From Ruminococcus sp. NK3A76 (lineage in GTDB: Bacteria; Bacillota; Clostridia; Oscillospirales; Ruminococcaceae), in assembly GCF_000686125.1 (NCBI RefSeq), contig NZ_JMMA01000002.1, positions 2,542,001-2,606,000 on the forward strand: a stretch of 64,000 nt of DNA, read 5' to 3'. Of this stretch, positions 1 to 64,000 are shown in pieces. The position numbers were made by a program, and so were the translations under genes. Position 1 is the first letter of the stretch; every line of letters begins with the position of its first letter. The notes below the pieces were generated by a model, which did not search any database, was not told the origin of the DNA, and saw only the letters and a program-made list of their open reading frames with translations.

Positions 1-890
1 GAGAACAGTGTCTGTATCAGGGTAGCGTCAAGGTTTTTGAGCATAAGTGCAACAGTGTCGTTCTGTGTGAAGTACGAGGACGAGATGTAGAAGTCGTTCC
101 AGTACCATACTATTGCGAAAAGGAATACTGTCAGGAATGAGGTCTTAGCATTGGGGACCATTACCTGAACGTAAGTCCTGAGCGGGCCGCAGCCGTCAAG
201 ATAAGCTGCATCTTCAAGCTCCTTGGGGAGTCCTCTGAAGAACTGGCGGAATATGTAGATAAACAGACCGCCTCTGATGCCGTTTGCAAAGATAGCAGGC
301 AGATACATTGTCAGAGGGCTGTTGATGAGCGACTCGCCGCCCTTTAAAACAGTTATCCAGCCGAACGAATACTGCATGAACAGCGGTATCGTTATGATCT
401 GCGGAGGAACGATGATCATGAGCGTTACTATAGCAAAGAGTAAGCCCTTGAACTTGAACTTGAATCTCGCAAAACCGTAACCGGTTATCGAGCAGGAGAT
501 AACTTCAAGTACAGAAGCAACAAGGTTAAGAATTACCGTGTTGATAGCTGTGTTGCCGAAGTCCATGACCTTCCAAACGTCATTGATGTTGTCCATAGTC
601 AGACTCTTGGGCAGCCAGATGATCGAAGGGTCGTTCATCTGCTCACTGGGTCTGAATGCTGTTGATATCATGAATATCATCGGGTAGAGTATTACGAAAC
701 CAAGGCCGAACAGAATAAGGAATCTGAATATTGGCCATACCGAATCCAAAACCGCTTTACGTCTGTTGTATCTTATCTGCTCAGGGGTCAGGTACTTGTC
801 GAGACCCTCAGCTTTCATACGCTTAAGACGTTCTTTATTAGCTTTTTTACGCTCTTTTTCAAACTGCTTTTCTTCTTTTTTAGTTGCCAA
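1..890 (-). CDS. sugar ABC transporter permease, MalG type (partial)
   Basis: Inner permease of a sugar importer; its C-terminus lies beyond the left edge. The N-terminus is Lys/Glu-rich (about 45 residues), followed by a hydrophobic segment (FLILFGLGFVILYPMIF) and further membrane segments. The EAA loop that contacts the ATPase reads EDAAYLDGCGPLRTYVQVMVP. I chose a TTG start because the frame has no upstream ATG and AGGGGG sits 8 nt before it, just after the preceding stop at 904. It pairs with the MalF-type permease at 904-1971 and ends the long minus-strand operon as seen here. The substrate cannot be read from the sequence. Confidence 0.85.
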   Translation of the reverse strand, partial: MATKKEEKQFEKERKKANKERLKRMKAEGLDKYLTPEQIRYNRRKAVLDSVWPIFRFLILFGLGFVILYPMIFMISTAFRPSEQMNDPSIIWLPKSLTMDNINDVWKVMDFGNTAINTVILNLVASVLEVISCSITGYGFARFKFKFKGLLFAIVTLMIIVPPQIITIPLFMQYSFGWITVLKGGESLINSPLTMYLPAIFANGIRGGLFIYIFRQFFRGLPKELEDAAYLDGCGPLRTYVQVMVPNAKTSFLTVFLFAIVWYWNDFYISSSYFTQNDTVALMLKNLDATLIQTLF

Positions 891-903
891 TTACTCCACC
901 CCC

Positions 904-1971
904 TTACTCTACTTCGTAGTATACTACCTTGTTTACGATAACAACCACTATACCAAGAACTACGCCGACGATAGCGAAGTAGCTCCATGCCATAGCTGCC
1001 ATCATACCGTGCTCCCAGCTCGAAGCCTTAGTCAGGATCAAGAGCATGACCTGGTTGGAAGGATCAACGAACGAGTCAACAACAGTGTAAACAACGCTTG
1101 CAACGATCATAGGGCTGATGTAAGGAATGGTGATCTTCCAGAAGTACTCCCAAGCCGTAGCACCTTCCATGTTGGCTGCTTCCTTAGCGGAAGTAGGTAT
1201 GCCCTGCAATGCCGACAGGAAGAGGAGTATCTGGATACCGGAGTTCCATACAAGGTTCATGATGTCACCGACTACCGAGCTTATGATCTCTGTCAGTGAG
1301 TCACTGATGTTATAAACACCGAGGAAGTTGAGCAGCTCATCTACGAGGTTTGCCTCGAACATTGAGGAGAACTGCTCCGAGCCGCCTGCATAACCGCCTG
1401 TGCTCATGTTACCGTTGATGATGTCGATAACAGGGCCGGTAGCTATGATAACGGGGAGGAAGAATATAGCTCTTGCAAGAGTTCTTCCCTTGAACTTCTG
1501 GTTAAGGATAACCGCTACGAATATCGAGAATATAAGTATGAGCGGTGTTTTGAGCGCTGTATCCTTGAGCATCGCAACGAGCGCAGGTGAATAGTCAACG
1601 TCTTTTCTGAAAGCGTAGACGTAGTTGTCAAGACCTACATACTCGAGCTTCATCTCGCCGTTTACAGGCTGTGTCTTGTTGAAAGAGTAAACAAGCGACT
1701 CGATAAGCGGAACGATGAAGAAGTATATCGTTCCTATGAACCACAGTGCTATAAAGCCGTAGCCGTAGAGTGCCTTTCTTCTTTCGTAGGGTATCTTAAG
1801 ACCCTTCTGTTTTGCAGGTGCCGAAGCACTTGACAGCTTTGCCTCAAAGTCTGCTGAACTCATTGTGACCTCGGGCTGCTCGTCGGCTGTTTCCTCGACC
1901 TGCTCTGCTGCTTCTTCAGCAGTCTCGGCAGCTTCGTCGAGTATTTCGTTTTCCATAATCTCATTACTCAT
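904..1971 (-). CDS. sugar ABC transporter permease, MalF type
   Basis: Membrane subunit of a carbohydrate importer, 355 aa. The first 40 residues are Glu/Ala-rich and acidic, which is unusual for the family; a cytoplasmic linker and about six membrane segments follow. The EAA loop is AKEAANMEGATAWEYFWKI near residue 265. Its ATG overlaps the TGA of the DUF5696-type gene (ATGA), so the two are probably translationally coupled. With the TTG-start gene downstream it forms the second permease pair of the locus. There is no second solute-binding protein beside it in the window. Confidence 0.88.
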   Translation of the reverse strand: MSNEIMENEILDEAAETAEEAAEQVEETADEQPEVTMSSADFEAKLSSASAPAKQKGLKIPYERRKALYGYGFIALWFIGTIYFFIVPLIESLVYSFNKTQPVNGEMKLEYVGLDNYVYAFRKDVDYSPALVAMLKDTALKTPLILIFSIFVAVILNQKFKGRTLARAIFFLPVIIATGPVIDIINGNMSTGGYAGGSEQFSSMFEANLVDELLNFLGVYNISDSLTEIISSVVGDIMNLVWNSGIQILLFLSALQGIPTSAKEAANMEGATAWEYFWKITIPYISPMIVASVVYTVVDSFVDPSNQVMLLILTKASSWEHGMMAAMAWSYFAIVGVVLGIVVVIVNKVVYYEVE

Positions 1972-4415
1972 CAGCCGTTCAACCCTCCTTCACTTAATGC
2001 TTCGCTCAGATCGTAAGTCTTGCCGTCAACTGTTGCTGTGGCGTTCTTCATGTTGATAGCCACCTCAACGTCCTTCGAGCCGTCTGTGTAAACAGTTCTC
2101 AGCTCGCTGCCGTCAGCACTTCTTGTGTACTTCTTGATGGTCATGTTGCTTACGCCTGAAAGTATCTGCTTTGTGAGCTCATACTCAGTAGCAGCGTGAG
2201 GTACCCAGCCCTCATAGTTTGCGTAGTAGAGGTCGTTGTACTCAGTATCCTGGAGCACGGAAGCGTCCTCATAGATCATGTCGTAGTGGACATTGGAGCC
2301 TGCCGCAAGGCTTAACATAAACATCTCGTCGCTGTTGGAGCTTGCGTTTATCGGCTTGCCCGAGTAAGGTACATAGCCGTGAACTACCATCTGATAGAAC
2401 GGTATGTCGTAGTCAGTAACATTGAAGCCGGAAGAATATACAGGCACGTTTGTCACATGATCGGCATACGGTAAAACGTATGCATTTGCAGAGTCAGCGA
2501 TAATGCCTCCGCTTATGTCCTTCTTAGCCTTCTCGTAGCCCTCGATGAGAGTGTTCATCGTCTTGTCTCTTGTAGATGTGCTCTTTGTCGAGAAGTCGCT
2601 CGAGAGCTTGTAGGAGAAGTCGCCGAAGCCTATGTTGTCGATGCTCTCGTCCTTGTAGCTGCTCACCATCTCGTCGAACACCTGAGTGTACTTGGAGGGT
2701 GAGAGGAGTGCGGGCGATACGCCGACCTCAGCAACACCGAATGCGTAAGAATACTTGCTCTGTCTTGAATAAGCGTTGGATATTCTGATCGCTGTGCTCG
2801 TCAGGGTCATGTAGCCCCATGAGCTCGAATTCATCTGGTTGTTGTTCATCGACGGGTAAACGGTTATGCCGTCAGTTCCGAGGAAGTCCTTGAAGTCGTC
2901 CTGGCCGCCGAGAGTACCCGATGCAGAAGCCTCGGTAGAGATCTTCTTGTTTATCGACTTGTTTGTCCAGTCGTTGTAGTTAACGACCATATCGTCAACA
3001 TTCTTGTCCTTGAGCTTTTCGATTATCTCGCTTGCCTGCTTGAAGCCTGTTATCTCAGTCTTCAGGTCAAAGGGAAGACCCAGGATAGATGTCTGCTTTA
3101 AAACACCGCCGTAAAGGTCAACATAGAGAGGAGACTTGTTAGCTTCAGTCTTCTTTTCCAGCCCCTTGTTCTCGATGAGGTAGTTTCTGTATACCTCAGC
3201 GCAGTCAGCGTAGTTTACATCAGCGCCGTCCTTGCCGGCTACCGGGTAGTAGTGAACGCCGACCTTCTCGGTCTTGATGTCGCCCTTTTCGTAAACTGTC
3301 AGCCTGTTGGTAGAGTCACCGCTCATGTAGAACTGGTCGGTGCTTCTTACCGTGAAGCTGAAGTAAGCTGTGTTGAAGGCCTGCTTGTTCTGGCCTGTTA
3401 CTACGGCATTTGCAGTAACGTATGAGTCACCGTCAGTTGCTACTATAACGAGACCGTTCTTACCCTTGACAGTTGATACCACCGGCATGAATGCCTGCTG
3501 TGTAACTCTCGGAGCAGAAAGCGGAACGGGAGTATAGTCTCTGCCGTAGATGACCTGCTCGTAGTCAGGGTAGTTTGATCTGCCGTTGTTGTATTCCATA
3601 ACAGCACCGCTGCCGTCAGGAACTATCATGTATCCGTTTATCGGAGTACCGTCTATCTCAGTGGGTGCCTGAGCACCGAAGTAAGGTGCAAAGGTGATCC
3701 TTGTGAGCACCTTTCCGTCGATAGAGTTTGTATCGGGCTCGTCGATATCCTTTGTATCAACGTAAACATAAAGTCCCTTGTCGTCAAGCTCGTAATGAAC
3801 GGGCACCTTGAAGCCGCCGCTCGACTTTTTGAAGTTGTATGTCACCACAACGCCCTTGTTTGTGGTCTTGAAGCTCTTTGAAGCGTTTGTCGAATAAACA
3901 TCGGTAACGTTTCTCTTGCTCTGTAAAAGATCAGCGTAGGAGATAACAAGGCTTGATGATACCTGCTTTCTCTGAGCCTTCTTCATGGTGTTGCCCTTGG
4001 CCTCGTCAACTATAGTCTGATCCGACCATGTGTTTATCGGGCTTGACCACCAGTACTGGCCTGTTTCTTTTACATAAAGGCCTATTCTTTCGTTGTCCTT
4101 ATCTGAATAGAGTGCAAACTTGTCGTTTTCGGCAGCAAGCTCGCAGGATTCAAGGGCAATAGCTTCAGCGTCGGTTATAAGAGGAGCATCCTCTTCGTCG
4201 CTCTTTTTGTCGTCCTTTTCTTCCTTATCCTCCTCGGCGTCATCGCCGCCCTCGGAGTCTTCACTCTTTTCAGCGTTGTCATCAGCAGCCTGAGCTGCCA
4301 CAGCCTCGTCAGACGCACTGTCATCAGAGGAGGACGCAACCACCGAGCCCAGAGGCATCAGCATTGTAAGAACTAACGCAAAAACTATAGCCTTTTTATA
4401 ATTTCTGTTATGCAT
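1971..4415 (-). CDS. large exported protein, DUF5696-like
   Basis: An 814-aa exported protein. A basic N-terminus and hydrophobic core (AIVFALVLTMLMPLGSVVA) form a signal peptide without a lipobox cysteine. Residues about 30-78 are a low-complexity Asp/Glu/Ser stretch that probably works as a linker, and the remainder is one large globular region. From memory this matches the DUF5696 family, which sits with sugar ABC importers, Yip1-like and NHL proteins in Clostridia and Paenibacillus. A role in handling extracellular glycans is inferred from context only; I see no catalytic motif. The gene lies 26 bp after the Yip1-like gene and overlaps the next permease by ATGA. Confidence 0.65.
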   Translation of the reverse strand: MHNRNYKKAIVFALVLTMLMPLGSVVASSSDDSASDEAVAAQAADDNAEKSEDSEGGDDAEEDKEEKDDKKSDEEDAPLITDAEAIALESCELAAENDKFALYSDKDNERIGLYVKETGQYWWSSPINTWSDQTIVDEAKGNTMKKAQRKQVSSSLVISYADLLQSKRNVTDVYSTNASKSFKTTNKGVVVTYNFKKSSGGFKVPVHYELDDKGLYVYVDTKDIDEPDTNSIDGKVLTRITFAPYFGAQAPTEIDGTPINGYMIVPDGSGAVMEYNNGRSNYPDYEQVIYGRDYTPVPLSAPRVTQQAFMPVVSTVKGKNGLVIVATDGDSYVTANAVVTGQNKQAFNTAYFSFTVRSTDQFYMSGDSTNRLTVYEKGDIKTEKVGVHYYPVAGKDGADVNYADCAEVYRNYLIENKGLEKKTEANKSPLYVDLYGGVLKQTSILGLPFDLKTEITGFKQASEIIEKLKDKNVDDMVVNYNDWTNKSINKKISTEASASGTLGGQDDFKDFLGTDGITVYPSMNNNQMNSSSWGYMTLTSTAIRISNAYSRQSKYSYAFGVAEVGVSPALLSPSKYTQVFDEMVSSYKDESIDNIGFGDFSYKLSSDFSTKSTSTRDKTMNTLIEGYEKAKKDISGGIIADSANAYVLPYADHVTNVPVYSSGFNVTDYDIPFYQMVVHGYVPYSGKPINASSNSDEMFMLSLAAGSNVHYDMIYEDASVLQDTEYNDLYYANYEGWVPHAATEYELTKQILSGVSNMTIKKYTRSADGSELRTVYTDGSKDVEVAINMKNATATVDGKTYDLSEALSEGGLNG

Positions 4416-4441
4416 TTATTTTACACCACCGTTTCTGTAAG

Positions 4442-5071
4442 TTAGCCTCTGACTCTGTAAAGTATCTCTGTGTATATCTGATAGATGAATACATAAAGCT
4501 GCTGGAAAAGCGAAATGAGAAGCACTGCAAGGAAAAGTATGAGAAGCATTACTATAACAGTACCTATCATTGATACGAGCGTCTTTCCGAATGAATACTG
4601 GTGAGCAGCTCTCATAGCCTGTATCATAAGTATTACAGACCAGCCGATGCCCAGCCACTGAACAGCGATTATCCAGATGGATTCATCCTTTATCAGCACG
4701 TTTGAGAGTATAACTGCTATAAACGTGCAGACGATGTAGGGAACGAGTGCGTAAGCCGAGTAGATGAAGATCTTCTTGAAAGTACCCTCACCGTCGAGCA
4801 GCGTACACAGCGCCCAGTTTCCGACTACCCATGTTATGAAGTATACTACCGACTGTACCAGGAGCGGCACTACGTTGAATACCTTAACATAGTTCATGTT
4901 GTAAGCAAAGCCTGTGAGCTGGTGGTCAACGACCATTGCAATGAACAGCATCACGACTATGCCGATAGCTACAGGTATCGAGCCCTTCTTTTTCCAGCGA
5001 AGATCCTCGAAGCCCTCAACAGGATGGAAAATACAATGCTTGAGCCACCCTATAGTGGAATATTCATACAT
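4442..5071 (-). CDS. Yip1-like multi-spanning membrane protein
   Basis: A 209-aa membrane protein with about five hydrophobic segments (for example IPVAIGIVVMLFIAMVV near the N-terminus and TVIVMLLILFLAVLLISLF near the C-terminus). The N-terminal HPVEGFEDLRWKKKGS motif, with a soluble helix before the first membrane segment, is typical of bacterial Yip1-domain proteins. The biochemical role of these proteins in bacteria is not established. It sits 14 bp downstream of the NHL/TPR gene and 26 bp upstream of the DUF5696-like gene, so it is probably part of one membrane assembly with them. Confidence 0.7.
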   Translation of the reverse strand: MYEYSTIGWLKHCIFHPVEGFEDLRWKKKGSIPVAIGIVVMLFIAMVVDHQLTGFAYNMNYVKVFNVVPLLVQSVVYFITWVVGNWALCTLLDGEGTFKKIFIYSAYALVPYIVCTFIAVILSNVLIKDESIWIIAVQWLGIGWSVILMIQAMRAAHQYSFGKTLVSMIGTVIVMLLILFLAVLLISLFQQLYVFIYQIYTEILYRVRG

Positions 5072-5085
5072 ATAATTTTCCCCCC

Positions 5086-6702
5086 TTAAATTCTCTCACG
5101 CTCATGGATAACTATAATACCCTTGTAGATAAGAACCTTTCTTACTATAAGGAGTGCTATAAGTACCAGGATGATGATTATTATTGCAGTGAAGTGCTCT
5201 CTGAGGAAGTCTTCTCTTGCATACTTGAAGGCCTTGTCGTAGTCCTTTCTGTCGTATGCTGTCTTGAAGTAGTCGAGAGCCTCTGTGTACTTCTCCTGAT
5301 TAAGGGAAGCCTTGCCCATGCCGATGTATGCAAGTGTGTAAAGGCCGTCTCTGTCCATAACGTTGTTCCAGTAAGGAACAGCCTCTGTGTATTTACCCTC
5401 ATCGTAGAGGTTAACAGCCTTGTGTACCTGCTGGCCGAAAGTAGTTGTTGTAAACATTGTGACGTCGTTCTTCGCGCCGTCTATTACATAGACATTCTCG
5501 CCGAGCGTCTCAACTGCATTCGGCTGTGAGAAGGAACCTCTCTGGTCTGCCGAGGAGGTCTTTGTACCGAAGATGCAGATAAGGTTTGCATTCTTGTCGT
5601 ACTGGAAGACTCTGCCCGTTTCAAAGTCGAGCACGTTCATTCTGCCGTAGTTGTCAACAACTATGTCAGTAAGCATCTTGTTGTGCTTTTTGTTTGATAC
5701 CGAGTCCCATACAGCGTCTGTGATATCGCCGAACTTGTACTCGTTACCAGCGTTGTTGTTCCAGATATTGTAGCCTGCGGAGTTGAGCTTCTTAACAGCG
5801 TCGGTGCTTGTGTTGCCCTTCTCAGTTACCGAGTAGATAAAGCCCTCTCTGTCGATGTCGAAGTTGTTGAACTCTGCCGGAACGTTACGTTCCATAGCGC
5901 TTATCTGTTCATTTGATGCTATCTTTCTCCAGAGTGTCTGAGCGATTACCTTAGCGGTAACTTCAACTCTGTTAGCACCGTAGTAGCCTGTGAATTTGCC
6001 GTCTCTTGCAAACATTACCGCACCGGTATTTACCGATGTTACAACGCAGTAAACATTCTCGGCATTGTCAGCCAGCACCTTTGAGGGGTTGAATGTTGTC
6101 TGTGTGTAGAGTGCGTCATCAGGCTTGGTGTATTCCTGTACCATATCAAGAGTGTTGCCTGTTGTCAGCTTAGCCTTTACGACTCTGCCGTTCTTGTTGT
6201 CGGCAACATACACCATTTTCTCGTTGGTGTATATACTTGTCTTGACGTACAGACCCATAGGCTCGCTGAAATCCGAGAGCCCTGTAGCCTCGTTCTTGTT
6301 TATCTCGCTCTGGCCGCTCACGCCGTAGTAAACGCCCTTGAGCTTGAAGTCCTCATCTGTTCTGAGTATTCTGTTGTTGCCGGTATCTGCTATCCAGAAT
6401 TCCCTTGCATCTTCATCACAGAACAGGTCTCTTGCGCCGGAAAGTGTTATTACCGCATCATCGCTCACATAGTAAGCGCTTGACGGGTCACGCAGCTGGC
6501 TGAGCCCTATTTCATAACCTGTTATCGTTCTTGATATCCTGTATGCGCTCTGTGAGGGAACAGGCTGCTCCCAAGAGTCATAGCTGTATGAATTGTAAGG
6601 CTCATCAGCGAAAGCTGTTATCGTCATGACCGAGCAAAGTGAGGCTGTCAAAGCAAGAGTGAGGATTCTTTTGATCTTTTTTCTTATTGACATTCGTTTC
6701 AC
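5086..6702 (-). CDS. exported NHL-propeller/TPR membrane protein
   Basis: 538 aa. An N-terminal signal peptide (ILTLALTASLCSVMTITAFA) is followed by NHL/SMP-30-like beta-propeller repeats with recurring motifs such as FWIADTGNNRIL, VYVADNKNGRVV and VLDFETGRVFQYD (about residues 90-420). A tetratricopeptide-like pair (YDEGKYTEAVPYWNNV, LNQEKYTEALDYFKTA) covers about 430-495, then one C-terminal membrane helix with a short basic tail. The propeller should therefore face outside, anchored by the C-terminal helix. Propellers of this kind bind proteins or sugars, but no ligand is evident. It lies between the first permease pair and the Yip1-like gene. Confidence 0.7.
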   Translation of the reverse strand: MKRMSIRKKIKRILTLALTASLCSVMTITAFADEPYNSYSYDSWEQPVPSQSAYRISRTITGYEIGLSQLRDPSSAYYVSDDAVITLSGARDLFCDEDAREFWIADTGNNRILRTDEDFKLKGVYYGVSGQSEINKNEATGLSDFSEPMGLYVKTSIYTNEKMVYVADNKNGRVVKAKLTTGNTLDMVQEYTKPDDALYTQTTFNPSKVLADNAENVYCVVTSVNTGAVMFARDGKFTGYYGANRVEVTAKVIAQTLWRKIASNEQISAMERNVPAEFNNFDIDREGFIYSVTEKGNTSTDAVKKLNSAGYNIWNNNAGNEYKFGDITDAVWDSVSNKKHNKMLTDIVVDNYGRMNVLDFETGRVFQYDKNANLICIFGTKTSSADQRGSFSQPNAVETLGENVYVIDGAKNDVTMFTTTTFGQQVHKAVNLYDEGKYTEAVPYWNNVMDRDGLYTLAYIGMGKASLNQEKYTEALDYFKTAYDRKDYDKAFKYAREDFLREHFTAIIIIILVLIALLIVRKVLIYKGIIVIHERERI

Positions 6703-6740
6703 CTTTTTCCTTTTTAAGTTAGTCTGTCAGGGATATTCTA

Positions 6741-7637
6741 TCAATCCTTGATACCCGAGTTAGCCATTGTTTCCATAACCTGTGACTGTGCTGCAAGGAA
6801 TACAACGAGCGGCGGGATAAGAAGTACGACTGCTGCTGCATAAACAGCGCCCTGACGGGAAAGACCGGTCATTGATATCTGCTGAACTATCGTAGGCAGT
6901 GTCTTTAACTCCTCAGAGTAGATAAGCACGCCGCCCTGGATATTCCATGCGCCCTGGAAGGCGAAGATTATAAGTGTCATGATCGCAGGCTTCGAGTTGG
7001 GAACAACTATCTGCCAGCATATCCTGAACAGGCCTGCACCGTCCATCTTCGCAGCCTCTATCATCGAATCGTGTATCGTTGACATACTCTGTCTCATAAG
7101 GAACAGACCGAGAGGAGTTGCGATATTGGGGAGTATGAGTGCGCCGTATGTATCTATGAGTCCGAGCTTTGAAAGCACAAGGAACGTCATGATCCATGTT
7201 GCCTGAGAGGAGAAAAGGAGGGCGGTAACTATCAGCTTGTTTAAGAAGTTTGCGCCCGGGAACCTGCACTTTGCAAGTACGAATGCTGCACAGCAGCAAA
7301 CGAAGAGATTGCCTACACAAACAACTATCGTGATGAACACTGAGTTGAATATGTATCTTGAAAGCGGTACCCACATATTAGATGCTACGTTTACAAGGTC
7401 TGTAAAGTTCTTGACTGTAGGGTTAAGAACATAGAGCTTAGGCGGGAATATGAACAGCTCTTCGATCGGCTTTACCGACTGTACAAGTGAGTAGTACAGA
7501 GGGAACAGCATGAAGGAACCGAGCAGACACAGGAAAACAAATATCGCAATATCGCCTGCGAGCGATTTGTTGACTTGCTTTTTCTTGTCCTTGACCTTTA
7601 GCTTCTCAATTGAGACCTTTCTTCTTTTTCTTGCCAT
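6741..7637 (-). CDS. sugar ABC transporter permease, MalG type
   Basis: 298 aa with a strongly basic N-terminus and about six membrane segments. The EAA loop is IEAAKMDGAGLFRICWQIVVP near residue 195. It lies 18 bp downstream of the MalF-type gene 7656-8603 and forms the first permease pair, directly after the solute-binding protein. A carbohydrate substrate is expected from the family. Confidence 0.9.
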   Translation of the reverse strand: MARKRRKVSIEKLKVKDKKKQVNKSLAGDIAIFVFLCLLGSFMLFPLYYSLVQSVKPIEELFIFPPKLYVLNPTVKNFTDLVNVASNMWVPLSRYIFNSVFITIVVCVGNLFVCCCAAFVLAKCRFPGANFLNKLIVTALLFSSQATWIMTFLVLSKLGLIDTYGALILPNIATPLGLFLMRQSMSTIHDSMIEAAKMDGAGLFRICWQIVVPNSKPAIMTLIIFAFQGAWNIQGGVLIYSEELKTLPTIVQQISMTGLSRQGAVYAAAVVLLIPPLVVFLAAQSQVMETMANSGIKD

Positions 7638-7655
7638 TTTGCCTACTCACCTCCC

Positions 7656-8603
7656 TTAGTCAAGATACTTGGCGAGCAGTGAATTGATGCCCTTGTTTGC
7701 AAGCAGCATGGCTGCGAACAGTACAAAGCATATTGCCGCCGAGTAGCCCATCTCAAATCTGATGTAGCCGTAGTCTGTTGCGTGGTTCATGATAGTGTGT
7801 GCAGCGTAGTCGGACGAAGGAAGACCTACGAGCGCCTGACCTACAGCACCTACCGTGAATGAGGAGGAGATCTGTAAAACAGCTGCGAAGAGGAGCTGAG
7901 GACCCATCGAAGGGATAGTTATCATAAAGAGCTCCTGCCATCTGTTCTTGATACCCTCGATAGCGCCTGCCTCGTACATCGACTTGTCGATGTTCTGGAA
8001 GCCTGCACGAAGCGCAAGGAAGCCTGCGCCCATCGAGATCCACAGCTGAACTACTATACATACGCCAAGGATGTACTTGGTGTCTGTAAGGAACTGAACA
8101 GGCTGTGTGAATATGCCTATGTCCATCATTACCGAGTTAACGTAACCGTTAGCGTCACCCGAAAGGATCAGCTGCCAGATAACGTAAACTGATGTAGTCA
8201 TTGAAGGAGCATAGAATACGAATGTGAAGAATGTTTTGAGTACCGGGTGCATCTCATTTATGAGCCATGCAAGTATGAAGCTCAGTATGTAGGAGAACGG
8301 GCCGGTGAAAACTGCGAATATGAGAGTATTTCTTATGGCTATAAGGAATACCTCGTCGTTCAGGAACAAAGTCTTGAAGTTTGACAGCCCGACGAATTTC
8401 GGGAACTGTACCATGTTGAAGTTTGTAAAGCCTATAGGCAGTGACATGATGATCGGAACTATCAGGAAGACAGTAAACAGGATCATAAAGGGAGCCAAAA
8501 GTCCATAGCACGCTTTATTTACCTTGACCATGTGCCATGTATATGCCCATTTGCCGGCTTTATTCATCGGCATCTGCTGGCCGTCAGCATTGTTCTTAGC
8601 CAT
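7656..8603 (-). CDS. sugar ABC transporter permease, MalF type
   Basis: 315 aa, about six membrane segments, with the EAA loop MYEAGAIEGIKNRWQELFM. A good SD (AAGGAGGGAG) precedes the ATG. It starts 19 bp after the solute-binding gene, so the order SBP-MalF-MalG is the classic one for sugar importers. The adjacent ATPases are not of the MsmK/MalK class that normally drives this type. Confidence 0.9.
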   Translation of the reverse strand: MAKNNADGQQMPMNKAGKWAYTWHMVKVNKACYGLLAPFMILFTVFLIVPIIMSLPIGFTNFNMVQFPKFVGLSNFKTLFLNDEVFLIAIRNTLIFAVFTGPFSYILSFILAWLINEMHPVLKTFFTFVFYAPSMTTSVYVIWQLILSGDANGYVNSVMMDIGIFTQPVQFLTDTKYILGVCIVVQLWISMGAGFLALRAGFQNIDKSMYEAGAIEGIKNRWQELFMITIPSMGPQLLFAAVLQISSSFTVGAVGQALVGLPSSDYAAHTIMNHATDYGYIRFEMGYSAAICFVLFAAMLLANKGINSLLAKYLD

Positions 8604-8622
8604 ATATCAATAACTCCCTCCT

Positions 8623-11553
8623 TTACTTGTTGTCGTATTCGTACATATCAAGGTCTTCGAGCTTACGTTCGATCTCGTCGTTGATGTCCTTGTTGTACCA
8701 GAAGAGTGTGTCTCTTGCATTGTCTGCATCGTTGACTACCTGTCTGAATGCGTTCATAAGGTTTCTTGTAACGCCGTAGGAAGCGGGGATTACAGGTATC
8801 TCTACCTGAGAATCGAGCTGCTCCTTGAGCTTGTTGTACTCTGTAGTTGTCCATGAGAGGTTTGCAAGAACTTCTTCATTAGCTGAAGCGTAACGTCCGA
8901 GTGTACCGAGTACAGCCTCGATATCCTGGCCGTAAGCTGTCTGTGTCTCAGTAGATGTGAACCACTTAACGAAATCCCATGCATCGTCAACGTTGGGTAC
9001 CTTCTTGAATACCACTACGCCTGCGCCTGCCGAGCTTGCTGCGTGATTTATCGAGCCGTCCTTCTGTATCGTACCGGGAACAGGCTGGAAGTTCCAGCAG
9101 CCCTTTATTTCAGGAGCAGCTGTAGCGAGCTGGTTAGCAAAGCCATAGTTGTTGATAAGTATAGGCATATCACCCATTCTGAAACGTGTGAATGCATCGT
9201 ATGTCTGCGAGAAGCTGTATGTGGTGTAGAACTTTGTCCACTTGTCGAATGCGCTTACAGCCTCGTTTGTATCAAAGTTTGTCTTTGTCTGGTCTTCGTT
9301 GTAGTAGTTGAGGCCCTGCTGGAGAAGCAGCATAGCGAAGGTGTTGCCGGCTTCGGTAGTAGCCGATATCTGTGTAACACCTGCCGAGCCCATCTGAGCG
9401 AGTATCAGGCCTACCTCCATGTAGTTTCTCTGGAGTGCGGGGAGAACGTTTATAAGTCCGTCCCATGTAGCGAGGTCTGTTGCAGGGTCGATGTTGTACT
9501 CTTCAAGTATATCCGAGCGGTAGAAGAGCATCGGGAACTGCTGTTCGAGCGGTATGCCGTATGTTCCGCCGTTGTACTGATAGAGCACCGTTGCGTCCTT
9601 CGAGAAGTTCTTTATTACATCGTCGAACCCGTCCATCTTCGACAGATCGACCAGAACGTCTCGGGCGGCCAGCTGTATCGGGTAGTCACCGCCGAGGAAG
9701 AGTGCCAGGTCAGGACCCTTGCCTGAGAAGGTAGCCTCAACGATACCGCCGACAACGAGCTTTACGTTAACCTTTGTCTTGGCATCTACATTGTAGCCGT
9801 TGTTGATAAGGCTTGTGACCACCTTAGCGTTATCACGGCCGGTCGTTATCCATGCTGTCATAACATCGCTCGAATTCTCATCGAGATCTGAGAGCGAGTT
9901 GTAATCCTCAAAGAATGAACCTATGAACTTGGAGAAGCCGTAGGAAAGACCCTTGAAGAACGAGCTGTCGGTAGATGTGAAATCCTCATCGCTCGTGCAG
10001 AGCTCGATCATATCTACTTCAAGCGGCTGGAAGCGGTACTGTGTTACCCATGCCGAAACGGCTGTGATGTTGTCCTTGATCTGAGACATCATCGAGGGTA
10101 TCCTGTCAGGCTTGTCAACGCACTTGTCAAGTATGATAGACATTGTTCTGAGCGTTACAGCCTCTGTACCGCCTGTGCCTGAGAGCTCCTCTATCTTCTT
10201 CTGAGCCTCGATAAGCTGCTCTGAATACTTCTCAAAGTCGCTTATGCACTCAGGAAGAGCCTTGTCTATGTTGTAGTTGTTGTATTCATCAGGCGAAGGA
10301 CCTGTGATCTGACGGATCTGTCTGTAATAGCTGTTGGTGTTATAAACGATATCGTCGATCTCGTCCATTATCTCGCCTATCTCACCGGGGATAGCCTCTA
10401 AGGTGAGAGTGTTTTTGCCCGATTCAAGGTAGAAATACATCGGGTCGTCGCCGAAAGAGGGTGATGTAACAGTCCATTCAGTGTCGTAGTAGAACTTTAC
10501 CTGGTCAGCTTCCTCGTAAGGCACCTTACCATTTATATAAAGCCTTCTGTTTGAGTACATACCACGCATCTGGTCCTGTCTGGCTCTTATGCCTATCTTG
10601 TACCAGCCTGCGGCTTCTACATTGAATTCCCATGTTACTGTCTCGGTGGACTTGTTCCAGTTGCCCTGACCGCCTATCGTGTTGTACTTTTCCTTAGTAG
10701 GCGATGAGCCGTTTGAAGAGGAGGTCATGTAGGATGTATTGTCCGAGGTGGGGAACAGTGTCTTTGACGACTTGTATTTTGCAAGCTCGCCCTCAAGAGT
10801 TATCCTCTTTCCTGTAGCCATCGAAAGCTGAGGAGCGCTTGGATCATAACTCGGGAGCTTCTCGTGGTTGTAGAACTTGATATACTCTATAGCGAACTGA
10901 GCCTTTTCAGAACTGAGTGTTATAGTGTGTGTGCCTGCCTCCATGTAGAAAGCGAGGGGGTCGTTGGAAAGGCCGTCGATATCCTCGATGTCCTTTGTCT
11001 GCCACATTACCTCTTCCTTCTGCTTGGGGCGAATGTCATTGCCCTTTGAGTCTTTGAGTATCTCGTCGCCGGACTCGTTTACCCATACCTTCGGCATAGT
11101 TATACGCTGTGCCGTAGCGTAGGGGCTCTTTCCGTCGATAGACAGCGCAAACTGAACGTCTGAGGTAGTACCCTCAAGCGCCTCGTAGCTGATCTCTGCG
11201 AAATAAAGACCCGTCTTGGGAATATTTACGGTAAAATCGACCTGACCCGTCTGACTCGCCCATTTGAATACATTGTCCTTTCCGTCTACCGACTCTACAG
11301 AACAAGAAATGTCCGAGCCTTCTGCGGCCTTGAAGTCCTTGCCGTAACAGATCGCTTCTTCGTTAGGGCGTTCTGCATCTGCATATCTTTTGAGATATGC
11401 GCTGTAGGTGTTTTCCCTGTTTGCAGCATCTACCGCAGCTGCCGACGCTTCGGACTTTACAGAATCATCTGCAAACGCCGAAGGCGCCATGGAAAGCACA
11501 AGTGCAGCCGCCAAAGCCGACGAAGCAATACGCCTAAACCCTGTGTGTTTCAC
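8623..11553 (-). CDS. giant extracellular solute-binding protein with N-terminal jelly-roll-like domains
   Basis: 976 aa, roughly twice the usual 430-550 for family 1 solute-binding proteins. A signal peptide (ALAAALVLSMAPSAFA) has no lipobox cysteine. Two N-terminal beta-rich modules (about 50-230 and 240-410) carry GLYFAEISYEA and GWYKIGIRAR motifs resembling galactose-binding-like or CBM domains. A helical linker (about 410-520) follows, then the solute-binding fold from about 590 (GPDLALFLGGDYPIQLAA, YNGGTYGIPLEQQFP, WDFVKWFTSTETQTAYG). The fused sugar-binding-like modules suggest capture of a large glycan. How it attaches to the cell without a lipid anchor is unclear. Confidence 0.85.
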   Translation of the reverse strand: MKHTGFRRIASSALAAALVLSMAPSAFADDSVKSEASAAAVDAANRENTYSAYLKRYADAERPNEEAICYGKDFKAAEGSDISCSVESVDGKDNVFKWASQTGQVDFTVNIPKTGLYFAEISYEALEGTTSDVQFALSIDGKSPYATAQRITMPKVWVNESGDEILKDSKGNDIRPKQKEEVMWQTKDIEDIDGLSNDPLAFYMEAGTHTITLSSEKAQFAIEYIKFYNHEKLPSYDPSAPQLSMATGKRITLEGELAKYKSSKTLFPTSDNTSYMTSSSNGSSPTKEKYNTIGGQGNWNKSTETVTWEFNVEAAGWYKIGIRARQDQMRGMYSNRRLYINGKVPYEEADQVKFYYDTEWTVTSPSFGDDPMYFYLESGKNTLTLEAIPGEIGEIMDEIDDIVYNTNSYYRQIRQITGPSPDEYNNYNIDKALPECISDFEKYSEQLIEAQKKIEELSGTGGTEAVTLRTMSIILDKCVDKPDRIPSMMSQIKDNITAVSAWVTQYRFQPLEVDMIELCTSDEDFTSTDSSFFKGLSYGFSKFIGSFFEDYNSLSDLDENSSDVMTAWITTGRDNAKVVTSLINNGYNVDAKTKVNVKLVVGGIVEATFSGKGPDLALFLGGDYPIQLAARDVLVDLSKMDGFDDVIKNFSKDATVLYQYNGGTYGIPLEQQFPMLFYRSDILEEYNIDPATDLATWDGLINVLPALQRNYMEVGLILAQMGSAGVTQISATTEAGNTFAMLLLQQGLNYYNEDQTKTNFDTNEAVSAFDKWTKFYTTYSFSQTYDAFTRFRMGDMPILINNYGFANQLATAAPEIKGCWNFQPVPGTIQKDGSINHAASSAGAGVVVFKKVPNVDDAWDFVKWFTSTETQTAYGQDIEAVLGTLGRYASANEEVLANLSWTTTEYNKLKEQLDSQVEIPVIPASYGVTRNLMNAFRQVVNDADNARDTLFWYNKDINDEIERKLEDLDMYEYDNK

Positions 11554-11615
11554 TGTTTAGTCCACCTTTCTTACTTGATTTGCTGATATATCACCCATTT
11601 TGGTCTATCCATAAT

Positions 11616-12569
11616 TCACTGTGACGGCGGTATCAGCCTTATCCCCTTTCCGTCACCGTCGAGCTCTACCTTTACTCTGTCCCCTCCGTGCAGCCCCAAA
11701 GCCTCAAGGTGTTCCTTGGGTATCTGAAGCCTTCCCGAGCGGTCGAGCACAGCAAGCTCCTCGTGCGTCTGCTCACCCTCGCTGTCATCAGCCTGTGTGA
11801 GCATATCGCCCATTTCATCGAGCTCAGCCTTGTAGGAGCGTTTTCGCACTATCTCCGAGCTCGTTCTCCCGTCCCTGATAGCCACCACTCTGTCGATGTG
11901 GTTTGCAAGCTTTACGTCGTGAGTGACTATCACTACCGTGATGCCCTCAGTTCTGTTGAGCTCCTTGAATATATCAAGTATCATGTTCGAGGTCTTTGTA
12001 TCGACCGAGCCTGTCGGCTCGTCTGCAAGCAGAAGTCTCGGCTGGTTCGCAAGCGCAATAGCTATCGCCACTCGCTGCTGCTCGCCGCCCGACATCTGAT
12101 CAAGCCTTGAATTCTTCCTGTGTGAGAGCCCTACCTTCTCAAGCAGCTCAGATGCACGCTTTTTCCTTTCCTTCTTTGAGGAAAGTATCATCGGCATCTC
12201 GACGTTCTGCAAGGCGGTAAGGTACGGTATGAGGTTTCTCGCATTGTTCTGCCATACGAACCCCACAGTCTCACGCTTGTATTGCATATAATCCCTGTCC
12301 GAGAACTTCAGAAGATTTTTCCCGTCGATGTAAAGGCTTCCTGCCGAAGGCCTGTCAAGGCCGCCCAGCATATTCAGCAGCGTTGATTTTCCGCTTCCCG
12401 AATTGCCGACTATCGCCATGAGCTCACCTTTTTTCACATCAAGGTCGAGCCCCTGCAGCGCAACTACCTCTACCTCATCGGTCTTGTATATCTTGACAAG
12501 GTTCTCGCACCTTATCATGTATTCGCTGTCTGTATCCTTAACGGTGGTCTCATCACTCAACTGTCTCAC
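11616..12569 (-). CDS. ABC ATPase (LolD/MacB class) fused to an AbrB-like domain
   Basis: 317 aa. Walker A is GNSGSGKST, the signature MSGGEQQRVAIAIA, Walker B LLLADEPTGSVD, and the H-loop VTHD. These are typical of the LolD/MacB/FtsE class rather than the sugar-import MsmK class. After a short acidic linker, residues about 275-317 (LDRSGRLQIPKEHLEALGL, DRVKVELDGDGKGIRLIP) look like a swapped-hairpin AbrB/SpoVT DNA-binding domain, a rare fusion. It overlaps the upstream ATPase gene by 17 bp. The partner permease is not evident. Confidence 0.85.
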   Translation of the reverse strand: MRQLSDETTVKDTDSEYMIRCENLVKIYKTDEVEVVALQGLDLDVKKGELMAIVGNSGSGKSTLLNMLGGLDRPSAGSLYIDGKNLLKFSDRDYMQYKRETVGFVWQNNARNLIPYLTALQNVEMPMILSSKKERKKRASELLEKVGLSHRKNSRLDQMSGGEQQRVAIAIALANQPRLLLADEPTGSVDTKTSNMILDIFKELNRTEGITVVIVTHDVKLANHIDRVVAIRDGRTSSEIVRKRSYKAELDEMGDMLTQADDSEGEQTHEELAVLDRSGRLQIPKEHLEALGLHGGDRVKVELDGDGKGIRLIPPSQ

Positions 12570-13251
12570 CGTCCTCTAACGTATAGACCTTGTCAGCAAT
12601 GTCTACCATGCTGGGGTCATGCGTCGTCATGATTATAGTCATCCCGTGCCTTGCCACAAGCTCTTTGAACAGCTTGACGACATGGAGCCCTGTCGCAGTG
12701 TCGAGCTCAGCTGTCGGCTCGTCTGCGAAGATTATCTTCGGGTTGTGGGCTATAGCCCTTGCTATGGCAACTCGCTGCTGCTCGCCGCCCGACATTTCCG
12801 GCGGCCTGTGGTGCATTCTCTTGCCAAGGCCTACATTTTCGAGCACTTCCCTGACCCGTTTGTCCCTCAGCTTGTAGGGGTATCCTGCGAGCCTCAGCCC
12901 GAACTCGACGTTCTCATACGCCGTCATGCCCGACATGAGCGCTACCGACTGGAAAACGAACGCCATTTCATATCTTCTCAGGTCATCACGCCCGGCCTCG
13001 CTGAGCTTTGTGATGTCCTTCCCGTCAAATATGACGCTGCCCTTTGTCGGCCTGTCCAGTGCGCCGAGAATGTTTATCAGCGTGGTCTTGCCGCTGCCCG
13101 AGCGCCCTCTTAAAATAGTAAGAGTGCCCTTTTCTATCTCAGCATTTATGCCCTTGAGCGCTGAAACGACGCTGCCGTCGCCTATTTTGAAATCACGCCC
13201 GATATCCTTAGCTTCAAGTATCACCGAGCTGTGCAAGTTAGTGTCTGCCAT
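12553..13251 (-). CDS. ABC ATPase, LolD/MacB class
   Basis: 232 aa from the ATG preceded by GAGGG at 7 nt; a GTG 45 bp upstream lacks a good SD, so I did not use it. Walker A GRSGSGKTT, signature MSGGEQQRVAIARA, Walker B IIFADEPTAELD and H-loop TTHD are all intact. It is the first gene of the long operon and overlaps the AbrB-fused ATPase. ATPases of this class normally drive FtsX/MacB permeases used for export or mechanotransmission; none lies nearby, so coupling to the sugar permeases is only a guess. Confidence 0.88.
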   Translation of the reverse strand: MADTNLHSSVILEAKDIGRDFKIGDGSVVSALKGINAEIEKGTLTILRGRSGSGKTTLINILGALDRPTKGSVIFDGKDITKLSEAGRDDLRRYEMAFVFQSVALMSGMTAYENVEFGLRLAGYPYKLRDKRVREVLENVGLGKRMHHRPPEMSGGEQQRVAIARAIAHNPKIIFADEPTAELDTATGLHVVKLFKELVARHGMTIIMTTHDPSMVDIADKVYTLEDGETVE

Positions 13252-13505
13252 ACGCTTACCCTCAAAAAACGCACATTCTGCACACCTGCCTGTCACATTG
13301 CATCGTTAAAAAAACCGGTACCATATTAATATTGACGTACCGTTGTCAGTATACGACAGAGCTTGTGCATTTTGTACATACGGCCGGAAAGCCGCTTAGC
13401 CATGCAACATATAGTTAATTTGTTCAAATTTGGTATCAAACCTTGTTGAATTTCACAAGGCTTTTAGCAAAAATACGCAAAAAGGGCTTATTTAGCTAAT
13501 CTTAA

Positions 13506-13534
13506 TTATACCAATTACAAGGGTTTTTGTCAAG
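13506..13534 (-). promoter_or_regulatory. sigma-A promoter of the transport operon
   Basis: Read on the minus strand, TTGACA and TATAAT are perfect hexamers separated by 17 bp. The start would be near 13499, leaving a leader of about 245 nt before the first ATPase. The leader is AT-rich with a small GC hairpin (around 13381-13396); I recognise no riboswitch in it. Confidence 0.75.
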
Positions 13535-13911
13535 GCGGCGTAAACGTTTTAGTATGATTTTTTTTTAGCGAATTTTGCCTTTGTGTGTTTTGCACATACC
13601 GTCAGTTCAAATATTGTGCATACTGCAAGAACGATTTAAACAAGTTTTCAAAGAAATACCGTCAGAATGCCATTTTGATTACCACTTTTTTAAACCTTTT
13701 CAAAAAGTTTACAATTGACCCCCTATTTTCAGCCCGGTTTTCGACCAAAATCACGCAGGACAGGCAGTATAATATTTTCAGATTTGATTTCATATTCTTG
13801 TATTTTCCTTAAACGGTAAGTATTCACTGTATATCACATTCTTATCATAAATATCAGGAAAGTGCGCAACAACCGCCGTATACTATTATATATAAAAAAG
13901 GAGTGCTGCAA
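13535..13911. other. AT-rich intergenic region between transport operon and spoIIA
   Basis: No convincing gene. One plus-strand reading frame at 13585-13812 is AT-rich, Phe/Lys/Asn-biased and has no SD. The spoIIA promoter must lie in the last 100 bp; sigma-H would be expected from Bacillus, but no clear match can be assigned. Confidence 0.5.
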
Positions 13912-14253
13912 ATGCTGCCAACGATCGACTACTGCGCCCACGGGCGTATACTCAGCGTCTTTCTTTCAGGCGAGCTTGACCACCACAACGCCCGTCCCAT
14001 AAGAGAACATACGGATATCGCAATAGAAAAATACCGCCCTGCCCTGCTCGTGCTTGATTTTTCCAAAGTTACGTTTATGGATTCATCAGGCATCGGCCTT
14101 ATCATGGGCAGATTCAAGCGTATGACCGAGCTCGGTTCAGATATTCTTATCGCAAACCCCTCCCCTGCCATACGAAAGCTTATAGGCCTTGCCTCTGTCG
14201 AGCGTGTCGTCAGGGTGGTGTATACCGCCCACAGCGCATCAGTCAGCAACTAA
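13912..14253 (+). CDS. spoIIAA: anti-sigma-F factor antagonist SpoIIAA
   Basis: 113-aa STAS-domain protein. When unphosphorylated it binds SpoIIAB and frees sigma-F in the forespore. The phosphorylatable serine lies in FMDSSGIGLIMGR, the standard position. The ATG follows AAGGAG at 8 nt; a GTG 9 nt upstream is inside the SD zone and was rejected. It is the first gene of the spoIIA operon, with spoIIAB starting 37 bp after its stop. Confidence 0.93.
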   Translation: MLPTIDYCAHGRILSVFLSGELDHHNARPIREHTDIAIEKYRPALLVLDFSKVTFMDSSGIGLIMGRFKRMTELGSDILIANPSPAIRKLIGLASVERVVRVVYTAHSASVSN

Positions 14254-14266
14254 ACACGAAAGGAGG

Positions 14267-14287
14267 CGGCACTCACCCCGGGTGCCG
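14267..14287 (+). promoter_or_regulatory. hairpin between SD and start codon of spoIIAB
   Basis: CGGCAC and GTGCCG form a perfect 6-bp stem with a 9-nt loop, directly after AGGAGG and just before the ATG. Folding would shorten the effective spacing from 24 nt to a few nucleotides, so this may set SpoIIAB output relative to SpoIIAA and sigma-F. Confidence 0.45.
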
Positions 14288-14290
14288 AAT

Positions 14291-14740
14291 ATGATAATGG
14301 ATACTGTAAAGAACAAACTAAAGCTGATTTTCCCTTCCCATTCCGAGAACGAGGGGCTCGCAAGGCTTGCAGTCTCGGGCTTTCTCGCATCAGCAGGCGC
14401 AGATATAAGCGCTGTGGCCGAGCTAAAGACCGCCGTTTCCGAGGGGGTGACAAACGCTATCGTCCACGGCTACCGTGAAACACCCGGCCTTGTCACCGTC
14501 GAGCTAAAGCTCTTTTCAAGCGGCAGGGTCAGGCTGTATATCAAGGATAAGGGCGTCGGCATCGAGGATATCAAAAAGGCTATGGAGCCGCTTTTCACCA
14601 CCGCCCCCGAGGAGGAGCGTGCAGGCCTCGGCTTTGCGATAATGGAGAGCTTTTGCGACAAGCTCAGAGTAAAAAGCGCCCCCGGCAAAGGCACCACAGT
14701 CACTATGGAAAAATACATATACAAAAGGGACGAGCCATGA
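14291..14740 (+). CDS. spoIIAB: anti-sigma-F factor / serine kinase SpoIIAB
   Basis: 149-aa GHKL-fold kinase that binds and inhibits sigma-F and phosphorylates SpoIIAA. The N-box (AVSEGVTNAIVHGY), G1 (IKDKGVGI) and G2 (RAGLGFAIM) motifs are present. ATG 14291 gives the expected N-terminus; ATG 14297 is also possible. The only strong SD (AGGAGG, 14261-14266) is 24 nt upstream, separated by a 6-bp hairpin that would bring it closer. Its TGA overlaps the sigF ATG. Confidence 0.93.
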   Translation: MIMDTVKNKLKLIFPSHSENEGLARLAVSGFLASAGADISAVAELKTAVSEGVTNAIVHGYRETPGLVTVELKLFSSGRVRLYIKDKGVGIEDIKKAMEPLFTTAPEEERAGLGFAIMESFCDKLRVKSAPGKGTTVTMEKYIYKRDEP

Positions 14741-15399
14741 GCGAGGATAAAGTCGATAAGCTCGTCCGTGAGAATATGGGGCTCGTGCGGCTTTGCGCCA
14801 ACAGACTAAACGGCCGTGGCATCGAGTATGATGAGCTTTTCTCGGCAGGCTCGCTCGGGCTGTGCAAGGCCGCCAGGGGCTTTGATGAGAGCAGGGGCGT
14901 TAAGTTTTCGACCTACGCTGTGCCTGTTATCTTAGGTGAGATAAGAAGGCTTTTCCGTGACGGCGGTCAGGTCAAGGTCAGCCGCCCTCTTAAGGAGCTC
15001 TCGCTCAGAGTCACCCGTGAGCGTGAGCGGATACTGCAAAGCACCGGCACCGAACCCACCGTCGCCCGGCTTGCCGCCGCCCTCGGCGAGAGCGAGGAGA
15101 TGATAACCGAAGCGATAGCCTCAGCCCAGCCGGCCCTTAGCCTTACCGAGTGGGACGATGACGGCGAGCATCAGGCAGATATCCCCACCCCTGCCCCCGA
15201 CACCGGCATAACCGACCGCATCGCCCTATACGATGCCATTTCACGCCTTGACAAGCAGGACAGGCAGCTTATTTTCCTGCGCTATTTCAAAAACCTCACC
15301 CAGTCCAAGACCGCCGCCGCCCTCGGTATGACGCAGGTGCAGGTCTCCCGCCGTGAAAAGAAGATAATGCAGCAGCTGTACGCTACGCTTAACAGTTAA
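14737..15399 (+). CDS. sigF: RNA polymerase sigma-F factor
   Basis: 220-aa sporulation sigma factor, the first forespore-specific sigma. Region 2 (DELFSAGSLGLCKAARGFD, GVKFSTYAVPVILGEIRR) and the region 4 helix-turn-helix (SKTAAALGMTQVQVSRREK) are complete. The start overlaps the spoIIAB stop as ATGA, the usual coupling that fixes anti-sigma to sigma stoichiometry. Confidence 0.93.
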   Translation: MSEDKVDKLVRENMGLVRLCANRLNGRGIEYDELFSAGSLGLCKAARGFDESRGVKFSTYAVPVILGEIRRLFRDGGQVKVSRPLKELSLRVTRERERILQSTGTEPTVARLAAALGESEEMITEAIASAQPALSLTEWDDDGEHQADIPTPAPDTGITDRIALYDAISRLDKQDRQLIFLRYFKNLTQSKTAAALGMTQVQVSRREKKIMQQLYATLNS

Positions 15400-15404
15400 C
15401 AGGT

Positions 15405-15910
15405 TACAGGTAACAGTTGATGTGTCGGCTCACACCGACATTATGCCCATTCGGGCGGAAACGCTTCGCTTAGTGAATAGTGAATAGTGAAGAATGAATA
15501 GTGAATAGTTATGGTGTGCGCCAAAGGCGCACGGTATGGCCATTCGGCCGTTTCCTTCCGACAGTATATCGTAGGGCGACATTCCGAAGGGTCGAGGGGC
15601 GACCGGAAAGCCCCTCGTGTACCTTATGGTAGCGAGAGCGTACCCTTGAAGTTAAGCTGCCACCACAATTTAGCTACAAGGGTAGTCTCTCCTTATCCTA
15701 CGCTACGGGTAGGGGGGGCTTTCCGGTCGCCCCCACACCCCTTCGGGTGCATATGCTTTGACTTGGTCGAAGCAGTTCGGTTTGCACTGGCCGAATGGCC
15801 ATATCGTGCGGCACAAGCCAAGTTATGCGAAGCGAAACTTGCGTCCTTTAAGCCTTTGGCTTAAAGGACAATACACCTCAACTGTTAACTGTTAACTCTT
15901 AACTGATAAC
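15405..15910. repeat. heptamer-bounded palindrome mosaic (copy R1)
   Basis: Fills the gap between sigF and the MIF-like gene. It begins with tandem heptamers of the CAGGTAA and TGAATAG types and ends with TGTTAAC arrays. Inside are perfect short palindromes (GTGCGCCAAAGGCGCAC, ATGGCCATTCGGCC) and a larger imperfect inverted repeat around GGGGGGCTTTCCGGTCGCCC. Open frames across it are not convincing genes. Confidence 0.75.
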
Positions 15911-15912
15911 TA

Positions 15913-15938
15913 AAAAAGCGCCCTTTCGGGCGCTTTTT
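15913..15938. terminator. bidirectional terminator beside the MIF-like gene
   Basis: Stem AAGCGCCC/GGGCGCTT with A-run and T-run on the two sides; it would end minus-strand transcription of the MIF-like gene. Confidence 0.8.
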
Positions 15939-15950
15939 CTCATGCCGGCT

Positions 15951-16292
15951 TCAGAAGTTTCCTCCGTTCCAGCCCCAGTCATTTGTCGGGAAGTACGCAG
16001 TGTATATCCTCGACTTGTCAATGCCTAAAACAGAGCCGAGAATATCGTCTATCTGCCCTGTCAGATTGTCGTAAGCCGAGCTCGAAGCCGAGCCGTAGAT
16101 GCTTACACTTACCATAGCACACGGGTCGTCTGTGCCCTTGAAGTACATAGCCTGCTGCGGCTCGATTCCTATCATCAGCCACCCCTCGCTCTTTCCGGGA
16201 ATGGCAGTGATAGCCCTGCCGAGTGCAGTCTTGAGCTCGACTTCCTTTTCCTTGCTTACCTCTGCGTTTGTTTTTACATTGATAAATGGCAT
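15951..16292 (-). CDS. MIF-like tautomerase
   Basis: 113 aa, the normal length for macrophage migration inhibitory factor homologues. The mature N-terminal proline (MPFINVKTN), which acts as catalytic base in tautomerases, is present, as is the family core GWLMIGIEPQQAMYF. Bacterial members are usually called phenylpyruvate tautomerase-like; the physiological substrate is unknown. The start follows the zinc-ribbon gene by 2 bp, so they are cotranscribed. Confidence 0.85.
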   Translation of the reverse strand: MPFINVKTNAEVSKEKEVELKTALGRAITAIPGKSEGWLMIGIEPQQAMYFKGTDDPCAMVSVSIYGSASSSAYDNLTGQIDDILGSVLGIDKSRIYTAYFPTNDWGWNGGNF

Positions 16293-16294
16293 AA

Positions 16295-16552
16295 TTAGCC
16301 CTCCTTATAATAAGATTCCTGATCATTTTCCAGCCGATATACTTTGTATACCTTCATGTCCTTAAACAAGTATATCCTGTCGCATTTTTTGCAGTGCCAT
16401 ACCTCATATTTCGGAAAAGGCACTTCCAAAAAGTTTATGTTCTCCTTTTCTTCAAATTCACTCCACTCTATATCCGAATAAACATGGTATTCCGTATCAT
16501 TCGGCGTCAGATGATCGTTTAATATACAGCCGCATTTGCATTTAAATCTCAT
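16295..16552 (-). CDS. small zinc-ribbon protein
   Basis: 85 aa with two cysteine pairs, CKCGC near the N-terminus and CKKC near residue 55, likely to bind one zinc. No other domain is recognised. It sits between the lipoprotein at 16565-17803 and the MIF-like gene, all on the same strand with tiny gaps. Function unknown. Confidence 0.7.
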   Translation of the reverse strand: MRFKCKCGCILNDHLTPNDTEYHVYSDIEWSEFEEKENINFLEVPFPKYEVWHCKKCDRIYLFKDMKVYKVYRLENDQESYYKEG

Positions 16553-16564
16553 AATCGTTACCTG

Positions 16565-17803
16565 TTACTGCTCTCCGCTTATCCCGCTTACCGAAAAGCT
16601 CATAACGCAGTCTGCCTGCTCGCTGCCGAATATCTTGTCGCCCCAGGCTATCCAAACCTCGCCTGCCGGAGTGTTTTTCCATAAAGCGCCGTTGTATTTG
16701 TACTGCTCGGGAACGAATGTTACGTCAGGCTCGCCATAGCGCTCCTTGAACAGGGCATATAAATTGTTGTAGCTCTCCTCGCACTCAGCGACAGTGGGGT
16801 TGTAGCCCTCGTCGGTGTTTATGTCGGTGTTCTTGTTAACGCCCACAGTGTATACCGTTTTGTCCTCCATGTCGTAGTCGATGTTCACATTCCGGAATTC
16901 TTCACCAAGCAGCGAAAATGCATCGCTGTAGCAATAGCTTGTCTTCTGAGCCATCTTGCCGAGCGCATTCATCACCTCGCCGACATCTTTCTGCTCGTAT
17001 CCGCTGCCGAAAACATTCTGTGTCAACTTCTCGGCATCAGAGATAAGCGTCCCCTGATAATTTGCCGCCAGCTGCTCGACAGAGTCAGGGTCGTTTGCGT
17101 AGGCAGGTGCTATCTGCATGGGGTTCTCCTCAAACGCCAGCGACAGTATCGAGCTGTTTTGCGAGGCAGAGTGCATATACTGAACGCTTATGTGTCCGTC
17201 GTCCCAGAGCGTGAATTCGTTGCTAAGCTCGTCGTCGCCCGATCTTGAATACTGCCCCTCGCCGTATTTTTCGGTAGTCATATCGCCAAGCGCCTTGTAA
17301 AGCTCATCAAGCGAACCGCTCTCTGTGCCCTTTGCAACAAACGCCGCACTTATGACCTTGCCTGTGTTCTCATCTACAGAAAAGTGCATACTCTCAAACG
17401 CCTTGCCCAAAAAAGCCACATCGCCATTGTAAGTGTATACCGTCACAGGGTTCTCTGTCTGGAAATCCTCTGTGTCCTCCTTGGTGTCAGGGTAGGTGCT
17501 CTTTATAAGCTCCCTTGCACTGTCCCTTTCCATTCCGAGCAGACTCAGCCCGAACTCATATCCGTTGCCGGCGTTGCTTTTTTCAGTATCATCTGCCTCA
17601 GAGCTGTTATCATCAGCACTGTCTGCTTCCGAGCTCTCCTCTTTCTCAGATGATCTTTCCGTCTCAACGACACTGCTGCTCTCCTTTGAGTCTGCCGGCT
17701 TGCTTTTTGCCTTTGAGCTGCTCTCGTCCACATCTCCGCAGGCGACGAGCCCCAGTGCCATTACCGCCGCCAGTGATACTGCTGCAATTTTCTTTGTTTT
17801 CAT
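16565..17803 (-). CDS. lipoprotein, paralogue 1
   Basis: 412 aa from the ATG preceded by AAAGGAG at 8 nt; an ATG 21 bp upstream would include the SD. The lipobox is LVAC with Cys22, then a Ser/Glu/Asp-rich linker to about residue 85. Two half-domains follow; the first opens with FGLSLLGMERDSARELI, a motif shared with both neighbouring lipoproteins. Probably a surface-anchored protein of unknown function, produced by tandem duplication. Confidence 0.75.
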   Translation of the reverse strand: MKTKKIAAVSLAAVMALGLVACGDVDESSSKAKSKPADSKESSSVVETERSSEKEESSEADSADDNSSEADDTEKSNAGNGYEFGLSLLGMERDSARELIKSTYPDTKEDTEDFQTENPVTVYTYNGDVAFLGKAFESMHFSVDENTGKVISAAFVAKGTESGSLDELYKALGDMTTEKYGEGQYSRSGDDELSNEFTLWDDGHISVQYMHSASQNSSILSLAFEENPMQIAPAYANDPDSVEQLAANYQGTLISDAEKLTQNVFGSGYEQKDVGEVMNALGKMAQKTSYCYSDAFSLLGEEFRNVNIDYDMEDKTVYTVGVNKNTDINTDEGYNPTVAECEESYNNLYALFKERYGEPDVTFVPEQYKYNGALWKNTPAGEVWIAWGDKIFGSEQADCVMSFSVSGISGEQ

Positions 17804-17804
17804 T

Positions 17805-19166
17805 CTACTTTTCTCCTTTCCCAAGCTCCTCGTGCCCGGATACCGATATTGTCACATTGTTGTAAAAGCCCACCTCCAGCTCGCCGGGGCCTGCCTCAGA
17901 GCGTGTGTCCTTTTCTATGAAAAGCTGTACATCAAAGCCGTATCCTGTGTTTTCCCACCGGTGCTCCTCCCAGTCAAATGTCGAATTTGAGCCGTTATAT
18001 GTTTCATCAGGCTCTCCCAGCACAGCGGCCAGCTTCGGCAAAATGCTGTTGTAAGCCTCTGCACAGTCCTCAGCGCTTTTGTAAACCTCCTCGCTGATAA
18101 GATAATCTTTCATCGAGAAATAAAATTCCGCCCTCAGCGTCTGTTTTGTGTGTGCATCGTAATCATACTCCAAAGATGTGAACTTCTCGCCGAATATCCC
18201 CAGTACACTGCCGCTGTAGCTCTGTGCAAGCTGATCCGTCCTGAATGCCACAGAGTGCATATTCGGCTCGTTTCTGTCAGCATTTCCGTAAAGGGTGCTG
18301 TCAAGAGTTATCCCGAGTGCGTCCTCTATAGTCTGCTGATAGCCCTCTTTCCCTGCTGCGAATACCTTTTTGCAAAGCTCTAAGCTCTCCTTTACATCAA
18401 GCATCACATCAGGCTCTGCCGCCTCGGGCGTGTCGGGCTTTTTCCGCTGAGCCTTTGTGTATTCATCATACCCCTTGCCGAAGGTCACCTTGAGGTTTGC
18501 ATAGCCCTCATTTAAGAATACGAATCTGCTCTCTATCCTCTGCTCCTCCCAGCGTGAGCTTTCGGTAGTCGTGTCGCCTTCAATGCTCACATCTGTTTTC
18601 ACTCTGCCGTATTCGCCCTCGACAGCTTCTTTAAACGCCTCATACTGCGTCCTTACATCGCTTTCAGGCAGCAGCCCTTCCTTGCCGTGCCCGAAGCCGT
18701 ATATGAGCCCCACGCCCTCTATCACGCCGCCGCCATTCTCGTCAGTCAGCAGATATATGCATTCGTATTTTCCTCCGAAAAGCTCTATCCTGCCCTCGTA
18801 ATCGTATCTTTTCATGTTCTCATTGGGCACATCGTCATTCTCAGTGCCGCTAAGATCGTCAAAAAGCTCGCTTATAAGCTCTCTCGCCGTTTCGGTGTCC
18901 ATTCCGATAAGCGCCTGCATAAGCTCAAAGCCCCCGTCATCAAGCGATATGTCGGGTGTGCCGCCCTCATCGTCAGAGCTTTCTTCATCGCCGCCCTTGG
19001 CGCTGTCAGAGCTGTCGGCCACGCTGCCCGTGCTGTCCGCAGCACCCGAAGCCGGGCTTATCTCAGCCTTGCTCTCTGAGCTGCTCTCATTTTCCTCACC
19101 GCAGGAAACAAGCCCCAGCGCCAGCACCGCTGCCATTATACCTGCTAAAATACGTTTTGTTGTCAT
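17805..19166 (-). CDS. lipoprotein, paralogue 2
   Basis: 453 aa from the ATG with AAGGAG 7 nt upstream; longer readings run into the 174-bp inverted-repeat element. Lipobox LVSC (Cys22), then a Ser/Glu/Asp linker and two half-domains starting with FELMQALIGMDTETARELI. The signal-peptide coding region and SD are nearly identical at the DNA level to those of paralogue 3, indicating recent duplication. Its stop lies 1 bp before the start of paralogue 1. Confidence 0.75.
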   Translation of the reverse strand: MTTKRILAGIMAAVLALGLVSCGEENESSSESKAEISPASGAADSTGSVADSSDSAKGGDEESSDDEGGTPDISLDDGGFELMQALIGMDTETARELISELFDDLSGTENDDVPNENMKRYDYEGRIELFGGKYECIYLLTDENGGGVIEGVGLIYGFGHGKEGLLPESDVRTQYEAFKEAVEGEYGRVKTDVSIEGDTTTESSRWEEQRIESRFVFLNEGYANLKVTFGKGYDEYTKAQRKKPDTPEAAEPDVMLDVKESLELCKKVFAAGKEGYQQTIEDALGITLDSTLYGNADRNEPNMHSVAFRTDQLAQSYSGSVLGIFGEKFTSLEYDYDAHTKQTLRAEFYFSMKDYLISEEVYKSAEDCAEAYNSILPKLAAVLGEPDETYNGSNSTFDWEEHRWENTGYGFDVQLFIEKDTRSEAGPGELEVGFYNNVTISVSGHEELGKGEK

Positions 19167-19184
19167 TTTGTTTCTCCTTGTTTT
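19098..19184. repeat. direct repeat of lipoprotein leader (copy a)
   Basis: About 88 bp covering SD, start and signal-peptide codons of paralogue 2; nearly identical to about 19950-20038 in paralogue 3. Confidence 0.7.
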
Positions 19185-19358
19185 AGGCAACACCGCACGA
19201 AGATTGTGCGCAAATTGCGCAGTCAGCTTTTTCGTCAGATTGCACAGATTTTCCGAAGGAATACTACCGTATTTCAAGAAAAAAATGTGTAATATGACGG
19301 AAAAGATGCAAGTAAGTTGCGTACAAAGCCTTCAGGCGGTCTTTGTGCGGTGTTGCCT
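19185..19358. repeat. 174-bp inverted-repeat element (copy M1)
   Basis: Ends are AGGCAACACCGC and its reverse complement. The interior folds into a nested hairpin with the apical sequence GGAATACTACCGTATTTC. It lies exactly between two lipoprotein paralogues: its last base precedes the stop codon of the upstream gene (19359) and it ends just before the SD region of paralogue 2. It carries no open reading frame of its own. Confidence 0.85.
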
Positions 19359-20021
19359 TTATAATTTACTTTCCGATGACCCGTCACTTTCTCCCTGTGA
19401 CTGTTTATCTTCATACTGCTTCTGATCTGTTTCTACACTATTCCCAAAAGACAGATAAACATCATATTGCCCCTCCGTGTATGACAGACATACCTCATCA
19501 TCTTCCCATTCATCAGTCGTTTTTTCAGAGGGGCTGCCCGGATATGCCACGTCCGCTTTATATTCTCCGTATTGTGATGATATCTTTTCAAGTAAGGCTT
19601 CATATATCTTTTCAGTCGGGCGGTCCTCCTGCTTTTTGCCCACAACATAAATAACTTTTGCGACCTTTCCTGTGGTATTATCGGCTTCAATACTCACAGC
19701 ATCAAACCTCTCGCCCAAAAACTCCAAGCTGCCGCCATTGGCATACATAGTCGCATCAATAACAGGTGTCATATTCACGACCCGTTGTTCCTCAGTATCG
19801 GGATATGTGTTTTTTAAAAGCTCCCTTGCAGCCTCCGCATCCATTCCAAGTATGCTCTGCGCAAATTCAAACTCGGCAGTATACTTGTTTTCATCAGCGC
19901 TGCTCTCGCTGACCTCTCCCGACGCACCGCCGTTGCTGCTCTCATTTCCCTCGCCGCAGGAAACAAGCCCCACCGCCAGCACCGCTGCCATTATACCTGC
20001 TAAAATACGTTTTGTTGTCAT
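19359..20021 (-). CDS. lipoprotein, paralogue 3 (single-domain)
   Basis: 220 aa with lipobox LVSC (Cys22), a Ser/Glu linker, and one domain beginning FEFAQSILGMDAEAARELL. It corresponds to the first half-domain of paralogues 1 and 2. The SD AAGGAG lies 7 nt upstream. The stop codon abuts element M1. Function unknown; probably cell-surface. Confidence 0.75.
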   Translation of the reverse strand: MTTKRILAGIMAAVLAVGLVSCGEGNESSNGGASGEVSESSADENKYTAEFEFAQSILGMDAEAARELLKNTYPDTEEQRVVNMTPVIDATMYANGGSLEFLGERFDAVSIEADNTTGKVAKVIYVVGKKQEDRPTEKIYEALLEKISSQYGEYKADVAYPGSPSEKTTDEWEDDEVCLSYTEGQYDVYLSFGNSVETDQKQYEDKQSQGESDGSSESKL

Positions 20022-20041
20022 TTTGTTTCTCCTTGTTTTTT

Positions 20042-20326
20042 TTATCTGGTAACATATCTTTTCTCTTCAAGAACGTGATACCCGTATTCAAAAATGCTCA
20101 CCCCGTAATACACCGTGCAGCGCTCTACAGTAAACTCCGTCCTCACGCCGTCCTTTTCTATCACTATCTCCCCCACATCGCTGCCTATCGCAAGACTGCT
20201 GTTTTTTATCTTTGTGATAAGGGTCAGATGCCCTTCCCTGACACGGTAATTCAGTATAAGACACCTGCGTCCGTCAACGTGTATCGGGTAATGCCTGTCT
20301 ATCTTGCCTTTTATCTTGTCTTTCAA
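20042..20326 (-). CDS. small conserved-looking protein of unknown function
   Basis: 94 aa, beta-rich and basic, no signal peptide or membrane segment. The start is TTG with GAGG 6 nt upstream; that SD lies over the end of the isochorismatase-like gene, so the pair is probably translationally linked. No family recognised. Confidence 0.55.
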   Translation of the reverse strand: MKDKIKGKIDRHYPIHVDGRRCLILNYRVREGHLTLITKIKNSSLAIGSDVGEIVIEKDGVRTEFTVERCTVYYGVSIFEYGYHVLEEKRYVTR

Positions 20327-20334
20327 TACTTACC

Positions 20335-20889
20335 TCACTCTTGCCTTATGTACTCTACCCCTGAACCCTTAAGCTTTTCTCTCGTCTTTTTTACTCTCGC
20401 CTCCGGGAACCGCCGCCCTATAGCATTTTCTATCATATATACCTTAACGCCCGTCTTGACTGCACCTTTGGCAGTCGCCCCGACGCAGCCGCATTCGTCA
20501 AGCCCGCACAGCACTACCTCAGTGTAGCCCTGCGCCTTCATGTGCTCACGAAAAGCCTTCGCTGTGTAGCTGTCAGGCAGGTTCTTCTCAAAGTAAAGGT
20601 CAGACACTATATCAAGCCCCGGATATAATTCAGCGCCCTTCGTTCCCCTTATAGAGAAGCCTATGAACCACTTGTTCGTTATAATATTCGGGAACATCTG
20701 CGCTATGTATATAACGTCATACCCCCTGCCCCTGTAGTCGGCGATAGCTTTGTTCACCGCCCCCACGAGCGCATCGGTGTCGTAAGAGAATATGGCTTTT
20801 CTCTCCGCCCATAGGTAGTCATTCTGCATATCTATCACGACTAATGCCTTCTTGCCTGCCATAGCTCTCCCCCGTCTTTCATCAGCCAT
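20335..20889 (-). CDS. isochorismatase-like cysteine hydrolase
   Basis: 184 aa. The family triad is visible: Asp in ALVVIDMQNDYL, Lys in DLYFEKNLPDSYTAKAF, and Cys in GLDECGCVGATA. Members hydrolyse amides or isochorismate (nicotinamidase, biuret or carbamoyl hydrolases); substrate not assignable. An alternative start (ATG 20862, GGGGGAG upstream) would remove nine residues. A promoter lies at 20930-20958. Confidence 0.85.
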   Translation of the reverse strand: MADERRGRAMAGKKALVVIDMQNDYLWAERKAIFSYDTDALVGAVNKAIADYRGRGYDVIYIAQMFPNIITNKWFIGFSIRGTKGAELYPGLDIVSDLYFEKNLPDSYTAKAFREHMKAQGYTEVVLCGLDECGCVGATAKGAVKTGVKVYMIENAIGRRFPEARVKKTREKLKGSGVEYIRQE

Positions 20890-20929
20890 AAGCTATCACC
20901 AAAAAAGCAAATAGCTATTTGTTATAACA

Positions 20930-20958
20930 ATTATACCCTATTCCCCTCAAAAAATCAA
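20930..20958 (-). promoter_or_regulatory. sigma-A promoter of the isochorismatase-like gene
   Basis: Minus-strand TTGATT, 17 bp, TATAAT (with GGG before the -10). Confidence 0.6.
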
Positions 20959-20984
20959 GCCTATTTTTCAGTCCTGAGTATATA

Positions 20985-21080
20985 TTGCCCGAATGGGCAT
21001 TTCATCTTATCCTTTAAGCCTATGGCTTAAAGGATAAGATACCTCACCTGTTACCTGTTACCTGTTACCTGTTACCTGAA
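20985..21080. repeat. palindrome/heptamer mosaic (copy R2, short)
   Basis: Contains TGCCCGAATGGGCA, the hairpin TCCTTTAAGCCTATGGCTTAAAGGA (arms of 10 bp) and four TGTTACC heptamers. Confidence 0.7.
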
Positions 21081-21082
21081 AA

Positions 21083-21112
21083 AAACGGCCGCCCCTGCCG
21101 GAGCGACCGTTC
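21083..21112 (-). terminator. terminator of the aminotransferase gene
   Basis: Stem AACGGTCGC/GCGGCCGTT on the minus strand followed by a T-run. Confidence 0.75.
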
Positions 21113-21143
21113 ACTATATTAATATTCTTTTACTTATCATGCC

Positions 21144-22424
21144 TTACTTGGCTAACAGTACCTCAGCACTTGCTATCTTAACAGCTGTGATGAATACCTT
21201 CATAGCCTGTTCAAGCTCTGCAATAGGCGGAAGTGTCGGAGCTATCCTTATGTTGCTGTCCTTGGGGTCCTTGCCGTAGGGGAAGGTAGCGCCTGCACCT
21301 GTCATAACAACGCCTGCCTCCTTGCAAAGCGCAACTACTCTCTTTGCACAGCCCGGAAGTGTGTCAAATGCTATGAAGTAGCCGCCCTTCGGTGTGTTGT
21401 AAGAGCCGATGCCAAGGGGCTTGATGTTCTCGTCCAGCGCCTTGATAACAGCGTCAAACTTCGGAGCTATGATAGCTGCGTGCTTTTTCATGTGAGCCTT
21501 TACGCCCTCAAAGTCCCCAAAGAACTTTGCGTGTCTTAACTGGTTTATCTTGTCAAAGCCTATAGTCTGAACTGTCATGTGATACTTGACATAATCGGTG
21601 TTGGCCTTGCTCGCAGCCATTACCGCAACGCCTGCACCTGCAAAGGATACCTTTGAGGTCGATGCAAAGATGTATACCATGTCGTCATTGCCGGCCTTCT
21701 TGCACTCGTCAAGAATGTTGAGCAGAGTGTCGGGCGTGTCTGTCAGATGATGTATGCAGTAAGCGTTGTCCCAGAATATCCTGAAATCCTTTGCCTTGGG
21801 CTTAAGGCTTGCAAAACGCTTTACTGTCTCGTCAGAGTATGTGATGCCTGTCGGGTTTGCATACATGGGTACGCACCAGATGCCCTTTATGCTCTCGTCC
21901 TCTGAAACGAGCTTCTCTATCATGTCCATGTCAGGGCCGTTCTCGCCTATAGGAATGTTTATCATCTCAAAGCCGAAGCGCTCTGTTATAGCAAAGTGCC
22001 TGTCATAACCCGGCACCGGGCAGAGCCATTTGAGCTTGCCCTGATCCTTAAGAGGAGTGCTGTCCTTGCTTACGCCGAACATATAGTTTCTTGCTATAGT
22101 ATCATACATAAGGTTGAGTGAGGAATTGCCGCCTACGATGAGCTCCTCGTCAGCCACGCCCAGCATATCGCAGAATATCTTCTTTGTGTCCTTTATGCCG
22201 TCGAGAACGCCGTAGTTGCGGCAGTCTGTTCCGTCAAGAGCCTTGCAGTCGCTTGATGAGTTCACAGCATCGAGCATACCCTTTGTGAGCGAGAGCTGGT
22301 CTGCGGCAGGCTTGCCTCTTGCCATGTTGAGTGCAAGACCCAAAGCCTTGTAGCCCTCGTATTCGCTCATAGCGTCAGCTAAAACGCCCTCAAGCTGTTC
22401 CTTTGTCATTTCCGTCATCAGCAT
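21144..22424 (-). CDS. class I aminotransferase (type Ic aspartate aminotransferase-like)
   Basis: 426 aa PLP enzyme. The N-terminal LGLALNMARGKPAADQL, the WDNAYCIHHL segment and the Schiff-base lysine in STSKVSFAGAG match the MocR-like/type Ic aspartate aminotransferase group. Transamination of aspartate or a related amino acid is expected. The start is the ATG 8 nt after GGAGG; the upstream GTG overlaps that SD. Monocistronic, with its own promoter-like and terminator signals. Confidence 0.85.
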   Translation of the reverse strand: MLMTEMTKEQLEGVLADAMSEYEGYKALGLALNMARGKPAADQLSLTKGMLDAVNSSSDCKALDGTDCRNYGVLDGIKDTKKIFCDMLGVADEELIVGGNSSLNLMYDTIARNYMFGVSKDSTPLKDQGKLKWLCPVPGYDRHFAITERFGFEMINIPIGENGPDMDMIEKLVSEDESIKGIWCVPMYANPTGITYSDETVKRFASLKPKAKDFRIFWDNAYCIHHLTDTPDTLLNILDECKKAGNDDMVYIFASTSKVSFAGAGVAVMAASKANTDYVKYHMTVQTIGFDKINQLRHAKFFGDFEGVKAHMKKHAAIIAPKFDAVIKALDENIKPLGIGSYNTPKGGYFIAFDTLPGCAKRVVALCKEAGVVMTGAGATFPYGKDPKDSNIRIAPTLPPIAELEQAMKVFITAVKIASAEVLLAK

Positions 22425-22475
22425 AATAATTTCCTCCACACCATATAATTCGTCTGTCAGTGTTTTACCTTTATT

Positions 22476-22504
22476 ATTTTATACTTTTCGGCAGGATTTT
22501 GCAA
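22476..22504 (-). promoter_or_regulatory. probable promoter of the aminotransferase gene
   Basis: Minus-strand TTGCAA, 17 bp, TAAAAT; weaker than the other promoters listed. Confidence 0.4.
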
Positions 22505-22617
22505 GTTATTTTTTCAAATCCTGCAAAAAAATCAGAACTTTGCACATACAGCGCCCCAAAAACACCCCCGATATGGTAATAATGATACACCGTTTACGAA
22601 TTATTCAAAAACAAATA

Positions 22618-22885
22618 ATTCACAAAGGCGAAGCCAATGCAGAATCAAGAATGCATAATGCATAATTGATGTGCGCGCCGCTTGGTCAGTTAACAGTTAA
22701 CAGGTAACAGGTAACAGTTGTGGTGTCGGCTTACGCCGACGAGATGCCCATTCGGGCGTGTTTGTCGGACGATTTCAGCTAAATCGTAGGATATGCAGCC
22801 GAAGGGTCGGGGTGGCGCATGAGCCCTCACGATGTACCCTATGAGAGCGAGAGAACGGTCTTGAAGGCAAGCTGCCTGCAAAATA
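22618..22885. repeat. heptamer-bounded palindrome mosaic (copy R3)
   Basis: Begins with GCATAAT-type heptamers, then CAGTTAA/CAGGTAA arrays, then the palindromes GTCGGCTTACGCCGAC and TGCCCATTCGGGCA. Bases 22681-22758 are the exact reverse complement of 27048-27125 in copy R4. Confidence 0.8.
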
Positions 22886-22949
22886 AAAAAGCCCCACGCA
22901 CAGCGCAGGGATACTTGACAAAACCGCAATAATATGCTATAATACTATC

Positions 22950-23070
22950 AGAAAATGAGAACTAAGCCCCCGAGGGACGCTGGTAACGCCCTCAGGTTGA
23001 TCGGCAGTTCTCCTGTGAATTAGTGTTATGAAAGCACCGCTTAACTGGAGATGGCGGTGCTTTCCTTTTT
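22950..23070 (+). ncRNA. antitoxin RNA of type I locus TA1
   Basis: Promoter TTGACA (22915-22920), 17 bp, TATAAT (22938-22943). The RNA carries a hairpin CCGAGGG/CCCTCAGG, a CTCCT motif (23010-23014) and ends at the hairpin AAAGCACCGC/GCGGTGCTTT (23031-23063) with a T-run. It converges on the toxin gene, overlapping its 3' end, as in the Bacillus TxpA/RatA arrangement. The RNA itself is inferred. Confidence 0.75.
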
Positions 23071-23105
23071 ATGCTGTCTCTTTCGAGCCTACATTAAGTA
23101 CTTGC

Positions 23106-23216
23106 TTATCTCTTCTTGTTTATCTTGAAGAGGACGATCAGAACTGCTATCACATTTATAATACCTATGATAGTGTTAACAAACAGAAAAAGATCTGAAT
23201 ATGTCACATAGCTCAT
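23106..23216 (-). CDS. type I toxin, holin-like membrane peptide (TA1)
   Basis: 36 aa: short polar start (MSYVTYSDLFLF), one hydrophobic helix and a basic tail (KINKKR), the pattern of TxpA/BsrG-like putative holin-like toxins. The SD GGAGG is locked in a hairpin TTCTCCC-GAAA-GGGAGG (23225-23241). Promoter on the minus strand: TTGACA (23329-23334), 17 bp, TATAAT (23306-23311), giving a leader of about 83 nt. Too short for routine gene callers. Confidence 0.8.
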   Translation of the reverse strand: MSYVTYSDLFLFVNTIIGIINVIAVLIVLFKINKKR

Positions 23217-23334
23217 CACGCACACCTCCCTTTCGGGAGAACCGCCGTTTCTGCTTTGCTTAGCCCCTCGCCTTCCGGCTCAGTCTGCCTTTTGGCATTG
23301 AATGCATTATAGCACAAAGCTTTCAGAATGTCAA

Positions 23335-23670
23335 TTATTCTCTATCAAACATCTGTGCATTCCCTTCCTCATCAAACACCACAAGCCCCACCTTTCCCCC
23401 GTGGTTCTCGTATATCAGCTCCGCCCTCTCGCACCTGTTCTCAAAGCAAAGCTCGCACCTGTACCCTATCTCCCCGTCAGCGAGCAGCCTGTCATCGACC
23501 TTATATATGCTCAAAACGGCAGATTCCGCCACTCCGTCATGGTAGAATTCCGCCGTTTTTCCGTCTGTTTTTATTATCGTTTCCCCTGAGCTCCACGTCC
23601 CGTCGAGCAGTGTGCCGCTTAGTGTCAGCGCTCGGTATAGCTTTATAGCACCAACCGTCATAAGGATCAC
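23335..23670 (-). CDS. hypothetical protein with probable N-terminal membrane helix
   Basis: 111 aa as written from GTG, with a beta-rich domain (GTLLDGTWSSGETIIKTDG) and two CxxxC-like cysteines. The GTG lies inside a hydrophobic stretch; reading upstream to a CTG codon at 23733-23731 region, just after GAGGTGA, would restore a complete membrane segment (YAVWLIATGLAAVILMTVG). The true start may therefore be a non-standard codon overlapping the end of the amidohydrolase gene. Function unknown. Confidence 0.55.
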   Translation of the reverse strand: MILMTVGAIKLYRALTLSGTLLDGTWSSGETIIKTDGKTAEFYHDGVAESAVLSIYKVDDRLLADGEIGYRCELCFENRCERAELIYENHGGKVGLVVFDEEGNAQMFDRE

Positions 23671-23729
23671 CGCCGCTAAGCCTGTGGCGATAAGCCATAC
23701 TGCGTACCTTTTCTCGTCCGCCGAAAGGC

Positions 23730-25022
23730 TCAGTTTTTCACCTCGTTCTGTATGCGCTCTGCCCTTGCCTGAACATTTTTGTATATCTCCTGCGCATCAG
23801 CTGTTACGAACTTGCCGTCCTCGTAGAGCACCCTGCCTGCGCACATCGTGAGCTTTACATTCTGCTTGCTGCCGCTGTAAACTATGTTCTTGCCCAAGTT
23901 GTTTACCGGCTGCATATTCGGCTGTGAAAGGTCTATCATTATCAGGTCTGCCTGCTTGCCGGCTTCAAGAGTGTCGCAGTCATCAAGCCCCATAGCCCTC
24001 GCTCCGCCGACAGTTGCCGCATAGAGCACGCTGTTTGCATCGCAGGCCGCAGCATCACGCTCTCTGAGCTTGCAAAGGCCGGTCATAAGGAACATCTCCC
24101 TGAACATATCAAGCGCATTGTTGCTTGCAGGGCCGTCTGTTCCGAGCGCAAGGCCGATGCCCTTTTCCTGCATTTTCCTGATGTTTGCAATGCCGCTTGC
24201 GAGCTTGGTGTTCGAGCCCGGATTGTGTACAGCGTATACCCCACGCTTTTTGAATATGTCCATGTCTTCATCGCTCATGTGAACGCAGTGGAAGCCGCCG
24301 CCGCCGTAGTTGTATATCCCTAAGCTGTCAAACAGCTGTGTCGGTGTCTTGCCGTATTTTTCTATGCACTCTCTGACTTCCTTTGCAGTCTCGCTGTTGT
24401 GGGTGTAAACAGGCGCTTTGTATTTCTCAGCGAGCGCCGCTATCCTTTCAAGCAGACTTTTCTCGCAGGTGTACTCTGCATGAAATCCCAGCCTGAATGA
24501 TATCAGAGGGTCAAGCCCGTTATACTTAAGATAATACCCCTCCAGCCTGTCAGCATTGCTCTCATCACCCGATACTGCACCGCAAAGCACAGACCTAAAG
24601 CCCATCTCCACGCAGGCCTTTACATAATCGTCAAGCTCAAAATACATATCAAAGCTCGCAGTTATGCCGCTTGTGAGATATTCAAGGTTTGCCAGCTTTG
24701 TGAACCAGTAAACGTCCTCGCCTGTGAGCTTTGCTTCAAGAGGGAATACCTTGTTAAAAAGCCACTCCTGCAAGGGCAGGTCATCAGCATACGAGCGTAA
24801 AAACGTCATTGCCGAGTGTGTGTGCGCATTTTTAAACGAAGGCATTATAAGATTTTTCATAGCGCATATCTCACGCTCAAACTGCGCCCCTTCAAGCTGC
24901 TCCTTTGTGGGCACGCCGACAAACGCTATCTTGTCCCCGTCAGTCCAGACCTCGCCCTCAGTTATCTCAAAAGGCCTGTCGCCTGCAAGGGTCATTATCC
25001 GTGCATTTTTTATCCTTATCAT
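23730..25022 (-). CDS. amidohydrolase, MTA/SAH deaminase-like
   Basis: 430 aa metal-dependent hydrolase. The zinc-binding HxH is His67/His69 in FKNAHTHSAM; later ligands lie in FHAEYTCEKS, HNSETAKE and ALGTDGPASNN. The family deaminates 5'-methylthioadenosine, S-adenosylhomocysteine or related compounds. The start follows GGGGGA. It has its own promoter (25062-25090), and the small gene 23335-23670 follows it immediately. Confidence 0.87.
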   Translation of the reverse strand: MIRIKNARIMTLAGDRPFEITEGEVWTDGDKIAFVGVPTKEQLEGAQFEREICAMKNLIMPSFKNAHTHSAMTFLRSYADDLPLQEWLFNKVFPLEAKLTGEDVYWFTKLANLEYLTSGITASFDMYFELDDYVKACVEMGFRSVLCGAVSGDESNADRLEGYYLKYNGLDPLISFRLGFHAEYTCEKSLLERIAALAEKYKAPVYTHNSETAKEVRECIEKYGKTPTQLFDSLGIYNYGGGGFHCVHMSDEDMDIFKKRGVYAVHNPGSNTKLASGIANIRKMQEKGIGLALGTDGPASNNALDMFREMFLMTGLCKLRERDAAACDANSVLYAATVGGARAMGLDDCDTLEAGKQADLIMIDLSQPNMQPVNNLGKNIVYSGSKQNVKLTMCAGRVLYEDGKFVTADAQEIYKNVQARAERIQNEVKN

Positions 25023-25061
25023 AGAAGTATCCCCCTTTTTATGTATGATCTGGTTATAGTT

Positions 25062-25090
25062 ATTATATTATTATTCCCACTCTTTGTCAA
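25062..25090 (-). promoter_or_regulatory. sigma-A promoter of the amidohydrolase gene
   Basis: Minus-strand TTGACA, 17 bp, TATAAT; both hexamers perfect. Confidence 0.75.
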
Positions 25091-25138
25091 GGGCAATACC
25101 ACACAAAGCCGGCAGGCGGTCTTTGTGCGGTGCTGCCC
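25091..25138. repeat. collapsed inverted-repeat element (48 bp)
   Basis: An almost perfect palindrome made only of the two ends of the 174-bp family (GGGCAATACCACACAAAG ... CTTTGTGCGGTGCTGCCC). Confidence 0.65.
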
Positions 25139-25159
25139 GGGTGTGTCAGTTTTTACGGG

Positions 25160-25188
25160 TTGCTTTTTTCCTCGTCTTGTGATATAAT
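25160..25188 (+). promoter_or_regulatory. sigma-A promoter of the CE2-like esterase gene
   Basis: TTGCTT, 17 bp, TATAAT. Start near 25195 gives a 170-nt leader that contains element M2. Confidence 0.6.
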
Positions 25189-25260
25189 ATAATCTGTATA
25201 TAATAAAAACAGTAAGTAGGAAGGCGCCCTATGTGCCTGGTGCCGCATAAGATATGATAA

Positions 25261-25332
25261 AGGCAACACCGCACAAAGACCGCCTGAAGGCTTTGTACGC
25301 AATTTGCGCACAATCTTCGTGCGGTGTTGCCT
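25261..25332. repeat. internally deleted inverted-repeat element (copy M2, 72 bp)
   Basis: Both ends of the family are intact (AGGCAACACCGC and GCGGTGTTGCCT) but about 100 bp of the centre is missing; orientation is opposite to M1. It forms a strong hairpin in the mRNA leader of the esterase gene. Confidence 0.75.
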
Positions 25333-25364
25333 AAAATAAATGAACGCAGAAAGGAGCCACCACA

Positions 25365-26690
25365 ATGCTCATAAAAAAACTTATCCCCACCCTCACCGCC
25401 GCAGTGATAGCAGCAGGCTGCCTTGCCGCCCCCGTCTGCGCCGATGAGCCTGCTCTCAACCAGTTCAAGCCCGAGAGCGGAAACGTAAAATATTTAGGCA
25501 GAAGCGTCTACGCCGACGACGAGCTCTGGTTCGGCCTTACCGATTCGGGCGTGTCGTTCGACTTCACAGGCCAGAAATGTGTGATGAACCTCATGGGCGA
25601 TAATGCCGCATTCAGCGAGCAGAACGGCGCCCGTATAAAAGTCTATGCAGACGACAAGGTGGTCTATGACAAGTGCCTTACCGAAGCCCCTGTCGAGACT
25701 ATCACCGTCGATTTTGACAAGAGCGGCGAGCATACAGTAAAGCTGCTCAAAGTCTCCGAGTGCGCAAACAACACCGTGCTGCTTGAAAATATCCTGGTAG
25801 ACGGCGACAGCATAAAGCCTTCAGGCCTCGGCTCCCATACGATAGAGTTTGTCGGCGATTCGATAACCTGCGGCTACGGCGTTGACGGCAAGAACCAGAA
25901 CGAGCACTTCCTCACCTCGACCGAGGACGGCACAAAGACCTACGCCTATAAGACAGCCGAGCATTTCAACGCCGATATAAGCTGCGTTTCCTACAGCGGC
26001 TGCGGTGCGATATCCGGCTACAGCGGCGACGGCAAGCAGAACACCCTCAACCTCATGAAGGATTTCTACGAGCTCGTAGGACACAGCTACTCCCAGAAGG
26101 GCGACAAGAAGATAGACGACAACAAGTGGGATTTTTCTACCCACCCCGAGCTTATCGTCATAAATATCGGCACAAACGATGCCAGCTACACCAAAGGCAA
26201 GCCCGAGCGCATCGAGGAATTCAAGACCGCCTATACCGACCTTATCAGACAGGTGCGCCAAAACAACCCCGACAGCGAGATACTCTGCATCTTAGGCCTT
26301 ATGGGCAATGACCTCTACCCCTCTATCACCGAGGCGGTCGATGCATATAAGAGCGAGAGCGGCGACAGCAGGATAAACTGCTGCGAGATAGATGCGATAG
26401 ACTCCGCCGAGGACGGCTACGGTGCAGACTACCACCCACACGAAGTCTCCCACGAGAGAGCAGCAGGCACCCTTATCAAAAAGATCGAGGAGCTCTACGG
26501 CTGGACAGACCACGATCCGGCAATGACAGCCCATGCCGCTTCCACAGACGACAGCAAGGCAGAAAGCTCCGACAGCAGCTCGTCCGGCAAAAACAGCGTG
26601 ATGAAAAACCCTGCCACCCCGTTGATAATTTTAGGTCTTGGCGTCGGCATAATGTTCGTCTTCAAAGCAATCACCAAATCAAGAAACTGA
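25365..26690 (+). CDS. SGNH esterase, CE2-like acetyl (xylan) esterase
   Basis: 441 aa. Signal peptide (TAAVIAAGCLAAPVCA), then a jelly-roll module (about 30-150, VKYLGRSVYADDELWFGL), then the SGNH hydrolase: catalytic Ser in FVGDSITCGYG, block III INIGTNDAS, and the Asp/His pair in DYHPHEVSHERA. This order matches carbohydrate esterase family 2, which deacetylates plant polysaccharides. A Ser-rich linker and C-terminal membrane helix (LIILGLGVGIMFVF) with basic tail keep it at the cell surface. Confidence 0.85.
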   Translation: MLIKKLIPTLTAAVIAAGCLAAPVCADEPALNQFKPESGNVKYLGRSVYADDELWFGLTDSGVSFDFTGQKCVMNLMGDNAAFSEQNGARIKVYADDKVVYDKCLTEAPVETITVDFDKSGEHTVKLLKVSECANNTVLLENILVDGDSIKPSGLGSHTIEFVGDSITCGYGVDGKNQNEHFLTSTEDGTKTYAYKTAEHFNADISCVSYSGCGAISGYSGDGKQNTLNLMKDFYELVGHSYSQKGDKKIDDNKWDFSTHPELIVINIGTNDASYTKGKPERIEEFKTAYTDLIRQVRQNNPDSEILCILGLMGNDLYPSITEAVDAYKSESGDSRINCCEIDAIDSAEDGYGADYHPHEVSHERAAGTLIKKIEELYGWTDHDPAMTAHAASTDDSKAESSDSSSSGKNSVMKNPATPLIILGLGVGIMFVFKAITKSRN

Positions 26691-26693
26691 CCC

Positions 26694-26728
26694 ACAAAGG
26701 CCTTTCCGCTGCGGAAAGGCCTTTGTTT
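26694..26728 (+). terminator. terminator of the CE2-like esterase gene
   Basis: Perfect 14-bp stem ACAAAGGCCTTTCC/GGAAAGGCCTTTGT. Confidence 0.85.
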
Positions 26729-27185
26729 CAGGTAACAGGAGAAACGCTTCGCTCAGTGAATAGTGAATAGTGAAGAATGAATAGTTGAGGTGTGCGCCAA
26801 AGGCGCACATCCGAAGGGTCGAGGTGGCGCATGAGCCGACAAAGCCGGCTCGAAAGCCCCTCGGTGTACCCTATGGGAGCAAGAGTGCTCCCTTGAAGGC
26901 AAGCCGCCCCACATGATAGCTTCAAGAGTAGTCTCTCGTTATCCTTACGCTACAGTAGGGGGGCTTTCCGGTCGCCCCCCTGCGTCAGCGAAGCTGCCGC
27001 CACCCCCTTCGGGTTCACCCCCCACACGATGAGTTGAAGACGAAGACCGCCCGAATGGGCATCTCGTCGGCGTAAGCCGACACCACAACTGTTACCTGTT
27101 ACCTGTTAACTGTTAACTGACCAAGCGCCGCACCGGGACACCACAATTATGCATTATGCATTCTGCATTCTTAATTGATTGTGCA
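26728..27185. repeat. heptamer-bounded palindrome mosaic (copy R4)
   Basis: Starts with CAGGTAA and TGAATAG heptamers and ends with TGTTACC, TGTTAAC and ATTATGC arrays. Internal palindromes include GTGCGCCAAAGGCGCAC and GTCGGCGTAAGCCGAC. 27048-27125 is identical, inverted, to 22681-22758. Nothing else is seen between the esterase and the EAL gene apart from its promoter. Confidence 0.8.
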
Positions 27186-27263
27186 TTGTATAATGTTTCC
27201 AGTAAACTATTAACATTTAGATAAAATAATTATGACTAAAACGATAACTTGTTTTCAGCCATA

Positions 27264-27292
27264 TTGACAATATGCTCAAAAAATGTTATAAT
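27264..27292 (+). promoter_or_regulatory. sigma-A promoter of the EAL gene
   Basis: TTGACA, 17 bp, TATAAT, both perfect; start near 27299. Confidence 0.8.
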
Positions 27293-27356
27293 GTCTTTGA
27301 TTAAAATATGCAAAATGCTTTTACATATATTATGCTGCATAAATGAGGGAATACTT

Positions 27357-29939
27357 ATGTTTGGAAAAGATGCAATACTGTGGAAAAAATATTTCGGCCT
27401 TGCATGGAACGAGATGATGGAGCTTGCCCCCGAAGTGGGCAGATATGCCATTTTTAAGGACTCTGCGACCTTCTGCCTCGATGCTAATGCAAAGCGCCTT
27501 ATGGGCTTTGAGAATGAGCCGTCTTATGATATGATATTATCGCTGATAAAGCGCCTTAAGGGGGATACCTCTGCCCATATAGCCGTAAAACAGCTTTTTG
27601 AAGACAGCGCCACGGCAATAGGCTTTATCTATGAGAAAAACGACCTCAGCGGCAGTAATACACTGTCTCTGTGTACTCTTAACCGCCTTATCACGACTAT
27701 GTCGCAGACGGATTCATTCTCGCTGCTCGCACTTATCCAGCTTGAAGAAAAATCGGGCAGACACGCCCTTTCGGATATGCATATCTATGAGATACTCACA
27801 GTCATAGTCGAGAATGTCCCGAAGGATTCGCTGATATCCAGCCTCGGGCAGGGTAAGCTGTGGCTCTATATCCCCGATTTCAAGGGCGATGAGATACTTT
27901 ACCTCACCGAGATAAAGAAAAAGATAGAAGCCTACCCCGTCACCTCGCTCGGTAAGGACGGCGACGGCAGAGTGACCTTCTCGGCAGGCTGTGCTGCATC
28001 TCTCTCCTCGCCTGTGCAGAGAATGAATACCGCAAAATTCACCCTCTTTGAAGCAGCAGCAAGAGGTCTTGGCACTATACTTGCGTATTCTGTTGACCGC
28101 TATGAGGATAAGAAAAACGAGTTCGCCCGTATCGAGCAGTTCTCAAATCTTATCGACTCAAATCTTTTCCGCTACCACTTCCAGCCGATAATCTCTGCCC
28201 ATACCGGCGAGATTATCGCTTACGAGCTGCTTATGCGCTCGGGCGGCGGTGTCGAGATGTATCCGCTTGAAATACTTGACTATGCAAAGAAATACGACAG
28301 GCTCTACGATATCGAGAAGGCTACATTCTTCAACGCCCTCCATATCGTCAGCGAGAACCAGCAGCAGTTCTCCTCAAAGAAGCTGTTTATAAATTCGATA
28401 AGCGACCATATCCTCACCAAGACCGACTGGGACAGACTGCTCTCCGACTACGGCGAGCTGCTTGAAAAGGTCGTCATAGAGCTCACCGAGCAGTCAGAGA
28501 TATCCGATGAACAGCTCGATACCGTCAAGAACCGTATAGCATTCTCGAATATGGAGCTCGCAATAGACGACTACGGCACAGGCTACTCAAATACCTCTAA
28601 CCTGCTGCGCTATAACCCGTCTTATGTCAAGATAGACCGCCAGCTCATAGCCGGTATCGACGGCAACCTTAAGATGCAGAAGCTCGTTTCGTCTATCATC
28701 GAGTATGTCCACAGCAACGGCTTCGCAGCCCTGGCAGAGGGCGTTGAGACTTACAGCGAGCTAAAGACCATGATAGGCCTCGGCTGTGACCTTATTCAGG
28801 GCTTCTATATCTCCAAGCCAAAGCCTTTCATACTCTATGAGGTGTCTGACAGCATAAGAGACGAGATAATCAAGATAAACCTCGAATTCTCCGATAATAT
28901 CGACAAGATATACCACCCCAAGAACTGCGAGACGGTAGACCTTATAAAGATAACCCAGGAGCACTATACAGTCATATTCGTCGAGACTCCGCAGGTCATC
29001 ATCGAGGGCAACGGCCGCCACGCCTGCAATATCAACGTCATCGTCAAGGACGGGCTTGAATGTACAGTCACCCTGCGTGGTGCTTTCTTCACGACGGATA
29101 AGGAAAATCCGCTGATATCCATAGGCTCGCAGAGCAAGGTCACACTCAATATCGAGGGCAGGAACGAGCTCAATTCAAAGGGTATCCACGTACCTGCATC
29201 CGCTGACCTGACTATCGCCGGCGACGGCACCCTCTATATCAAAACAGAGCAGGCGAGCGCCTACGCTATCGGCACCGACAGGTACAGCAGCCACGGCAAT
29301 ATCACAGTCCTTCTCGACGGCCATATCTCGCTCGAAGCAAACGGCGATAACAGCGTCGGCATCGGCGGCGGCATGAACGAGGAAAATAAGACGATAAGGA
29401 TACTTTCCGGCAACCTCAATGTCTCCTGCTCGGGCGGCACCTGCGTAGGTATCGGCGCTCACGAAGGCCCTTCAAGGATAGAGATGAGCGACTGCTCGGC
29501 ATCTGTCGAGATATCCTCCGCTGTATGTACCGGTGTTGGCACTCTCGAAGGCGATGCTGATATCGACCTTGAAAATATCGCATTGTCTACAAATCTCACA
29601 GGCATGACCCTCTGCGGTGTAGGCTCGGCAAATGCCGGCACAGGCAGCGCAGAGCTGCGCAACGGACGTATAGATATGATGCTTTGCGGCAGAACTATAA
29701 ACTGCCTCGGCACAAGAAACGGCAATATGGATATAGACATAAGCCACGCAGCTATCAAGTTCTACTGCGAGGGCGGCAGCATCTCAGGTATAGGCGACAG
29801 CGAGGGCGACGGAAACGTGCATATCTCCGAGAGCGAGGTATCTCTCGAATTCCGCACCGGCGACGGCTTCGGCCTTGGCAGCAAGAACGGCAAGCTCGAT
29901 ATAATCAACTGCCGTAAGGACGTAAGGATAAACGAATAA
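27357..29939 (+). CDS. degenerate GGDEF - EAL phosphodiesterase - beta-helix-like fusion
   Basis: 860 aa, cytoplasmic (no signal peptide or membrane helix). ATG 27357 follows GAGGGA; longer readings lack an SD. Residues about 130-250 look like a GGDEF fold that has lost its signature (GQGKLW in its place). The EAL domain (about 255-500) keeps the catalytic motifs: YELLMR, IELTE, IDDYGTGYSN, KIDRQL, AEGVE, QGFYISKP, so it should cleave c-di-GMP. From about 600 to the end there are repeats of about 33 residues with GIG/GVG turns (VGIGGGMNEENKTIRI, VGIGAHEGPSRIEM, CGVGSANAGTGSAEL, SGIGDSEGDGNVHI), resembling a right-handed beta-helix normally seen on surface proteins. Confidence 0.82.
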   Translation: MFGKDAILWKKYFGLAWNEMMELAPEVGRYAIFKDSATFCLDANAKRLMGFENEPSYDMILSLIKRLKGDTSAHIAVKQLFEDSATAIGFIYEKNDLSGSNTLSLCTLNRLITTMSQTDSFSLLALIQLEEKSGRHALSDMHIYEILTVIVENVPKDSLISSLGQGKLWLYIPDFKGDEILYLTEIKKKIEAYPVTSLGKDGDGRVTFSAGCAASLSSPVQRMNTAKFTLFEAAARGLGTILAYSVDRYEDKKNEFARIEQFSNLIDSNLFRYHFQPIISAHTGEIIAYELLMRSGGGVEMYPLEILDYAKKYDRLYDIEKATFFNALHIVSENQQQFSSKKLFINSISDHILTKTDWDRLLSDYGELLEKVVIELTEQSEISDEQLDTVKNRIAFSNMELAIDDYGTGYSNTSNLLRYNPSYVKIDRQLIAGIDGNLKMQKLVSSIIEYVHSNGFAALAEGVETYSELKTMIGLGCDLIQGFYISKPKPFILYEVSDSIRDEIIKINLEFSDNIDKIYHPKNCETVDLIKITQEHYTVIFVETPQVIIEGNGRHACNINVIVKDGLECTVTLRGAFFTTDKENPLISIGSQSKVTLNIEGRNELNSKGIHVPASADLTIAGDGTLYIKTEQASAYAIGTDRYSSHGNITVLLDGHISLEANGDNSVGIGGGMNEENKTIRILSGNLNVSCSGGTCVGIGAHEGPSRIEMSDCSASVEISSAVCTGVGTLEGDADIDLENIALSTNLTGMTLCGVGSANAGTGSAELRNGRIDMMLCGRTINCLGTRNGNMDIDISHAAIKFYCEGGSISGIGDSEGDGNVHISESEVSLEFRTGDGFGLGSKNGKLDIINCRKDVRINE

Positions 29940-29976
29940 TACTGAATAATACTCCCCCTATCATAATAACACCCCG

Positions 29977-30013
29977 CTTTTCCACCGCCGCCCCAAAAGC
30001 TGCGGTGGAAAAG
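29977..30013. repeat. perfect 12-bp inverted repeat between EAL and SDR genes
   Basis: CTTTTCCACCGC/GCGGTGGAAAAG with a 13-nt loop and no T-run, located 21 bp before the SDR start. It could be a weak terminator or mRNA-stabilising hairpin. Confidence 0.6.
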
Positions 30014-30033
30014 TATGTAAAGGATCTGATAAT

Positions 30034-30798
30034 ATGAAACGTACAGCAATAATCACCGGCGCAAGCTCGGGAATAGGAAGACAAATGGCAATAGACCTCG
30101 ACCTCAGGGGCTTTGACACGGTGCTTGTGGCAAGGCGCGGCGAAAGGCTTCAGAAGCTCGCATCGGAGCTGAGACACAACGCCGAGGTCTTTGAGTGCGA
30201 CCTCTCGCAGGAGCAGGAATGCTTCCGCCTGTATGAAGCCTTCAGGGACAGGGAAGATGTCCTCGTGCTGATAAATAACGCAGGCTTCGGCCAGCTCGGC
30301 TTTTTCGATGAGGTGCCGCTCGAGCGTGAGCTCGATATGCTAAGCGTCAATGTAAAAAGCGTGCATATACTCACAAAGCTCTTTTTAAAGGACTTTATGG
30401 CAAGGGATAAGGGCTATATATTAAACGTGGCCTCCTCGGCAGGCCTTATGCCCGGCGGCCCTATGATGAGCACCTACTACGCTACAAAGGCCTATGTCAA
30501 GAGCCTTACCCTCGCAGTAAACGAGGAGCTTGCTCAGAAAAAGAGCAGGGTATGGGTCTGCACGCTATGCCCCGGCCCTGTCGATACCGAATTCAATGAA
30601 GTGGCTGACTGCTCCTTCTCGATATCGGGTATCTCGGCTGAGTATTGTGCAAAGTATGCAATAAGAAAAATGTTTGAAAGACAGCTCGTGATAGTACCCG
30701 GCACAGGCATGAAGGCAGGAGTAGCTGCGAGCCGTATTATCCCGACACGGCTGTTTCTTAAGGCTGCCAATACCTTCCAGACAAAGAAAATTAAATAA
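30034..30798 (+). CDS. short-chain dehydrogenase/reductase
   Basis: 254-aa classical SDR. The cofactor motif TGASSGIGRQ, NNAG (LINNAGFGQLG), the catalytic serine in NVASSAG and YxxxK (YYATKAYVKS) are all intact. Arg residues after the first strand (VARRGERL) suggest NADP. Substrate unknown; similar proteins are annotated as DltE-like or ketoreductases. SD AAAGGA upstream. Confidence 0.88.
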   Translation: MKRTAIITGASSGIGRQMAIDLDLRGFDTVLVARRGERLQKLASELRHNAEVFECDLSQEQECFRLYEAFRDREDVLVLINNAGFGQLGFFDEVPLERELDMLSVNVKSVHILTKLFLKDFMARDKGYILNVASSAGLMPGGPMMSTYYATKAYVKSLTLAVNEELAQKKSRVWVCTLCPGPVDTEFNEVADCSFSISGISAEYCAKYAIRKMFERQLVIVPGTGMKAGVAASRIIPTRLFLKAANTFQTKKIK

Positions 30799-30916
30799 CT
30801 TGTATCAGTTTAATATAATTGTATTTTGTGCTCGCAGGGCAGCAAAATGTGTAATTTCTTTGGTAGAATTGTGATAAATCACTAATATGTGTTGTGTGAT
30901 TTAGTAAAAAAGCATA

Positions 30917-30945
30917 TTGATTTTTGGTTACAAATCGGTTATAAT
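30917..30945 (+). promoter_or_regulatory. sigma-A promoter of the DDG-repeat protein gene
   Basis: TTGATT, 17 bp, TATAAT. Confidence 0.65.
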
Positions 30946-30981
30946 GTAGTTACGATTAATTTTGGAAAGGAAGTTTTAATT

Positions 30982-32016
30982 ATGAAACTTAGAAAGATCT
31001 TTGCAGGTATGTCTGCACTTGCTATAGCAGCTACTATGTCTATCTCCGCAGCTGCTGAGACAGGTGATACATTCCTTATGGTCGCTGATAACGGCTGGGC
31101 ATACTCAAACATGAATAAGGATCCCGATTTTGCTCTTCCCGAGGGCGGTACAACAGCTAAGGTAACAGAAGACGGCACATATACCGTTGACGTTACACTT
31201 GACGGCATGGTAGCTTGGATGAACAAGGTTGCCAAGGCTGAGAACCCCGACGCTAAGGAAGTAGTAGTTGACCAGAAGGGCTACGGCTTTGAGGTTCTCT
31301 GCGTTGATATCGAAGGTCTTGCTGAGAAGCTCGGCTGCTCCACAGGCGAGGACGCTTGGGATGATTACTGCACCGATACACTCGGTATCAAGCCCAAGAA
31401 GGCTACATCTGCCGACAAGATGGCATATGCTAAGAGCACAGGCCTCAACATCACAGACCTTACACTTACCTGCGACGGCACAGAGGTTTACAAGTTTGCT
31501 GACGGCGAGTTCTACTTCGGTGATATCGAGGGCAACGGCAAGATCAGAATCGAGCTGTTCAATAAGTACGGTTCTTCCTTGACAGACGCTCCCGACGCTG
31601 TAAAGGACTGGGCTGCAAATAACCCTGTTGAGTACGAGAAGGCTGAGGTAACATTCACTATCACAGGCGTTAACGGCTCTGCTGACGACGGTGCTGCTGA
31701 TGACGGCTCTGCTGACGACGGCACAACAGATGACGGCGCTGCTGATGACGGTGCAACAGACGACGGTGCAACAGATGACGGCACAACAGATGACGGCGCT
31801 ACAGATGACGGCTCTACAGCTACAGCAGGCGGCTCAGATTCCGGCACAACAACAACAGGCGGTGACACAGCTGCTGCAGGCTCAACAGCAGGTACAACAA
31901 CAGGTACAGGCACAGCTGCTGCTACAGGCAACACATCTACAGGTGCTTCCGCAGGTCTTGCTCTCGCAGGTCTTGCTCTTGCAGGCGCAGCAGTAGTTAT
32001 CTCCAAGAAGAGATAA
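30982..32016 (+). CDS. exported DDG-repeat surface protein
   Basis: 344 aa from the ATG after AAAGGAAG. Signal peptide (MSALAIAATMSISAAA), a globular region to about residue 230 (DNGWAYSNMNKDPDF, TYTVDVTLDGMVAWMNK), then a run of about 14 four-residue DDG[AST]-type units, a Ser/Thr/Gly linker and a C-terminal hydrophobic helix with KKR tail (GLALAGLALAGAAVVISKKR). No clear LPXTG motif precedes the helix, so it may be membrane-anchored rather than sortase-processed. Function unknown; monocistronic with a strong terminator. Confidence 0.75.
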   Translation: MKLRKIFAGMSALAIAATMSISAAAETGDTFLMVADNGWAYSNMNKDPDFALPEGGTTAKVTEDGTYTVDVTLDGMVAWMNKVAKAENPDAKEVVVDQKGYGFEVLCVDIEGLAEKLGCSTGEDAWDDYCTDTLGIKPKKATSADKMAYAKSTGLNITDLTLTCDGTEVYKFADGEFYFGDIEGNGKIRIELFNKYGSSLTDAPDAVKDWAANNPVEYEKAEVTFTITGVNGSADDGAADDGSADDGTTDDGAADDGATDDGATDDGTTDDGATDDGSTATAGGSDSGTTTTGGDTAAAGSTAGTTTGTGTAAATGNTSTGASAGLALAGLALAGAAVVISKKR

Positions 32017-32042
32017 TGGGCGCTTAATAAAATAGCTATTAC

Positions 32043-32076
32043 GAAACGGTATGGGCTTTCCATACCGTTTCTTTTT
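32043..32076 (+). terminator. terminator of the DDG-repeat protein gene
   Basis: Perfect 12-bp stem GAAACGGTATGG/CCATACCGTTTC with T-run. Confidence 0.88.
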
Positions 32077-32140
32077 GCGTTTTCGGGGTGTTTGCAAGAG
32101 GCTTTGTCGTATTTTTTTTGAAAAAAATGCTTTTTTGCTA

Positions 32141-32169
32141 TAGACAAACCCTGAAAAATATTGTATAAT
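32141..32169 (+). promoter_or_regulatory. sigma-A promoter of rsmD-coaD
   Basis: TAGACA, 17 bp, TATAAT, 40 bp before the rsmD start. Confidence 0.6.
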
Positions 32170-32208
32170 ATATGTGTGTTGAAATTTTTAGTATTACGGA
32201 GGGGTTAT

Positions 32209-32760
32209 ATGAGAGTTATTACGGGCTCTGCAAGAGGCAGAAAGCTCAAGACCCCGGAGGGCAGCGATGTCAGGCCTACCTCCGACCTGGTGAAGGAGTC
32301 GATCTATTCCATTATCCAGTTCGATGTTCCCGGCGCTGATGTGCTCGACCTCTTTGCAGGCAGCGGCCAGCTCGGTATAGAAGCCCTCAGCCGTGGCGCA
32401 AATCACTGCGTCTTCGTTGATAAAAGGGCTGAGTCTATCGCACTGGTAAGGGAAAATGTTATGGCCTGCGGTTTTCTGAAGCAGTCGAGGATACTTACCT
32501 CAGACAGCTGCGACTACCTGCTCACAGCCAAGAAGGGCTTTGATATAGCGCTTCTTGACCCGCCCTATAACCAGGGGCTTATAGAAAAGGCTATGGAGCG
32601 CCTGCCTGATAAGATGAACGAGGGCGGCATAGTCGTGTGCGAGCATGAAAAGGAGCTGACACTCCCTGATGAGTTCGGCTCGTTAAAACTCCACAAAAGA
32701 TATAAATACGGCAAGATAGGCCTTACAGTCTATAAAAAGCCCGTATCAGAAGAAGAATAA
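32209..32760 (+). CDS. rsmD: 16S rRNA (guanine-966-N2)-methyltransferase
   Basis: 183 aa. N-terminal MRVITGSARGRKLKTPEG, SAM motif I VLDLFAGSGQLGIEALSRGA and the catalytic DPPY (IALLDPPYN) identify RsmD. GGAGGGG precedes the ATG at 32209; the longer reading has no support. It is followed at 13 bp by coaD, a neighbour pair widespread in bacteria. Confidence 0.92.
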   Translation: MRVITGSARGRKLKTPEGSDVRPTSDLVKESIYSIIQFDVPGADVLDLFAGSGQLGIEALSRGANHCVFVDKRAESIALVRENVMACGFLKQSRILTSDSCDYLLTAKKGFDIALLDPPYNQGLIEKAMERLPDKMNEGGIVVCEHEKELTLPDEFGSLKLHKRYKYGKIGLTVYKKPVSEEE

Positions 32761-32773
32761 AGAGGAATTGTAA

Positions 32774-33271
32774 ATGCGTATTGCAGTCTGTCCGGGCAGC
32801 TTTGACCCGGTAACGCTCGGTCACCTCGATATCATCGAGCGTGCATCGAACCTTTTTGATAAGGTGATAGTGCTCGTTTCCTTCAACCCTGCCAAGAATA
32901 AGGCGGTGTTCTCGGTAAATGAGCGTATGGAAATGATACAGAAGGTGACATCTCACCTTGAAAATACAGTAGTTGACTGCTACAGCGGCCTGCTTGCAGA
33001 CTATCTGAAAATGACCGGTGCTTCGGCTATCGTCAAGGGTCTGAGGGCTGTGTCGGACTTTGAGTATGAGTTTCAGATGGCGCTTGCCAACAAAAAGCTC
33101 TACAGCGGCGCTGAGACGGTGTTTTTAACTACCCGTGGAGAGAATATGTACCTCTCATCGAGCTTAGTCAAGGAGCTTGCGTCCTTCGGCGGCGAGATAG
33201 CGGATTTTGTGTCGCCTGAGATACACGACTTTATCTACGAGCGTCTGACAGGCAAAAAGGAACAAAATTAA
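32774..33271 (+). CDS. coaD: phosphopantetheine adenylyltransferase
   Basis: 165 aa, full length. Nucleotidyltransferase motif GSFDPVTLGHLDIIERA (HxGH-type TLGH) and the C-terminal YLSSSLVKELASFGG are typical. Makes dephospho-CoA from 4'-phosphopantetheine and ATP. Cotranscribed with rsmD. Confidence 0.94.
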   Translation: MRIAVCPGSFDPVTLGHLDIIERASNLFDKVIVLVSFNPAKNKAVFSVNERMEMIQKVTSHLENTVVDCYSGLLADYLKMTGASAIVKGLRAVSDFEYEFQMALANKKLYSGAETVFLTTRGENMYLSSSLVKELASFGGEIADFVSPEIHDFIYERLTGKKEQN

Positions 33272-33304
33272 AAGAATTTATATAAACGAAAGGATTGTTT
33301 TACT

Positions 33305-33838
33305 ATGGCAATGAAAATCGAGGATATTTTAAAGCAGATGGATCAGCTTCTTGATGAGGCAAGCTCCTTCCCGTTTACAAACAAGAAGCAGATCGACGCA
33401 GAGCAGATGAGAGAGTATATCGACACTCTCCGCTACAATATGCCTGCTGAGTTCCAGAAGGCTAAGGACACTGAGGATAACAAGAAGAAGATAATTGCCG
33501 ATGCCAATGCACAGGCTGAGGATCTTATAAACAGAGCCAAGGAAAAGGCTAAGCAGATAACCTCTGAGAGCGAGCTTGTAAGAATGGCTCAGGCTCAGGC
33601 TGAGGAGATAATGGCTAACGCCAACAGCGAGGCCGAGGAGACTATAAAGACTGCAAACATCAAGGCAGAGCAGATAGTTATGGACGCTATCGACAAGGAC
33701 ACACAGATAAGAAAAATGCTCGCAGACGACCTTGAAAAGACTCTCACAAACGCTGAGAATGTTCTCACACAGAACCTCGAAGACGTTCAGAGAACAAAGC
33801 AGGCTGTCCTCAGCATCGCAGCTCCCAAGAACAACTGA
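33305..33838 (+). CDS. coiled-coil protein, V-ATPase subunit H/DivIVA-like
   Basis: 177 aa, almost entirely helical and charged, with long Ala/Glu heptads (AQAEDLINRAKEKAKQI, AQAQAEEIMANANSEAEET). Similar small proteins after coaD in Clostridia are annotated as ATPase or subunit H-like, but no catalytic motif exists here. The N-terminal IEDILKQMDQLLDEAS may be an oligomerisation motif. Probably a cytoskeletal or division-associated scaffold (inference). Confidence 0.7.
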   Translation: MAMKIEDILKQMDQLLDEASSFPFTNKKQIDAEQMREYIDTLRYNMPAEFQKAKDTEDNKKKIIADANAQAEDLINRAKEKAKQITSESELVRMAQAQAEEIMANANSEAEETIKTANIKAEQIVMDAIDKDTQIRKMLADDLEKTLTNAENVLTQNLEDVQRTKQAVLSIAAPKNN

Positions 33839-33850
33839 TCATAAAGTATA

Positions 33851-33878
33851 TGCCCGGGTCATCACCCCGGGCATTTTT
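33851..33878 (+). terminator. terminator of the coaD region
   Basis: Stem TGCCCGGG/CCCGGGCA with T-run. Confidence 0.85.
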
Positions 33879-33879
33879 A

Positions 33880-34205
33880 GTTATCAGTTAAGAGTTATCA
33901 GTTAACAGCCCCGGTGCGGCTCACGCCGCAGATGCCCATTCGGGCTTTTATGGGAGAGGTTTGCCTTCGAGGGTAGTCTCTCGCTTTGCTCACGCTGCGG
34001 TAGGGGGGCTTTCCGGTCGCCCCCCTGCGTCAGCGAAGCTGCCGCCCACCCCCTTCGGGTGCATATCCTGCGATTTAGCCGAAATCGTCCGACTGACAGG
34101 CCGAATGGCCATACGTCGGCGCAAGCCGACACCACAACTGTTACCTGTTACCTGTTAACTGTTAACTGACCAAGCGGCGCACCACAACTCACTATTCACT
34201 TTTCA
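33880..34205. repeat. heptamer-bounded palindrome mosaic (copy R5)
   Basis: Palindromes GGCCGAATGGCC and GTCGGCGCAAGCCGAC with the GGGGGGCTTTCCGGTCGCCCC core, then TGTTACC/TGTTAAC and CACTATT-type heptamers. The final heptamers run into the last codons of the phage hub-like gene at 34206. Confidence 0.8.
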
Positions 34206-35168
34206 CTATTCATTGTTCACTATTTCCGAGTACCCGTCGTCGTATGAGATGACTGTCGTGAATACTCCCCTCTTGTCGGCGTGGAGTATCAGCTTTGATA
34301 CCTCGCCGCTGTAGCTGAGACTGCCGCTGTTTATACTCACGGTGTCGCAGAGCTGCTCGTTTTTGAAGCCCTCGTAGGTGAAGCCCTTGTATACTCCCCC
34401 ACGCCTTGAAAAATACATCTTGTGCTTTAGCCCGAGTGTCGGCGATGAGAGCCACTGCCTGTCAAGCGGTATGTAGCGCTCACGCATGATGCCACGCCTT
34501 GTCGCTTCGGTGTCGGTATACTGATAGTCGTATGTGCCCTGAGTGCCCTGCATATGTATGCACGACACGGCGTTGTTGAAATTGTTGCCGTCTATCTCAG
34601 CGGTTATCAGCTCAGAGGAATAATCCCTCTGCGTCTGGCCGAGCTTTTTGATGTTGACACGGTTCATGCCCGTGATGTAGGGGTACTGCTCGTAGAGCTT
34701 TATAGATAGCGCCGCTATCGCCGTCCATACAGTGTCGCTCTCCTTGACGTAGATGTAAGATGCGCTGTCGCTTATCTGCTGGTAGCCGACATTCGGCATC
34801 GTGGGGTTTGCAGCGGCTATGTCGGCAAGCGTGCAGTCAAACATCATTCCCGGCAGCGCATCGCTCGTTGAGAGAGCCTTGGTAAAGCCGAAAGCCCTGC
34901 CCGAGACGATATCCCTGCCGGCGGTCTTTTTGTGGGATATGCCTGCTGTTCTGCCAAAGAATATATCCGTCTGCCCGTAGGCGAGCGTGACTGTGGTCAG
35001 GTCTTTTGTGTCAAGGCCGTCGTGCCAGATGCCGTCGGCGGTGAATTCGAGCGTGAAAAACGGCGTGTAGCGCTCCTTTGTGAGTGTGAGCGAGATTATC
35101 CTTGTAAAGAGCATTATGGCGCTTGCAGATGCGTTTTTTATCTGCATGGAGAAAGTGTCACTGCTCAA
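34206..35168 (-). CDS. phage baseplate hub/tail-like protein (C-terminus made by repeat)
   Basis: 320 aa, beta-rich, with FFGRTAGISHKKTAG and an LDRQWLSSPTLGLKH segment; overall length and the mid-protein DYSSELITAEIDGNNF resemble hub proteins of the XkdQ/gpD type, though this is tentative. The last residues (IVNNE) and the stop codon are written in the CACTATT-type heptamer array of repeat R5, so the original 3' end may be lost. The start overlaps nothing; the upstream gene ends at 35169. Confidence 0.5.
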   Translation of the reverse strand: MSSDTFSMQIKNASASAIMLFTRIISLTLTKERYTPFFTLEFTADGIWHDGLDTKDLTTVTLAYGQTDIFFGRTAGISHKKTAGRDIVSGRAFGFTKALSTSDALPGMMFDCTLADIAAANPTMPNVGYQQISDSASYIYVKESDTVWTAIAALSIKLYEQYPYITGMNRVNIKKLGQTQRDYSSELITAEIDGNNFNNAVSCIHMQGTQGTYDYQYTDTEATRRGIMRERYIPLDRQWLSSPTLGLKHKMYFSRRGGVYKGFTYEGFKNEQLCDTVSINSGSLSYSGEVSKLILHADKRGVFTTVISYDDGYSEIVNNE

Positions 35169-35504
35169 TCACACCACCTCCTCAAGCTCTATGGTGTATT
35201 CGCACATACCATCCTCGCAGGCGGTGCATTCGCCCTTTGAGAAGATAAGCACCGTATGCGTGTTACCGACTGTAAGCTCGACCGACGAGCCGATAAGTGC
35301 ATTGATATAGGTGCAGAAGCTCAGAAAGCCCTCAAAGGTCGTTCTGCCTTTGAGCGTATAGAAATTTTTTCTGATGCACGAAAGGCGCCTTATGGTATGG
35401 TAGTCTATCGTTGCAGTCTCGGCGACTTTGGTGTCTGTGCGAAAGCTGAGGCTGTAGAGCTTAAGCTCCTTTGAGCCGAGGGTGACTGTAAATTCGTTAT
35501 GCAT
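35169..35504 (-). CDS. small phage structural protein
   Basis: 111 aa from the ATG after AAAGGAGG. Beta-rich, with a CTACEDGMCEY cysteine pair near the C-terminus. Position between connector genes and the hub-like gene suggests a tail or head-completion role. No family recognised. Confidence 0.6.
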   Translation of the reverse strand: MHNEFTVTLGSKELKLYSLSFRTDTKVAETATIDYHTIRRLSCIRKNFYTLKGRTTFEGFLSFCTYINALIGSSVELTVGNTHTVLIFSKGECTACEDGMCEYTIELEEVV

Positions 35505-35517
35505 ATGTGTTCCTCCT

Positions 35518-35913
35518 TTACGGTGTATATATTTCGCTCTTTTCGGCAGTGAGCTGGCACTCGGCACGGGAGAGGGCGGCGTTTATCTTCATATCGTTTC
35601 TGAGCGTTGCATCATAGCCGTAGTGCAGCAGACCTTCCTTGGCGTATTCTGCCTTTGAGAGCAGCCTGTCACGGTCAGAGCAGTCGCCCTGCTTGCCGAG
35701 CAGCCGGCACGAGACTGTGTATTCATAGAGCCTTTTTCTGTCGTTTGACACAAAGTCAAAGCCCGTCTGCCTGCACTTTATCTCACGCAGCTCGACAAAG
35801 GCTATATCCTCGCCTTTGAGAGTTTCGCTCTTTGGTGTCGAGCCCACGGTCAGCACGACAAAGCCTGCTGTTCTTAAGATGCCTGTTATATCGCTTATCA
35901 TATCTTCCAGCAT
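35518..35913 (-). CDS. phage head-tail completion-type protein
   Basis: 131 aa. The N-terminal helix and strand pattern (MISDITGILRTAGFVVLTVG) and location after the connector gene fit minor capsid/tail completion proteins such as those acting on the head-tail joint. Function by position only. Confidence 0.55.
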   Translation of the reverse strand: MLEDMISDITGILRTAGFVVLTVGSTPKSETLKGEDIAFVELREIKCRQTGFDFVSNDRKRLYEYTVSCRLLGKQGDCSDRDRLLSKAEYAKEGLLHYGYDATLRNDMKINAALSRAECQLTAEKSEIYTP

Positions 35914-35919
35914 ATCACA

Positions 35920-36294
35920 TCACCCCTCTACCGCCGCAAAGCTGAAGCTATCGTCCACCCATATGTCGCTGATACAGGCTATTGCGTGCTCACGCAGCTT
36001 TTGAGCGTATTTGTATGCGTCGGTGTCCTTATAGTTCAGCGCCTGACGGCCGTCCTGTGTGCAGAGCGTCTTGTCGTTTATGAGCCGCATGAGCGTGTTG
36101 TCATACACCGCAACGGCAGCGCTTGCAAATTCCAGCCTTTCAAGGTCTGACACGACGACCGGGTCAACGGCGTGCTTGGCGATATAGAAGCAGGCGTTCT
36201 CTATCATATCGTCATAGTCATGGCGCTCGTCATCGGGTATGCCGCTAAGGCGCAGAAAAAGCATCATTACCTTTGTTCTGTCGATATAGACCAT
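35920..36294 (-). CDS. phage head-tail connector-type protein
   Basis: 124 aa, mostly helical, with FLRLSGIPDDERHDYDDMIENAC, the length and helix content expected of gp6-like connector proteins. It follows the capsid gene after a short hairpin-bearing gap. Function by position and fold impression. Confidence 0.6.
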   Translation of the reverse strand: MVYIDRTKVMMLFLRLSGIPDDERHDYDDMIENACFYIAKHAVDPVVVSDLERLEFASAAVAVYDNTLMRLINDKTLCTQDGRQALNYKDTDAYKYAQKLREHAIACISDIWVDDSFSFAAVEG

Positions 36295-36301
36295 TAGTTA
36301 A

Positions 36302-36342
36302 CCTCCTTTCCTGCCCCCGGGCGGGGGCAGGTTTTTTTTTTG
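36302..36342 (-). terminator. hairpin between capsid and connector genes
   Basis: CCTGCCCCC/GGGGGCAGG stem, loop GGGC-type, next to a T-run on the plus strand (A-run on the minus strand). It may process or partially stop the phage transcript after the capsid gene. Confidence 0.5.
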
Positions 36343-36354
36343 ATATCAGCAATA

Positions 36355-37335
36355 TCAGCTCGTTACGGTCTTGAGCACCTTTATTGCCTTGTCATAGAGC
36401 TTGGCAACACCGATATGAACTGAGCATACGACTTCCTTGTTCTGGGTAGCAAGTATCTTGTCGGTATCGACTATAACGTCGCCGCCGAAGTATATCTCGG
36501 CTGCCTTTGTGGAGTCGATGCCTATGATATCGCCCGAAGCTGCAAGAGAGGGGCACTTGATAAGAGTTACGCCGAAAGGTGTCACAGCTCTGCCGCTCTG
36601 CATATAGTTTGCGACTGTGCCCTTCATCTCATCGAGAGCAAGAATGCTTGCCATAACGGCAGGGCTGCAAAGCATAACGTCCATATTTGCATCTGTCATA
36701 GAGCTCCAGAATGTCGCAAGGTCGGAATAGGCTATCGAGTTGCCTGCGATAGTCGAGGGGGTGATGCCTGTAGAGATAGCTGTGGCTGCGAGGGAGTTAC
36801 AGCTTCTTGAAATATGTGCGCCGACAAGCTGCAGCACCACGCCGTAGGCCTCTATCCTCTGCTTTCTGACTGACTCGTAAGAGTTGAGGAGCTTTCTTGC
36901 ATACTTTGTAAGTCTTGTGGAGGAAGCGCCCAGCACCATAGATGTAGTTGCCACAGATGCGCCCTCGACTGCTGCGTCTGAGCCGGATTCTGCGATGACG
37001 AGCGAGCGGAAGTCAACGCCGTCAACGTATGTCACCGCTGCCGCTATATCGGGGAGAATGGAGTTATCATCAAGGCCTTTCTTTATCTGACGTCTTACAT
37101 ACTCGGGGAAAAGCACTGACGACTCGGTGGTGGAGAAGAACTTCTCGACCATATCGCAGTCACGGCCCTGTATTTTGATATCAAAGCGCTTGAGCTGTCT
37201 TTCAAAGGCATCAAGGCCTTCGAGGGGTGTGCCGATGTAGTTCTCGTCGGGGTCGAGCTCGGTGAGAGCCTTTGTGAAGCTCTTGTTTGTTATGTTGTAA
37301 AGTTCCTTTTCAAGTCTGATGTTTTCAAAATTCAT
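36355..37335 (-). CDS. phage major capsid protein
   Basis: 326 aa from the ATG after AAAGGAAG; the longer start includes that SD. An N-terminal helical arm is followed by FPEYVRRQIKKGL and a core (VTYVDGVDFRSLVIAESGSDA, SDLATFWSSMTDANMDVML) with the fold impression of HK97-type shells. It lies after the protease gene, the standard place for the capsid gene. Confidence 0.75.
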   Translation of the reverse strand: MNFENIRLEKELYNITNKSFTKALTELDPDENYIGTPLEGLDAFERQLKRFDIKIQGRDCDMVEKFFSTTESSVLFPEYVRRQIKKGLDDNSILPDIAAAVTYVDGVDFRSLVIAESGSDAAVEGASVATTSMVLGASSTRLTKYARKLLNSYESVRKQRIEAYGVVLQLVGAHISRSCNSLAATAISTGITPSTIAGNSIAYSDLATFWSSMTDANMDVMLCSPAVMASILALDEMKGTVANYMQSGRAVTPFGVTLIKCPSLAASGDIIGIDSTKAAEIYFGGDVIVDTDKILATQNKEVVCSVHIGVAKLYDKAIKVLKTVTS

Positions 37336-37352
37336 AGATATACTTCCTTTCA

Positions 37353-38213
37353 TTAGTTGTTGTTTATCCTGTAGCTTTCGTTTTTTGCCCTGACAGCTTC
37401 AAGCTGGGGGCTGGCGGGTGATGTAAGGCTCCTGGCAAGGCTTTTTTCAAGGCCTATGAGCTCACTTACGCTCATTCTGGATATGATATCCTCGCAGCAG
37501 TGCATTCCCTTGCCTGTCAGCTCAAAGAGCGCTTTTACACGGCCTGTGAGCTCTGTATACATAGCGCAGTGCTCGTCCTTAAGGCGGCTGTCCTCGCTCG
37601 TATGACTATCTGAGCAGGAGCTTTTGCCGAAGGTCTTTGTGACACCGGCGCTCACCTGTGCAGGCACTGCGACGAACGACCACTCGTAGGCATCTGTCGG
37701 CTCATCGAGCGAGACAAAGCACTTTTTGCCGCCGTATTCTCTGCCCTTGACGTGGGGGCAGGGGTCTTTATAGATATCCCTGCCGCAGATCGAGCAGGTC
37801 TTTTTGGAAACGGCACAGCTTATGCTGACTTCCTTTTTGATACCTGCATCTATCTCGTCGATGAGGGCTTTGTTGCGCTCTGTCCTGACCATATAGGCTC
37901 TTGCGGCAAGGCAGACGTAGGGGTCGCCGTATGATGTGAGCTTACCCTCCGGCCTGTCGATGAATGTCTCAAAGATACGGGCGGTCTGGTTCCTGCCCTT
38001 GGGGTCGTGGTCGAAGATGCCCGTCTTGCCGACAAAGAGGGCGGCGAGCTTTTCAAGTGAGCCTTCCGAGAAGCGCTCGCCGTCACGGTCTGTCTCGTTA
38101 TCGCAGAGAATGACCGGGAATGCGTATACACGCTCCTTGGTGAGAGGCTTTCTTGCAAAGGTGTTTATCTTGCTCAACACCTCGTCTGTGAGTTCAAACT
38201 CATAGCTGTTCAT
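37353..38213 (-). CDS. phage prohead protease with zinc-knuckle insert
   Basis: 286 aa. Candidate catalytic His in GIFDHDP and Ser in KKEVSISCAV match the S78-like prohead protease layout. A CSICG...DPCPH cysteine/histidine insert (about residues 143-155) probably binds zinc. The C-terminal 90 residues are helical and may act as scaffold. Its ATG overlaps the portal stop. Confidence 0.7.
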   Translation of the reverse strand: MNSYEFELTDEVLSKINTFARKPLTKERVYAFPVILCDNETDRDGERFSEGSLEKLAALFVGKTGIFDHDPKGRNQTARIFETFIDRPEGKLTSYGDPYVCLAARAYMVRTERNKALIDEIDAGIKKEVSISCAVSKKTCSICGRDIYKDPCPHVKGREYGGKKCFVSLDEPTDAYEWSFVAVPAQVSAGVTKTFGKSSCSDSHTSEDSRLKDEHCAMYTELTGRVKALFELTGKGMHCCEDIISRMSVSELIGLEKSLARSLTSPASPQLEAVRAKNESYRINNN

Positions 38214-39367
38214 TTGTCTTCTCCTTTCATTGTACTCAGACGAAGCTCTATCTCCTCGGCCTGCGAGTTATAGAGCCTTGCTCTTGCGAGCGCCTCCTCG
38301 TCCTGGAGGTTGATGTTTGCCCAGACTATCTCAAGCTCTGTATCCTCGCCTGCCAAGGTGAGGAAGGTCTTGCAGACACGCACGAGCACAGGGGTGAGCA
38401 GGCGGCGGTAGTATTCAAGCTCGCTTGTTAAGATATCTGCCTGCTGAGATGCCATACGCTCGGTGCTTGACCAGTTGAGGCCGAGCAGGAAGGGCGGGAT
38501 AGAGAGCTTGCTTATCATCTGCTCTATCAGCTGGCGGACAGGGATATTGGTGTCAATAAGGCCGCTCTCGGCACCTATGACCTTGATATCGACATCGCCG
38601 ACGGCCACGAAATCCTTCATGATGCCGTTTTTGGCTGACTGCATACCGTCTGTCCACTGGGCTGCCATATCCTTTGCACGCTGTGCGGCGAACTGCTTGT
38701 CCGCTTCACTTGACGGCTTATAGGTCACGGCGTAGCGGAGGTTGCCGGCACGGTCGAAGTTATTGCCGATACACGAATAGATAGTCGTGAGGATATCGGC
38801 AAGGGCTGGTATGCCCCTGAGTATCGAGCGGCCGGAGGGGCACTTGGGCGTGGGGTTTAAAGCCGTATAGAGGATACGCTCGGGGCTTTTGAAATCGACT
38901 GTTTTCCTGGTGCCGTTAAAGCGGAAAACAGGCTTTCCGGTGGTTTTGTCGGGCAGCACCTCGAAAAGCTCGGGGTCGCACACGAACAGCGAGGACATCT
39001 GCCCTGTCTTGCTGTCTACCGTATACTCGCCGATGCTCCTGCCATAGGTGAGCAGCGCATCAAGGTACATATCAGCAAAGGTCTGGAGCGACCTGCCCGA
39101 TATGCCGACCGGGACATTCAGTACGAACTCGTCTATCGCCTGCTGGCTTCTTTCATTCTCGCAGACGACCTTGAAATCGCCGGCAAGGCGGACTATCTTT
39201 GAGATACACGCATCAATTACCGGCACGTTGTCACGCAGCGACTCATACAGGCTGCTCTCGAAGCAGTCAGCGCTCCCTGTGACACGAAAGCCGTTTTTGA
39301 GCAGGCCGCCGCTTGAACCGAAAGCGTTTTCGCACGACTTTGGCTTTTGATTTCTGAATATGCTCAT
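38210..39367 (-). CDS. phage portal protein
   Basis: 385 aa. I chose the ATG 8 nt after AGGAG; two upstream in-frame ATGs lie in or before the SD. Portal features are the LDALLTYGRSIGEYTVD strand, the conserved IPPFLLGLNWSSTERMASQQ segment and the C-terminal helical wing. Somewhat short for the family at the C-terminus. Forms the DNA entry ring that docks terminase. Confidence 0.78.
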   Translation of the reverse strand: MSIFRNQKPKSCENAFGSSGGLLKNGFRVTGSADCFESSLYESLRDNVPVIDACISKIVRLAGDFKVVCENERSQQAIDEFVLNVPVGISGRSLQTFADMYLDALLTYGRSIGEYTVDSKTGQMSSLFVCDPELFEVLPDKTTGKPVFRFNGTRKTVDFKSPERILYTALNPTPKCPSGRSILRGIPALADILTTIYSCIGNNFDRAGNLRYAVTYKPSSEADKQFAAQRAKDMAAQWTDGMQSAKNGIMKDFVAVGDVDIKVIGAESGLIDTNIPVRQLIEQMISKLSIPPFLLGLNWSSTERMASQQADILTSELEYYRRLLTPVLVRVCKTFLTLAGEDTELEIVWANINLQDEEALARARLYNSQAEEIELRLSTMKGEDK

Positions 39368-39419
39368 TGGCATTTCTCCTTTCATAAGTTTATTTTCACA
39401 GGCATCAGGCTCAGGCGAA

Positions 39420-39487
39420 GACAGTTTTTTTGATATGCGCCGGCGGCGCACACCTTACCTGTCACCTGTTACCTGTTACCTGTTCAT
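39420..39487. repeat. short palindrome/heptamer insertion inside the phage module (copy R6)
   Basis: ATGCGCCGGCGGCGCA palindrome followed by TGTTACC heptamers, placed between the terminase stop and the portal SD. Confidence 0.7.
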
Positions 39488-39489
39488 GG

Positions 39490-40740
39490 CTACCTTTCAA
39501 GGGCAATTACAAAGAAGCTGTCTTCCTTAGCTCTTAAGTATTCCGACACGAAGTAGCGGATATCGTCCATTGCGTGATCGTTCTCCTTAAGAGGCACGTC
39601 ACGGCCTGTGCCGTCCCAGCGGTAGAGGGAGAATTCCCTGAGAGTGTCGGCGCAGGAGGAATGAAACCTTATACCGCCTGATAGCAGAGCGTCTGAGACA
39701 CGGCCGATACCAGCGAGCACGTCGTTTTTCGCCGTGGTGACTTTGAAACGGTCATGCCGCCTTATACATTCGATAAACGACGCTGCTGACGGATCGACTA
39801 TTATCCTTTCGATATCACGTCCGGCGCAGAGGTGTTCGAGGGCTTTGTAGTGCTCCTCATCTGTGCGGCGAATGCCTTCTCTGCGTGAGTCGTAGTAGTA
39901 CTCATTTATCCTGTACCACACACCGCCGCTCTCGCCCCAGAGCCCCATACTGGTGGGGTTGACTGTGCCATAGTCACAGCTGACGGCAAAGCGTGTCATG
40001 CCCTCGGGGAGAGTATCCGTAACTGAGAGCTTTCGGTCAAACATCGGGTAGACAAGCCCTTCGGCGCTGACCCAATGCCCAAGCACGAAGCGTTCATAGA
40101 AAACGCCGCTGTAGAGCCTGTGGTAGCGCTCCTTTATCGCCCGGGAAAGAGAGGGGTTGTCATCGAGCGTAAAGGTGAGGTAGAGAAGGTTTTTCTCATG
40201 TCTTTTGTCTATCCACTCACGTTTGAGCCAGTGGGCGCTGCTGTCGGGGTTACAGTTCAGCCAGAGCTTCGAGCCTGAAACAGAGCAGCGTGCTATCGCC
40301 TGCTCTATGAAGCTCCTCGGCATTAGTGCGGCCTCGTCGAGCAGCACGCCGGCAAGCGTGATACCCTGGATAAGTGATGCGGAGGATTCGTCCTTGCCGC
40401 CGAAAAGGTAGTAGCGGTTTTTGCAAAGGCCACGGGAGACATCGAAGTAGTTCTTTGATGCCTTGACATCGACGGTGTAGTTCATCTTCCTTGCAAAGGC
40501 GATGAGAGGGTCGATGACGTTGCGGCGAAGCGATGTGACCGTCTTGCCGCAGAGTGCGAAATTGCGCCCGTTGTAGCGTGTCATGGACCATATGAGGAAG
40601 GACTGCGACATAGCCATCGTCTTGCCGCTTCTGACTGAGCCGTCGCAGAGCACGGCATCGTACTTTTTGAATGAAGGATCCCGCCACCAGTTGAGAAGCA
40701 GCTTCTGCTTGGGGGAATAAAAGAGCTTATGCCTGCTCAT
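39490..40740 (-). CDS. terL: phage terminase large subunit
   Basis: 416 aa. Walker A GSVRSGKT, Walker B GVLLDEAALM, the coupling motif NCNPDSSAHW and nuclease acidic residues (SCDYGTVNPTS, IIVDPSA, DHAMDDIRYF) are intact, in the PBSX-like group. The ATG overlaps the end of terS and follows GAGGG. Packages DNA into proheads; nothing indicates inactivation. Confidence 0.88.
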   Translation of the reverse strand: MSRHKLFYSPKQKLLLNWWRDPSFKKYDAVLCDGSVRSGKTMAMSQSFLIWSMTRYNGRNFALCGKTVTSLRRNVIDPLIAFARKMNYTVDVKASKNYFDVSRGLCKNRYYLFGGKDESSASLIQGITLAGVLLDEAALMPRSFIEQAIARCSVSGSKLWLNCNPDSSAHWLKREWIDKRHEKNLLYLTFTLDDNPSLSRAIKERYHRLYSGVFYERFVLGHWVSAEGLVYPMFDRKLSVTDTLPEGMTRFAVSCDYGTVNPTSMGLWGESGGVWYRINEYYYDSRREGIRRTDEEHYKALEHLCAGRDIERIIVDPSAASFIECIRRHDRFKVTTAKNDVLAGIGRVSDALLSGGIRFHSSCADTLREFSLYRWDGTGRDVPLKENDHAMDDIRYFVSEYLRAKEDSFFVIALER

Positions 40741-41221
40741 CGACATCACCCTCCTGCGCTGCCTGCTCAAAGGCTCTAACAAATTCATCACCCTCGGATA
40801 TGCCACGGATACGCTCATCAAGCGAGACAAGCTGCTCGATAGCCTTAAGGCGGTCAAAGAACTTTATCTCGACACCGCCGCCCTTGACACGCTTTATCTC
40901 GGAAACTGAGAAAAGGTCGGCGCCGTCAAAGCGTGAGTAGTTCTCCTCATCGCCTGAGAGGGCGAGCTCGACTGCGTCATTGACACGGCCAAAGGCGATA
41001 CGTTCAAGGCCTTCCCTTGCACGCATGAGCGTATACTCACGGGAAGCGTAGTATTTAGCAAGGCGCTTTTGCACCCTGCGTGAGAGCGAGAGCCGTATGC
41101 CTGCGCTCTCATCTATACCCGTGCGGCGTGCAGCCTCACGGGGCGAGCAGCAGGAGAAAAGCTCCAGACAGAAGCGCTCGACAGTCTCGGGCGGAAGGCG
41201 TGGCTTTTTTGATATAAGCAT
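40727..41221 (-). CDS. terS: phage terminase small subunit
   Basis: 164 aa. An N-terminal helix-turn-helix region (CSPREAARRTGIDESAGIRL) recognises DNA ends; a helical middle and an acidic C-terminus follow. SD AAAGGAG upstream. First gene of the module, directly after repeat R7. Confidence 0.75.
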   Translation of the reverse strand: MLISKKPRLPPETVERFCLELFSCCSPREAARRTGIDESAGIRLSLSRRVQKRLAKYYASREYTLMRAREGLERIAFGRVNDAVELALSGDEENYSRFDGADLFSVSEIKRVKGGGVEIKFFDRLKAIEQLVSLDERIRGISEGDEFVRAFEQAAQEGDVDEQA

Positions 41222-41243
41222 AGTAGGTTGCTCCTTTCTTTTG

Positions 41244-41517
41244 TTCAGTTTACAGTTAACAGTTTACAGTTTGCAGTTAAGGTGTCCTGCTGAAGCAGGA
41301 CGGATGCCCATTCGGGCCGGTGAGGGGAGTGATATGGCTTCAAGGCGGCTCTCTCGCTCCCATAGGGTACACCGAGGGGCTTTCGCCACAGCAAATCCAT
41401 CGATTTAGCCGAAACCGCCTAACCAACAGGCCGAATGGCCATAAGTCCGCCTTTGGCGGACACTTCAACTGTTAACTGTTAACTGACAACTGTTAACTTT
41501 CACCTGTTACCTGTTCA
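41244..41517. repeat. heptamer-bounded palindrome mosaic (copy R7)
   Basis: CAGTTTA/CAGTTAA heptamers, palindromes (CCTGCTGAAGCAGG, TCCGCCTTTGGCGGA) and closing TGTTAAC arrays. It separates the phage module from the glgP promoter region. Confidence 0.75.
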
Positions 41518-41787
41518 AGTCCCTTCACTAATAGCGCAAAAACGGGCATTTGTTGCATATTCTGATGCAACAATTGAGAGAGAACTTTTCAAAAGGGCTG
41601 AAATTTGTAGGATATCACAGTTTTACTATGCAACAAACCGACAAGTTGACGGAGAATTTGCTATATATTACCACTTATGAAGAAAATATGTCGAAATCGT
41701 TTTCGTATGTTTTATAGAAATTGCTGTAAATCTGTCAAGGGTTATGTGAACTTTCAATAAATTTATTTTAGGGAAGGGCGTTTTCGC

Positions 41788-41816
41788 TTGCTTTTTTTGC
41801 GATTTTGGTTTATAAT
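41788..41816 (+). promoter_or_regulatory. sigma-A promoter of glgP
   Basis: TTGCTT, 17 bp, TATAAT; start near 41823, leader about 150 nt. Confidence 0.6.
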
Positions 41817-41869
41817 ATTAGGGTGTGGTAGTATGCAATGAGCAAAATGTGAGCATATTTCACGGAAAA

Positions 41870-41911
41870 ATACACTTAACGGCAGTATCAGACAGACAGA
41901 GTTAAGTGTAT
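41870..41911. promoter_or_regulatory. 11-bp perfect inverted repeat upstream of glgP
   Basis: ATACACTTAAC and GTTAAGTGTAT separated by 20 nt, in the glgP leader. The right arm overlaps a second TATAAT (41909-41914). It could be an operator or an mRNA hairpin. Confidence 0.5.
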
Positions 41912-41974
41912 AATATATTTAAAGAACAAATGCCGGGCAAGGCTGCACCGGCTCAATAAACAGGAGGTTTTTAT

Positions 41975-44383
41975 ATGGCAAAAACAGAGAGCAAGACCAT
42001 ATCGGCAAAGGAGCTTAAGGAACAGTTTGTCGATGTTTTGCATAACGACTATCAGACCACGCCCGAGGAGGCTTCTGACAAGCAGGTATACGGCGCACTG
42101 GCAAGCATAGTTGTCAAGATACTTAAGGACAAGAGGCGCAGGTTCACCGTTGCTACACACTCGGCAGGCAAGAAGAAGGTGTACTACCTCTCTATGGAGT
42201 TCCTTATGGGTCGTTCGCTCAAAACGAGCCTTTACAACTTAGAGATGATAGACGAAGCCACACAGGTGCTCAAGGATTTCGGCATCTCGATAAACTCAAT
42301 TTACGAGCAGGAGCCTGATGCAGGCCTTGGCAACGGCGGTCTTGGCAGACTTGCTGCCTGCTATCTTGACGGCCTTGCAGCTACAGGCTATCACGCTACA
42401 GGCTATTCTATCTGCTACGAATACGGCATCTTCAAGCAGAAGCTCGAAGATGGCTGGCAGACTGAGCTTCCCGACAACTGGCTGCCCGGCGGCTCATCAT
42501 GGCTGAGAGCTTACCCCGACAAGGCTATAGAAGTTCACTTTGACGGCGAGCTTAAGGAATACTGGGACAATCAGTATCACTGCGTAACTCACGAGAACTA
42601 CACCACCGTTCTGGCTGTTCCTTACGATATGTACGTTTCCGGCTACGACAGCAAGGCTGTTTCAAAGCTCAGGCTCTGGAAGGCTGAGGTTGCGAGCTTT
42701 GATATGCCTATGTTCAACCAGGGCGACTACTCAAAGGCTTTAGGCAGAAACATCATGTCGCAGGCTATCACAAAGGTGCTCTACCCGAACGACAATCATC
42801 AGGAGGGCAAGAGCTTAAGACTCAGACAGCAGTATTTTATGTGCGCTGCATCTATCGGCGACATAGTAAATCAGCACATGAACACCTACGGCACGCTTGA
42901 CAACCTGCACGAGAAGGTGGCTATACACATAAACGACACTCACCCCACACTCGCTATCCCCGAGCTTATGAGGATACTGCTCGACGACTGCGGCTATTCA
43001 TGGGACAAGGCATGGCACATCGTACAGAACACATTTGCATACACAAACCACACTGTAATGCCCGAGGCTCTTGAAAAGTGGGACTGCAACCTCTTAAAGA
43101 GCGTAACTCCCCGTGTATTCTCGATAATCGTTGAGATAAACGAGCGTTACTGCAAGGATCTGTGGGAGAGATACCACGACGAGCCTAAGGTATCGCATAT
43201 GTCGATAATTGAGAACAATATGTGCAAGATGGCTACTCTCTGCGTACATGCCTGCCACAGCGTAAACGGCGTTGCAAAGATACACTCGGAGATAATCAAG
43301 CACGAGACATTCAAGGACGAATATCTTGACACACCCACAAAGTTCAAGAACGTAACAAACGGTATCGCTTACAGGCGCTGGTTACAGCAGTCAAATCTGG
43401 GGCTTACCGAGCTTCTTAAGGAGAAGATAGGCACAGGCTTCCTTAAGGACGCAAGCGAGCTTTCAAAGTTCTCGCTCTTTGCTGAGGACAAGGAAGTTTT
43501 AGAGAGACTTGCAGCTATCAAGAAGGAGAACAAGGAGAAGTTTGCAAAGTACGTCAAGAACGAATACGGCAGAATACTCAACACCGACTCAATATTCGAC
43601 GTACAGGTAAAGAGACTTCACGAATACAAGAGGCAGCAGCTCAACGCACTCAATATAATAGCTGAGTACAACTACCTCAAAGAGAACCCGAATGCAGACT
43701 ATGTACCGAAGACATACATCTTCGCAGCAAAGGCAGCTCCCGGCTACTACATGGCAAAGCAGATAATCAAGCTCATCTGGAACATTTCCGAGGAGCTCAA
43801 GAAGGACAAGAAGCTCTCTGAGAAGCTGGGCGTTATCTTCCTTGAAAACTACTGCGTATCGCTTTCTGAGAGGCTGATGCCGGCTGCTGAGATATCCGAG
43901 CAGATATCGCTCGCAGGTACTGAGGCAAGCGGTACCGGCAACATGAAGCTGATGATAAACGGCGCTATCACACTCGGCACGCTTGACGGCGCTAACGTTG
44001 AGATACACGAGCAGGTAGGCGATGACAACATCGTTATCTTCGGCATGAACGTTGACGAGGTAAACGAGGCAAAGCCGCACTACAACCCGATGAATGTTTA
44101 CAACTCCAATCAGGTAGTAAAGGCTGCTATCGACCAGATGTCAAGAGGCATCAACGGCCAGCAGTTCAACGAGATAGCTACATCTTTAAAGACCAAGGAT
44201 CCCTACATGGCACTTGCTGACTTTGATTCCTATCAGAAGGCTCAGGCATTTGCAAGCGAGGCTTACAAGGACGTTCTCAGGTGGAACAAGATGAGCTTAA
44301 AAAACATCTCCGGTGCAGGCATCTTCTCGGCAGACAGGTCTGTTGAGGATTACGCAAGGGAGATATGGTGTCTTACCAAGTAA
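41975..44383 (+). CDS. glgP: glycogen/starch phosphorylase
   Basis: 802 aa, the normal length for bacterial alpha-glucan phosphorylases. Motifs include EQEPDAGLGNGGLGRLAACYLDGLA near the N-terminus (written here in part), HINDTHPTLAIPELMR and the PLP lysine region EASGTGNMKLMINGA. Releases glucose 1-phosphate from glycogen or maltodextrin in the cytoplasm. Monocistronic, with its own leader and terminator. Codon use is of the highly expressed type. Confidence 0.95.
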   Translation: MAKTESKTISAKELKEQFVDVLHNDYQTTPEEASDKQVYGALASIVVKILKDKRRRFTVATHSAGKKKVYYLSMEFLMGRSLKTSLYNLEMIDEATQVLKDFGISINSIYEQEPDAGLGNGGLGRLAACYLDGLAATGYHATGYSICYEYGIFKQKLEDGWQTELPDNWLPGGSSWLRAYPDKAIEVHFDGELKEYWDNQYHCVTHENYTTVLAVPYDMYVSGYDSKAVSKLRLWKAEVASFDMPMFNQGDYSKALGRNIMSQAITKVLYPNDNHQEGKSLRLRQQYFMCAASIGDIVNQHMNTYGTLDNLHEKVAIHINDTHPTLAIPELMRILLDDCGYSWDKAWHIVQNTFAYTNHTVMPEALEKWDCNLLKSVTPRVFSIIVEINERYCKDLWERYHDEPKVSHMSIIENNMCKMATLCVHACHSVNGVAKIHSEIIKHETFKDEYLDTPTKFKNVTNGIAYRRWLQQSNLGLTELLKEKIGTGFLKDASELSKFSLFAEDKEVLERLAAIKKENKEKFAKYVKNEYGRILNTDSIFDVQVKRLHEYKRQQLNALNIIAEYNYLKENPNADYVPKTYIFAAKAAPGYYMAKQIIKLIWNISEELKKDKKLSEKLGVIFLENYCVSLSERLMPAAEISEQISLAGTEASGTGNMKLMINGAITLGTLDGANVEIHEQVGDDNIVIFGMNVDEVNEAKPHYNPMNVYNSNQVVKAAIDQMSRGINGQQFNEIATSLKTKDPYMALADFDSYQKAQAFASEAYKDVLRWNKMSLKNISGAGIFSADRSVEDYAREIWCLTK

Positions 44384-44386
44384 AAT

Positions 44387-44414
44387 AAAAAAGCCCCCTG
44401 AGGGGGCTTTTTTT
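44387..44414 (+). terminator. terminator of glgP
   Basis: AAGCCCCC/GGGGGCTT stem with T-run. Confidence 0.9.
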
Positions 44415-44424
44415 GAATGCTGAA

Positions 44425-44655
44425 TGCAAATCTATAGTGAGTACATCTGCGAAGGGGGCTTGGGGGGCGACCGCAAAGCCCCCCAACGCCGCCGCAGGCG
44501 GCTGCCCGAATGGGCATAAGTCGGCACAAGCCAAGTTATGCGAAGCGAAACTTGCGTCCTTTAAGCCTTTGGCTTAAAGGACAATACACCACAACTATTA
44601 ACTGTTAACTATTAACTGTTCACTATTAAATGTGCGTAGATACGCACTTTCCGCC
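44425..44655. repeat. palindrome/heptamer mosaic (copy R8)
   Basis: GCCGCAGGCGGC, TGCCCGAATGGGCA and the AAGCCTTTGGCTT hairpin, TGTTAAC-type heptamers, then the palindrome GTGCGTAGATACGCAC. Nothing else is evident before the XRE promoter. Confidence 0.7.
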
Positions 44656-44728
44656 TGCCCTACCGCTGGTTGAGGACTCGATTTTAAGTAGTTTTCCTCC
44701 AAAAACAGCAACTTCAACCAACGGTTCG

Positions 44729-44757
44729 TAGACTTTTGGGGCGGGGTGTGGTATGAT
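44729..44757 (+). promoter_or_regulatory. probable promoter of the XRE gene
   Basis: TAGACT, 17 bp, TATGAT. An imperfect 11-bp inverted repeat (44663-44673 and 44714-44724) lies just upstream and could be an operator. Confidence 0.5.
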
Positions 44758-44783
44758 GAAGTCACAGCAAAGGAGATGAGCGT

Positions 44784-45401
44784 ATGGACATGATAACGAT
44801 CGGAAAATTCATAGCTTCATGCAGAAAGGAAAAAGGGCTCACGCAGGCGCAGCTTGCAGAACACTTAGGCATAAGTGACCGTGCGGTATCAAAATGGGAG
44901 ACAGGGCGCTCGATGCCCGACTCGTCCATTATGCTGGAGCTTTGCGACATCATAGGCATAACGGTCAACGACTTATTAACAGGGAGGAAAACTACTATGG
45001 AGAACTACAAGGAATTAGCGGAAAAGAATCTTTTAATGATGAGGCAGAGCGAGGAGCGAAGCAACAGGACTTTACTCAGGCTCGAGGTAGTTATAGGTCT
45101 TATATCGGGGCTTACATTGGTTCTATGCATCATGGCGGCGGCGCTTGCGAATGTAAACGACTCGTGGGTTGCGATACTGATATCTTTCGGCGGCATACAG
45201 TTTTTAGTAGCGGCGATGTTCTGCTTCTACATTGAGAAGGCTGCGGGCTACTACGAATGCGCAGAGTGCGGTCATCGCTACGAGCCCGAGTTCATTCCCT
45301 CGATGTTTGCGCCCCACATGGGCAGGACAAAGAGAATGAAATGCCCCAAGTGCGGCAAGAGGAGCTGGCAGAAAAAGGTGCTGACAAAAGAGGCAGAATA
45401 A
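44784..45401 (+). CDS. XRE-family regulator with membrane and zinc-ribbon domains
   Basis: 205 aa. N-terminal helix-turn-helix (LTQAQLAEHLGISDRAVSKW) with the ICRD-like DLLTGR ending, two membrane helices (about 95-150), and a C-terminal zinc ribbon with CAECG and CPKCGKRSW. SD AAAGGAG. A membrane-tethered DNA-binding protein; autoregulation through the nearby inverted repeat is possible. Confidence 0.82.
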   Translation: MDMITIGKFIASCRKEKGLTQAQLAEHLGISDRAVSKWETGRSMPDSSIMLELCDIIGITVNDLLTGRKTTMENYKELAEKNLLMMRQSEERSNRTLLRLEVVIGLISGLTLVLCIMAAALANVNDSWVAILISFGGIQFLVAAMFCFYIEKAAGYYECAECGHRYEPEFIPSMFAPHMGRTKRMKCPKCGKRSWQKKVLTKEAE

Positions 45402-45445
45402 TTTCAGGTAACAGGTAACAGGTAAGGAGTCCGCCTTCGGCGGAA
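45402..45445. repeat. heptamer/palindrome fragment (copy R9)
   Basis: Three CAGGTAA heptamers and the palindrome TCCGCCTTCGGCGGA right after the XRE stop codon. Confidence 0.6.
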
Positions 45446-45607
45446 AGATCAGAAAGCAAACACCGCCCCCGGGGTCTTGATGATGACCTCGGGGGCGGTG
45501 TTTTATGGGGATTATTGACTTTTGGGAAAATATATGCTATACTATACTCAGTTCGAGTTTGGCAACATAGATTTGGCGGTCTCCTTACAGAGTAAGGAGG
45601 TGATAGC

Positions 45608-45703
45608 ATGGCATACCTGACATTCACAGATCTGGTCTTATTCACCAATCTGCTTGTTGACTTCGCTGCCCTCTGCTATCTGATCTTCCACAAGAAGAAA
45701 TAG
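45608..45703 (+). CDS. type I toxin, holin-like membrane peptide (TA2)
   Basis: 31 aa: MAYLTFTDLVLF start, one hydrophobic helix, CYLIFHKKK end. Promoter TTGACT (45515-45520), 17 bp, TATACT (45538-45543). The SD TAAGGAGG is paired in the hairpin CTCCTTA/TAAGGAG (45581-45599). Nearly the same peptide as TA5. Confidence 0.82.
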   Translation: MAYLTFTDLVLFTNLLVDFAALCYLIFHKKK

Positions 45704-45737
45704 CAAGTACTTAGAGAAACCTTCAAAGGGGACAACA

Positions 45738-45857
45738 AGGAAAACACCGCCAATGCTCTGAACGTAATGGCGGTGTTTAAAACACTATATTTACCAGAGG
45801 AGCGCCGTCATTGATCCTGAGGTGTTACCAGCACCTCGGGGCTCGGGCTTCCCTTTA
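45738..45857 (-). ncRNA. antitoxin RNA of type I locus TA2
   Basis: Minus-strand promoter TTGACA (45886-45891), 17 bp, TATACT (45863-45868). The transcript carries the hairpin CCGAGGTGC/GCACCTC-type and a CTCCTC motif and ends at the shared bidirectional terminator AAACACCGCC/GGCGGTGTTT (45741-45778). Confidence 0.75.
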
Positions 45858-45899
45858 ACTACAGTATATCACATTCCCCCTGCTTTGTCAAGGGGGTTT

Positions 45900-46490
45900 T
45901 TATTTGCCCAAAGGCGATATGACCAGCGGCTGGAGCTGTCTGCCTTGCAGGGCGGCGCTGACTGCGGCTTCTGTCTGCGAAAGGTCGGCGACTATCGAGT
46001 TCGGCTTGGCGGAGTAGTTATCCTGTCTGTAGGGGACGAAATAGTAATTCTTCATGCTTTGCAGAAGGCCGATATTCTTTGCGGCGTTTGAAAGGGCATC
46101 GTTTGTGGATATCGCTATCACGACGGGCAGGGCGTTGCGCACATGGCTCTTGACGGCCATTGTCACGGGGGTATCTGTGATACCGAGTGCGAGTTTAGCG
46201 GCGGTATTGGCAGTACAGGGTGCTACGACGAGCACATCGAGCAGCCTTTTAGGGCCTATTGGCTCGGCATCGGCGATAGTGCGTATGACCTGTCTGCCGG
46301 TCATGGCTTCGAGCCTTTTTATATGATCCTCCGCCTTGCCGAAGCGTGTATCCATGCCGGCGGCGTTAAAGGACATTATCGGTATCACATCAAAGCCTGA
46401 GTCAACAAGCCCCTGCGCCGCCGCAAAGGCCTTATCAAAGGTACAGAACGACCCTGTGAGCGCAAAGCCCACCCTTATCTTTTCATTCAC
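45900..46490 (-). CDS. dpaB: dipicolinate synthase subunit B
   Basis: 196-aa flavoprotein-fold subunit. GFALTGSFCTFDKAF at the N-terminus and LLDVLVVAPCTANTAAKLA are family hallmarks. With DpaA it oxidises the dihydrodipicolinate-pathway intermediate to dipicolinic acid in the mother cell, for export into the spore core. Its ATG overlaps the dpaA end by 4 bp. Confidence 0.92.
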   Translation of the reverse strand: MNEKIRVGFALTGSFCTFDKAFAAAQGLVDSGFDVIPIMSFNAAGMDTRFGKAEDHIKRLEAMTGRQVIRTIADAEPIGPKRLLDVLVVAPCTANTAAKLALGITDTPVTMAVKSHVRNALPVVIAISTNDALSNAAKNIGLLQSMKNYYFVPYRQDNYSAKPNSIVADLSQTEAAVSAALQGRQLQPLVISPLGK

Positions 46491-47287
46491 GGCTCACCCT
46501 CCTTTCTTTTTATGATGATATCTCTCACTGCACGGGCGATATACTCACCGCTGGTCTTGGGGGCGCATTTGGCAGGCAGGCCGGGGGCGTTTATCAGCTT
46601 ACGGCCGAGGGTCTGCGCAGCACTCTCGTCTATCCCGAAGGGGGCAGACGCTATCTCGATAAAGAGCGCTTGCTGCTTTGAAGCGGCAAGCTCCTTCTCC
46701 CCTATTATCTGCGAGGGAACGGTGTTTACGATGATATCTGCATGAGAGATGATGTTTTTGATACTTGATATCTCTGCCGTTTTATAGCCATAAGCTTCAG
46801 CTTCGGCACGGGCGGCAGGGCTTCTTGCGGCTATGCACACCTTACAGCCGAGGGCGGAAAACATTCTTGCCGTCTGCTTGGCGCAGGCACCGAAGCCGGT
46901 TATCAGCACGCTTGTAAAGCTGACTATGCCGGGGGTATTCTGCATTGCGAGCATGAGCACGCCCTCGGCGGTCGGCAGGGCGTTTTGCAGTTTAAGAGAG
47001 GGGCTTTCGTAGTAGTCGGCGACCTCATAGCCGTTTGATGCAAAGCTCGCCCTGAGGCCGGGCGGTATCCTGCCGCCGAGCACGAGAGCACCGGGGCGCA
47101 GGTGTTTTGACAGCCCCTCAAAGGAGCCGTTTTTGGTAAGCATCGGCAGAAGAAGGATATCCGCCGAGGCTGCTCCCGAGAGGGGGAACTGCGTTTCTGT
47201 AGTGTTGAAATATCCTTTGAGCGACTGCACGGCATAGGTCTGCCGGGCATCGCCCTTTATAGCTAAAATGAGCGGTCTGTTCGTCAT
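46487..47287 (-). CDS. dpaA: dipicolinate synthase subunit A
   Basis: 266 aa, slightly shorter than the usual 290-300. It has an N-terminal DpaA-specific region and a Rossmann dehydrogenase domain with VLITGFGACAKQTARMFSALG. SD AAAGGAA. Expected to be under a mother-cell sigma factor (sigma-K in Bacillus); I could not assign the promoter. With dpaB it shows this organism makes true endospores. Confidence 0.9.
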   Translation of the reverse strand: MTNRPLILAIKGDARQTYAVQSLKGYFNTTETQFPLSGAASADILLLPMLTKNGSFEGLSKHLRPGALVLGGRIPPGLRASFASNGYEVADYYESPSLKLQNALPTAEGVLMLAMQNTPGIVSFTSVLITGFGACAKQTARMFSALGCKVCIAARSPAARAEAEAYGYKTAEISSIKNIISHADIIVNTVPSQIIGEKELAASKQQALFIEIASAPFGIDESAAQTLGRKLINAPGLPAKCAPKTSGEYIARAVRDIIIKRKEGEP

Positions 47288-47450
47288 TGCAAGGTTCCTT
47301 TCGTTTTTGTTTATACTATGCGGTGGCAGGGGTTTTGGTTAATCGGGCGGGGTTTATGATTTGTTAATAGTTTGCCGAAAGTTTATACACATTTGCGTGA
47401 TATTATTAAATGCATAAATACAAAGATCACTTTTTACTTTTGTGTTATTA

Positions 47451-47624
47451 AGGCAACACCGCTGGGCCATTGTACGTCAGACACGCAGTCAAATTATTCG
47501 TCAGATTGGCTAAATTTACCGCAGGAATACTAACGTATTTCAAGGTAAATTTGGGTAATATGACGGAAAATTTGCAAGTGGATGGCGTGCAAAGGTATCC
47601 GCCGGTGGCCCGGCGGTGTTGCCT
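47451..47624. repeat. 174-bp inverted-repeat element (copy M3, divergent)
   Basis: Same length, ends and apical sequence as M1 and M4, but the outer and inner stems have different sequence with compensating changes on both sides. Flanked by TTA/TAA. Located in the gap downstream of nothing annotated, between dpaA and the IS element. Confidence 0.85.
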
Positions 47625-47667
47625 TAAGATAAATCGGGATTTGCAGGGGTCGAGCCCCTGCAAGCAG

Positions 47668-47770
47668 TGAATAATGAATAACGAATAGTGAAAAGTGAAT
47701 AGTTAAGGTATCGCCTGCGGCGATGAATTAAAATATGTGAGCGAAGCGAACACCACTACTATTCACTATT
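47668..47770. repeat. heptamer/palindrome mosaic, left part (copy R10a)
   Basis: TGAATAG-type heptamers, the palindrome TCGCCTGCGGCGA, and CACTATT heptamers interrupted by the IS3-family element. Confidence 0.65.
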
Positions 47771-47819
47771 TGAACCTGTCAAGTTTTCTGCACACATAAA
47801 GTTAATAAAACTATTGATA

Positions 47820-48674
47820 TCAGCCAATAGAAAGCTTTTCATTTCTGAGCTCATATGGCGTTTTTAAGCCGTTTGAGCTGTGATAACGATGTGTGTTGTA
47901 AAAGCCAAAGACGTATTCAAATATTTTTAGCTCGGCTTCCTTCCTCGTTTTGAACCTACAGCCATGTACACAGGCATTTTTGACCGTTGCCCAGAAGCTT
48001 TCCATAGGTGCATTGTCATATGGCACACCGCTTCGAGACATGCTCTGGATCATCTTGTACTTATGAAGCTTGTTTTTGTATGCATTGGAAGCATATTGCA
48101 CGCCTCGGTCAGAATGGAACAGCAGTCCTTCGCCCGGCTTGTATTTTTTGAATGCCTGATCAAGCGAATCGATCATCAGTTCCTGCGTGTGTTTGCTGCT
48201 AAAGCTTAATCCGACACAATCACGTGCACATAGGTCTATTATCCCTGCTGCGTACAGCCAGCCTTCGTCTGTCCATATGTAAGTGCTGTCTCCGCACCAC
48301 TTTCGGTTTGGCTTATCAGCATTAAAATTGCGGTCAAGAAGATTTTCTGCAACTTGATACTTGTGCCTGCTGTTGGTCGTTGCCCTATATTTTTTGCATT
48401 TTTTCGGGTACATATTTCCTTGACGCATCAGCCTTCCGACTTTCCCCTCACTCATCGGGTATCCGGCTTCTTCAAGTGCTTTTTTCATACGCACTCTGCC
48501 ATACTCCTCATAGCTTTCAGCGAAGATCGTCTGCATTTTCTCTACAAGCTCCAGATCTTCTTTTTCTTTGTTGCTGCGAGGGTTTTCCTTTCGGTCATAA
48601 TATGATCTTGTACTTATCCCGAGAGTCTGACATACCAGATTGATCGGATATTTATCCAATCCTCTCGCCCGCAA
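47820..48674 (-). CDS. IS3-family transposase OrfB (integrase core)
   Basis: 284 aa as an independent frame. DDE residues: Asp in WCGDSTYIW, Asp in LFHSDRGVQYAS, Glu in APMESFWATVK. An HTH_21-type region lies near the N-terminus (YGRVRMKKALEEAGY). It is most likely made as an OrfAB fusion by -1 slippage at the A7G run near 48721-48728, which joins OrfA codon KK to this frame. Confidence 0.9.
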   Translation of the reverse strand: MRARGLDKYPINLVCQTLGISTRSYYDRKENPRSNKEKEDLELVEKMQTIFAESYEEYGRVRMKKALEEAGYPMSEGKVGRLMRQGNMYPKKCKKYRATTNSRHKYQVAENLLDRNFNADKPNRKWCGDSTYIWTDEGWLYAAGIIDLCARDCVGLSFSSKHTQELMIDSLDQAFKKYKPGEGLLFHSDRGVQYASNAYKNKLHKYKMIQSMSRSGVPYDNAPMESFWATVKNACVHGCRFKTRKEAELKIFEYVFGFYNTHRYHSSNGLKTPYELRNEKLSIG

Positions 48675-48679
48675 GTCAT

Positions 48680-48982
48680 CTATCTTTTCTTTGACTCTTG
48701 CTCTGCCTGATATGCCGCAACTTTTTTTAAGATCTCTACCTGCATCCTGAGCTTTTCGTTTTCTTTCTTCAATCGCCTAAGTTCTGCATCCTGCGGACGC
48801 TGTTTCCCACAGCCTACAAATGCATCCTCGCCGTACTTTCTGTACTCTCTGCGCCATGTGTAGATCGTTTGCTCCGGTATTGCGAATTTTTCGGATAACA
48901 CTTTCACAGATATGTTATCTTTGAAGTGCAGTTCCATGATCTTAAATTTGAATTCCCGACTGTTTTCTCCATGTGTGCTCAT
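48680..48982 (-). CDS. IS3-family transposase OrfA
   Basis: 100 aa. Helix-turn-helix (SVKVLSEKFAIPEQTIYTW) and a leucine-zipper-like C-terminus (ELRRLKKENEKLRMQVEIL). The AAAAAAAG run falls at codons for ILKKV near the end, the usual IS150-type frameshift site. Confidence 0.88.
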   Translation of the reverse strand: MSTHGENSREFKFKIMELHFKDNISVKVLSEKFAIPEQTIYTWRREYRKYGEDAFVGCGKQRPQDAELRRLKKENEKLRMQVEILKKVAAYQAEQESKKR

Positions 48983-49052
48983 TTGAAGCCAACTCCTTTT
49001 TTATATTATATCATTATTAACTTCAAATGTGTAGTTTTATTATACAGGTTCA

Positions 49053-49106
49053 ATTCATTCTTCACTATTCACTATTCACTGCTTGTCGGCGCATAGCGCC
49101 GACAAA
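49053..49106. repeat. heptamer/palindrome mosaic, right part (copy R10b)
   Basis: CACTATT heptamers then the palindrome GTCGGCGCATAGCGCCGAC, continuing R10a beyond the IS element. Confidence 0.65.
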
Positions 49107-49169
49107 TTCTGATTTATCTCAGGAACACTTTTGTAAAAATGGGAGATACAAAAACAGGAGAGACACAAA

Positions 49170-49835
49170 ATGAAAAGGATAATTACACTTATTTTAGCGG
49201 TATGCATGACTGTATCGCTTGCGGCGTGCGATGACAAAGCAGGCAGCAGCAAGAAGGACAGCTCGTCTGAGAGCGGGGAGAGTGTCAGCAGCAGCGACAA
49301 GACCAATGACAGCGCAGACAGTGCAGACAGTGCAGACAGTGCAGGCGAGAACCGTTACAAGAAAAAGCTGGAAAAGATACTTGAAAAAGCAGGTGTTATT
49401 GACAAGCCCTATGCTCACGCACTTGATGATTATTTCAAGGCGCTCGAACACGCCGATGCCGAATTGCTTATGAAATGCACTCCGTTTTACAAAACAGATT
49501 ATCTTAAGAAAACGGGCGGCGCTGATTTTGATGTCGATGCACATTTTGAAAAGCGTGCCGATGCTCTGCTGGATTATTTTGAAGATGAATTCGGCGACAA
49601 TGTAAAGATAACCTACGAGATCAAAGATGAAAAAGAGCTTTCGCAGAAAAAGCTCGACAGCATAACGCAGGAGATAAAGGACAGCTACGGGGCAGATGTC
49701 ACCGTTGAAAGCGCATACAAGGTAAAGATATTAGCCAGGATAAAAGGTGATGATGAAGATGATGCCGACACCTCAACCATAACAGTTGCAAAGATAGACG
49801 GCGAATGGTACATCTTTGACGGCGGATATGTATAA
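49170..49835 (+). CDS. lipoprotein of unknown function
   Basis: 221 aa. Lipobox LAAC (Cys20), Ser/Asp-rich linker including three SADSAD-type units, then a helical domain (about 65-150) and a C-terminal strand region (STITVAKIDGEWYIFDGGYV) as in DUF4878-like lumazine-fold lipoproteins. Function unknown. Monocistronic. Confidence 0.75.
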   Translation: MKRIITLILAVCMTVSLAACDDKAGSSKKDSSSESGESVSSSDKTNDSADSADSADSAGENRYKKKLEKILEKAGVIDKPYAHALDDYFKALEHADAELLMKCTPFYKTDYLKKTGGADFDVDAHFEKRADALLDYFEDEFGDNVKITYEIKDEKELSQKKLDSITQEIKDSYGADVTVESAYKVKILARIKGDDEDDADTSTITVAKIDGEWYIFDGGYV

Positions 49836-49841
49836 ACAGAC

Positions 49842-49877
49842 AAAGATCCACACTCCATACGGGGTGTGGATCTTTTT
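49842..49877. terminator. terminator between the lipoprotein and PHP genes
   Basis: AAAGATCCACACYCC-type stem, 15 bp with loop ATAC, flanked by A- and T-runs; can serve both convergent genes. Confidence 0.87.
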
Positions 49878-50727
49878 ACAGCTTATAGTTTTGCGGCTTG
49901 CGGTCTTTGAAAAGGGTGACATACTCAAAGCCGAACTCACGCAGCAGCTCGCAGCCGTCCTTTATGCCGGCGCCGATGTCGCTGAGCTTATGGGCATCGC
50001 TGCCTATCGTTATCAGCTCGCCGCCGAGCGAGCGGTAGAGCTTAAGATACTGCGCATCGGGGAACGGCCTGCCGTATTTCTGGCGGTAACCTGAGGTGTT
50101 TATCTCAAGCGCCTTGCCGCTTCGGATAAGTGTACAGAAAATATCCCTTATCTTATTATCAAACCTGCTCATATCAAGGGTGATGCCATACTCCCCTACT
50201 ATATAGCGCAAGGGGTAGGTCAGGTGGCCGAGCGAATCGAAGGGCACGGTTTTACACATTTCAAGCAGCTCGGAGAAGTAGTCATCGAGGAGGGTGTATA
50301 TCTCGCTTATGTCCATTTTGTTGTACTGCAAATAATAAAAATCCGCTTTTCCGGCGTTCATATGAAGCGAGCCTATAACAAGATCAAGACCCTCGGTGCT
50401 TAATATCTGCTCTGCTGCCTGCTTATTTTGCAGCGGCTGGCCGAGCTCTATGCCGCAGAGGAAGTTATCACACCCTGCTTTCAGAGCGAGGGCTTTTTTT
50501 ATACTCGGCAGCGCATAGTCACGGCAGCCGAACATTATACTGTCCTCTTTTGGGTACTCTTTATAATCCTTTTCCGATTCAGGCAGCCAGTAGTTACAGT
50601 CGCAGTGGTCGGTCACGGTTATATAGTCAAGGCCGTATTCACGGGCTGTCAAGGGCATTTTCTCCATATCGGCCGCCCTGTCGGCATCGGGGGAAAAGCT
50701 CGAATGTGTATGGCTGTCAAAGAGCAT
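49876..50727 (-). CDS. PHP-family histidinol-phosphatase-like
   Basis: 283 aa. PHP metal motifs: DSHTHSSFSPDA, VTDHCD, and later SLHMNAG and GSDAHKLSDIG. Length and motif order match HisJ-type histidinol phosphate phosphatase, though other PHP phosphoesterases look similar. Last gene of the ACT-UPF0210-unknown-PHP operon. Confidence 0.83.
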   Translation of the reverse strand: MLFDSHTHSSFSPDADRAADMEKMPLTAREYGLDYITVTDHCDCNYWLPESEKDYKEYPKEDSIMFGCRDYALPSIKKALALKAGCDNFLCGIELGQPLQNKQAAEQILSTEGLDLVIGSLHMNAGKADFYYLQYNKMDISEIYTLLDDYFSELLEMCKTVPFDSLGHLTYPLRYIVGEYGITLDMSRFDNKIRDIFCTLIRSGKALEINTSGYRQKYGRPFPDAQYLKLYRSLGGELITIGSDAHKLSDIGAGIKDGCELLREFGFEYVTLFKDRKPQNYKL

Positions 50728-50760
50728 ATTATCACTCCTAAAACATAAGAGGGTAAAATA

Positions 50761-51384
50761 TTACCCTCTTTGAAATTCTATCCTTATCGGTTCTGCATCA
50801 TCTACCTGGATCACGCCATACAGGCTGCCGTTTTCAAGGTAGACCTTATGGAAAAGACCCAGCGTCTCACGGGAGGGGTCGATATCCTGGATATAGACCC
50901 GGCCGGGGTCTTCATAATTTACACGCAGGCCGACTATCTTACGGCCGCCGTACTTATCGAGCATCAGCTTATCGCCCTCAAAACGAAGCGTCGCAAAAGC
51001 GCTTGTCCACAAGCCCTGTATCTGCGGCAGTATCTCCTCTGTGACCATTGTGACATCGCCGAATCGTGTGCGCCTGGTTTTTTTCATGACCTCTGTATTA
51101 TCGCCGGATATCGGGAAATGCTGGGTCACTCTGAGCTCGCCTGATTTGAAGCTTATCTCCTTTACCTCAGCGTAGGGCTGGGCTTCGTAGGAATATTTGA
51201 GCTTATCATCGGCTAAGATCAGTATCAGGCCGCCGTTCCATTCCTTAGTTTTAAAGGTGGTGGAAAGGGTGACGCCGCCACGCCAGAGTATCGTGATACT
51301 CTCCCCCTCTATCTCAACACGGGGGCCTATATGCGCCGGCTCATATGCGCCGTCGAGCTTTGACGGCTTTTTAAGGCCGAGCAT
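50761..51384 (-). CDS. hypothetical beta-rich protein
   Basis: 207 aa, no signal peptide or membrane helix. Beta-rich with repeated KIVGLRVNYEDPGRVYIQDI-type strands. No family recognised. Its ATG overlaps the UPF0210 TGA (ATGA), so it is translationally coupled to that gene. Confidence 0.65.
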   Translation of the reverse strand: MLGLKKPSKLDGAYEPAHIGPRVEIEGESITILWRGGVTLSTTFKTKEWNGGLILILADDKLKYSYEAQPYAEVKEISFKSGELRVTQHFPISGDNTEVMKKTRRTRFGDVTMVTEEILPQIQGLWTSAFATLRFEGDKLMLDKYGGRKIVGLRVNYEDPGRVYIQDIDPSRETLGLFHKVYLENGSLYGVIQVDDAEPIRIEFQRG

Positions 51385-52739
51385 CAGTTTTTAAGAGAAT
51401 GGAGCGGTGCAGGTATCTGGCCGCCACGGTTTATAAACTTGGAAGCGCTTGCCTTCTTAAGAGGCATAACAGGGCCGCAGCCGAACAGGCCGCCCCAGTC
51501 GAGCTCCTCGCCGACATCCTTACCGATAGCAGGAACAACACGGACAGCGGTAGTCTTACAGTTTACCATACCGATAGCTGCCTCGTCTGCTATGATAGCA
51601 GCTATAGTATCAGGTGTCGTATCGCCGGGGATAACTATCATATCAAGGCCGACGGAGCAGACAGCAGTCATAGCTTCGAGCTTCTCTATTGTCAGAACTC
51701 CGGAACGTGCTGCATCTATCATACCTGCGTCCTCAGAAACAGGGATAAATGCGCCCGAAAGGCCGCCGATAGACGAGCAGGCCATAACGCCGCCCTTCTT
51801 TACTGCGTCGTTGAGCAGGGCAAGGGTAGCTGTTGTACCGTGCGTGCCGCACTGCTCCAGGCCTATCTCCTCTAAGATATGAGCCACCGAGTCACCAACT
51901 GCCGGGGTCGGAGCGAGAGAAAGGTCAACTATACCGAAAGGCACGCCGAGGCGCTTTGAAGCCATTGTGCCGACAAGCTGGCCTACTCTTGTTATCTTGA
52001 AGGAAGTCTTCTTTATTATATCGCTTATCTGGGTTATATCTGCATCGGGGTATTTTGCAAGGGCAGACCTTACAACGCCCGGGCCTGAAACGCCGACATT
52101 TATCATACAGTCAGGCTCGCCGACACCGTGGAATGCGCCTGCCATAAAGGGGTTATCCTCGACTGCGTTACAGAACACAACGAGCTTTGCCGCGCCGAAG
52201 CAGGCCTTATCCTTTGTTATCTCGGCGGTATCCTTTACTATCTGACCCATGAGCTTGCAGGCATCGAGGTTGATACCTGTCTTGGTAGAGCCGATATTAA
52301 CAGACGAGCAGACTCTCTCTGTGCAGGCAAGTGCTTCGGGGATAGAGTTTATAAGCTCCAGGTCACCTGCCGAGAAGCCCTTCTGCACGAGGGCAGAATA
52401 GCCGCCTATGAGGTTTACGCCGACTGCCTTTGCAGCAGCATCGAGCGCCTTAGCAAAAGGCACGGGCGAGCAGTGGCAGGCAGCCGAGATTATAGCTATA
52501 GGAGTTACCGAAAGGCGCTTATTGATTATCGGGATACCGAGCTCCTTTTCAATATCCTCGCCGACCTTTACAAGATCCTTAGCCTTGGTGGTTATCTTTT
52601 CATAGACCTTTTCGCAGGCCTTATCTATATCAGCATCTATACAGTCAAGCAGCGAGATGCCCATTGTTATCGTTCTGATATCAAGGCACTCGTTCTGTAT
52701 CATTCTGATAGTTTCAAGTATATCATATGTCTTTATCAT
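51384..52739 (-). CDS. UPF0210 (PFL family) protein
   Basis: 451 aa, the normal length. [20 protein letters not shown] near the N-terminus and [21 protein letters not shown] mark the family. It is almost always beside an ACT-domain UPF0237 gene, as here; the pair may sense an amino acid, but the activity is not established. Confidence 0.9.
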
Positions 52740-52753
52740 CGCCTGCTGTCTCC

Positions 52754-53023
52754 TTATACCTCGTGCATTACCTTGAAGATATCCTCATGCATGGTGTGTA
52801 TCTCAAGACCCATGCTCCTGCCCATAGCAGAAAGATCGTCAACGAGCATTGTGAACTCCTTATTAAGTCTTGAAATATCAACAAGCATAGTCATAGCAAA
52901 TATATCCTCGAGCACCGACTGGGAAACCTCAACGACATTTGCATTATACTCTGCGCATTTTGTGGAGACCTTTGCAAGTATACCCACAGCGTCCTTTCCT
53001 ATAACAGCAACTACAGCTCTCAT
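52754..53023 (-). CDS. ACT-domain protein (UPF0237)
   Basis: 89 aa, a single ACT domain ([18 protein letters not shown], the ligand-binding turn). SD GGAGG. Forms an operon with UPF0210 at a 14-bp gap. Confidence 0.9.
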
Positions 53024-53062
53024 AATACAATACCTCCAATATTGTCTAATTTTTCACATTCT

Positions 53063-53091
53063 ATTATATCACATTATAAAGCGATTTGCAA
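53063..53091 (-). promoter_or_regulatory. sigma-A promoter of the ACT-UPF0210 operon
   Basis: Minus-strand TTGCAA, 17 bp, TATAAT; start near 53056. Confidence 0.65.
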
Positions 53092-53182
53092 GGGGTCACA
53101 GCTTTGTTATCAAATTCGGTACAAAAAGTTTATACAATAAAGCCCCCTTGACAAAACGAGGAGGGTGTGGTATACTGTATTT

Positions 53183-53300
53183 AAGGAATAGCCCGAGTCC
53201 TGCGGAGATTGGACCCTCCGCAGAAAAAGACGGCACTCCTTGTGAATTTTGGTATTATAAAACACCGCCGGCACTCAGAGTTTCGGCGGTGTTTGCTTTA
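53183..53300 (+). ncRNA. antitoxin RNA of type I locus TA3
   Basis: Promoter TTGACA (53148-53153), 17 bp, TATACT (53171-53176). Contains the hairpin CTGCGGAG/CTCCGCAG, a CACTCCTT motif (53235-53241) and the terminator AAACACCGCCG/CGGCGGTGTTT (53260-53294). Confidence 0.75.
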
Positions 53301-53339
53301 CTTGCGTTGTCTCACTTTCGATGAGCTACACGTTTGAGC

Positions 53340-53447
53340 TTACCTTTTCTTCTTGTTACGGAAGAAAAAATAGCACATTATCTGTATTTCAACTACTCTT
53401 AGCAGCAACTCTGTAAGGAGTATATAATCGCTGAGCGTTAAATACAT
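53340..53447 (-). CDS. type I toxin, holin-like membrane peptide (TA3)
   Basis: 35 aa: MYLTLSDYILL start, hydrophobic helix, FFFRNKKKR end. The helix contains Arg and Glu (LLRVVEIQ), more polar than in the other four copies, so activity may differ. SD in the hairpin around 53457-53475. Minus-strand promoter TTGACA (53522-53527), 17 bp, TATAAT (53499-53504). Confidence 0.78.
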   Translation of the reverse strand: MYLTLSDYILLTELLLRVVEIQIMCYFFFRNKKKR

Positions 53448-53550
53448 TGTGCAACCCCTCCTATCTCTGGAGGAGACCGCCAACTCGAACCGTGTATCAT
53501 TATAGCATATGATATCTTATTTGTCAAACCAAGTCGAAACTCCATATCTA

Positions 53551-53579
53551 TTGACATTTTTCCTTTGATATAGTATAAT
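53551..53579 (+). promoter_or_regulatory. sigma-A promoter of ilvB
   Basis: TTGACA, 17 bp, TATAAT, both perfect; short leader of about 30 nt with no room for a leader peptide. Confidence 0.78.
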
Positions 53580-53614
53580 AAATTAGATATCAACAAATTA
53601 CTGGAGGTAATATA

Positions 53615-55303
53615 ATGTTAAAAACAGGTTCTGATATAATCATCGAGTGTCTGCTCGAGCAGGGCGTTGATACGGTATTCGGCTATCCGGGCGGTGCTGT
53701 GCTCAACATCTACGATTCGCTGTATATGTATTCCGACAAGATACATCACGTTATCACAGCGCACGAGCAGGCTGCCTGCCATGCTGCTGACGGCTATTCA
53801 AGAACTACCGGCAGGACAGGTGTCGTTATTGCGACCTCAGGCCCCGGAGCTACTAACCTTGTAACAGGCATAGCTACGGCTTACATGGATTCGATACCGC
53901 TCGTTGCTATCACAGGCAACGTGCCTACAGGGCTGCTCGGTCTTGACAGCTTCCAGGAGGTAGACATCTGCGGCATCACGATGCCAATTGTCAAGCACAA
54001 CTACATCGTCAAGGACATAACCAAGCTCGCAGACACGATAAGAGAGGCTTTCTACATTGCAAACTCGGGCAGAAAGGGGCCTGTGCTCATAGATGTGCCC
54101 AAGGACATAACTATCGGCAAGACAGAGTATGAGCCGAAAGCACCCAAAAAGATAGTCAACCACAATCCCGAGGAGGTAAACGAGCAGATAGATGCAGCGA
54201 TAGAAGTCATCAAGGCTGCAAAGCGCCCCTACATCTACGCAGGCGGCGGTGTCGTATCATCGAATGCTGTTGAGGAAATGGCTGAGTTCGTGACAAAGGT
54301 GAATGCGCCTGTTTCGCTCTCGCTCATGGGTCAGTGTGCATTTGACAACACAAGGGACGAATACCTCGGTATGCTCGGTATGCACGGCACAAAGGCATCT
54401 GCTATGGCGCTCAACAAGTGCGATGTCATGATAGTTCTCGGTTCACGTTTCTCTGACAGAGTTATCTGCAACCCGAACACATTCGCAAGCGACACAAAGA
54501 TAATCCACATAGAGATAGACCCTGCCGAGATAGACAAGAACATAGCAGTAAGCTACTCGGTAACAGGCGACATAGAATACATACTCGCAAAGATGAACGA
54601 AATGCTCCCGCAGCTTGAGCACAAGGAGTGGATGGACGAAGTCCTTGGCTGGAAGAAACAGTATGCGCTCAAAATGGTTCCTATCGAGAGCGACGACGAG
54701 GTGCTCCCTCAGGACGTTTTAGAGGAGCTTGACAGGCTCACAAACGGCTCGGCTATACTCACAACAGAGGTAGGCCAGCACCAGATGTGGGCTGCACAGT
54801 ATTACAACTTCCGCAAGCAGAGACATTTTGCTTCGTCGGGCGGTCTTGGCACAATGGGCTACGGCCTTGGCGCAGCGATAGGCTCAAAGGTCGGCAACCC
54901 TGATGAGACGGTCATAAACATCGCAGGCGACGGCAGCTTCTTTATGAACCTAAACGAGCTCTCGACCCTTGCAAAGCACAAGCTCCCCGTTATCGAGCTT
55001 GTATTTGAGAACGACGTTCTCGGCATGGTAAGGCAGTGGCAGAGGCTGTTCTACGGCAAGCGCTTCTCGCAGACGAACATCGAGCGCGGCACAGACCTTA
55101 TGAAGCTTGCAGATGCTTTCGGCATTGAAGGCGTTCGCATAACAAAGAAGAGTGAGATAAAAGCAGGCCTTGAAAAGGCACTCAGCTGCGGCAGACCCTG
55201 TCTGATAGACGTAGTCATCAACAAGGACATAAACGTTCTTCCCATGGTTCCGGCAGGCGCTGATGTCAACGAGCCGATAATGGACATCGACCTTGACAGC
55301 TGA
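53615..55303 (+). CDS. ilvB: acetolactate synthase, large subunit
   Basis: 562 aa, full length. TPP-enzyme features: catalytic Glu in ITAHEQAACHAADGYSR, the FAD/quinone-like middle domain, and the TPP motif AGDGSFFMNLNELSTLAKH. Condenses pyruvate (or pyruvate plus 2-oxobutyrate) in branched-chain amino acid synthesis. No ilvN regulatory subunit follows; a terminator does, so the small subunit must be elsewhere, or this is a catabolic-type enzyme. Confidence 0.93.
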   Translation: MLKTGSDIIIECLLEQGVDTVFGYPGGAVLNIYDSLYMYSDKIHHVITAHEQAACHAADGYSRTTGRTGVVIATSGPGATNLVTGIATAYMDSIPLVAITGNVPTGLLGLDSFQEVDICGITMPIVKHNYIVKDITKLADTIREAFYIANSGRKGPVLIDVPKDITIGKTEYEPKAPKKIVNHNPEEVNEQIDAAIEVIKAAKRPYIYAGGGVVSSNAVEEMAEFVTKVNAPVSLSLMGQCAFDNTRDEYLGMLGMHGTKASAMALNKCDVMIVLGSRFSDRVICNPNTFASDTKIIHIEIDPAEIDKNIAVSYSVTGDIEYILAKMNEMLPQLEHKEWMDEVLGWKKQYALKMVPIESDDEVLPQDVLEELDRLTNGSAILTTEVGQHQMWAAQYYNFRKQRHFASSGGLGTMGYGLGAAIGSKVGNPDETVINIAGDGSFFMNLNELSTLAKHKLPVIELVFENDVLGMVRQWQRLFYGKRFSQTNIERGTDLMKLADAFGIEGVRITKKSEIKAGLEKALSCGRPCLIDVVINKDINVLPMVPAGADVNEPIMDIDLDS

Positions 55304-55320
55304 TAATTTATAAAGAATAC

Positions 55321-55350
55321 ACCGCAGTCTCTGTGAGGCTGCGGTTTTTG
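55321..55350 (+). terminator. terminator of ilvB
   Basis: ACCGCAG/CTGCGGT stem with T-run, 17 bp after the stop codon. Confidence 0.85.
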
Positions 55351-55428
55351 TTGACTTGCTTTCCATTATGTGCTATAATGGTTGTTGGTTCGAGTTGGCG
55401 GTCTCCTTAGAGATAAGGAGGTGGTAGT

Positions 55429-55527
55429 ATGCAGGATTACGTCACATACGAAGATCTGTTCCTCTTTGCAGGGATAATCATACAGACTGTAACTGTGTGC
55501 TATCTTATCTTCAAAAAGAAGAAATAG
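55429..55527 (+). CDS. type I toxin, holin-like membrane peptide (TA4)
   Basis: 32 aa: MQDYVTYEDLFLF start, one hydrophobic helix, CYLIFKKKK end. Promoter TTGACT (55351-55356), 17 bp, TATAAT (55374-55379). The SD is paired in CTCCTTA/TAAGGAG (55403-55420). Confidence 0.82.
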   Translation: MQDYVTYEDLFLFAGIIIQTVTVCYLIFKKKK

Positions 55528-55544
55528 CGTAACTTTTACATAAA

Positions 55545-55662
55545 AAGGAATGCACCGCCAAAACCTCCGATAAGGTTGGCGGTGCTTAGTAACCTAAAAC
55601 CATAAGGAGTGCCGTCTTTTTCTGCGGAGGGCTCAATCTCCGCAGGACTCGGGCTATTCCTT
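55545..55662 (-). ncRNA. antitoxin RNA of type I locus TA4
   Basis: Minus-strand promoter TTGACA (55692-55697), 17 bp, TATACT (55669-55674). Contains CTGCGGAG/CTCCGCAG and CACTCCTTA, which is complementary to the toxin SD core; ends at the shared terminator GCACCGCC/GGCGGTGC (55552-55585). Confidence 0.75.
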
Positions 55663-55706
55663 AGATACAGTATATCACACCCCCGACGCTTTGTCAAGGG
55701 GATTTT

Positions 55707-57998
55707 TTATGCCCTGGGCTTTTCCTGCTTATAGGGGTCATACGTCCTGGCACGCTTTACGGCGTAGAGCTTATCATCGGCAAGCTCTATTACCGACTGC
55801 AGGTCTTGTGTATCCGAGCAGTCAAACTCGCATATACCCATTGAAAGGTCTATCCTGTAGGGCTTATCGGAGGACTCATTGAGTTCTTCAACGTATGCCT
55901 GCTTAAGCTCCAGGATATGCTTTTCGGCCTTTTTTCCGTCCTCGGGGAATGCGAGGATATTGAACTCATCGCCGCCTGTTCTGCCGATAACAGCAGAGGG
56001 GCCGAATATCTTTTTAAGTATAGAAGCACTCGCTTTTAGCGCATAGTCGCCCTCGTTATGGCCGAAGCGGTCGTTTATGAACTTAAGGTAATCAAGGTCA
56101 GCAAAGACGATGACTGCACGCTTGCCTGATGCCCTGCCCTTTTCAAACATCTCATCAGCAGCCTGTTTGAAGCCACGCCTGTTGAGCAGGCCTGTAAGCT
56201 CATCGGCACGGGATATGCCTGCAAGCTCGACGTTATCGCTGCGGAGCTTTTTCATATGGCGTTCGAGCTCGTTTATCAGGTTGATTATCCTGACAGCGGC
56301 GCCGAACTGGTAGGTGATGAACTCCAGATACTCAAAAAACTGCGACTTTAGCTCACAAAGCAGCATACCGAACTGCTGCTCGCCGGAGTAGAGGTCTGCC
56401 ATGACAAGCGTAAAGCGCCGATCAGGCATATACTTATTTCTGTAAACAGCCGTGAGCGGCATATCACGCTCGCTCTCGTCTATATTGTACATATTCTCAT
56501 GGTCGGAATAGGCAACGAAGCGCCACCTGCTGAAATCGTAGAACTCATCGCCCTTTTTATACGACACCGGCTCGGGGAGCAGGTACATAAAGCTCGAATC
56601 GACTTCGAGCAGCGGAAGTCTCCTTAAGAGGTCTGCAAAAGCGTTATTACCGCCGCTTCTTACCATAAGGGTATCACGCACGACGATATTCGAGCGCCTC
56701 AGCATCTCGACAGACTCCTCACCTGCACGGAATATCTGCACGCCCACATCACGGGAGAGCGTTCTGTATATCTCAAGGTAGAGGTTTTCGAGCACGGCCT
56801 TGCTCTCAGCGTCCTTGATATGGGTGCTGAGCCTGTGATAGACAGCATCGGCAGTTATCAGTGTTTTCTTGATGAACATATAATACTGCTTATTATAATC
56901 CATCATCGCCTTGACGACATCTTTTATATCGTGTGCCATATCACGGGTCATAACGCCGTTTTTCTCGACATAGACGACTGTGTCTATGATACGCTGCATA
57001 TAGCCTATAAGAACAGGGTCACGGCAGGCGTCTGTGCCGTCATAGATAAAGCAGAGCACCTTATTCAGTCTGTCGGGAGTGATATCGGCAAGGAAAAGGT
57101 CGATATCAGTCATCGCTCTGTCAACATAGCCGCAGGAAGCACGGGGGATAAATCTTGTAGGCACGTTGCGCCTTTCTATCTCCCTGCCCTCGATAAGGCG
57201 CACGGCGTTAACTATTGCAAAATACCCAAGGTCCTCAGCCGATGCTCTGACAGAAGCAAGGGGCGGGTCGAGCTTTTCGGCATAATCCATATCGTCAAAG
57301 CCGACGACCAACATATCGCTGCCGACTGTTATCCCACGCTCAGCGCACAGCTCATACACGCCTATACACATATCGTCATTAGCGCATACCACCGCCTGCG
57401 TTTCGGGGTGCTTATCCAGAAACCTCGCAAAATCTTCCTTACAGACTCTTGATGTATTTGCATAGATGATAAACTCATCATCTACCGGGATACCGTTATC
57501 ATCAAGGGCGAGCTTATAGCCCTCGAGCCTTTCCTCGCAGTCGGTATTATCAGCGCCCGTCAGGCAGGCTATCCTGCTGACGCCACGCTCCTTTATCATG
57601 AAATTCACAGCATCACGCACGCTCTGAACGTTATCGTAGACAACATACTCAAAGCCCTCGACCGCCGCAGCGACGGACACGGTGGGAACGTCACAAAACT
57701 GTGCGACGAACTCCCTTTTCTCCTCCTCGCTGCTTGCGTAGGCGATAGTGCCTGTACAAACGCAGACCGCATCAAGGCTCTTACCGGAAGCGTACCTGAA
57801 TAAATTATTATACTGATACTCATAGGTAGTATCCGAATTAGCATAAGAAGTGTCACAGATATACTTGCCCGGTATAAGGATAAGGTTCACATCGAGCTGC
57901 TCGGCTGCTGCCATAGCGCCCTTTGCCGCCTGATTTGAAAACGGGTCTGTAATATTCGCAACAAGCATACCGAGGACATACCTGTTCTTTTTATCCAT
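55707..57998 (-). CDS. LacI-type sensor domain fused to GGDEF diguanylate cyclase
   Basis: 763 aa from ATG 57998. Residues about 1-290 are a periplasmic-binding-protein-like fold as in LacI/GalR regulators, without their helix-turn-helix (VLGMLVANITDPFSNQAAKG, VVCANDDMCIGVYELCAERG). A helical/GAF-like middle follows (about 300-590), then an active GGDEF domain (FADLDYLKFINDRFGHNEGD, GRTGGDEFNIL). No I-site RxxD precedes GGDEF. It probably makes c-di-GMP in response to an intracellular ligand, perhaps a sugar. Lies downstream of the small gene 58050-58319. Confidence 0.87.
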   Translation of the reverse strand: MDKKNRYVLGMLVANITDPFSNQAAKGAMAAAEQLDVNLILIPGKYICDTSYANSDTTYEYQYNNLFRYASGKSLDAVCVCTGTIAYASSEEEKREFVAQFCDVPTVSVAAAVEGFEYVVYDNVQSVRDAVNFMIKERGVSRIACLTGADNTDCEERLEGYKLALDDNGIPVDDEFIIYANTSRVCKEDFARFLDKHPETQAVVCANDDMCIGVYELCAERGITVGSDMLVVGFDDMDYAEKLDPPLASVRASAEDLGYFAIVNAVRLIEGREIERRNVPTRFIPRASCGYVDRAMTDIDLFLADITPDRLNKVLCFIYDGTDACRDPVLIGYMQRIIDTVVYVEKNGVMTRDMAHDIKDVVKAMMDYNKQYYMFIKKTLITADAVYHRLSTHIKDAESKAVLENLYLEIYRTLSRDVGVQIFRAGEESVEMLRRSNIVVRDTLMVRSGGNNAFADLLRRLPLLEVDSSFMYLLPEPVSYKKGDEFYDFSRWRFVAYSDHENMYNIDESERDMPLTAVYRNKYMPDRRFTLVMADLYSGEQQFGMLLCELKSQFFEYLEFITYQFGAAVRIINLINELERHMKKLRSDNVELAGISRADELTGLLNRRGFKQAADEMFEKGRASGKRAVIVFADLDYLKFINDRFGHNEGDYALKASASILKKIFGPSAVIGRTGGDEFNILAFPEDGKKAEKHILELKQAYVEELNESSDKPYRIDLSMGICEFDCSDTQDLQSVIELADDKLYAVKRARTYDPYKQEKPRA

Positions 57999-58049
57999 GA
58001 TACTCACCACCGGACTTACATGATCTATGCTCTGAATATATGCTGAGAA

Positions 58050-58319
58050 TTATTCCTTATCTGTGATAGCGGCAACGAACTGCTCTATATACTTAGCAAA
58101 CGGGTTATCCTCACAGACGGGCTTTGCGCCCTTATTGCCCGAGGAAACCTCGTCGATATACTTTTTACATTCAAGGATATACTTCGAGAGGGTGTTGAGA
58201 CCTTCCCCGAGATCCTGAGCGTCAGGGCTCAGAATAGTGACATTAAGGTTCTGATAGCGACTTGAATACATGATATCCTTAAGGAAATTCAGCAGTATCT
58301 CCGCATCTCTTTTTTCCAT
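58050..58319 (-). CDS. small helical protein, partner of the GGDEF sensor
   Basis: 89 aa, helical. The stretch LGEGLNTLSKYILECKKYI resembles the linker helices found before GGDEF domains in clostridial signalling proteins. SD GAGGGGG. Cotranscribed with the GGDEF gene (about 50-bp gap). Function unknown; possibly a regulatory partner. Confidence 0.6.
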   Translation of the reverse strand: MEKRDAEILLNFLKDIMYSSRYQNLNVTILSPDAQDLGEGLNTLSKYILECKKYIDEVSSGNKGAKPVCEDNPFAKYIEQFVAAITDKE

Positions 58320-58357
58320 ATCATCATATCCCCCTCATTACTGATTACATATACATT

Positions 58358-58387
58358 ATTATAGCATATTTTGTTGTTTGTTGTCAA
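58358..58387 (-). promoter_or_regulatory. sigma-A promoter of the LacI-like/GGDEF operon
   Basis: Minus-strand TTGACA, 18 bp, TATAAT. Confidence 0.65.
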
Positions 58388-58424
58388 CAAATAATCAATA
58401 AACAAAGAAAAACATTTTACACTA

Positions 58425-58599
58425 AGGCAACACCGCACGAAGATTGTGCGCAAATTGCGCAGTCAGCTTTTTCGTCAGATCGCACAGATTTTCCGAAGGA
58501 ATACTACCGTATTTCAAGGAAAAAATGTGTAATATGACGGAAAAGATGCAAGTAAGTTGCGTACAAAGCCTTCAGGCGGTCTTTGTGCGGTGCTGCCCT
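58425..58599. repeat. 175-bp inverted-repeat element (copy M4)
   Basis: Nearly identical to M1 (same orientation), with a few substitutions including one that restores pairing in the inner stem (GGAAAA). Together with the two flanking promoters it accounts for the gap between the divergent genes at 58319 and 58709. Confidence 0.87.
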
Positions 58600-58620
58600 A
58601 AGCACAGGCTATACAGAAAG

Positions 58621-58649
58621 TTGCAAAAAGCCGCAGAATATGTTATAAT
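58621..58649 (+). promoter_or_regulatory. sigma-A promoter of the zinc-ribbon/HTH operon
   Basis: TTGCAA, 17 bp, TATAAT. Confidence 0.65.
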
Positions 58650-58708
58650 CAGTATGGAGTTTTAATAAACACATAAAGTCTGACAAATACACCAAGGAGT
58701 GATATACT

Positions 58709-59884
58709 ATGTTCTGTCCTAAATGCGGCACAAAGCTCGATGACGGCGCACGCTTCTGCCCGGCGTGCGGAAATATGTTTGAAGCGGCAGCAGTTGATGA
58801 TGATACAGCCGTGCAGCCGACCGATATGCAGGCATTCGTGCCGGCGGAGGAGATCTCTCCCATGCAGCCTTCCTTTACACAGGAGATGCCTATTCAGTCT
58901 GCACCGCAGCAGAATACGCCGCCCATGCGCCCTGCACCGCAGCAGCCTGCACAGCAACAGCCTGCACAGCAACAGCCTGCACAGCAGGCAAAGAAGTCTT
59001 CACACAAGGGGCTGACGGCTTTTCTGGCTGTTTTACTGACTTTACTTGTTGCAGGGTCGGCACTTTACTACTTCAACCCGGGCGGGATATTCGGTTCTTC
59101 CGATGATGACGACAGCTCGTCAAAGAAATCGAAGGATTCATCTGTTTCGCAGGTCGATGATGAAGATGACGGCGATGACGACAGCTCGGACGATGAAAGC
59201 TCGCAGAGCGATGACAGCAGCGAGACTGAGACTACCACCACTACCACAGTGACCACGACCGACGAGCCGGAGGAGACGACAACTACATCGGAAACGACTG
59301 ACGATTCATCAGACCCGACCGACACGACGACCTCGGCAACTGACGACACCACGACTACTACAGGCACGCCCGGGAATGTCGATGAGGACGAGGACTACAA
59401 CGAAGCTATGAAATACAGCACCGACGAGGAGCCGGACTTCGACGAGTTTGAATGGTGCTACGGGCAGTCTGACATGGTGACTGCTGCACCGGCAGGCGCT
59501 GAGAAGATAACAAAAGCCAACAGAATGGCAGGCGGCTGGAAGTGCATGATAATTTACAGCACGAGCAAGCAGAGCGAGGCTTTAGCAAGAGAAGTCAACA
59601 AGGTGACTATCGACCCGACAGCTGACGGAGTGAACATGACTATCGACTGGCGCACTATGGAAGTGCCGGGCGCAGGCACGATACCTGAGGACACGAGCGA
59701 CGACACGACATTCGCAGTCAGCACAGACTCTAACGGCAAGCTCACAGGCAACCCCGAGGACGGACCTCTTGCAGGGGGCGAGCTTGTGATAAGCGACTTC
59801 TGGAATGACGGCTCGCACGATTACGCTGTAGGCGAATACAAAAACGGCAGCTTCCTTTACGGATATGTTGCGCTTTACAGATGA
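58709..59884 (+). CDS. zinc-ribbon membrane protein with Ser/Thr/Asp-rich stalk
   Basis: 391 aa. N-terminal zinc ribbon (CPKCGTKLDDGARFCPACG), a Pro/Gln-rich cytoplasmic linker with repeated AQQQP units, one membrane helix (FLAVLLTLLVAGSALYYF, about 115-135), a long Asp/Ser/Thr stalk, and a C-terminal globular domain (about 260-391) that would lie outside. Function unknown. The HTH gene starts 16 bp after it. Confidence 0.75.
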   Translation: MFCPKCGTKLDDGARFCPACGNMFEAAAVDDDTAVQPTDMQAFVPAEEISPMQPSFTQEMPIQSAPQQNTPPMRPAPQQPAQQQPAQQQPAQQAKKSSHKGLTAFLAVLLTLLVAGSALYYFNPGGIFGSSDDDDSSSKKSKDSSVSQVDDEDDGDDDSSDDESSQSDDSSETETTTTTTVTTTDEPEETTTTSETTDDSSDPTDTTTSATDDTTTTTGTPGNVDEDEDYNEAMKYSTDEEPDFDEFEWCYGQSDMVTAAPAGAEKITKANRMAGGWKCMIIYSTSKQSEALAREVNKVTIDPTADGVNMTIDWRTMEVPGAGTIPEDTSDDTTFAVSTDSNGKLTGNPEDGPLAGGELVISDFWNDGSHDYAVGEYKNGSFLYGYVALYR

Positions 59885-59900
59885 TAGGAGGGGTCATGCC

Positions 59901-61295
59901 GTGGTAAGCGACAGGATAGGTTATCTGCTATGGGTGCTTGCGACCGATAACACACAGCTTGCGGCATATGCAGGGTGCTCGGAGTCGAATTTCAGCAGGC
60001 TTAAAAGCGGTTCGAGGGAGCCTTCAAAGGACAGTCTGACGATAAGGAAATTTGCCGAAGCGATTTGCATGGCGGCAAGTGACGGCAAAATGACAGACAC
60101 GCTTCGCACGATCATAAATGCTAATGAAACGCCAAACGAGCAGCTTAGCGATGCCGTGATCGAGTGGCTTTTTGACACGCAGGACAGCACCATGCCGGCG
60201 GCGCCGTCGGGGATAACTGCGGCACAGTTCGGCGAGAAGCTATCGGCGGCGATGAGCGTTGCAGGGCTTTCAAACTCGAAGCTCAGCAGGCTTGCTAACA
60301 TCGACCCCTCATACATAAGCCGCATGAGAAGCGGCAGCAGAATGCCGAAAAACAGCCCCTCGCTCGTTCACAGGCTTTGCGGCATCATCGCAGAAAAGGC
60401 AAAGGAAAAAGGCAGCAGCGAGACGCTTTTTGAGCTGACAGGGCACAAGCCGGGCGAAGGGAGTGAGCTTACAGGGGTATTATTTGCTTGGCTATACGAC
60501 CACAGCCGCACCGAGGGCTCGCTGGCGGTAGAAAAGCTCATCGACACGATATCGGCCATACCCGGAACAGGCAGCGCAGGCACGGAAAAGGCAAGGATAC
60601 CCATACAGGCGCAGACTGACAAGGTAGAGACATACATCGGCATCGAGGGTCTGCAAAGTGCCGTGACACGCTTACTGAGTTCGGCGGCAAACGAAGGCGG
60701 ACGGCAGCTGATGCTATATTCCGACCAGCCGATATTATGGAAAAGCGGGAGCTTTCAGAGCACATGGGAAAGGCTTATAGAGACCTGCATCGAAAACAAG
60801 GTAAGAATGAAGATAATCTATTCGTTAGACAGGATACCCTTTACCAACATATTTGAAGCGATAAGCAAAAGTCTGCCTGTATACATGACAGGGCTTGTAG
60901 ACTCTTACTACTGCACGCTAAGTGCAAGCATGAGAAGCTACAGGACGGTGTTCCTTGATGTCGGCCACGCCTGCATTGAAGGCAACTTCATAAGGGGCAT
61001 GGAAAGGGAAGCAAGATACAGATACATCACCAGCCAGGACGAGCTTGAATACATCAAGAAAAACTATGACATGATAATGCTCGACTGCAAGCCGCTGATA
61101 ACCGTAAAGCCCACCGACTCGCCGCCGGTATCGGGCAAATACGGCGTATTCACCTCGGGCGGCATACAGATATGCATAAACGAGGACGAGGTGATAGTTC
61201 ACAAGCTGAGCTCGCCGCACATGAGCTTCTGCTTTGAGCACCCCAATCTGATAAAGGCTTTCAGGCGATACATTGAGGAAAAGAACATATACTGA
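59901..61295 (+). CDS. regulator with two tandem helix-turn-helix domains
   Basis: 464 aa from GTG with GGAGGGG 7 nt upstream. Two XRE-like HTH units (TQLAAYAGCSESNFSRLKSG; SKLSRLANIDPSYISRMRSG), each about 60 residues and separated by a helical spacer, are followed by a C-terminal domain (about 230-464, with LMLYSDQPILW and PVYMTGLVDSYYC). Such proteins are frequent but unnamed in Lachnospiraceae and Ruminococcaceae. The ligand is unknown. Cotranscribed with the zinc-ribbon protein. Confidence 0.75.
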   Translation: MVSDRIGYLLWVLATDNTQLAAYAGCSESNFSRLKSGSREPSKDSLTIRKFAEAICMAASDGKMTDTLRTIINANETPNEQLSDAVIEWLFDTQDSTMPAAPSGITAAQFGEKLSAAMSVAGLSNSKLSRLANIDPSYISRMRSGSRMPKNSPSLVHRLCGIIAEKAKEKGSSETLFELTGHKPGEGSELTGVLFAWLYDHSRTEGSLAVEKLIDTISAIPGTGSAGTEKARIPIQAQTDKVETYIGIEGLQSAVTRLLSSAANEGGRQLMLYSDQPILWKSGSFQSTWERLIETCIENKVRMKIIYSLDRIPFTNIFEAISKSLPVYMTGLVDSYYCTLSASMRSYRTVFLDVGHACIEGNFIRGMEREARYRYITSQDELEYIKKNYDMIMLDCKPLITVKPTDSPPVSGKYGVFTSGGIQICINEDEVIVHKLSSPHMSFCFEHPNLIKAFRRYIEEKNIY

Positions 61296-61326
61296 CAGCG
61301 CATCGGCGATGTCTGCCGCCGATGCT

Positions 61327-61510
61327 AAAAGAATAAATAAAAAAGAAGAAAGAATAATGAATAATAAAGGTATCGGCTGCGCCGATGATATTTAAAATCA
61401 TCGGCCGAAGGGAAATGTTTTGCAAAGCAAAGCATTCGTCTTATTGGCATTCGCCAATAAGACATGATACCTTTATTATTTCCTATTTATTCTTTCTTCT
61501 TTATTCTTTT
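61327..61510. repeat. large inverted repeat with inner palindromes (copy R11)
   Basis: AT-rich arms of about 45 bp (AAAAGAATAA... and its reverse complement) enclose the hairpin GTCTTATTGGC/GCCAATAAGAC and the palindromes CGGCTGCGCCG and GATGATATTTAAAATCATC. Same architecture as the other mosaics but with different bounding repeats. It fills the gap between the HTH gene and def. Confidence 0.7.
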
Positions 61511-61551
61511 AGCAGGAAAAGCGAGGGGGATCCTTGCTTCTCCTGCGCTTT

Positions 61552-61962
61552 TTATATTATCTTTCCTTCGAGGTGGTCGCACTCGTGCTGGATGATCTGA
61601 GCGGTGAATTCGGTATAGCGGCCTTTACAGGGCTTGAAGTTCTCATCAAGGTATCTTACCTCTATCTCCTTATAGCGCACTGTCTTTCTTGTGCCTGCAA
61701 GCGACAGGCAGCCCTCATCGGTCTCATACTTACCTATGCGCCTGGTGATGACGGGGTTTACCATGACGACTGCGCCGTCGCCGCCGTCAAATATAATAAC
61801 ACGCTTCAGAACGCCTATCATATTTGCCGCCATACCCACGCATCGGTCGCTGTTTGCACTCAGGGTATCTTTTAAGTCCTGTATGACCTGTGCGTCGTCC
61901 TTGTTTGCGAATGTGCTCTTTTTTGAGAGAAAGCTCTCGTCTCTTACTATCATTCTTACCAT
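61552..61962 (-). CDS. def: peptide deformylase
   Basis: 136 aa, short for the family (usual 150-190) because it lacks the C-terminal helix extension. Motif 1 is GMAANMIG (Met/Ala variants of GIGLAAPQ), motif 2 EGCLSL, motif 3 QHECDHLEG, so the metal ligands Cys and two His are intact. Removes the N-formyl group from new proteins. Variant motif 1 suggests a secondary deformylase. It starts 1 bp after the GGDEF gene end. Confidence 0.88.
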   Translation of the reverse strand: MVRMIVRDESFLSKKSTFANKDDAQVIQDLKDTLSANSDRCVGMAANMIGVLKRVIIFDGGDGAVVMVNPVITRRIGKYETDEGCLSLAGTRKTVRYKEIEVRYLDENFKPCKGRYTEFTAQIIQHECDHLEGKII

Positions 61963-63228
61963 TTACTTATCTCCTGCACGGGCTTGCTTCATAGCCTTTT
62001 TAGCCTTATACATCTCCATATCGGCAGCAGCGAGGTAATCTCTGACTGAGAAGCCGCTGTCACGCTCGATACAGGAAGCCCCGTATGCGATACTGAGCTC
62101 CTTATCCATTATACGGAATCTCTGCTGCTCTGTCAAGAGCTTGGAGATATAGCCCCTTGCAGTTTCAAGGTCAGCCCCGGGGAGTATCATCGTGAACTCG
62201 TCGCCGCCCATTCTGAAAATGAGCGCACCCTCGGGAAGTGTTGTTTTAAAAAGCATGGTGGACATTCTGATATACTCATCGCCCACGAAGTGGCCGTAGT
62301 TATCATTTATGAATTTAAGGTCATTCAGGTCTGCCGAGATAAAGCTGACAGGCTTGGGGGCTTCGTTTATACAGGTGATATACTTATCGAAATAGTGTCT
62401 GTTAAAGGTATCTGTGAGCTCATCACGCAGCGCCTTGGCTTCGAGGGAAAGGCGCAGAAGATGCTGCTCGGTGATATTGTTTATAAGGGCGATTATACCC
62501 TTGATATTGCCGTTTTCGTCTCTTACAGGGCGCTTTATCACTTCGAGGTAATCAGACACGCCGTCGGCCTTTTCCTCGATGACATATCTTGCGCCCTTGC
62601 CTGTACGGATAATTTCGAGGTCGTTTTCCATAGCCTTGATAGCGTTTTTCTTATCCTTGCGTATCTCGACATCTGTCTTGCCCCTGATAGTCCAGTTTTT
62701 ATCGTCTGAGTGGTCAAGGTGATGCCAGTAGTGGGTAGCGAAGATATATCTGCCGGCGTTATCCTTAAGGTAGATATTTGACGGCAGCTCTTTAAGCATA
62801 TTCTCTATCTCATAGAACGAAGCCGAATCCTTAAGGCGTGCAGCGTTATCTATACGGCGGAAGATAAGCTCCTTATGAAGCGGCGGCATGATGACATCGA
62901 CAGCACCCTTTTTAAGGCACTCATAGGTCACAGGCAGCTCGCTTTCGTCCTTACAGTAGATAAGCATAGGCACGGCCTCGATGATAGAGTCACGCTTTAT
63001 CCAGTCAAATATCCTATAATCATCTGCCGCAGCGGAGGTGGTATTTATTATTGCAGCGACGAACGAGCCTGCGCCCGAGCTGAACTGCGAGAAATCCCTG
63101 TTCTGTTCATCGACGGCTATGACGGTATACTTTTCTTCAAGCAGCTTACACAGCGGCGACGGGTCGGTATCATGCCCATAGACATACAGCACGAGCTTTT
63201 TTACCGCGGAAAACTCTATCTTTTCCAT
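61963..63228 (-). CDS. PAS-GGDEF diguanylate cyclase with receiver-like N-terminus
   Basis: 421 aa from ATG 63228 (GGAG 8 nt upstream). Residues about 1-130 resemble a response-regulator receiver without the full acidic pocket; 140-260 is a PAS domain (LPSNIYLKDNAGRYIFATHYW); 265-421 is GGDEF with SADLNDLKFINDNYGH and FRMGGDEFTMIL, hence active. No I-site. Directly upstream of def. Confidence 0.86.
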   Translation of the reverse strand: MEKIEFSAVKKLVLYVYGHDTDPSPLCKLLEEKYTVIAVDEQNRDFSQFSSGAGSFVAAIINTTSAAADDYRIFDWIKRDSIIEAVPMLIYCKDESELPVTYECLKKGAVDVIMPPLHKELIFRRIDNAARLKDSASFYEIENMLKELPSNIYLKDNAGRYIFATHYWHHLDHSDDKNWTIRGKTDVEIRKDKKNAIKAMENDLEIIRTGKGARYVIEEKADGVSDYLEVIKRPVRDENGNIKGIIALINNITEQHLLRLSLEAKALRDELTDTFNRHYFDKYITCINEAPKPVSFISADLNDLKFINDNYGHFVGDEYIRMSTMLFKTTLPEGALIFRMGGDEFTMILPGADLETARGYISKLLTEQQRFRIMDKELSIAYGASCIERDSGFSVRDYLAAADMEMYKAKKAMKQARAGDK

Positions 63229-63424
63229 TAGCTTCACTCCTCTGCCCCCATAAGCGAGGGCATATTATCCTATTATTTCTATTTTATCACTTTTGGTAAA
63301 CGATTTCAATTGACTGAACGACTAATATTCGGAGGTGTTTTTAGTAAATAATGACATAAAAAAGCCCCTGCCCAAAAAGCAAGCAGCGCTTGACAAAAAG
63401 GCAGGAGTGTGGTATAATCTAATT

Positions 63425-63546
63425 AACAGGTAGTCCGAGCTTCGGGAGAGCCGAACACTCCCCCGATATTAATGACGGACCCCTTGATTTAGTTTTTAGT
63501 GTTAAAACACCGCCAACTGTGCAAAGGTTTTGGCGGTGTTTTCTTT
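63425..63546 (+). ncRNA. antitoxin RNA of type I locus TA5
   Basis: Promoter TTGACA (63390-63395), 17 bp, TATAAT (63413-63418). Contains the hairpin TTCGGGAG/CTCCCCCGA, a CCCCTTGA motif complementary to the toxin SD region, and terminator AAAACACCGCCAA/TTGGCGGTGTTTT (63504-63542). Confidence 0.77.
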
Positions 63547-63579
63547 GTTGTCCCCTTTTCAGGTTTCTCTAAATACTCA

Positions 63580-63675
63580 CTATTTCTTCTTGTGGAAGAT
63601 CAGATAGCAGAGGGTAATGACACCCACGAGCATATTAGTATATAACACCAGCTCGGTAAAGGTTATGTATTCCAT
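63580..63675 (-). CDS. type I toxin, holin-like membrane peptide (TA5)
   Basis: 31 aa: MEYITFTELVLY start, hydrophobic helix, CYLIFHKKK end, close to TA2. The SD is paired in CTCCTTGA/TCAAGGAG (63684-63705). Minus-strand promoter TTGACA (63766-63771), 17 bp, TATAAT (63743-63748). Confidence 0.83.
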   Translation of the reverse strand: MEYITFTELVLYTNMLVGVITLCYLIFHKKK

Positions 63676-63796
63676 GCTATCACCTCCTTGACCTTCATCA
63701 AGGAGTGCCGCCTATCCTATATTTCGGACTCGAACAATCATTATTATAGCACATATTCCCCAAGATGTCAACATCCCAACAAATACCAAGCGCAAA

Positions 63797-63823
63797 AAAG
63801 CGGCAGAGAGCTCTGCCGCTTTT
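63797..63823 (-). terminator. terminator of the L,D-transpeptidase gene
   Basis: AGCGGCAGAG/CTCTGCCGCT stem with A-run on the plus strand, i.e. T-run for minus-strand transcription. Confidence 0.85.
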
Positions 63824-63832
63824 ATTGTTATA

Positions 63833-64000
63833 TTATTCCCAGTAAGCCACAACAGGTGTACCGATCGGCACGTTCTCATAAACATACTTAGCCGAATCGT
63901 AGGAAACATTTATACAGCCGTGCGAACCGCTCCACTTATAGAGCTCACCGCCGAAGTAGGGCTGCCATGTTGCGTCGTGGATACCGATCTGAGTGCCCCA
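63833..64000 (-). CDS. L,D-transpeptidase (YkuD), C-terminal part only
   Basis: The last 55 residues of a YkuD-domain enzyme; the rest lies beyond the right edge. The catalytic motif is seen in WSGSHGCINVSYDSAKYVY (His and Cys of HGCxN), preceded by the conserved IGIHDA. It cross-links or attaches proteins to peptidoglycan outside the membrane. A terminator follows the stop. Confidence 0.88.
   Translation of the reverse strand, partial: WGTQIGIHDATWQPYFGGELYKWSGSHGCINVSYDSAKYVYENVPIGTPVVAYWE

Follow-up and report, generated by a model that had tools for sequence, protein, structure and literature searches.

The window, a 64,000-nucleotide stretch of the Ruminococcus sp. NK3A76 genome, contains a gene for an 860-residue protein in which PAS-like, degenerate GGDEF-like and EAL domains are followed by a predicted beta-helix (Table 1). 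The EAL domain was the only one to score above the Pfam cut-off in this protein, and the mutual placement of the domains in the full-length model was uncertain (pTM 0.48). A long intergenic region at 26740-27200 carries short direct and inverted repeats (e.g., gttacctgttacctgttaactgttaactg) and, by eye, resembles a small repeat element. Elsewhere in the window, at 34206-41221 on the minus strand, lie closely packed frames, some of which, by eye, look like genes for the tail or structural proteins of a phage.

Table 1. Features of the EAL-beta-helix gene (window coordinates)
Feature	Position	Strand	Basis
Likely ribosome-binding site, GAGGG, 7 nt 5' of the ATG	27345..27349	+	sequence inspection
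Gene for the 860-residue PAS-like/degenerate GGDEF/EAL/beta-helix protein	27357..29939	+	ATG start; translation
PAS-like domain, residues ~27-93	27435..27635	+	strand/helix order in full-length model
Degenerate GGDEF-like domain, residues ~108-236	27678..28064	+	fold alignment with 5m3c
EAL c-di-GMP phosphodiesterase domain (predicted), residues 260-488	28134..28820	+	PF00563, E 4e-45
Alpha-helical linker, residues 498-514	28848..28898	+	full-length model; lower confidence in domain-alone model
Beta-helix domain (predicted), residues 525-858	28929..29930	+	AF2 pLDDT 94.3; fold match 4phb
Eight GIG-type turns, 28-31 residues apart	29265..29879	+	repeat analysis

The PF00563 match scored 154.5 bits against a cut-off of 31.3, in agreement with the sequence-only reading, which had described a complete EAL domain. 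Ten positions that we take to be the catalytic set (ExL, N, ExxE, DD, K, EGVE and Q; residues E290, N346, E375, E378, D404, D405, K425, E461, E464 and Q481) were invariant in all 61 aligned relatives, a conservation from which an active enzyme would be expected. The 61 rows were left from 81 possible ones after removal of ten loci that were truncated or had a short N terminus and then of near-copies above 88% identity. Judged by these residues, the 860-residue protein is predicted to be a catalytically competent c-di-GMP phosphodiesterase.

The part in front of the EAL domain had been read as a degenerate GGDEF, and this view holds. The GGDEF-EAL structure 5m3c aligned with residues 100-498 (Z 30.9, rmsd 8.5, 393 residues aligned), and the GG[DE][EF] motif, sought in the first 300 residues, was found in none of the 61 homologues. 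The 860-residue protein has GQGKL at the site, lacks the GG[DE]EF signature by which an active diguanylate cyclase is recognised, and gave no Pfam GGDEF match. A PAS-like domain, which the sequence-only reading had overlooked, precedes it; this region gave no Pfam match either. The PAS-GGDEF-EAL structure 5xge aligned with residues 14-491 (Z 26.5, 455 residues aligned) at an rmsd of 23.0, and the arrangement of the domains therefore differs.

The two proteins of known structure, PA0861 (5xge) and PA0575 (5m3c), resemble the 860-residue protein in the order of their (PAS-like), GGDEF-like and EAL domains, and the 860-residue protein keeps the catalytic EAL residues. Unlike them, the 860-residue protein is without the GGDEF signature and carries some 334 residues of predicted beta-helix behind the EAL domain. 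YkuI has an accessory domain C-terminal to EAL, in an order like that of the 860-residue protein, and its structure, 2w27, matched residues 259-513 (Z 24.1). In passages of a review of c-di-GMP sensing (PMC8846402), the YkuI accessory domain is given as CACHE-like, whereas that of the 860-residue protein is a predicted beta-helix; the same passages have YkuI_C as thought to be intracellular.

Residues 497-860, modelled alone with AlphaFold, were predicted with high confidence (pLDDT 94.3, pTM 0.90) and were mostly strand. Structure prediction of the C-terminal region, one of the checks proposed with the sequence-only reading, thus returned a beta-helix and not a non-helical fold. The GIG-type turns stand at residues 637, 668, 698, 726, 754, 783, 811 and 839, and autocorrelation of the sequence at lag 28 gave z = 6.1, as opposed to 4.05 for the 99.9% quantile of the maximum z across lags when the sequence was shuffled 1000 times. 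The repeat period is accordingly about 28 residues (spacing 28-31), shorter than the 33 or so estimated from the letters, and the beta-helix, at about 334 residues, is longer than the 250 residues of repeats that had been proposed. Its profile-matched span was 315-345 residues in 74 of 76 EAL-helix proteins, some of which have an extra tail behind it; this nearly fixed length would suit a structural role just as much as a regulatory one.

The composition of the domain bears on what it might bind. It is net acidic, with 44 D/E as opposed to 24 K/R, so that binding of a polyanion is not favoured unless bridged by metal. It contains no tryptophan. Tryptophan scarcity was considered as an argument against glycan binding and dropped, because the four PF14262 domains read from NK3A76 are likewise without tryptophan.

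By profile comparison, the clearest relatives of the helix outside EAL proteins are secreted clostridial proteins with GIG repeats (Beta_helix_3, PF18889; some with SLH or List_Bact repeats), exemplified by L091-L099 and L075. An alignment with ten such domains in hhalign gave a probability of 99.2% (E 3.4e-19, 239 columns), and the homology covers the cap and the GIG turns. Repeats of this kind had been called familiar from clostridial surface proteins, which these matches substantiate. The secreted proteins are exported, vary in architecture and have no EAL domain, whereas the 860-residue protein has one and shows no export signal.

The top-ranked solved fold among 207 aligned chains was 4phb, the structure of Cthe_2159 (Z 22.8, rmsd 2.1, 215 residues aligned, 19% identity). 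The next chain reached Z 21.2, the sister entry 4peu ranked seventh (Z 20.4), and many other beta-helices scored Z 17-21, so that the top position of Cthe_2159 carries modest weight. Foldseek alone found no match to the helix model at E <= 0.001; the fold was assigned from the AlphaFold confidence and a second look with VIA-align. The best sequence match to a solved chain was weak (4peu, E 0.0081 over the whole sequence and 0.13 for the best stretch).

The Cthe_2159 family (PF14262; 4peu, 4phb) consists of surface or secreted proteins. Its right-handed beta-helix resembles the predicted fold of the helix domain; four NK3A76 PF14262 domains differ from the latter in having no GIG turns by eye, and they aligned with it in hhalign only over the N-terminal cap (78% probability, 80 columns). 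The frames of these four (G000:C2: 2134209-2135957, 1579801-1580691, 1260167-1260994 and 466560-467516) are separate from the EAL-helix proteins, and all ten PF14262 matches in the genome lie away from EAL-helix genes. According to passages of PMC6712302, Cthe_2159-type domains bind cellulose and polygalacturonic acid.

The helix domain of the 860-residue protein has no Pfam or NCBIfam name. Pfam matches to a set of 44 helix domains were isolated: each family hit a single domain at most, with TruB-C_2 (4.5e-4, one member) as the strongest. PF14262 was not among the 21 families listed for them at E up to 10, and PF18889 was not listed for the 44 EAL-linked domains; EAL-linked helices are thus filed in neither family. 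The 44 domains came from 50 distinct matches at E <= 1e-19: a 75% identity filter left 47, and three contig-edge fragments were then omitted.

We asked how common the fusion is. The full-length protein was present in all seven genus genomes, NK3A76 included, and the other six copies were 68-78% identical. Of the 18 EAL places in the NK3A76 genome, three have a beta-helix, namely the 860-residue protein and two shorter paralogues. A family sample of 297 genomes contained beta-helix matches at 81 places in 62 genomes; at 76 of these places the helix shared a frame with an EAL domain, in every case behind it, and the search for further fusions that had been suggested with the sequence-only reading was thereby answered. 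The remaining five comprised three at contig ends (one retaining an EAL tail), one fragment, and the secreted-looking L075.

Beyond the family, an order sample of 295 genomes gave weak matches at 10 places in nine genomes. Nine of these frames were inspected: seven had signal-peptide-like starts by eye, and two were cut at the start of the locus. A class sample of 391 genomes contained strong matches in nine genomes of two further families, with an EAL domain in all six fetched loci, and weak beta-helix matches in two more genomes. A scan of named genomes yielded 369 confirmed relatives, the best 80 of which match both the EAL and the helix parts (a few are truncated) and include R. albus 8, KH2T6, AR67, R. 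bicirculans 80/3 and R. flavefaciens MAGs. As these best 80 of 369 were chosen by similarity to EAL and helix, they provide no independent test of the fusion.

The protein has no transmembrane segment, its 19-residue Kyte-Doolittle mean nowhere exceeding 1.08, and, by eye, no signal peptide at its N terminus, as had been noted from the letters. A start at the in-frame TTG at 27249 would lengthen the protein by 36 residues, among them a hydrophobic stretch (Kyte-Doolittle mean 2.18), and is the one point in favour of an exported protein or of an annotation or assembly artefact. This extension is not conserved, because the open frames of two congeners are only 864 and 861 residues long. EAL and GGDEF-type domains function in the cytoplasm. 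Given these points and the same fusion in many genomes, we consider the chance of export or artefact negligible. The fusion is real and conserved; far from being unique to this genome through an assembly error, it was found at full length in all seven genus genomes. Since it is kept in many relatives, it is probably a real regulatory device.

At least 90 places in the family sample have an EAL domain of this kind (E <= 1e-45), 76 with the helix and 14 without. The helix-less sisters stop soon after the EAL domain: 18-47 residues beyond it in the 13 that were read, and 32 residues in the fourteenth, according to its tree label. In a tree of 102 EAL domains, 80 of them followed by the helix, built by a quick method from domains of >=190 residues at fetched loci only and with long outgroup branches, the helix label needed three changes, compared with a mean of 20.1 after shuffling. 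Well-supported branches force at least two changes, and the outgroup contains eight of the 18 EAL places of NK3A76. The pattern fits a single gain followed either by two losses or by one loss and one regain.

The N-terminal parts of these proteins differ. The NK3A76 paralogues have a short one, about 90-100 residues ahead of the EAL domain. In L062 and L070, a LacI-type sensor (Peripla_BP_3) and a GGDEF domain are fused ahead of EAL-helix (Pfam), and in L065 and L068 a GGDEF domain precedes it without a sensor named by Pfam; the start of L065 resembles membrane segments by eye. On the evidence of these sequences, EAL-helix is the constant core and the N-terminal part is variable; as judged from the EAL tree, the helix was probably gained once and then retained during N-terminal domain swaps.

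Purifying selection on the helix was evident in all 12 pairs compared (dN/dS 0.08-0.28), and the value for EAL (0.02-0.12) was the lower one in each pair, with several dS values near saturation. Mean identity to the 860-residue protein was 0.39 for the helix as opposed to 0.61 for EAL. Purifying selection weaker than that on EAL would suit an input or interaction domain.

The neighbourhoods of EAL-helix genes contained one recurrent partner. Of 66 named loci whose end is complete and whose flank is >=900 nt, 13 (L131, L137, L142, L148, L151, L152, L155, L159, L163, L166, L167, L175 and L177) have behind EAL-helix, on the same strand, a gene of one LacI-type/GGDEF cluster, its start lying 19-315 nt past the last sense codon. 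Twelve of the 13 contain GG[DE]EF, and the R. albus 8 copy (L155), the sole one scanned with Pfam, has Peripla_BP_3 and GGDEF. The GGDEF cluster was the only one to recur in the flanks of more than eight of the 80 named loci, namely 16, in three of which the member stands elsewhere or is a loose relative. Loci like those of R. albus and R. bicirculans account for most cases of the downstream cyclase, perhaps as the outcome of a few events only. In part of the family, EAL-helix thus appears to be linked to LacI-type sensing and c-di-GMP synthesis. No cyclase gene adjoins the gene at 27357-29939, and its tested neighbours each occur in three or fewer of the 80 named loci; no operon partner was therefore found for it. 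At L126:7848-9335, a gene that by eye resembles a 4-alpha-glucanotransferase lies 30 nt behind the EAL-helix gene.

The NK3A76 genome has seven c-di-GMP-I riboswitches above the cut-off. By eye, secreted-looking proteins of 880-1062 residues lie behind three of them, a lipoprotein-like frame and then a secreted-looking one lie behind a fourth, and the frames behind the remaining three do not resemble secreted proteins. With four of seven thus placed, surface adhesion would be one likely output, not the sole one. Five of the seven lie at G000:C2:2062000-2082651 (L245, L246), four of these ahead of secreted- or lipoprotein-like frames. Four proteins of this cluster share, by eye, the C-terminal end KTISKL.KGKTYYVKVR.YK.

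We tentatively favour a cytoplasmic phosphodiesterase whose activity or position is controlled by the C-terminal beta-helix as an input domain, perhaps a glycan-binding one. The helix may derive from a secreted repeat protein, may have been added about once behind an ancestral EAL domain, and may now serve as an intracellular regulatory input. A glycan, another repetitive polymer or an oligosaccharide would bind along it, and binding would alter the geometry of the EAL dimer via the linker helix 498-514 and, with it, the breakdown of c-di-GMP. A second input would come from the N-terminal parts, PAS/degenerate GGDEF or LacI-type. A glycan-responsive input is the role that we infer for the helix, and docking or dimer control is nearly as credible as ligand sensing.

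The helix could instead be a protein-protein platform that recruits the phosphodiesterase to a target or a membrane complex for local removal of c-di-GMP, in the manner of a trigger phosphodiesterase. Bactofilins are cytoplasmic beta-helices, and the nearly fixed length of the domain, its faster evolution than EAL under purifying selection, and its position behind EAL in 76 of 76 cases would all suit a docking role. Trigger phosphodiesterases are an established concept (PMC5052742). Against docking, no partner gene was found for the locus at 27357-29939, only the GGDEF cluster recurs in more than eight of the 80 named flanks, and the clearest relatives are secreted repeat proteins, with Cthe_2159 as the top fold among the 207 chains aligned. 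On balance, docking is possible, if short of probable. The linker helix and the near-constant helix length are equally what one would see in a ligand-free cap or dimerisation domain that stabilises the EAL dimer or the protein, EAL enzymes acting as dimers (compare PMC5301497). Yet 14 close sister EALs among the at least 90 places manage without the helix, and the helix diverges faster than EAL (identities as above), which leaves a purely structural role improbable.

The sequence-only reading had proposed that the helix binds cytoplasmic glycogen and couples c-di-GMP breakdown to carbon storage. NK3A76 has two matches to glycogen synthase models, PMC9530166 reports that c-di-GMP controls glycogen debranching in Streptomyces, and the L126 gene is 4-alpha-glucanotransferase-like (by eye); among the downstream genes inspected, however, L126 was the only one to point to alpha-glucan metabolism by eye. 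Co-occurrence with glycogen synthase was tried as evidence and proved uninformative. Genomes with glgA numbered 257 of 297 in the family (59 of the 62 that match the helix and 198 of the 235 that do not, as raw counts that ignore kinship and completeness), and since the gene is nearly universal its co-occurrence with the helix does not discriminate. Glycogen as the ligand has no specific support, and a glycogen sensor seems to us very improbable.

Beyond the favoured reading of a helix as input domain, one may envisage a class of intracellular glycan sensors in which a surface-type beta-helix, turned inward once, reports cytosolic or imported plant-derived glycan to c-di-GMP breakdown. LacI-type sensors would drive the opposing cyclase, and adhesion would be switched by sugar supply in gut Ruminococcus-type bacteria. 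Taken as a whole, this extended scheme is rather unlikely. Sequence and model give good support to the fusion, to its conservation and to the predicted fold, and the function of the helix would be that of a glycan-responsive input, a docking platform or a dimer cap.

A beta-helix is not named among sensory domains in passages of the c-di-GMP sensing review (PMC8846402). None of the titles and abstract starts listed from the open literature, subscription papers and preprints aside, described an EAL-beta-helix fusion, which is not proof of absence. Accessory domains reveal what an EAL enzyme listens to. With a domain akin to surface repeat proteins and to a polysaccharide-binding fold, the conserved EAL-helix family of Ruminococcus-type gut bacteria would tie sugar supply directly, and in a testable way, to adhesion under c-di-GMP control.
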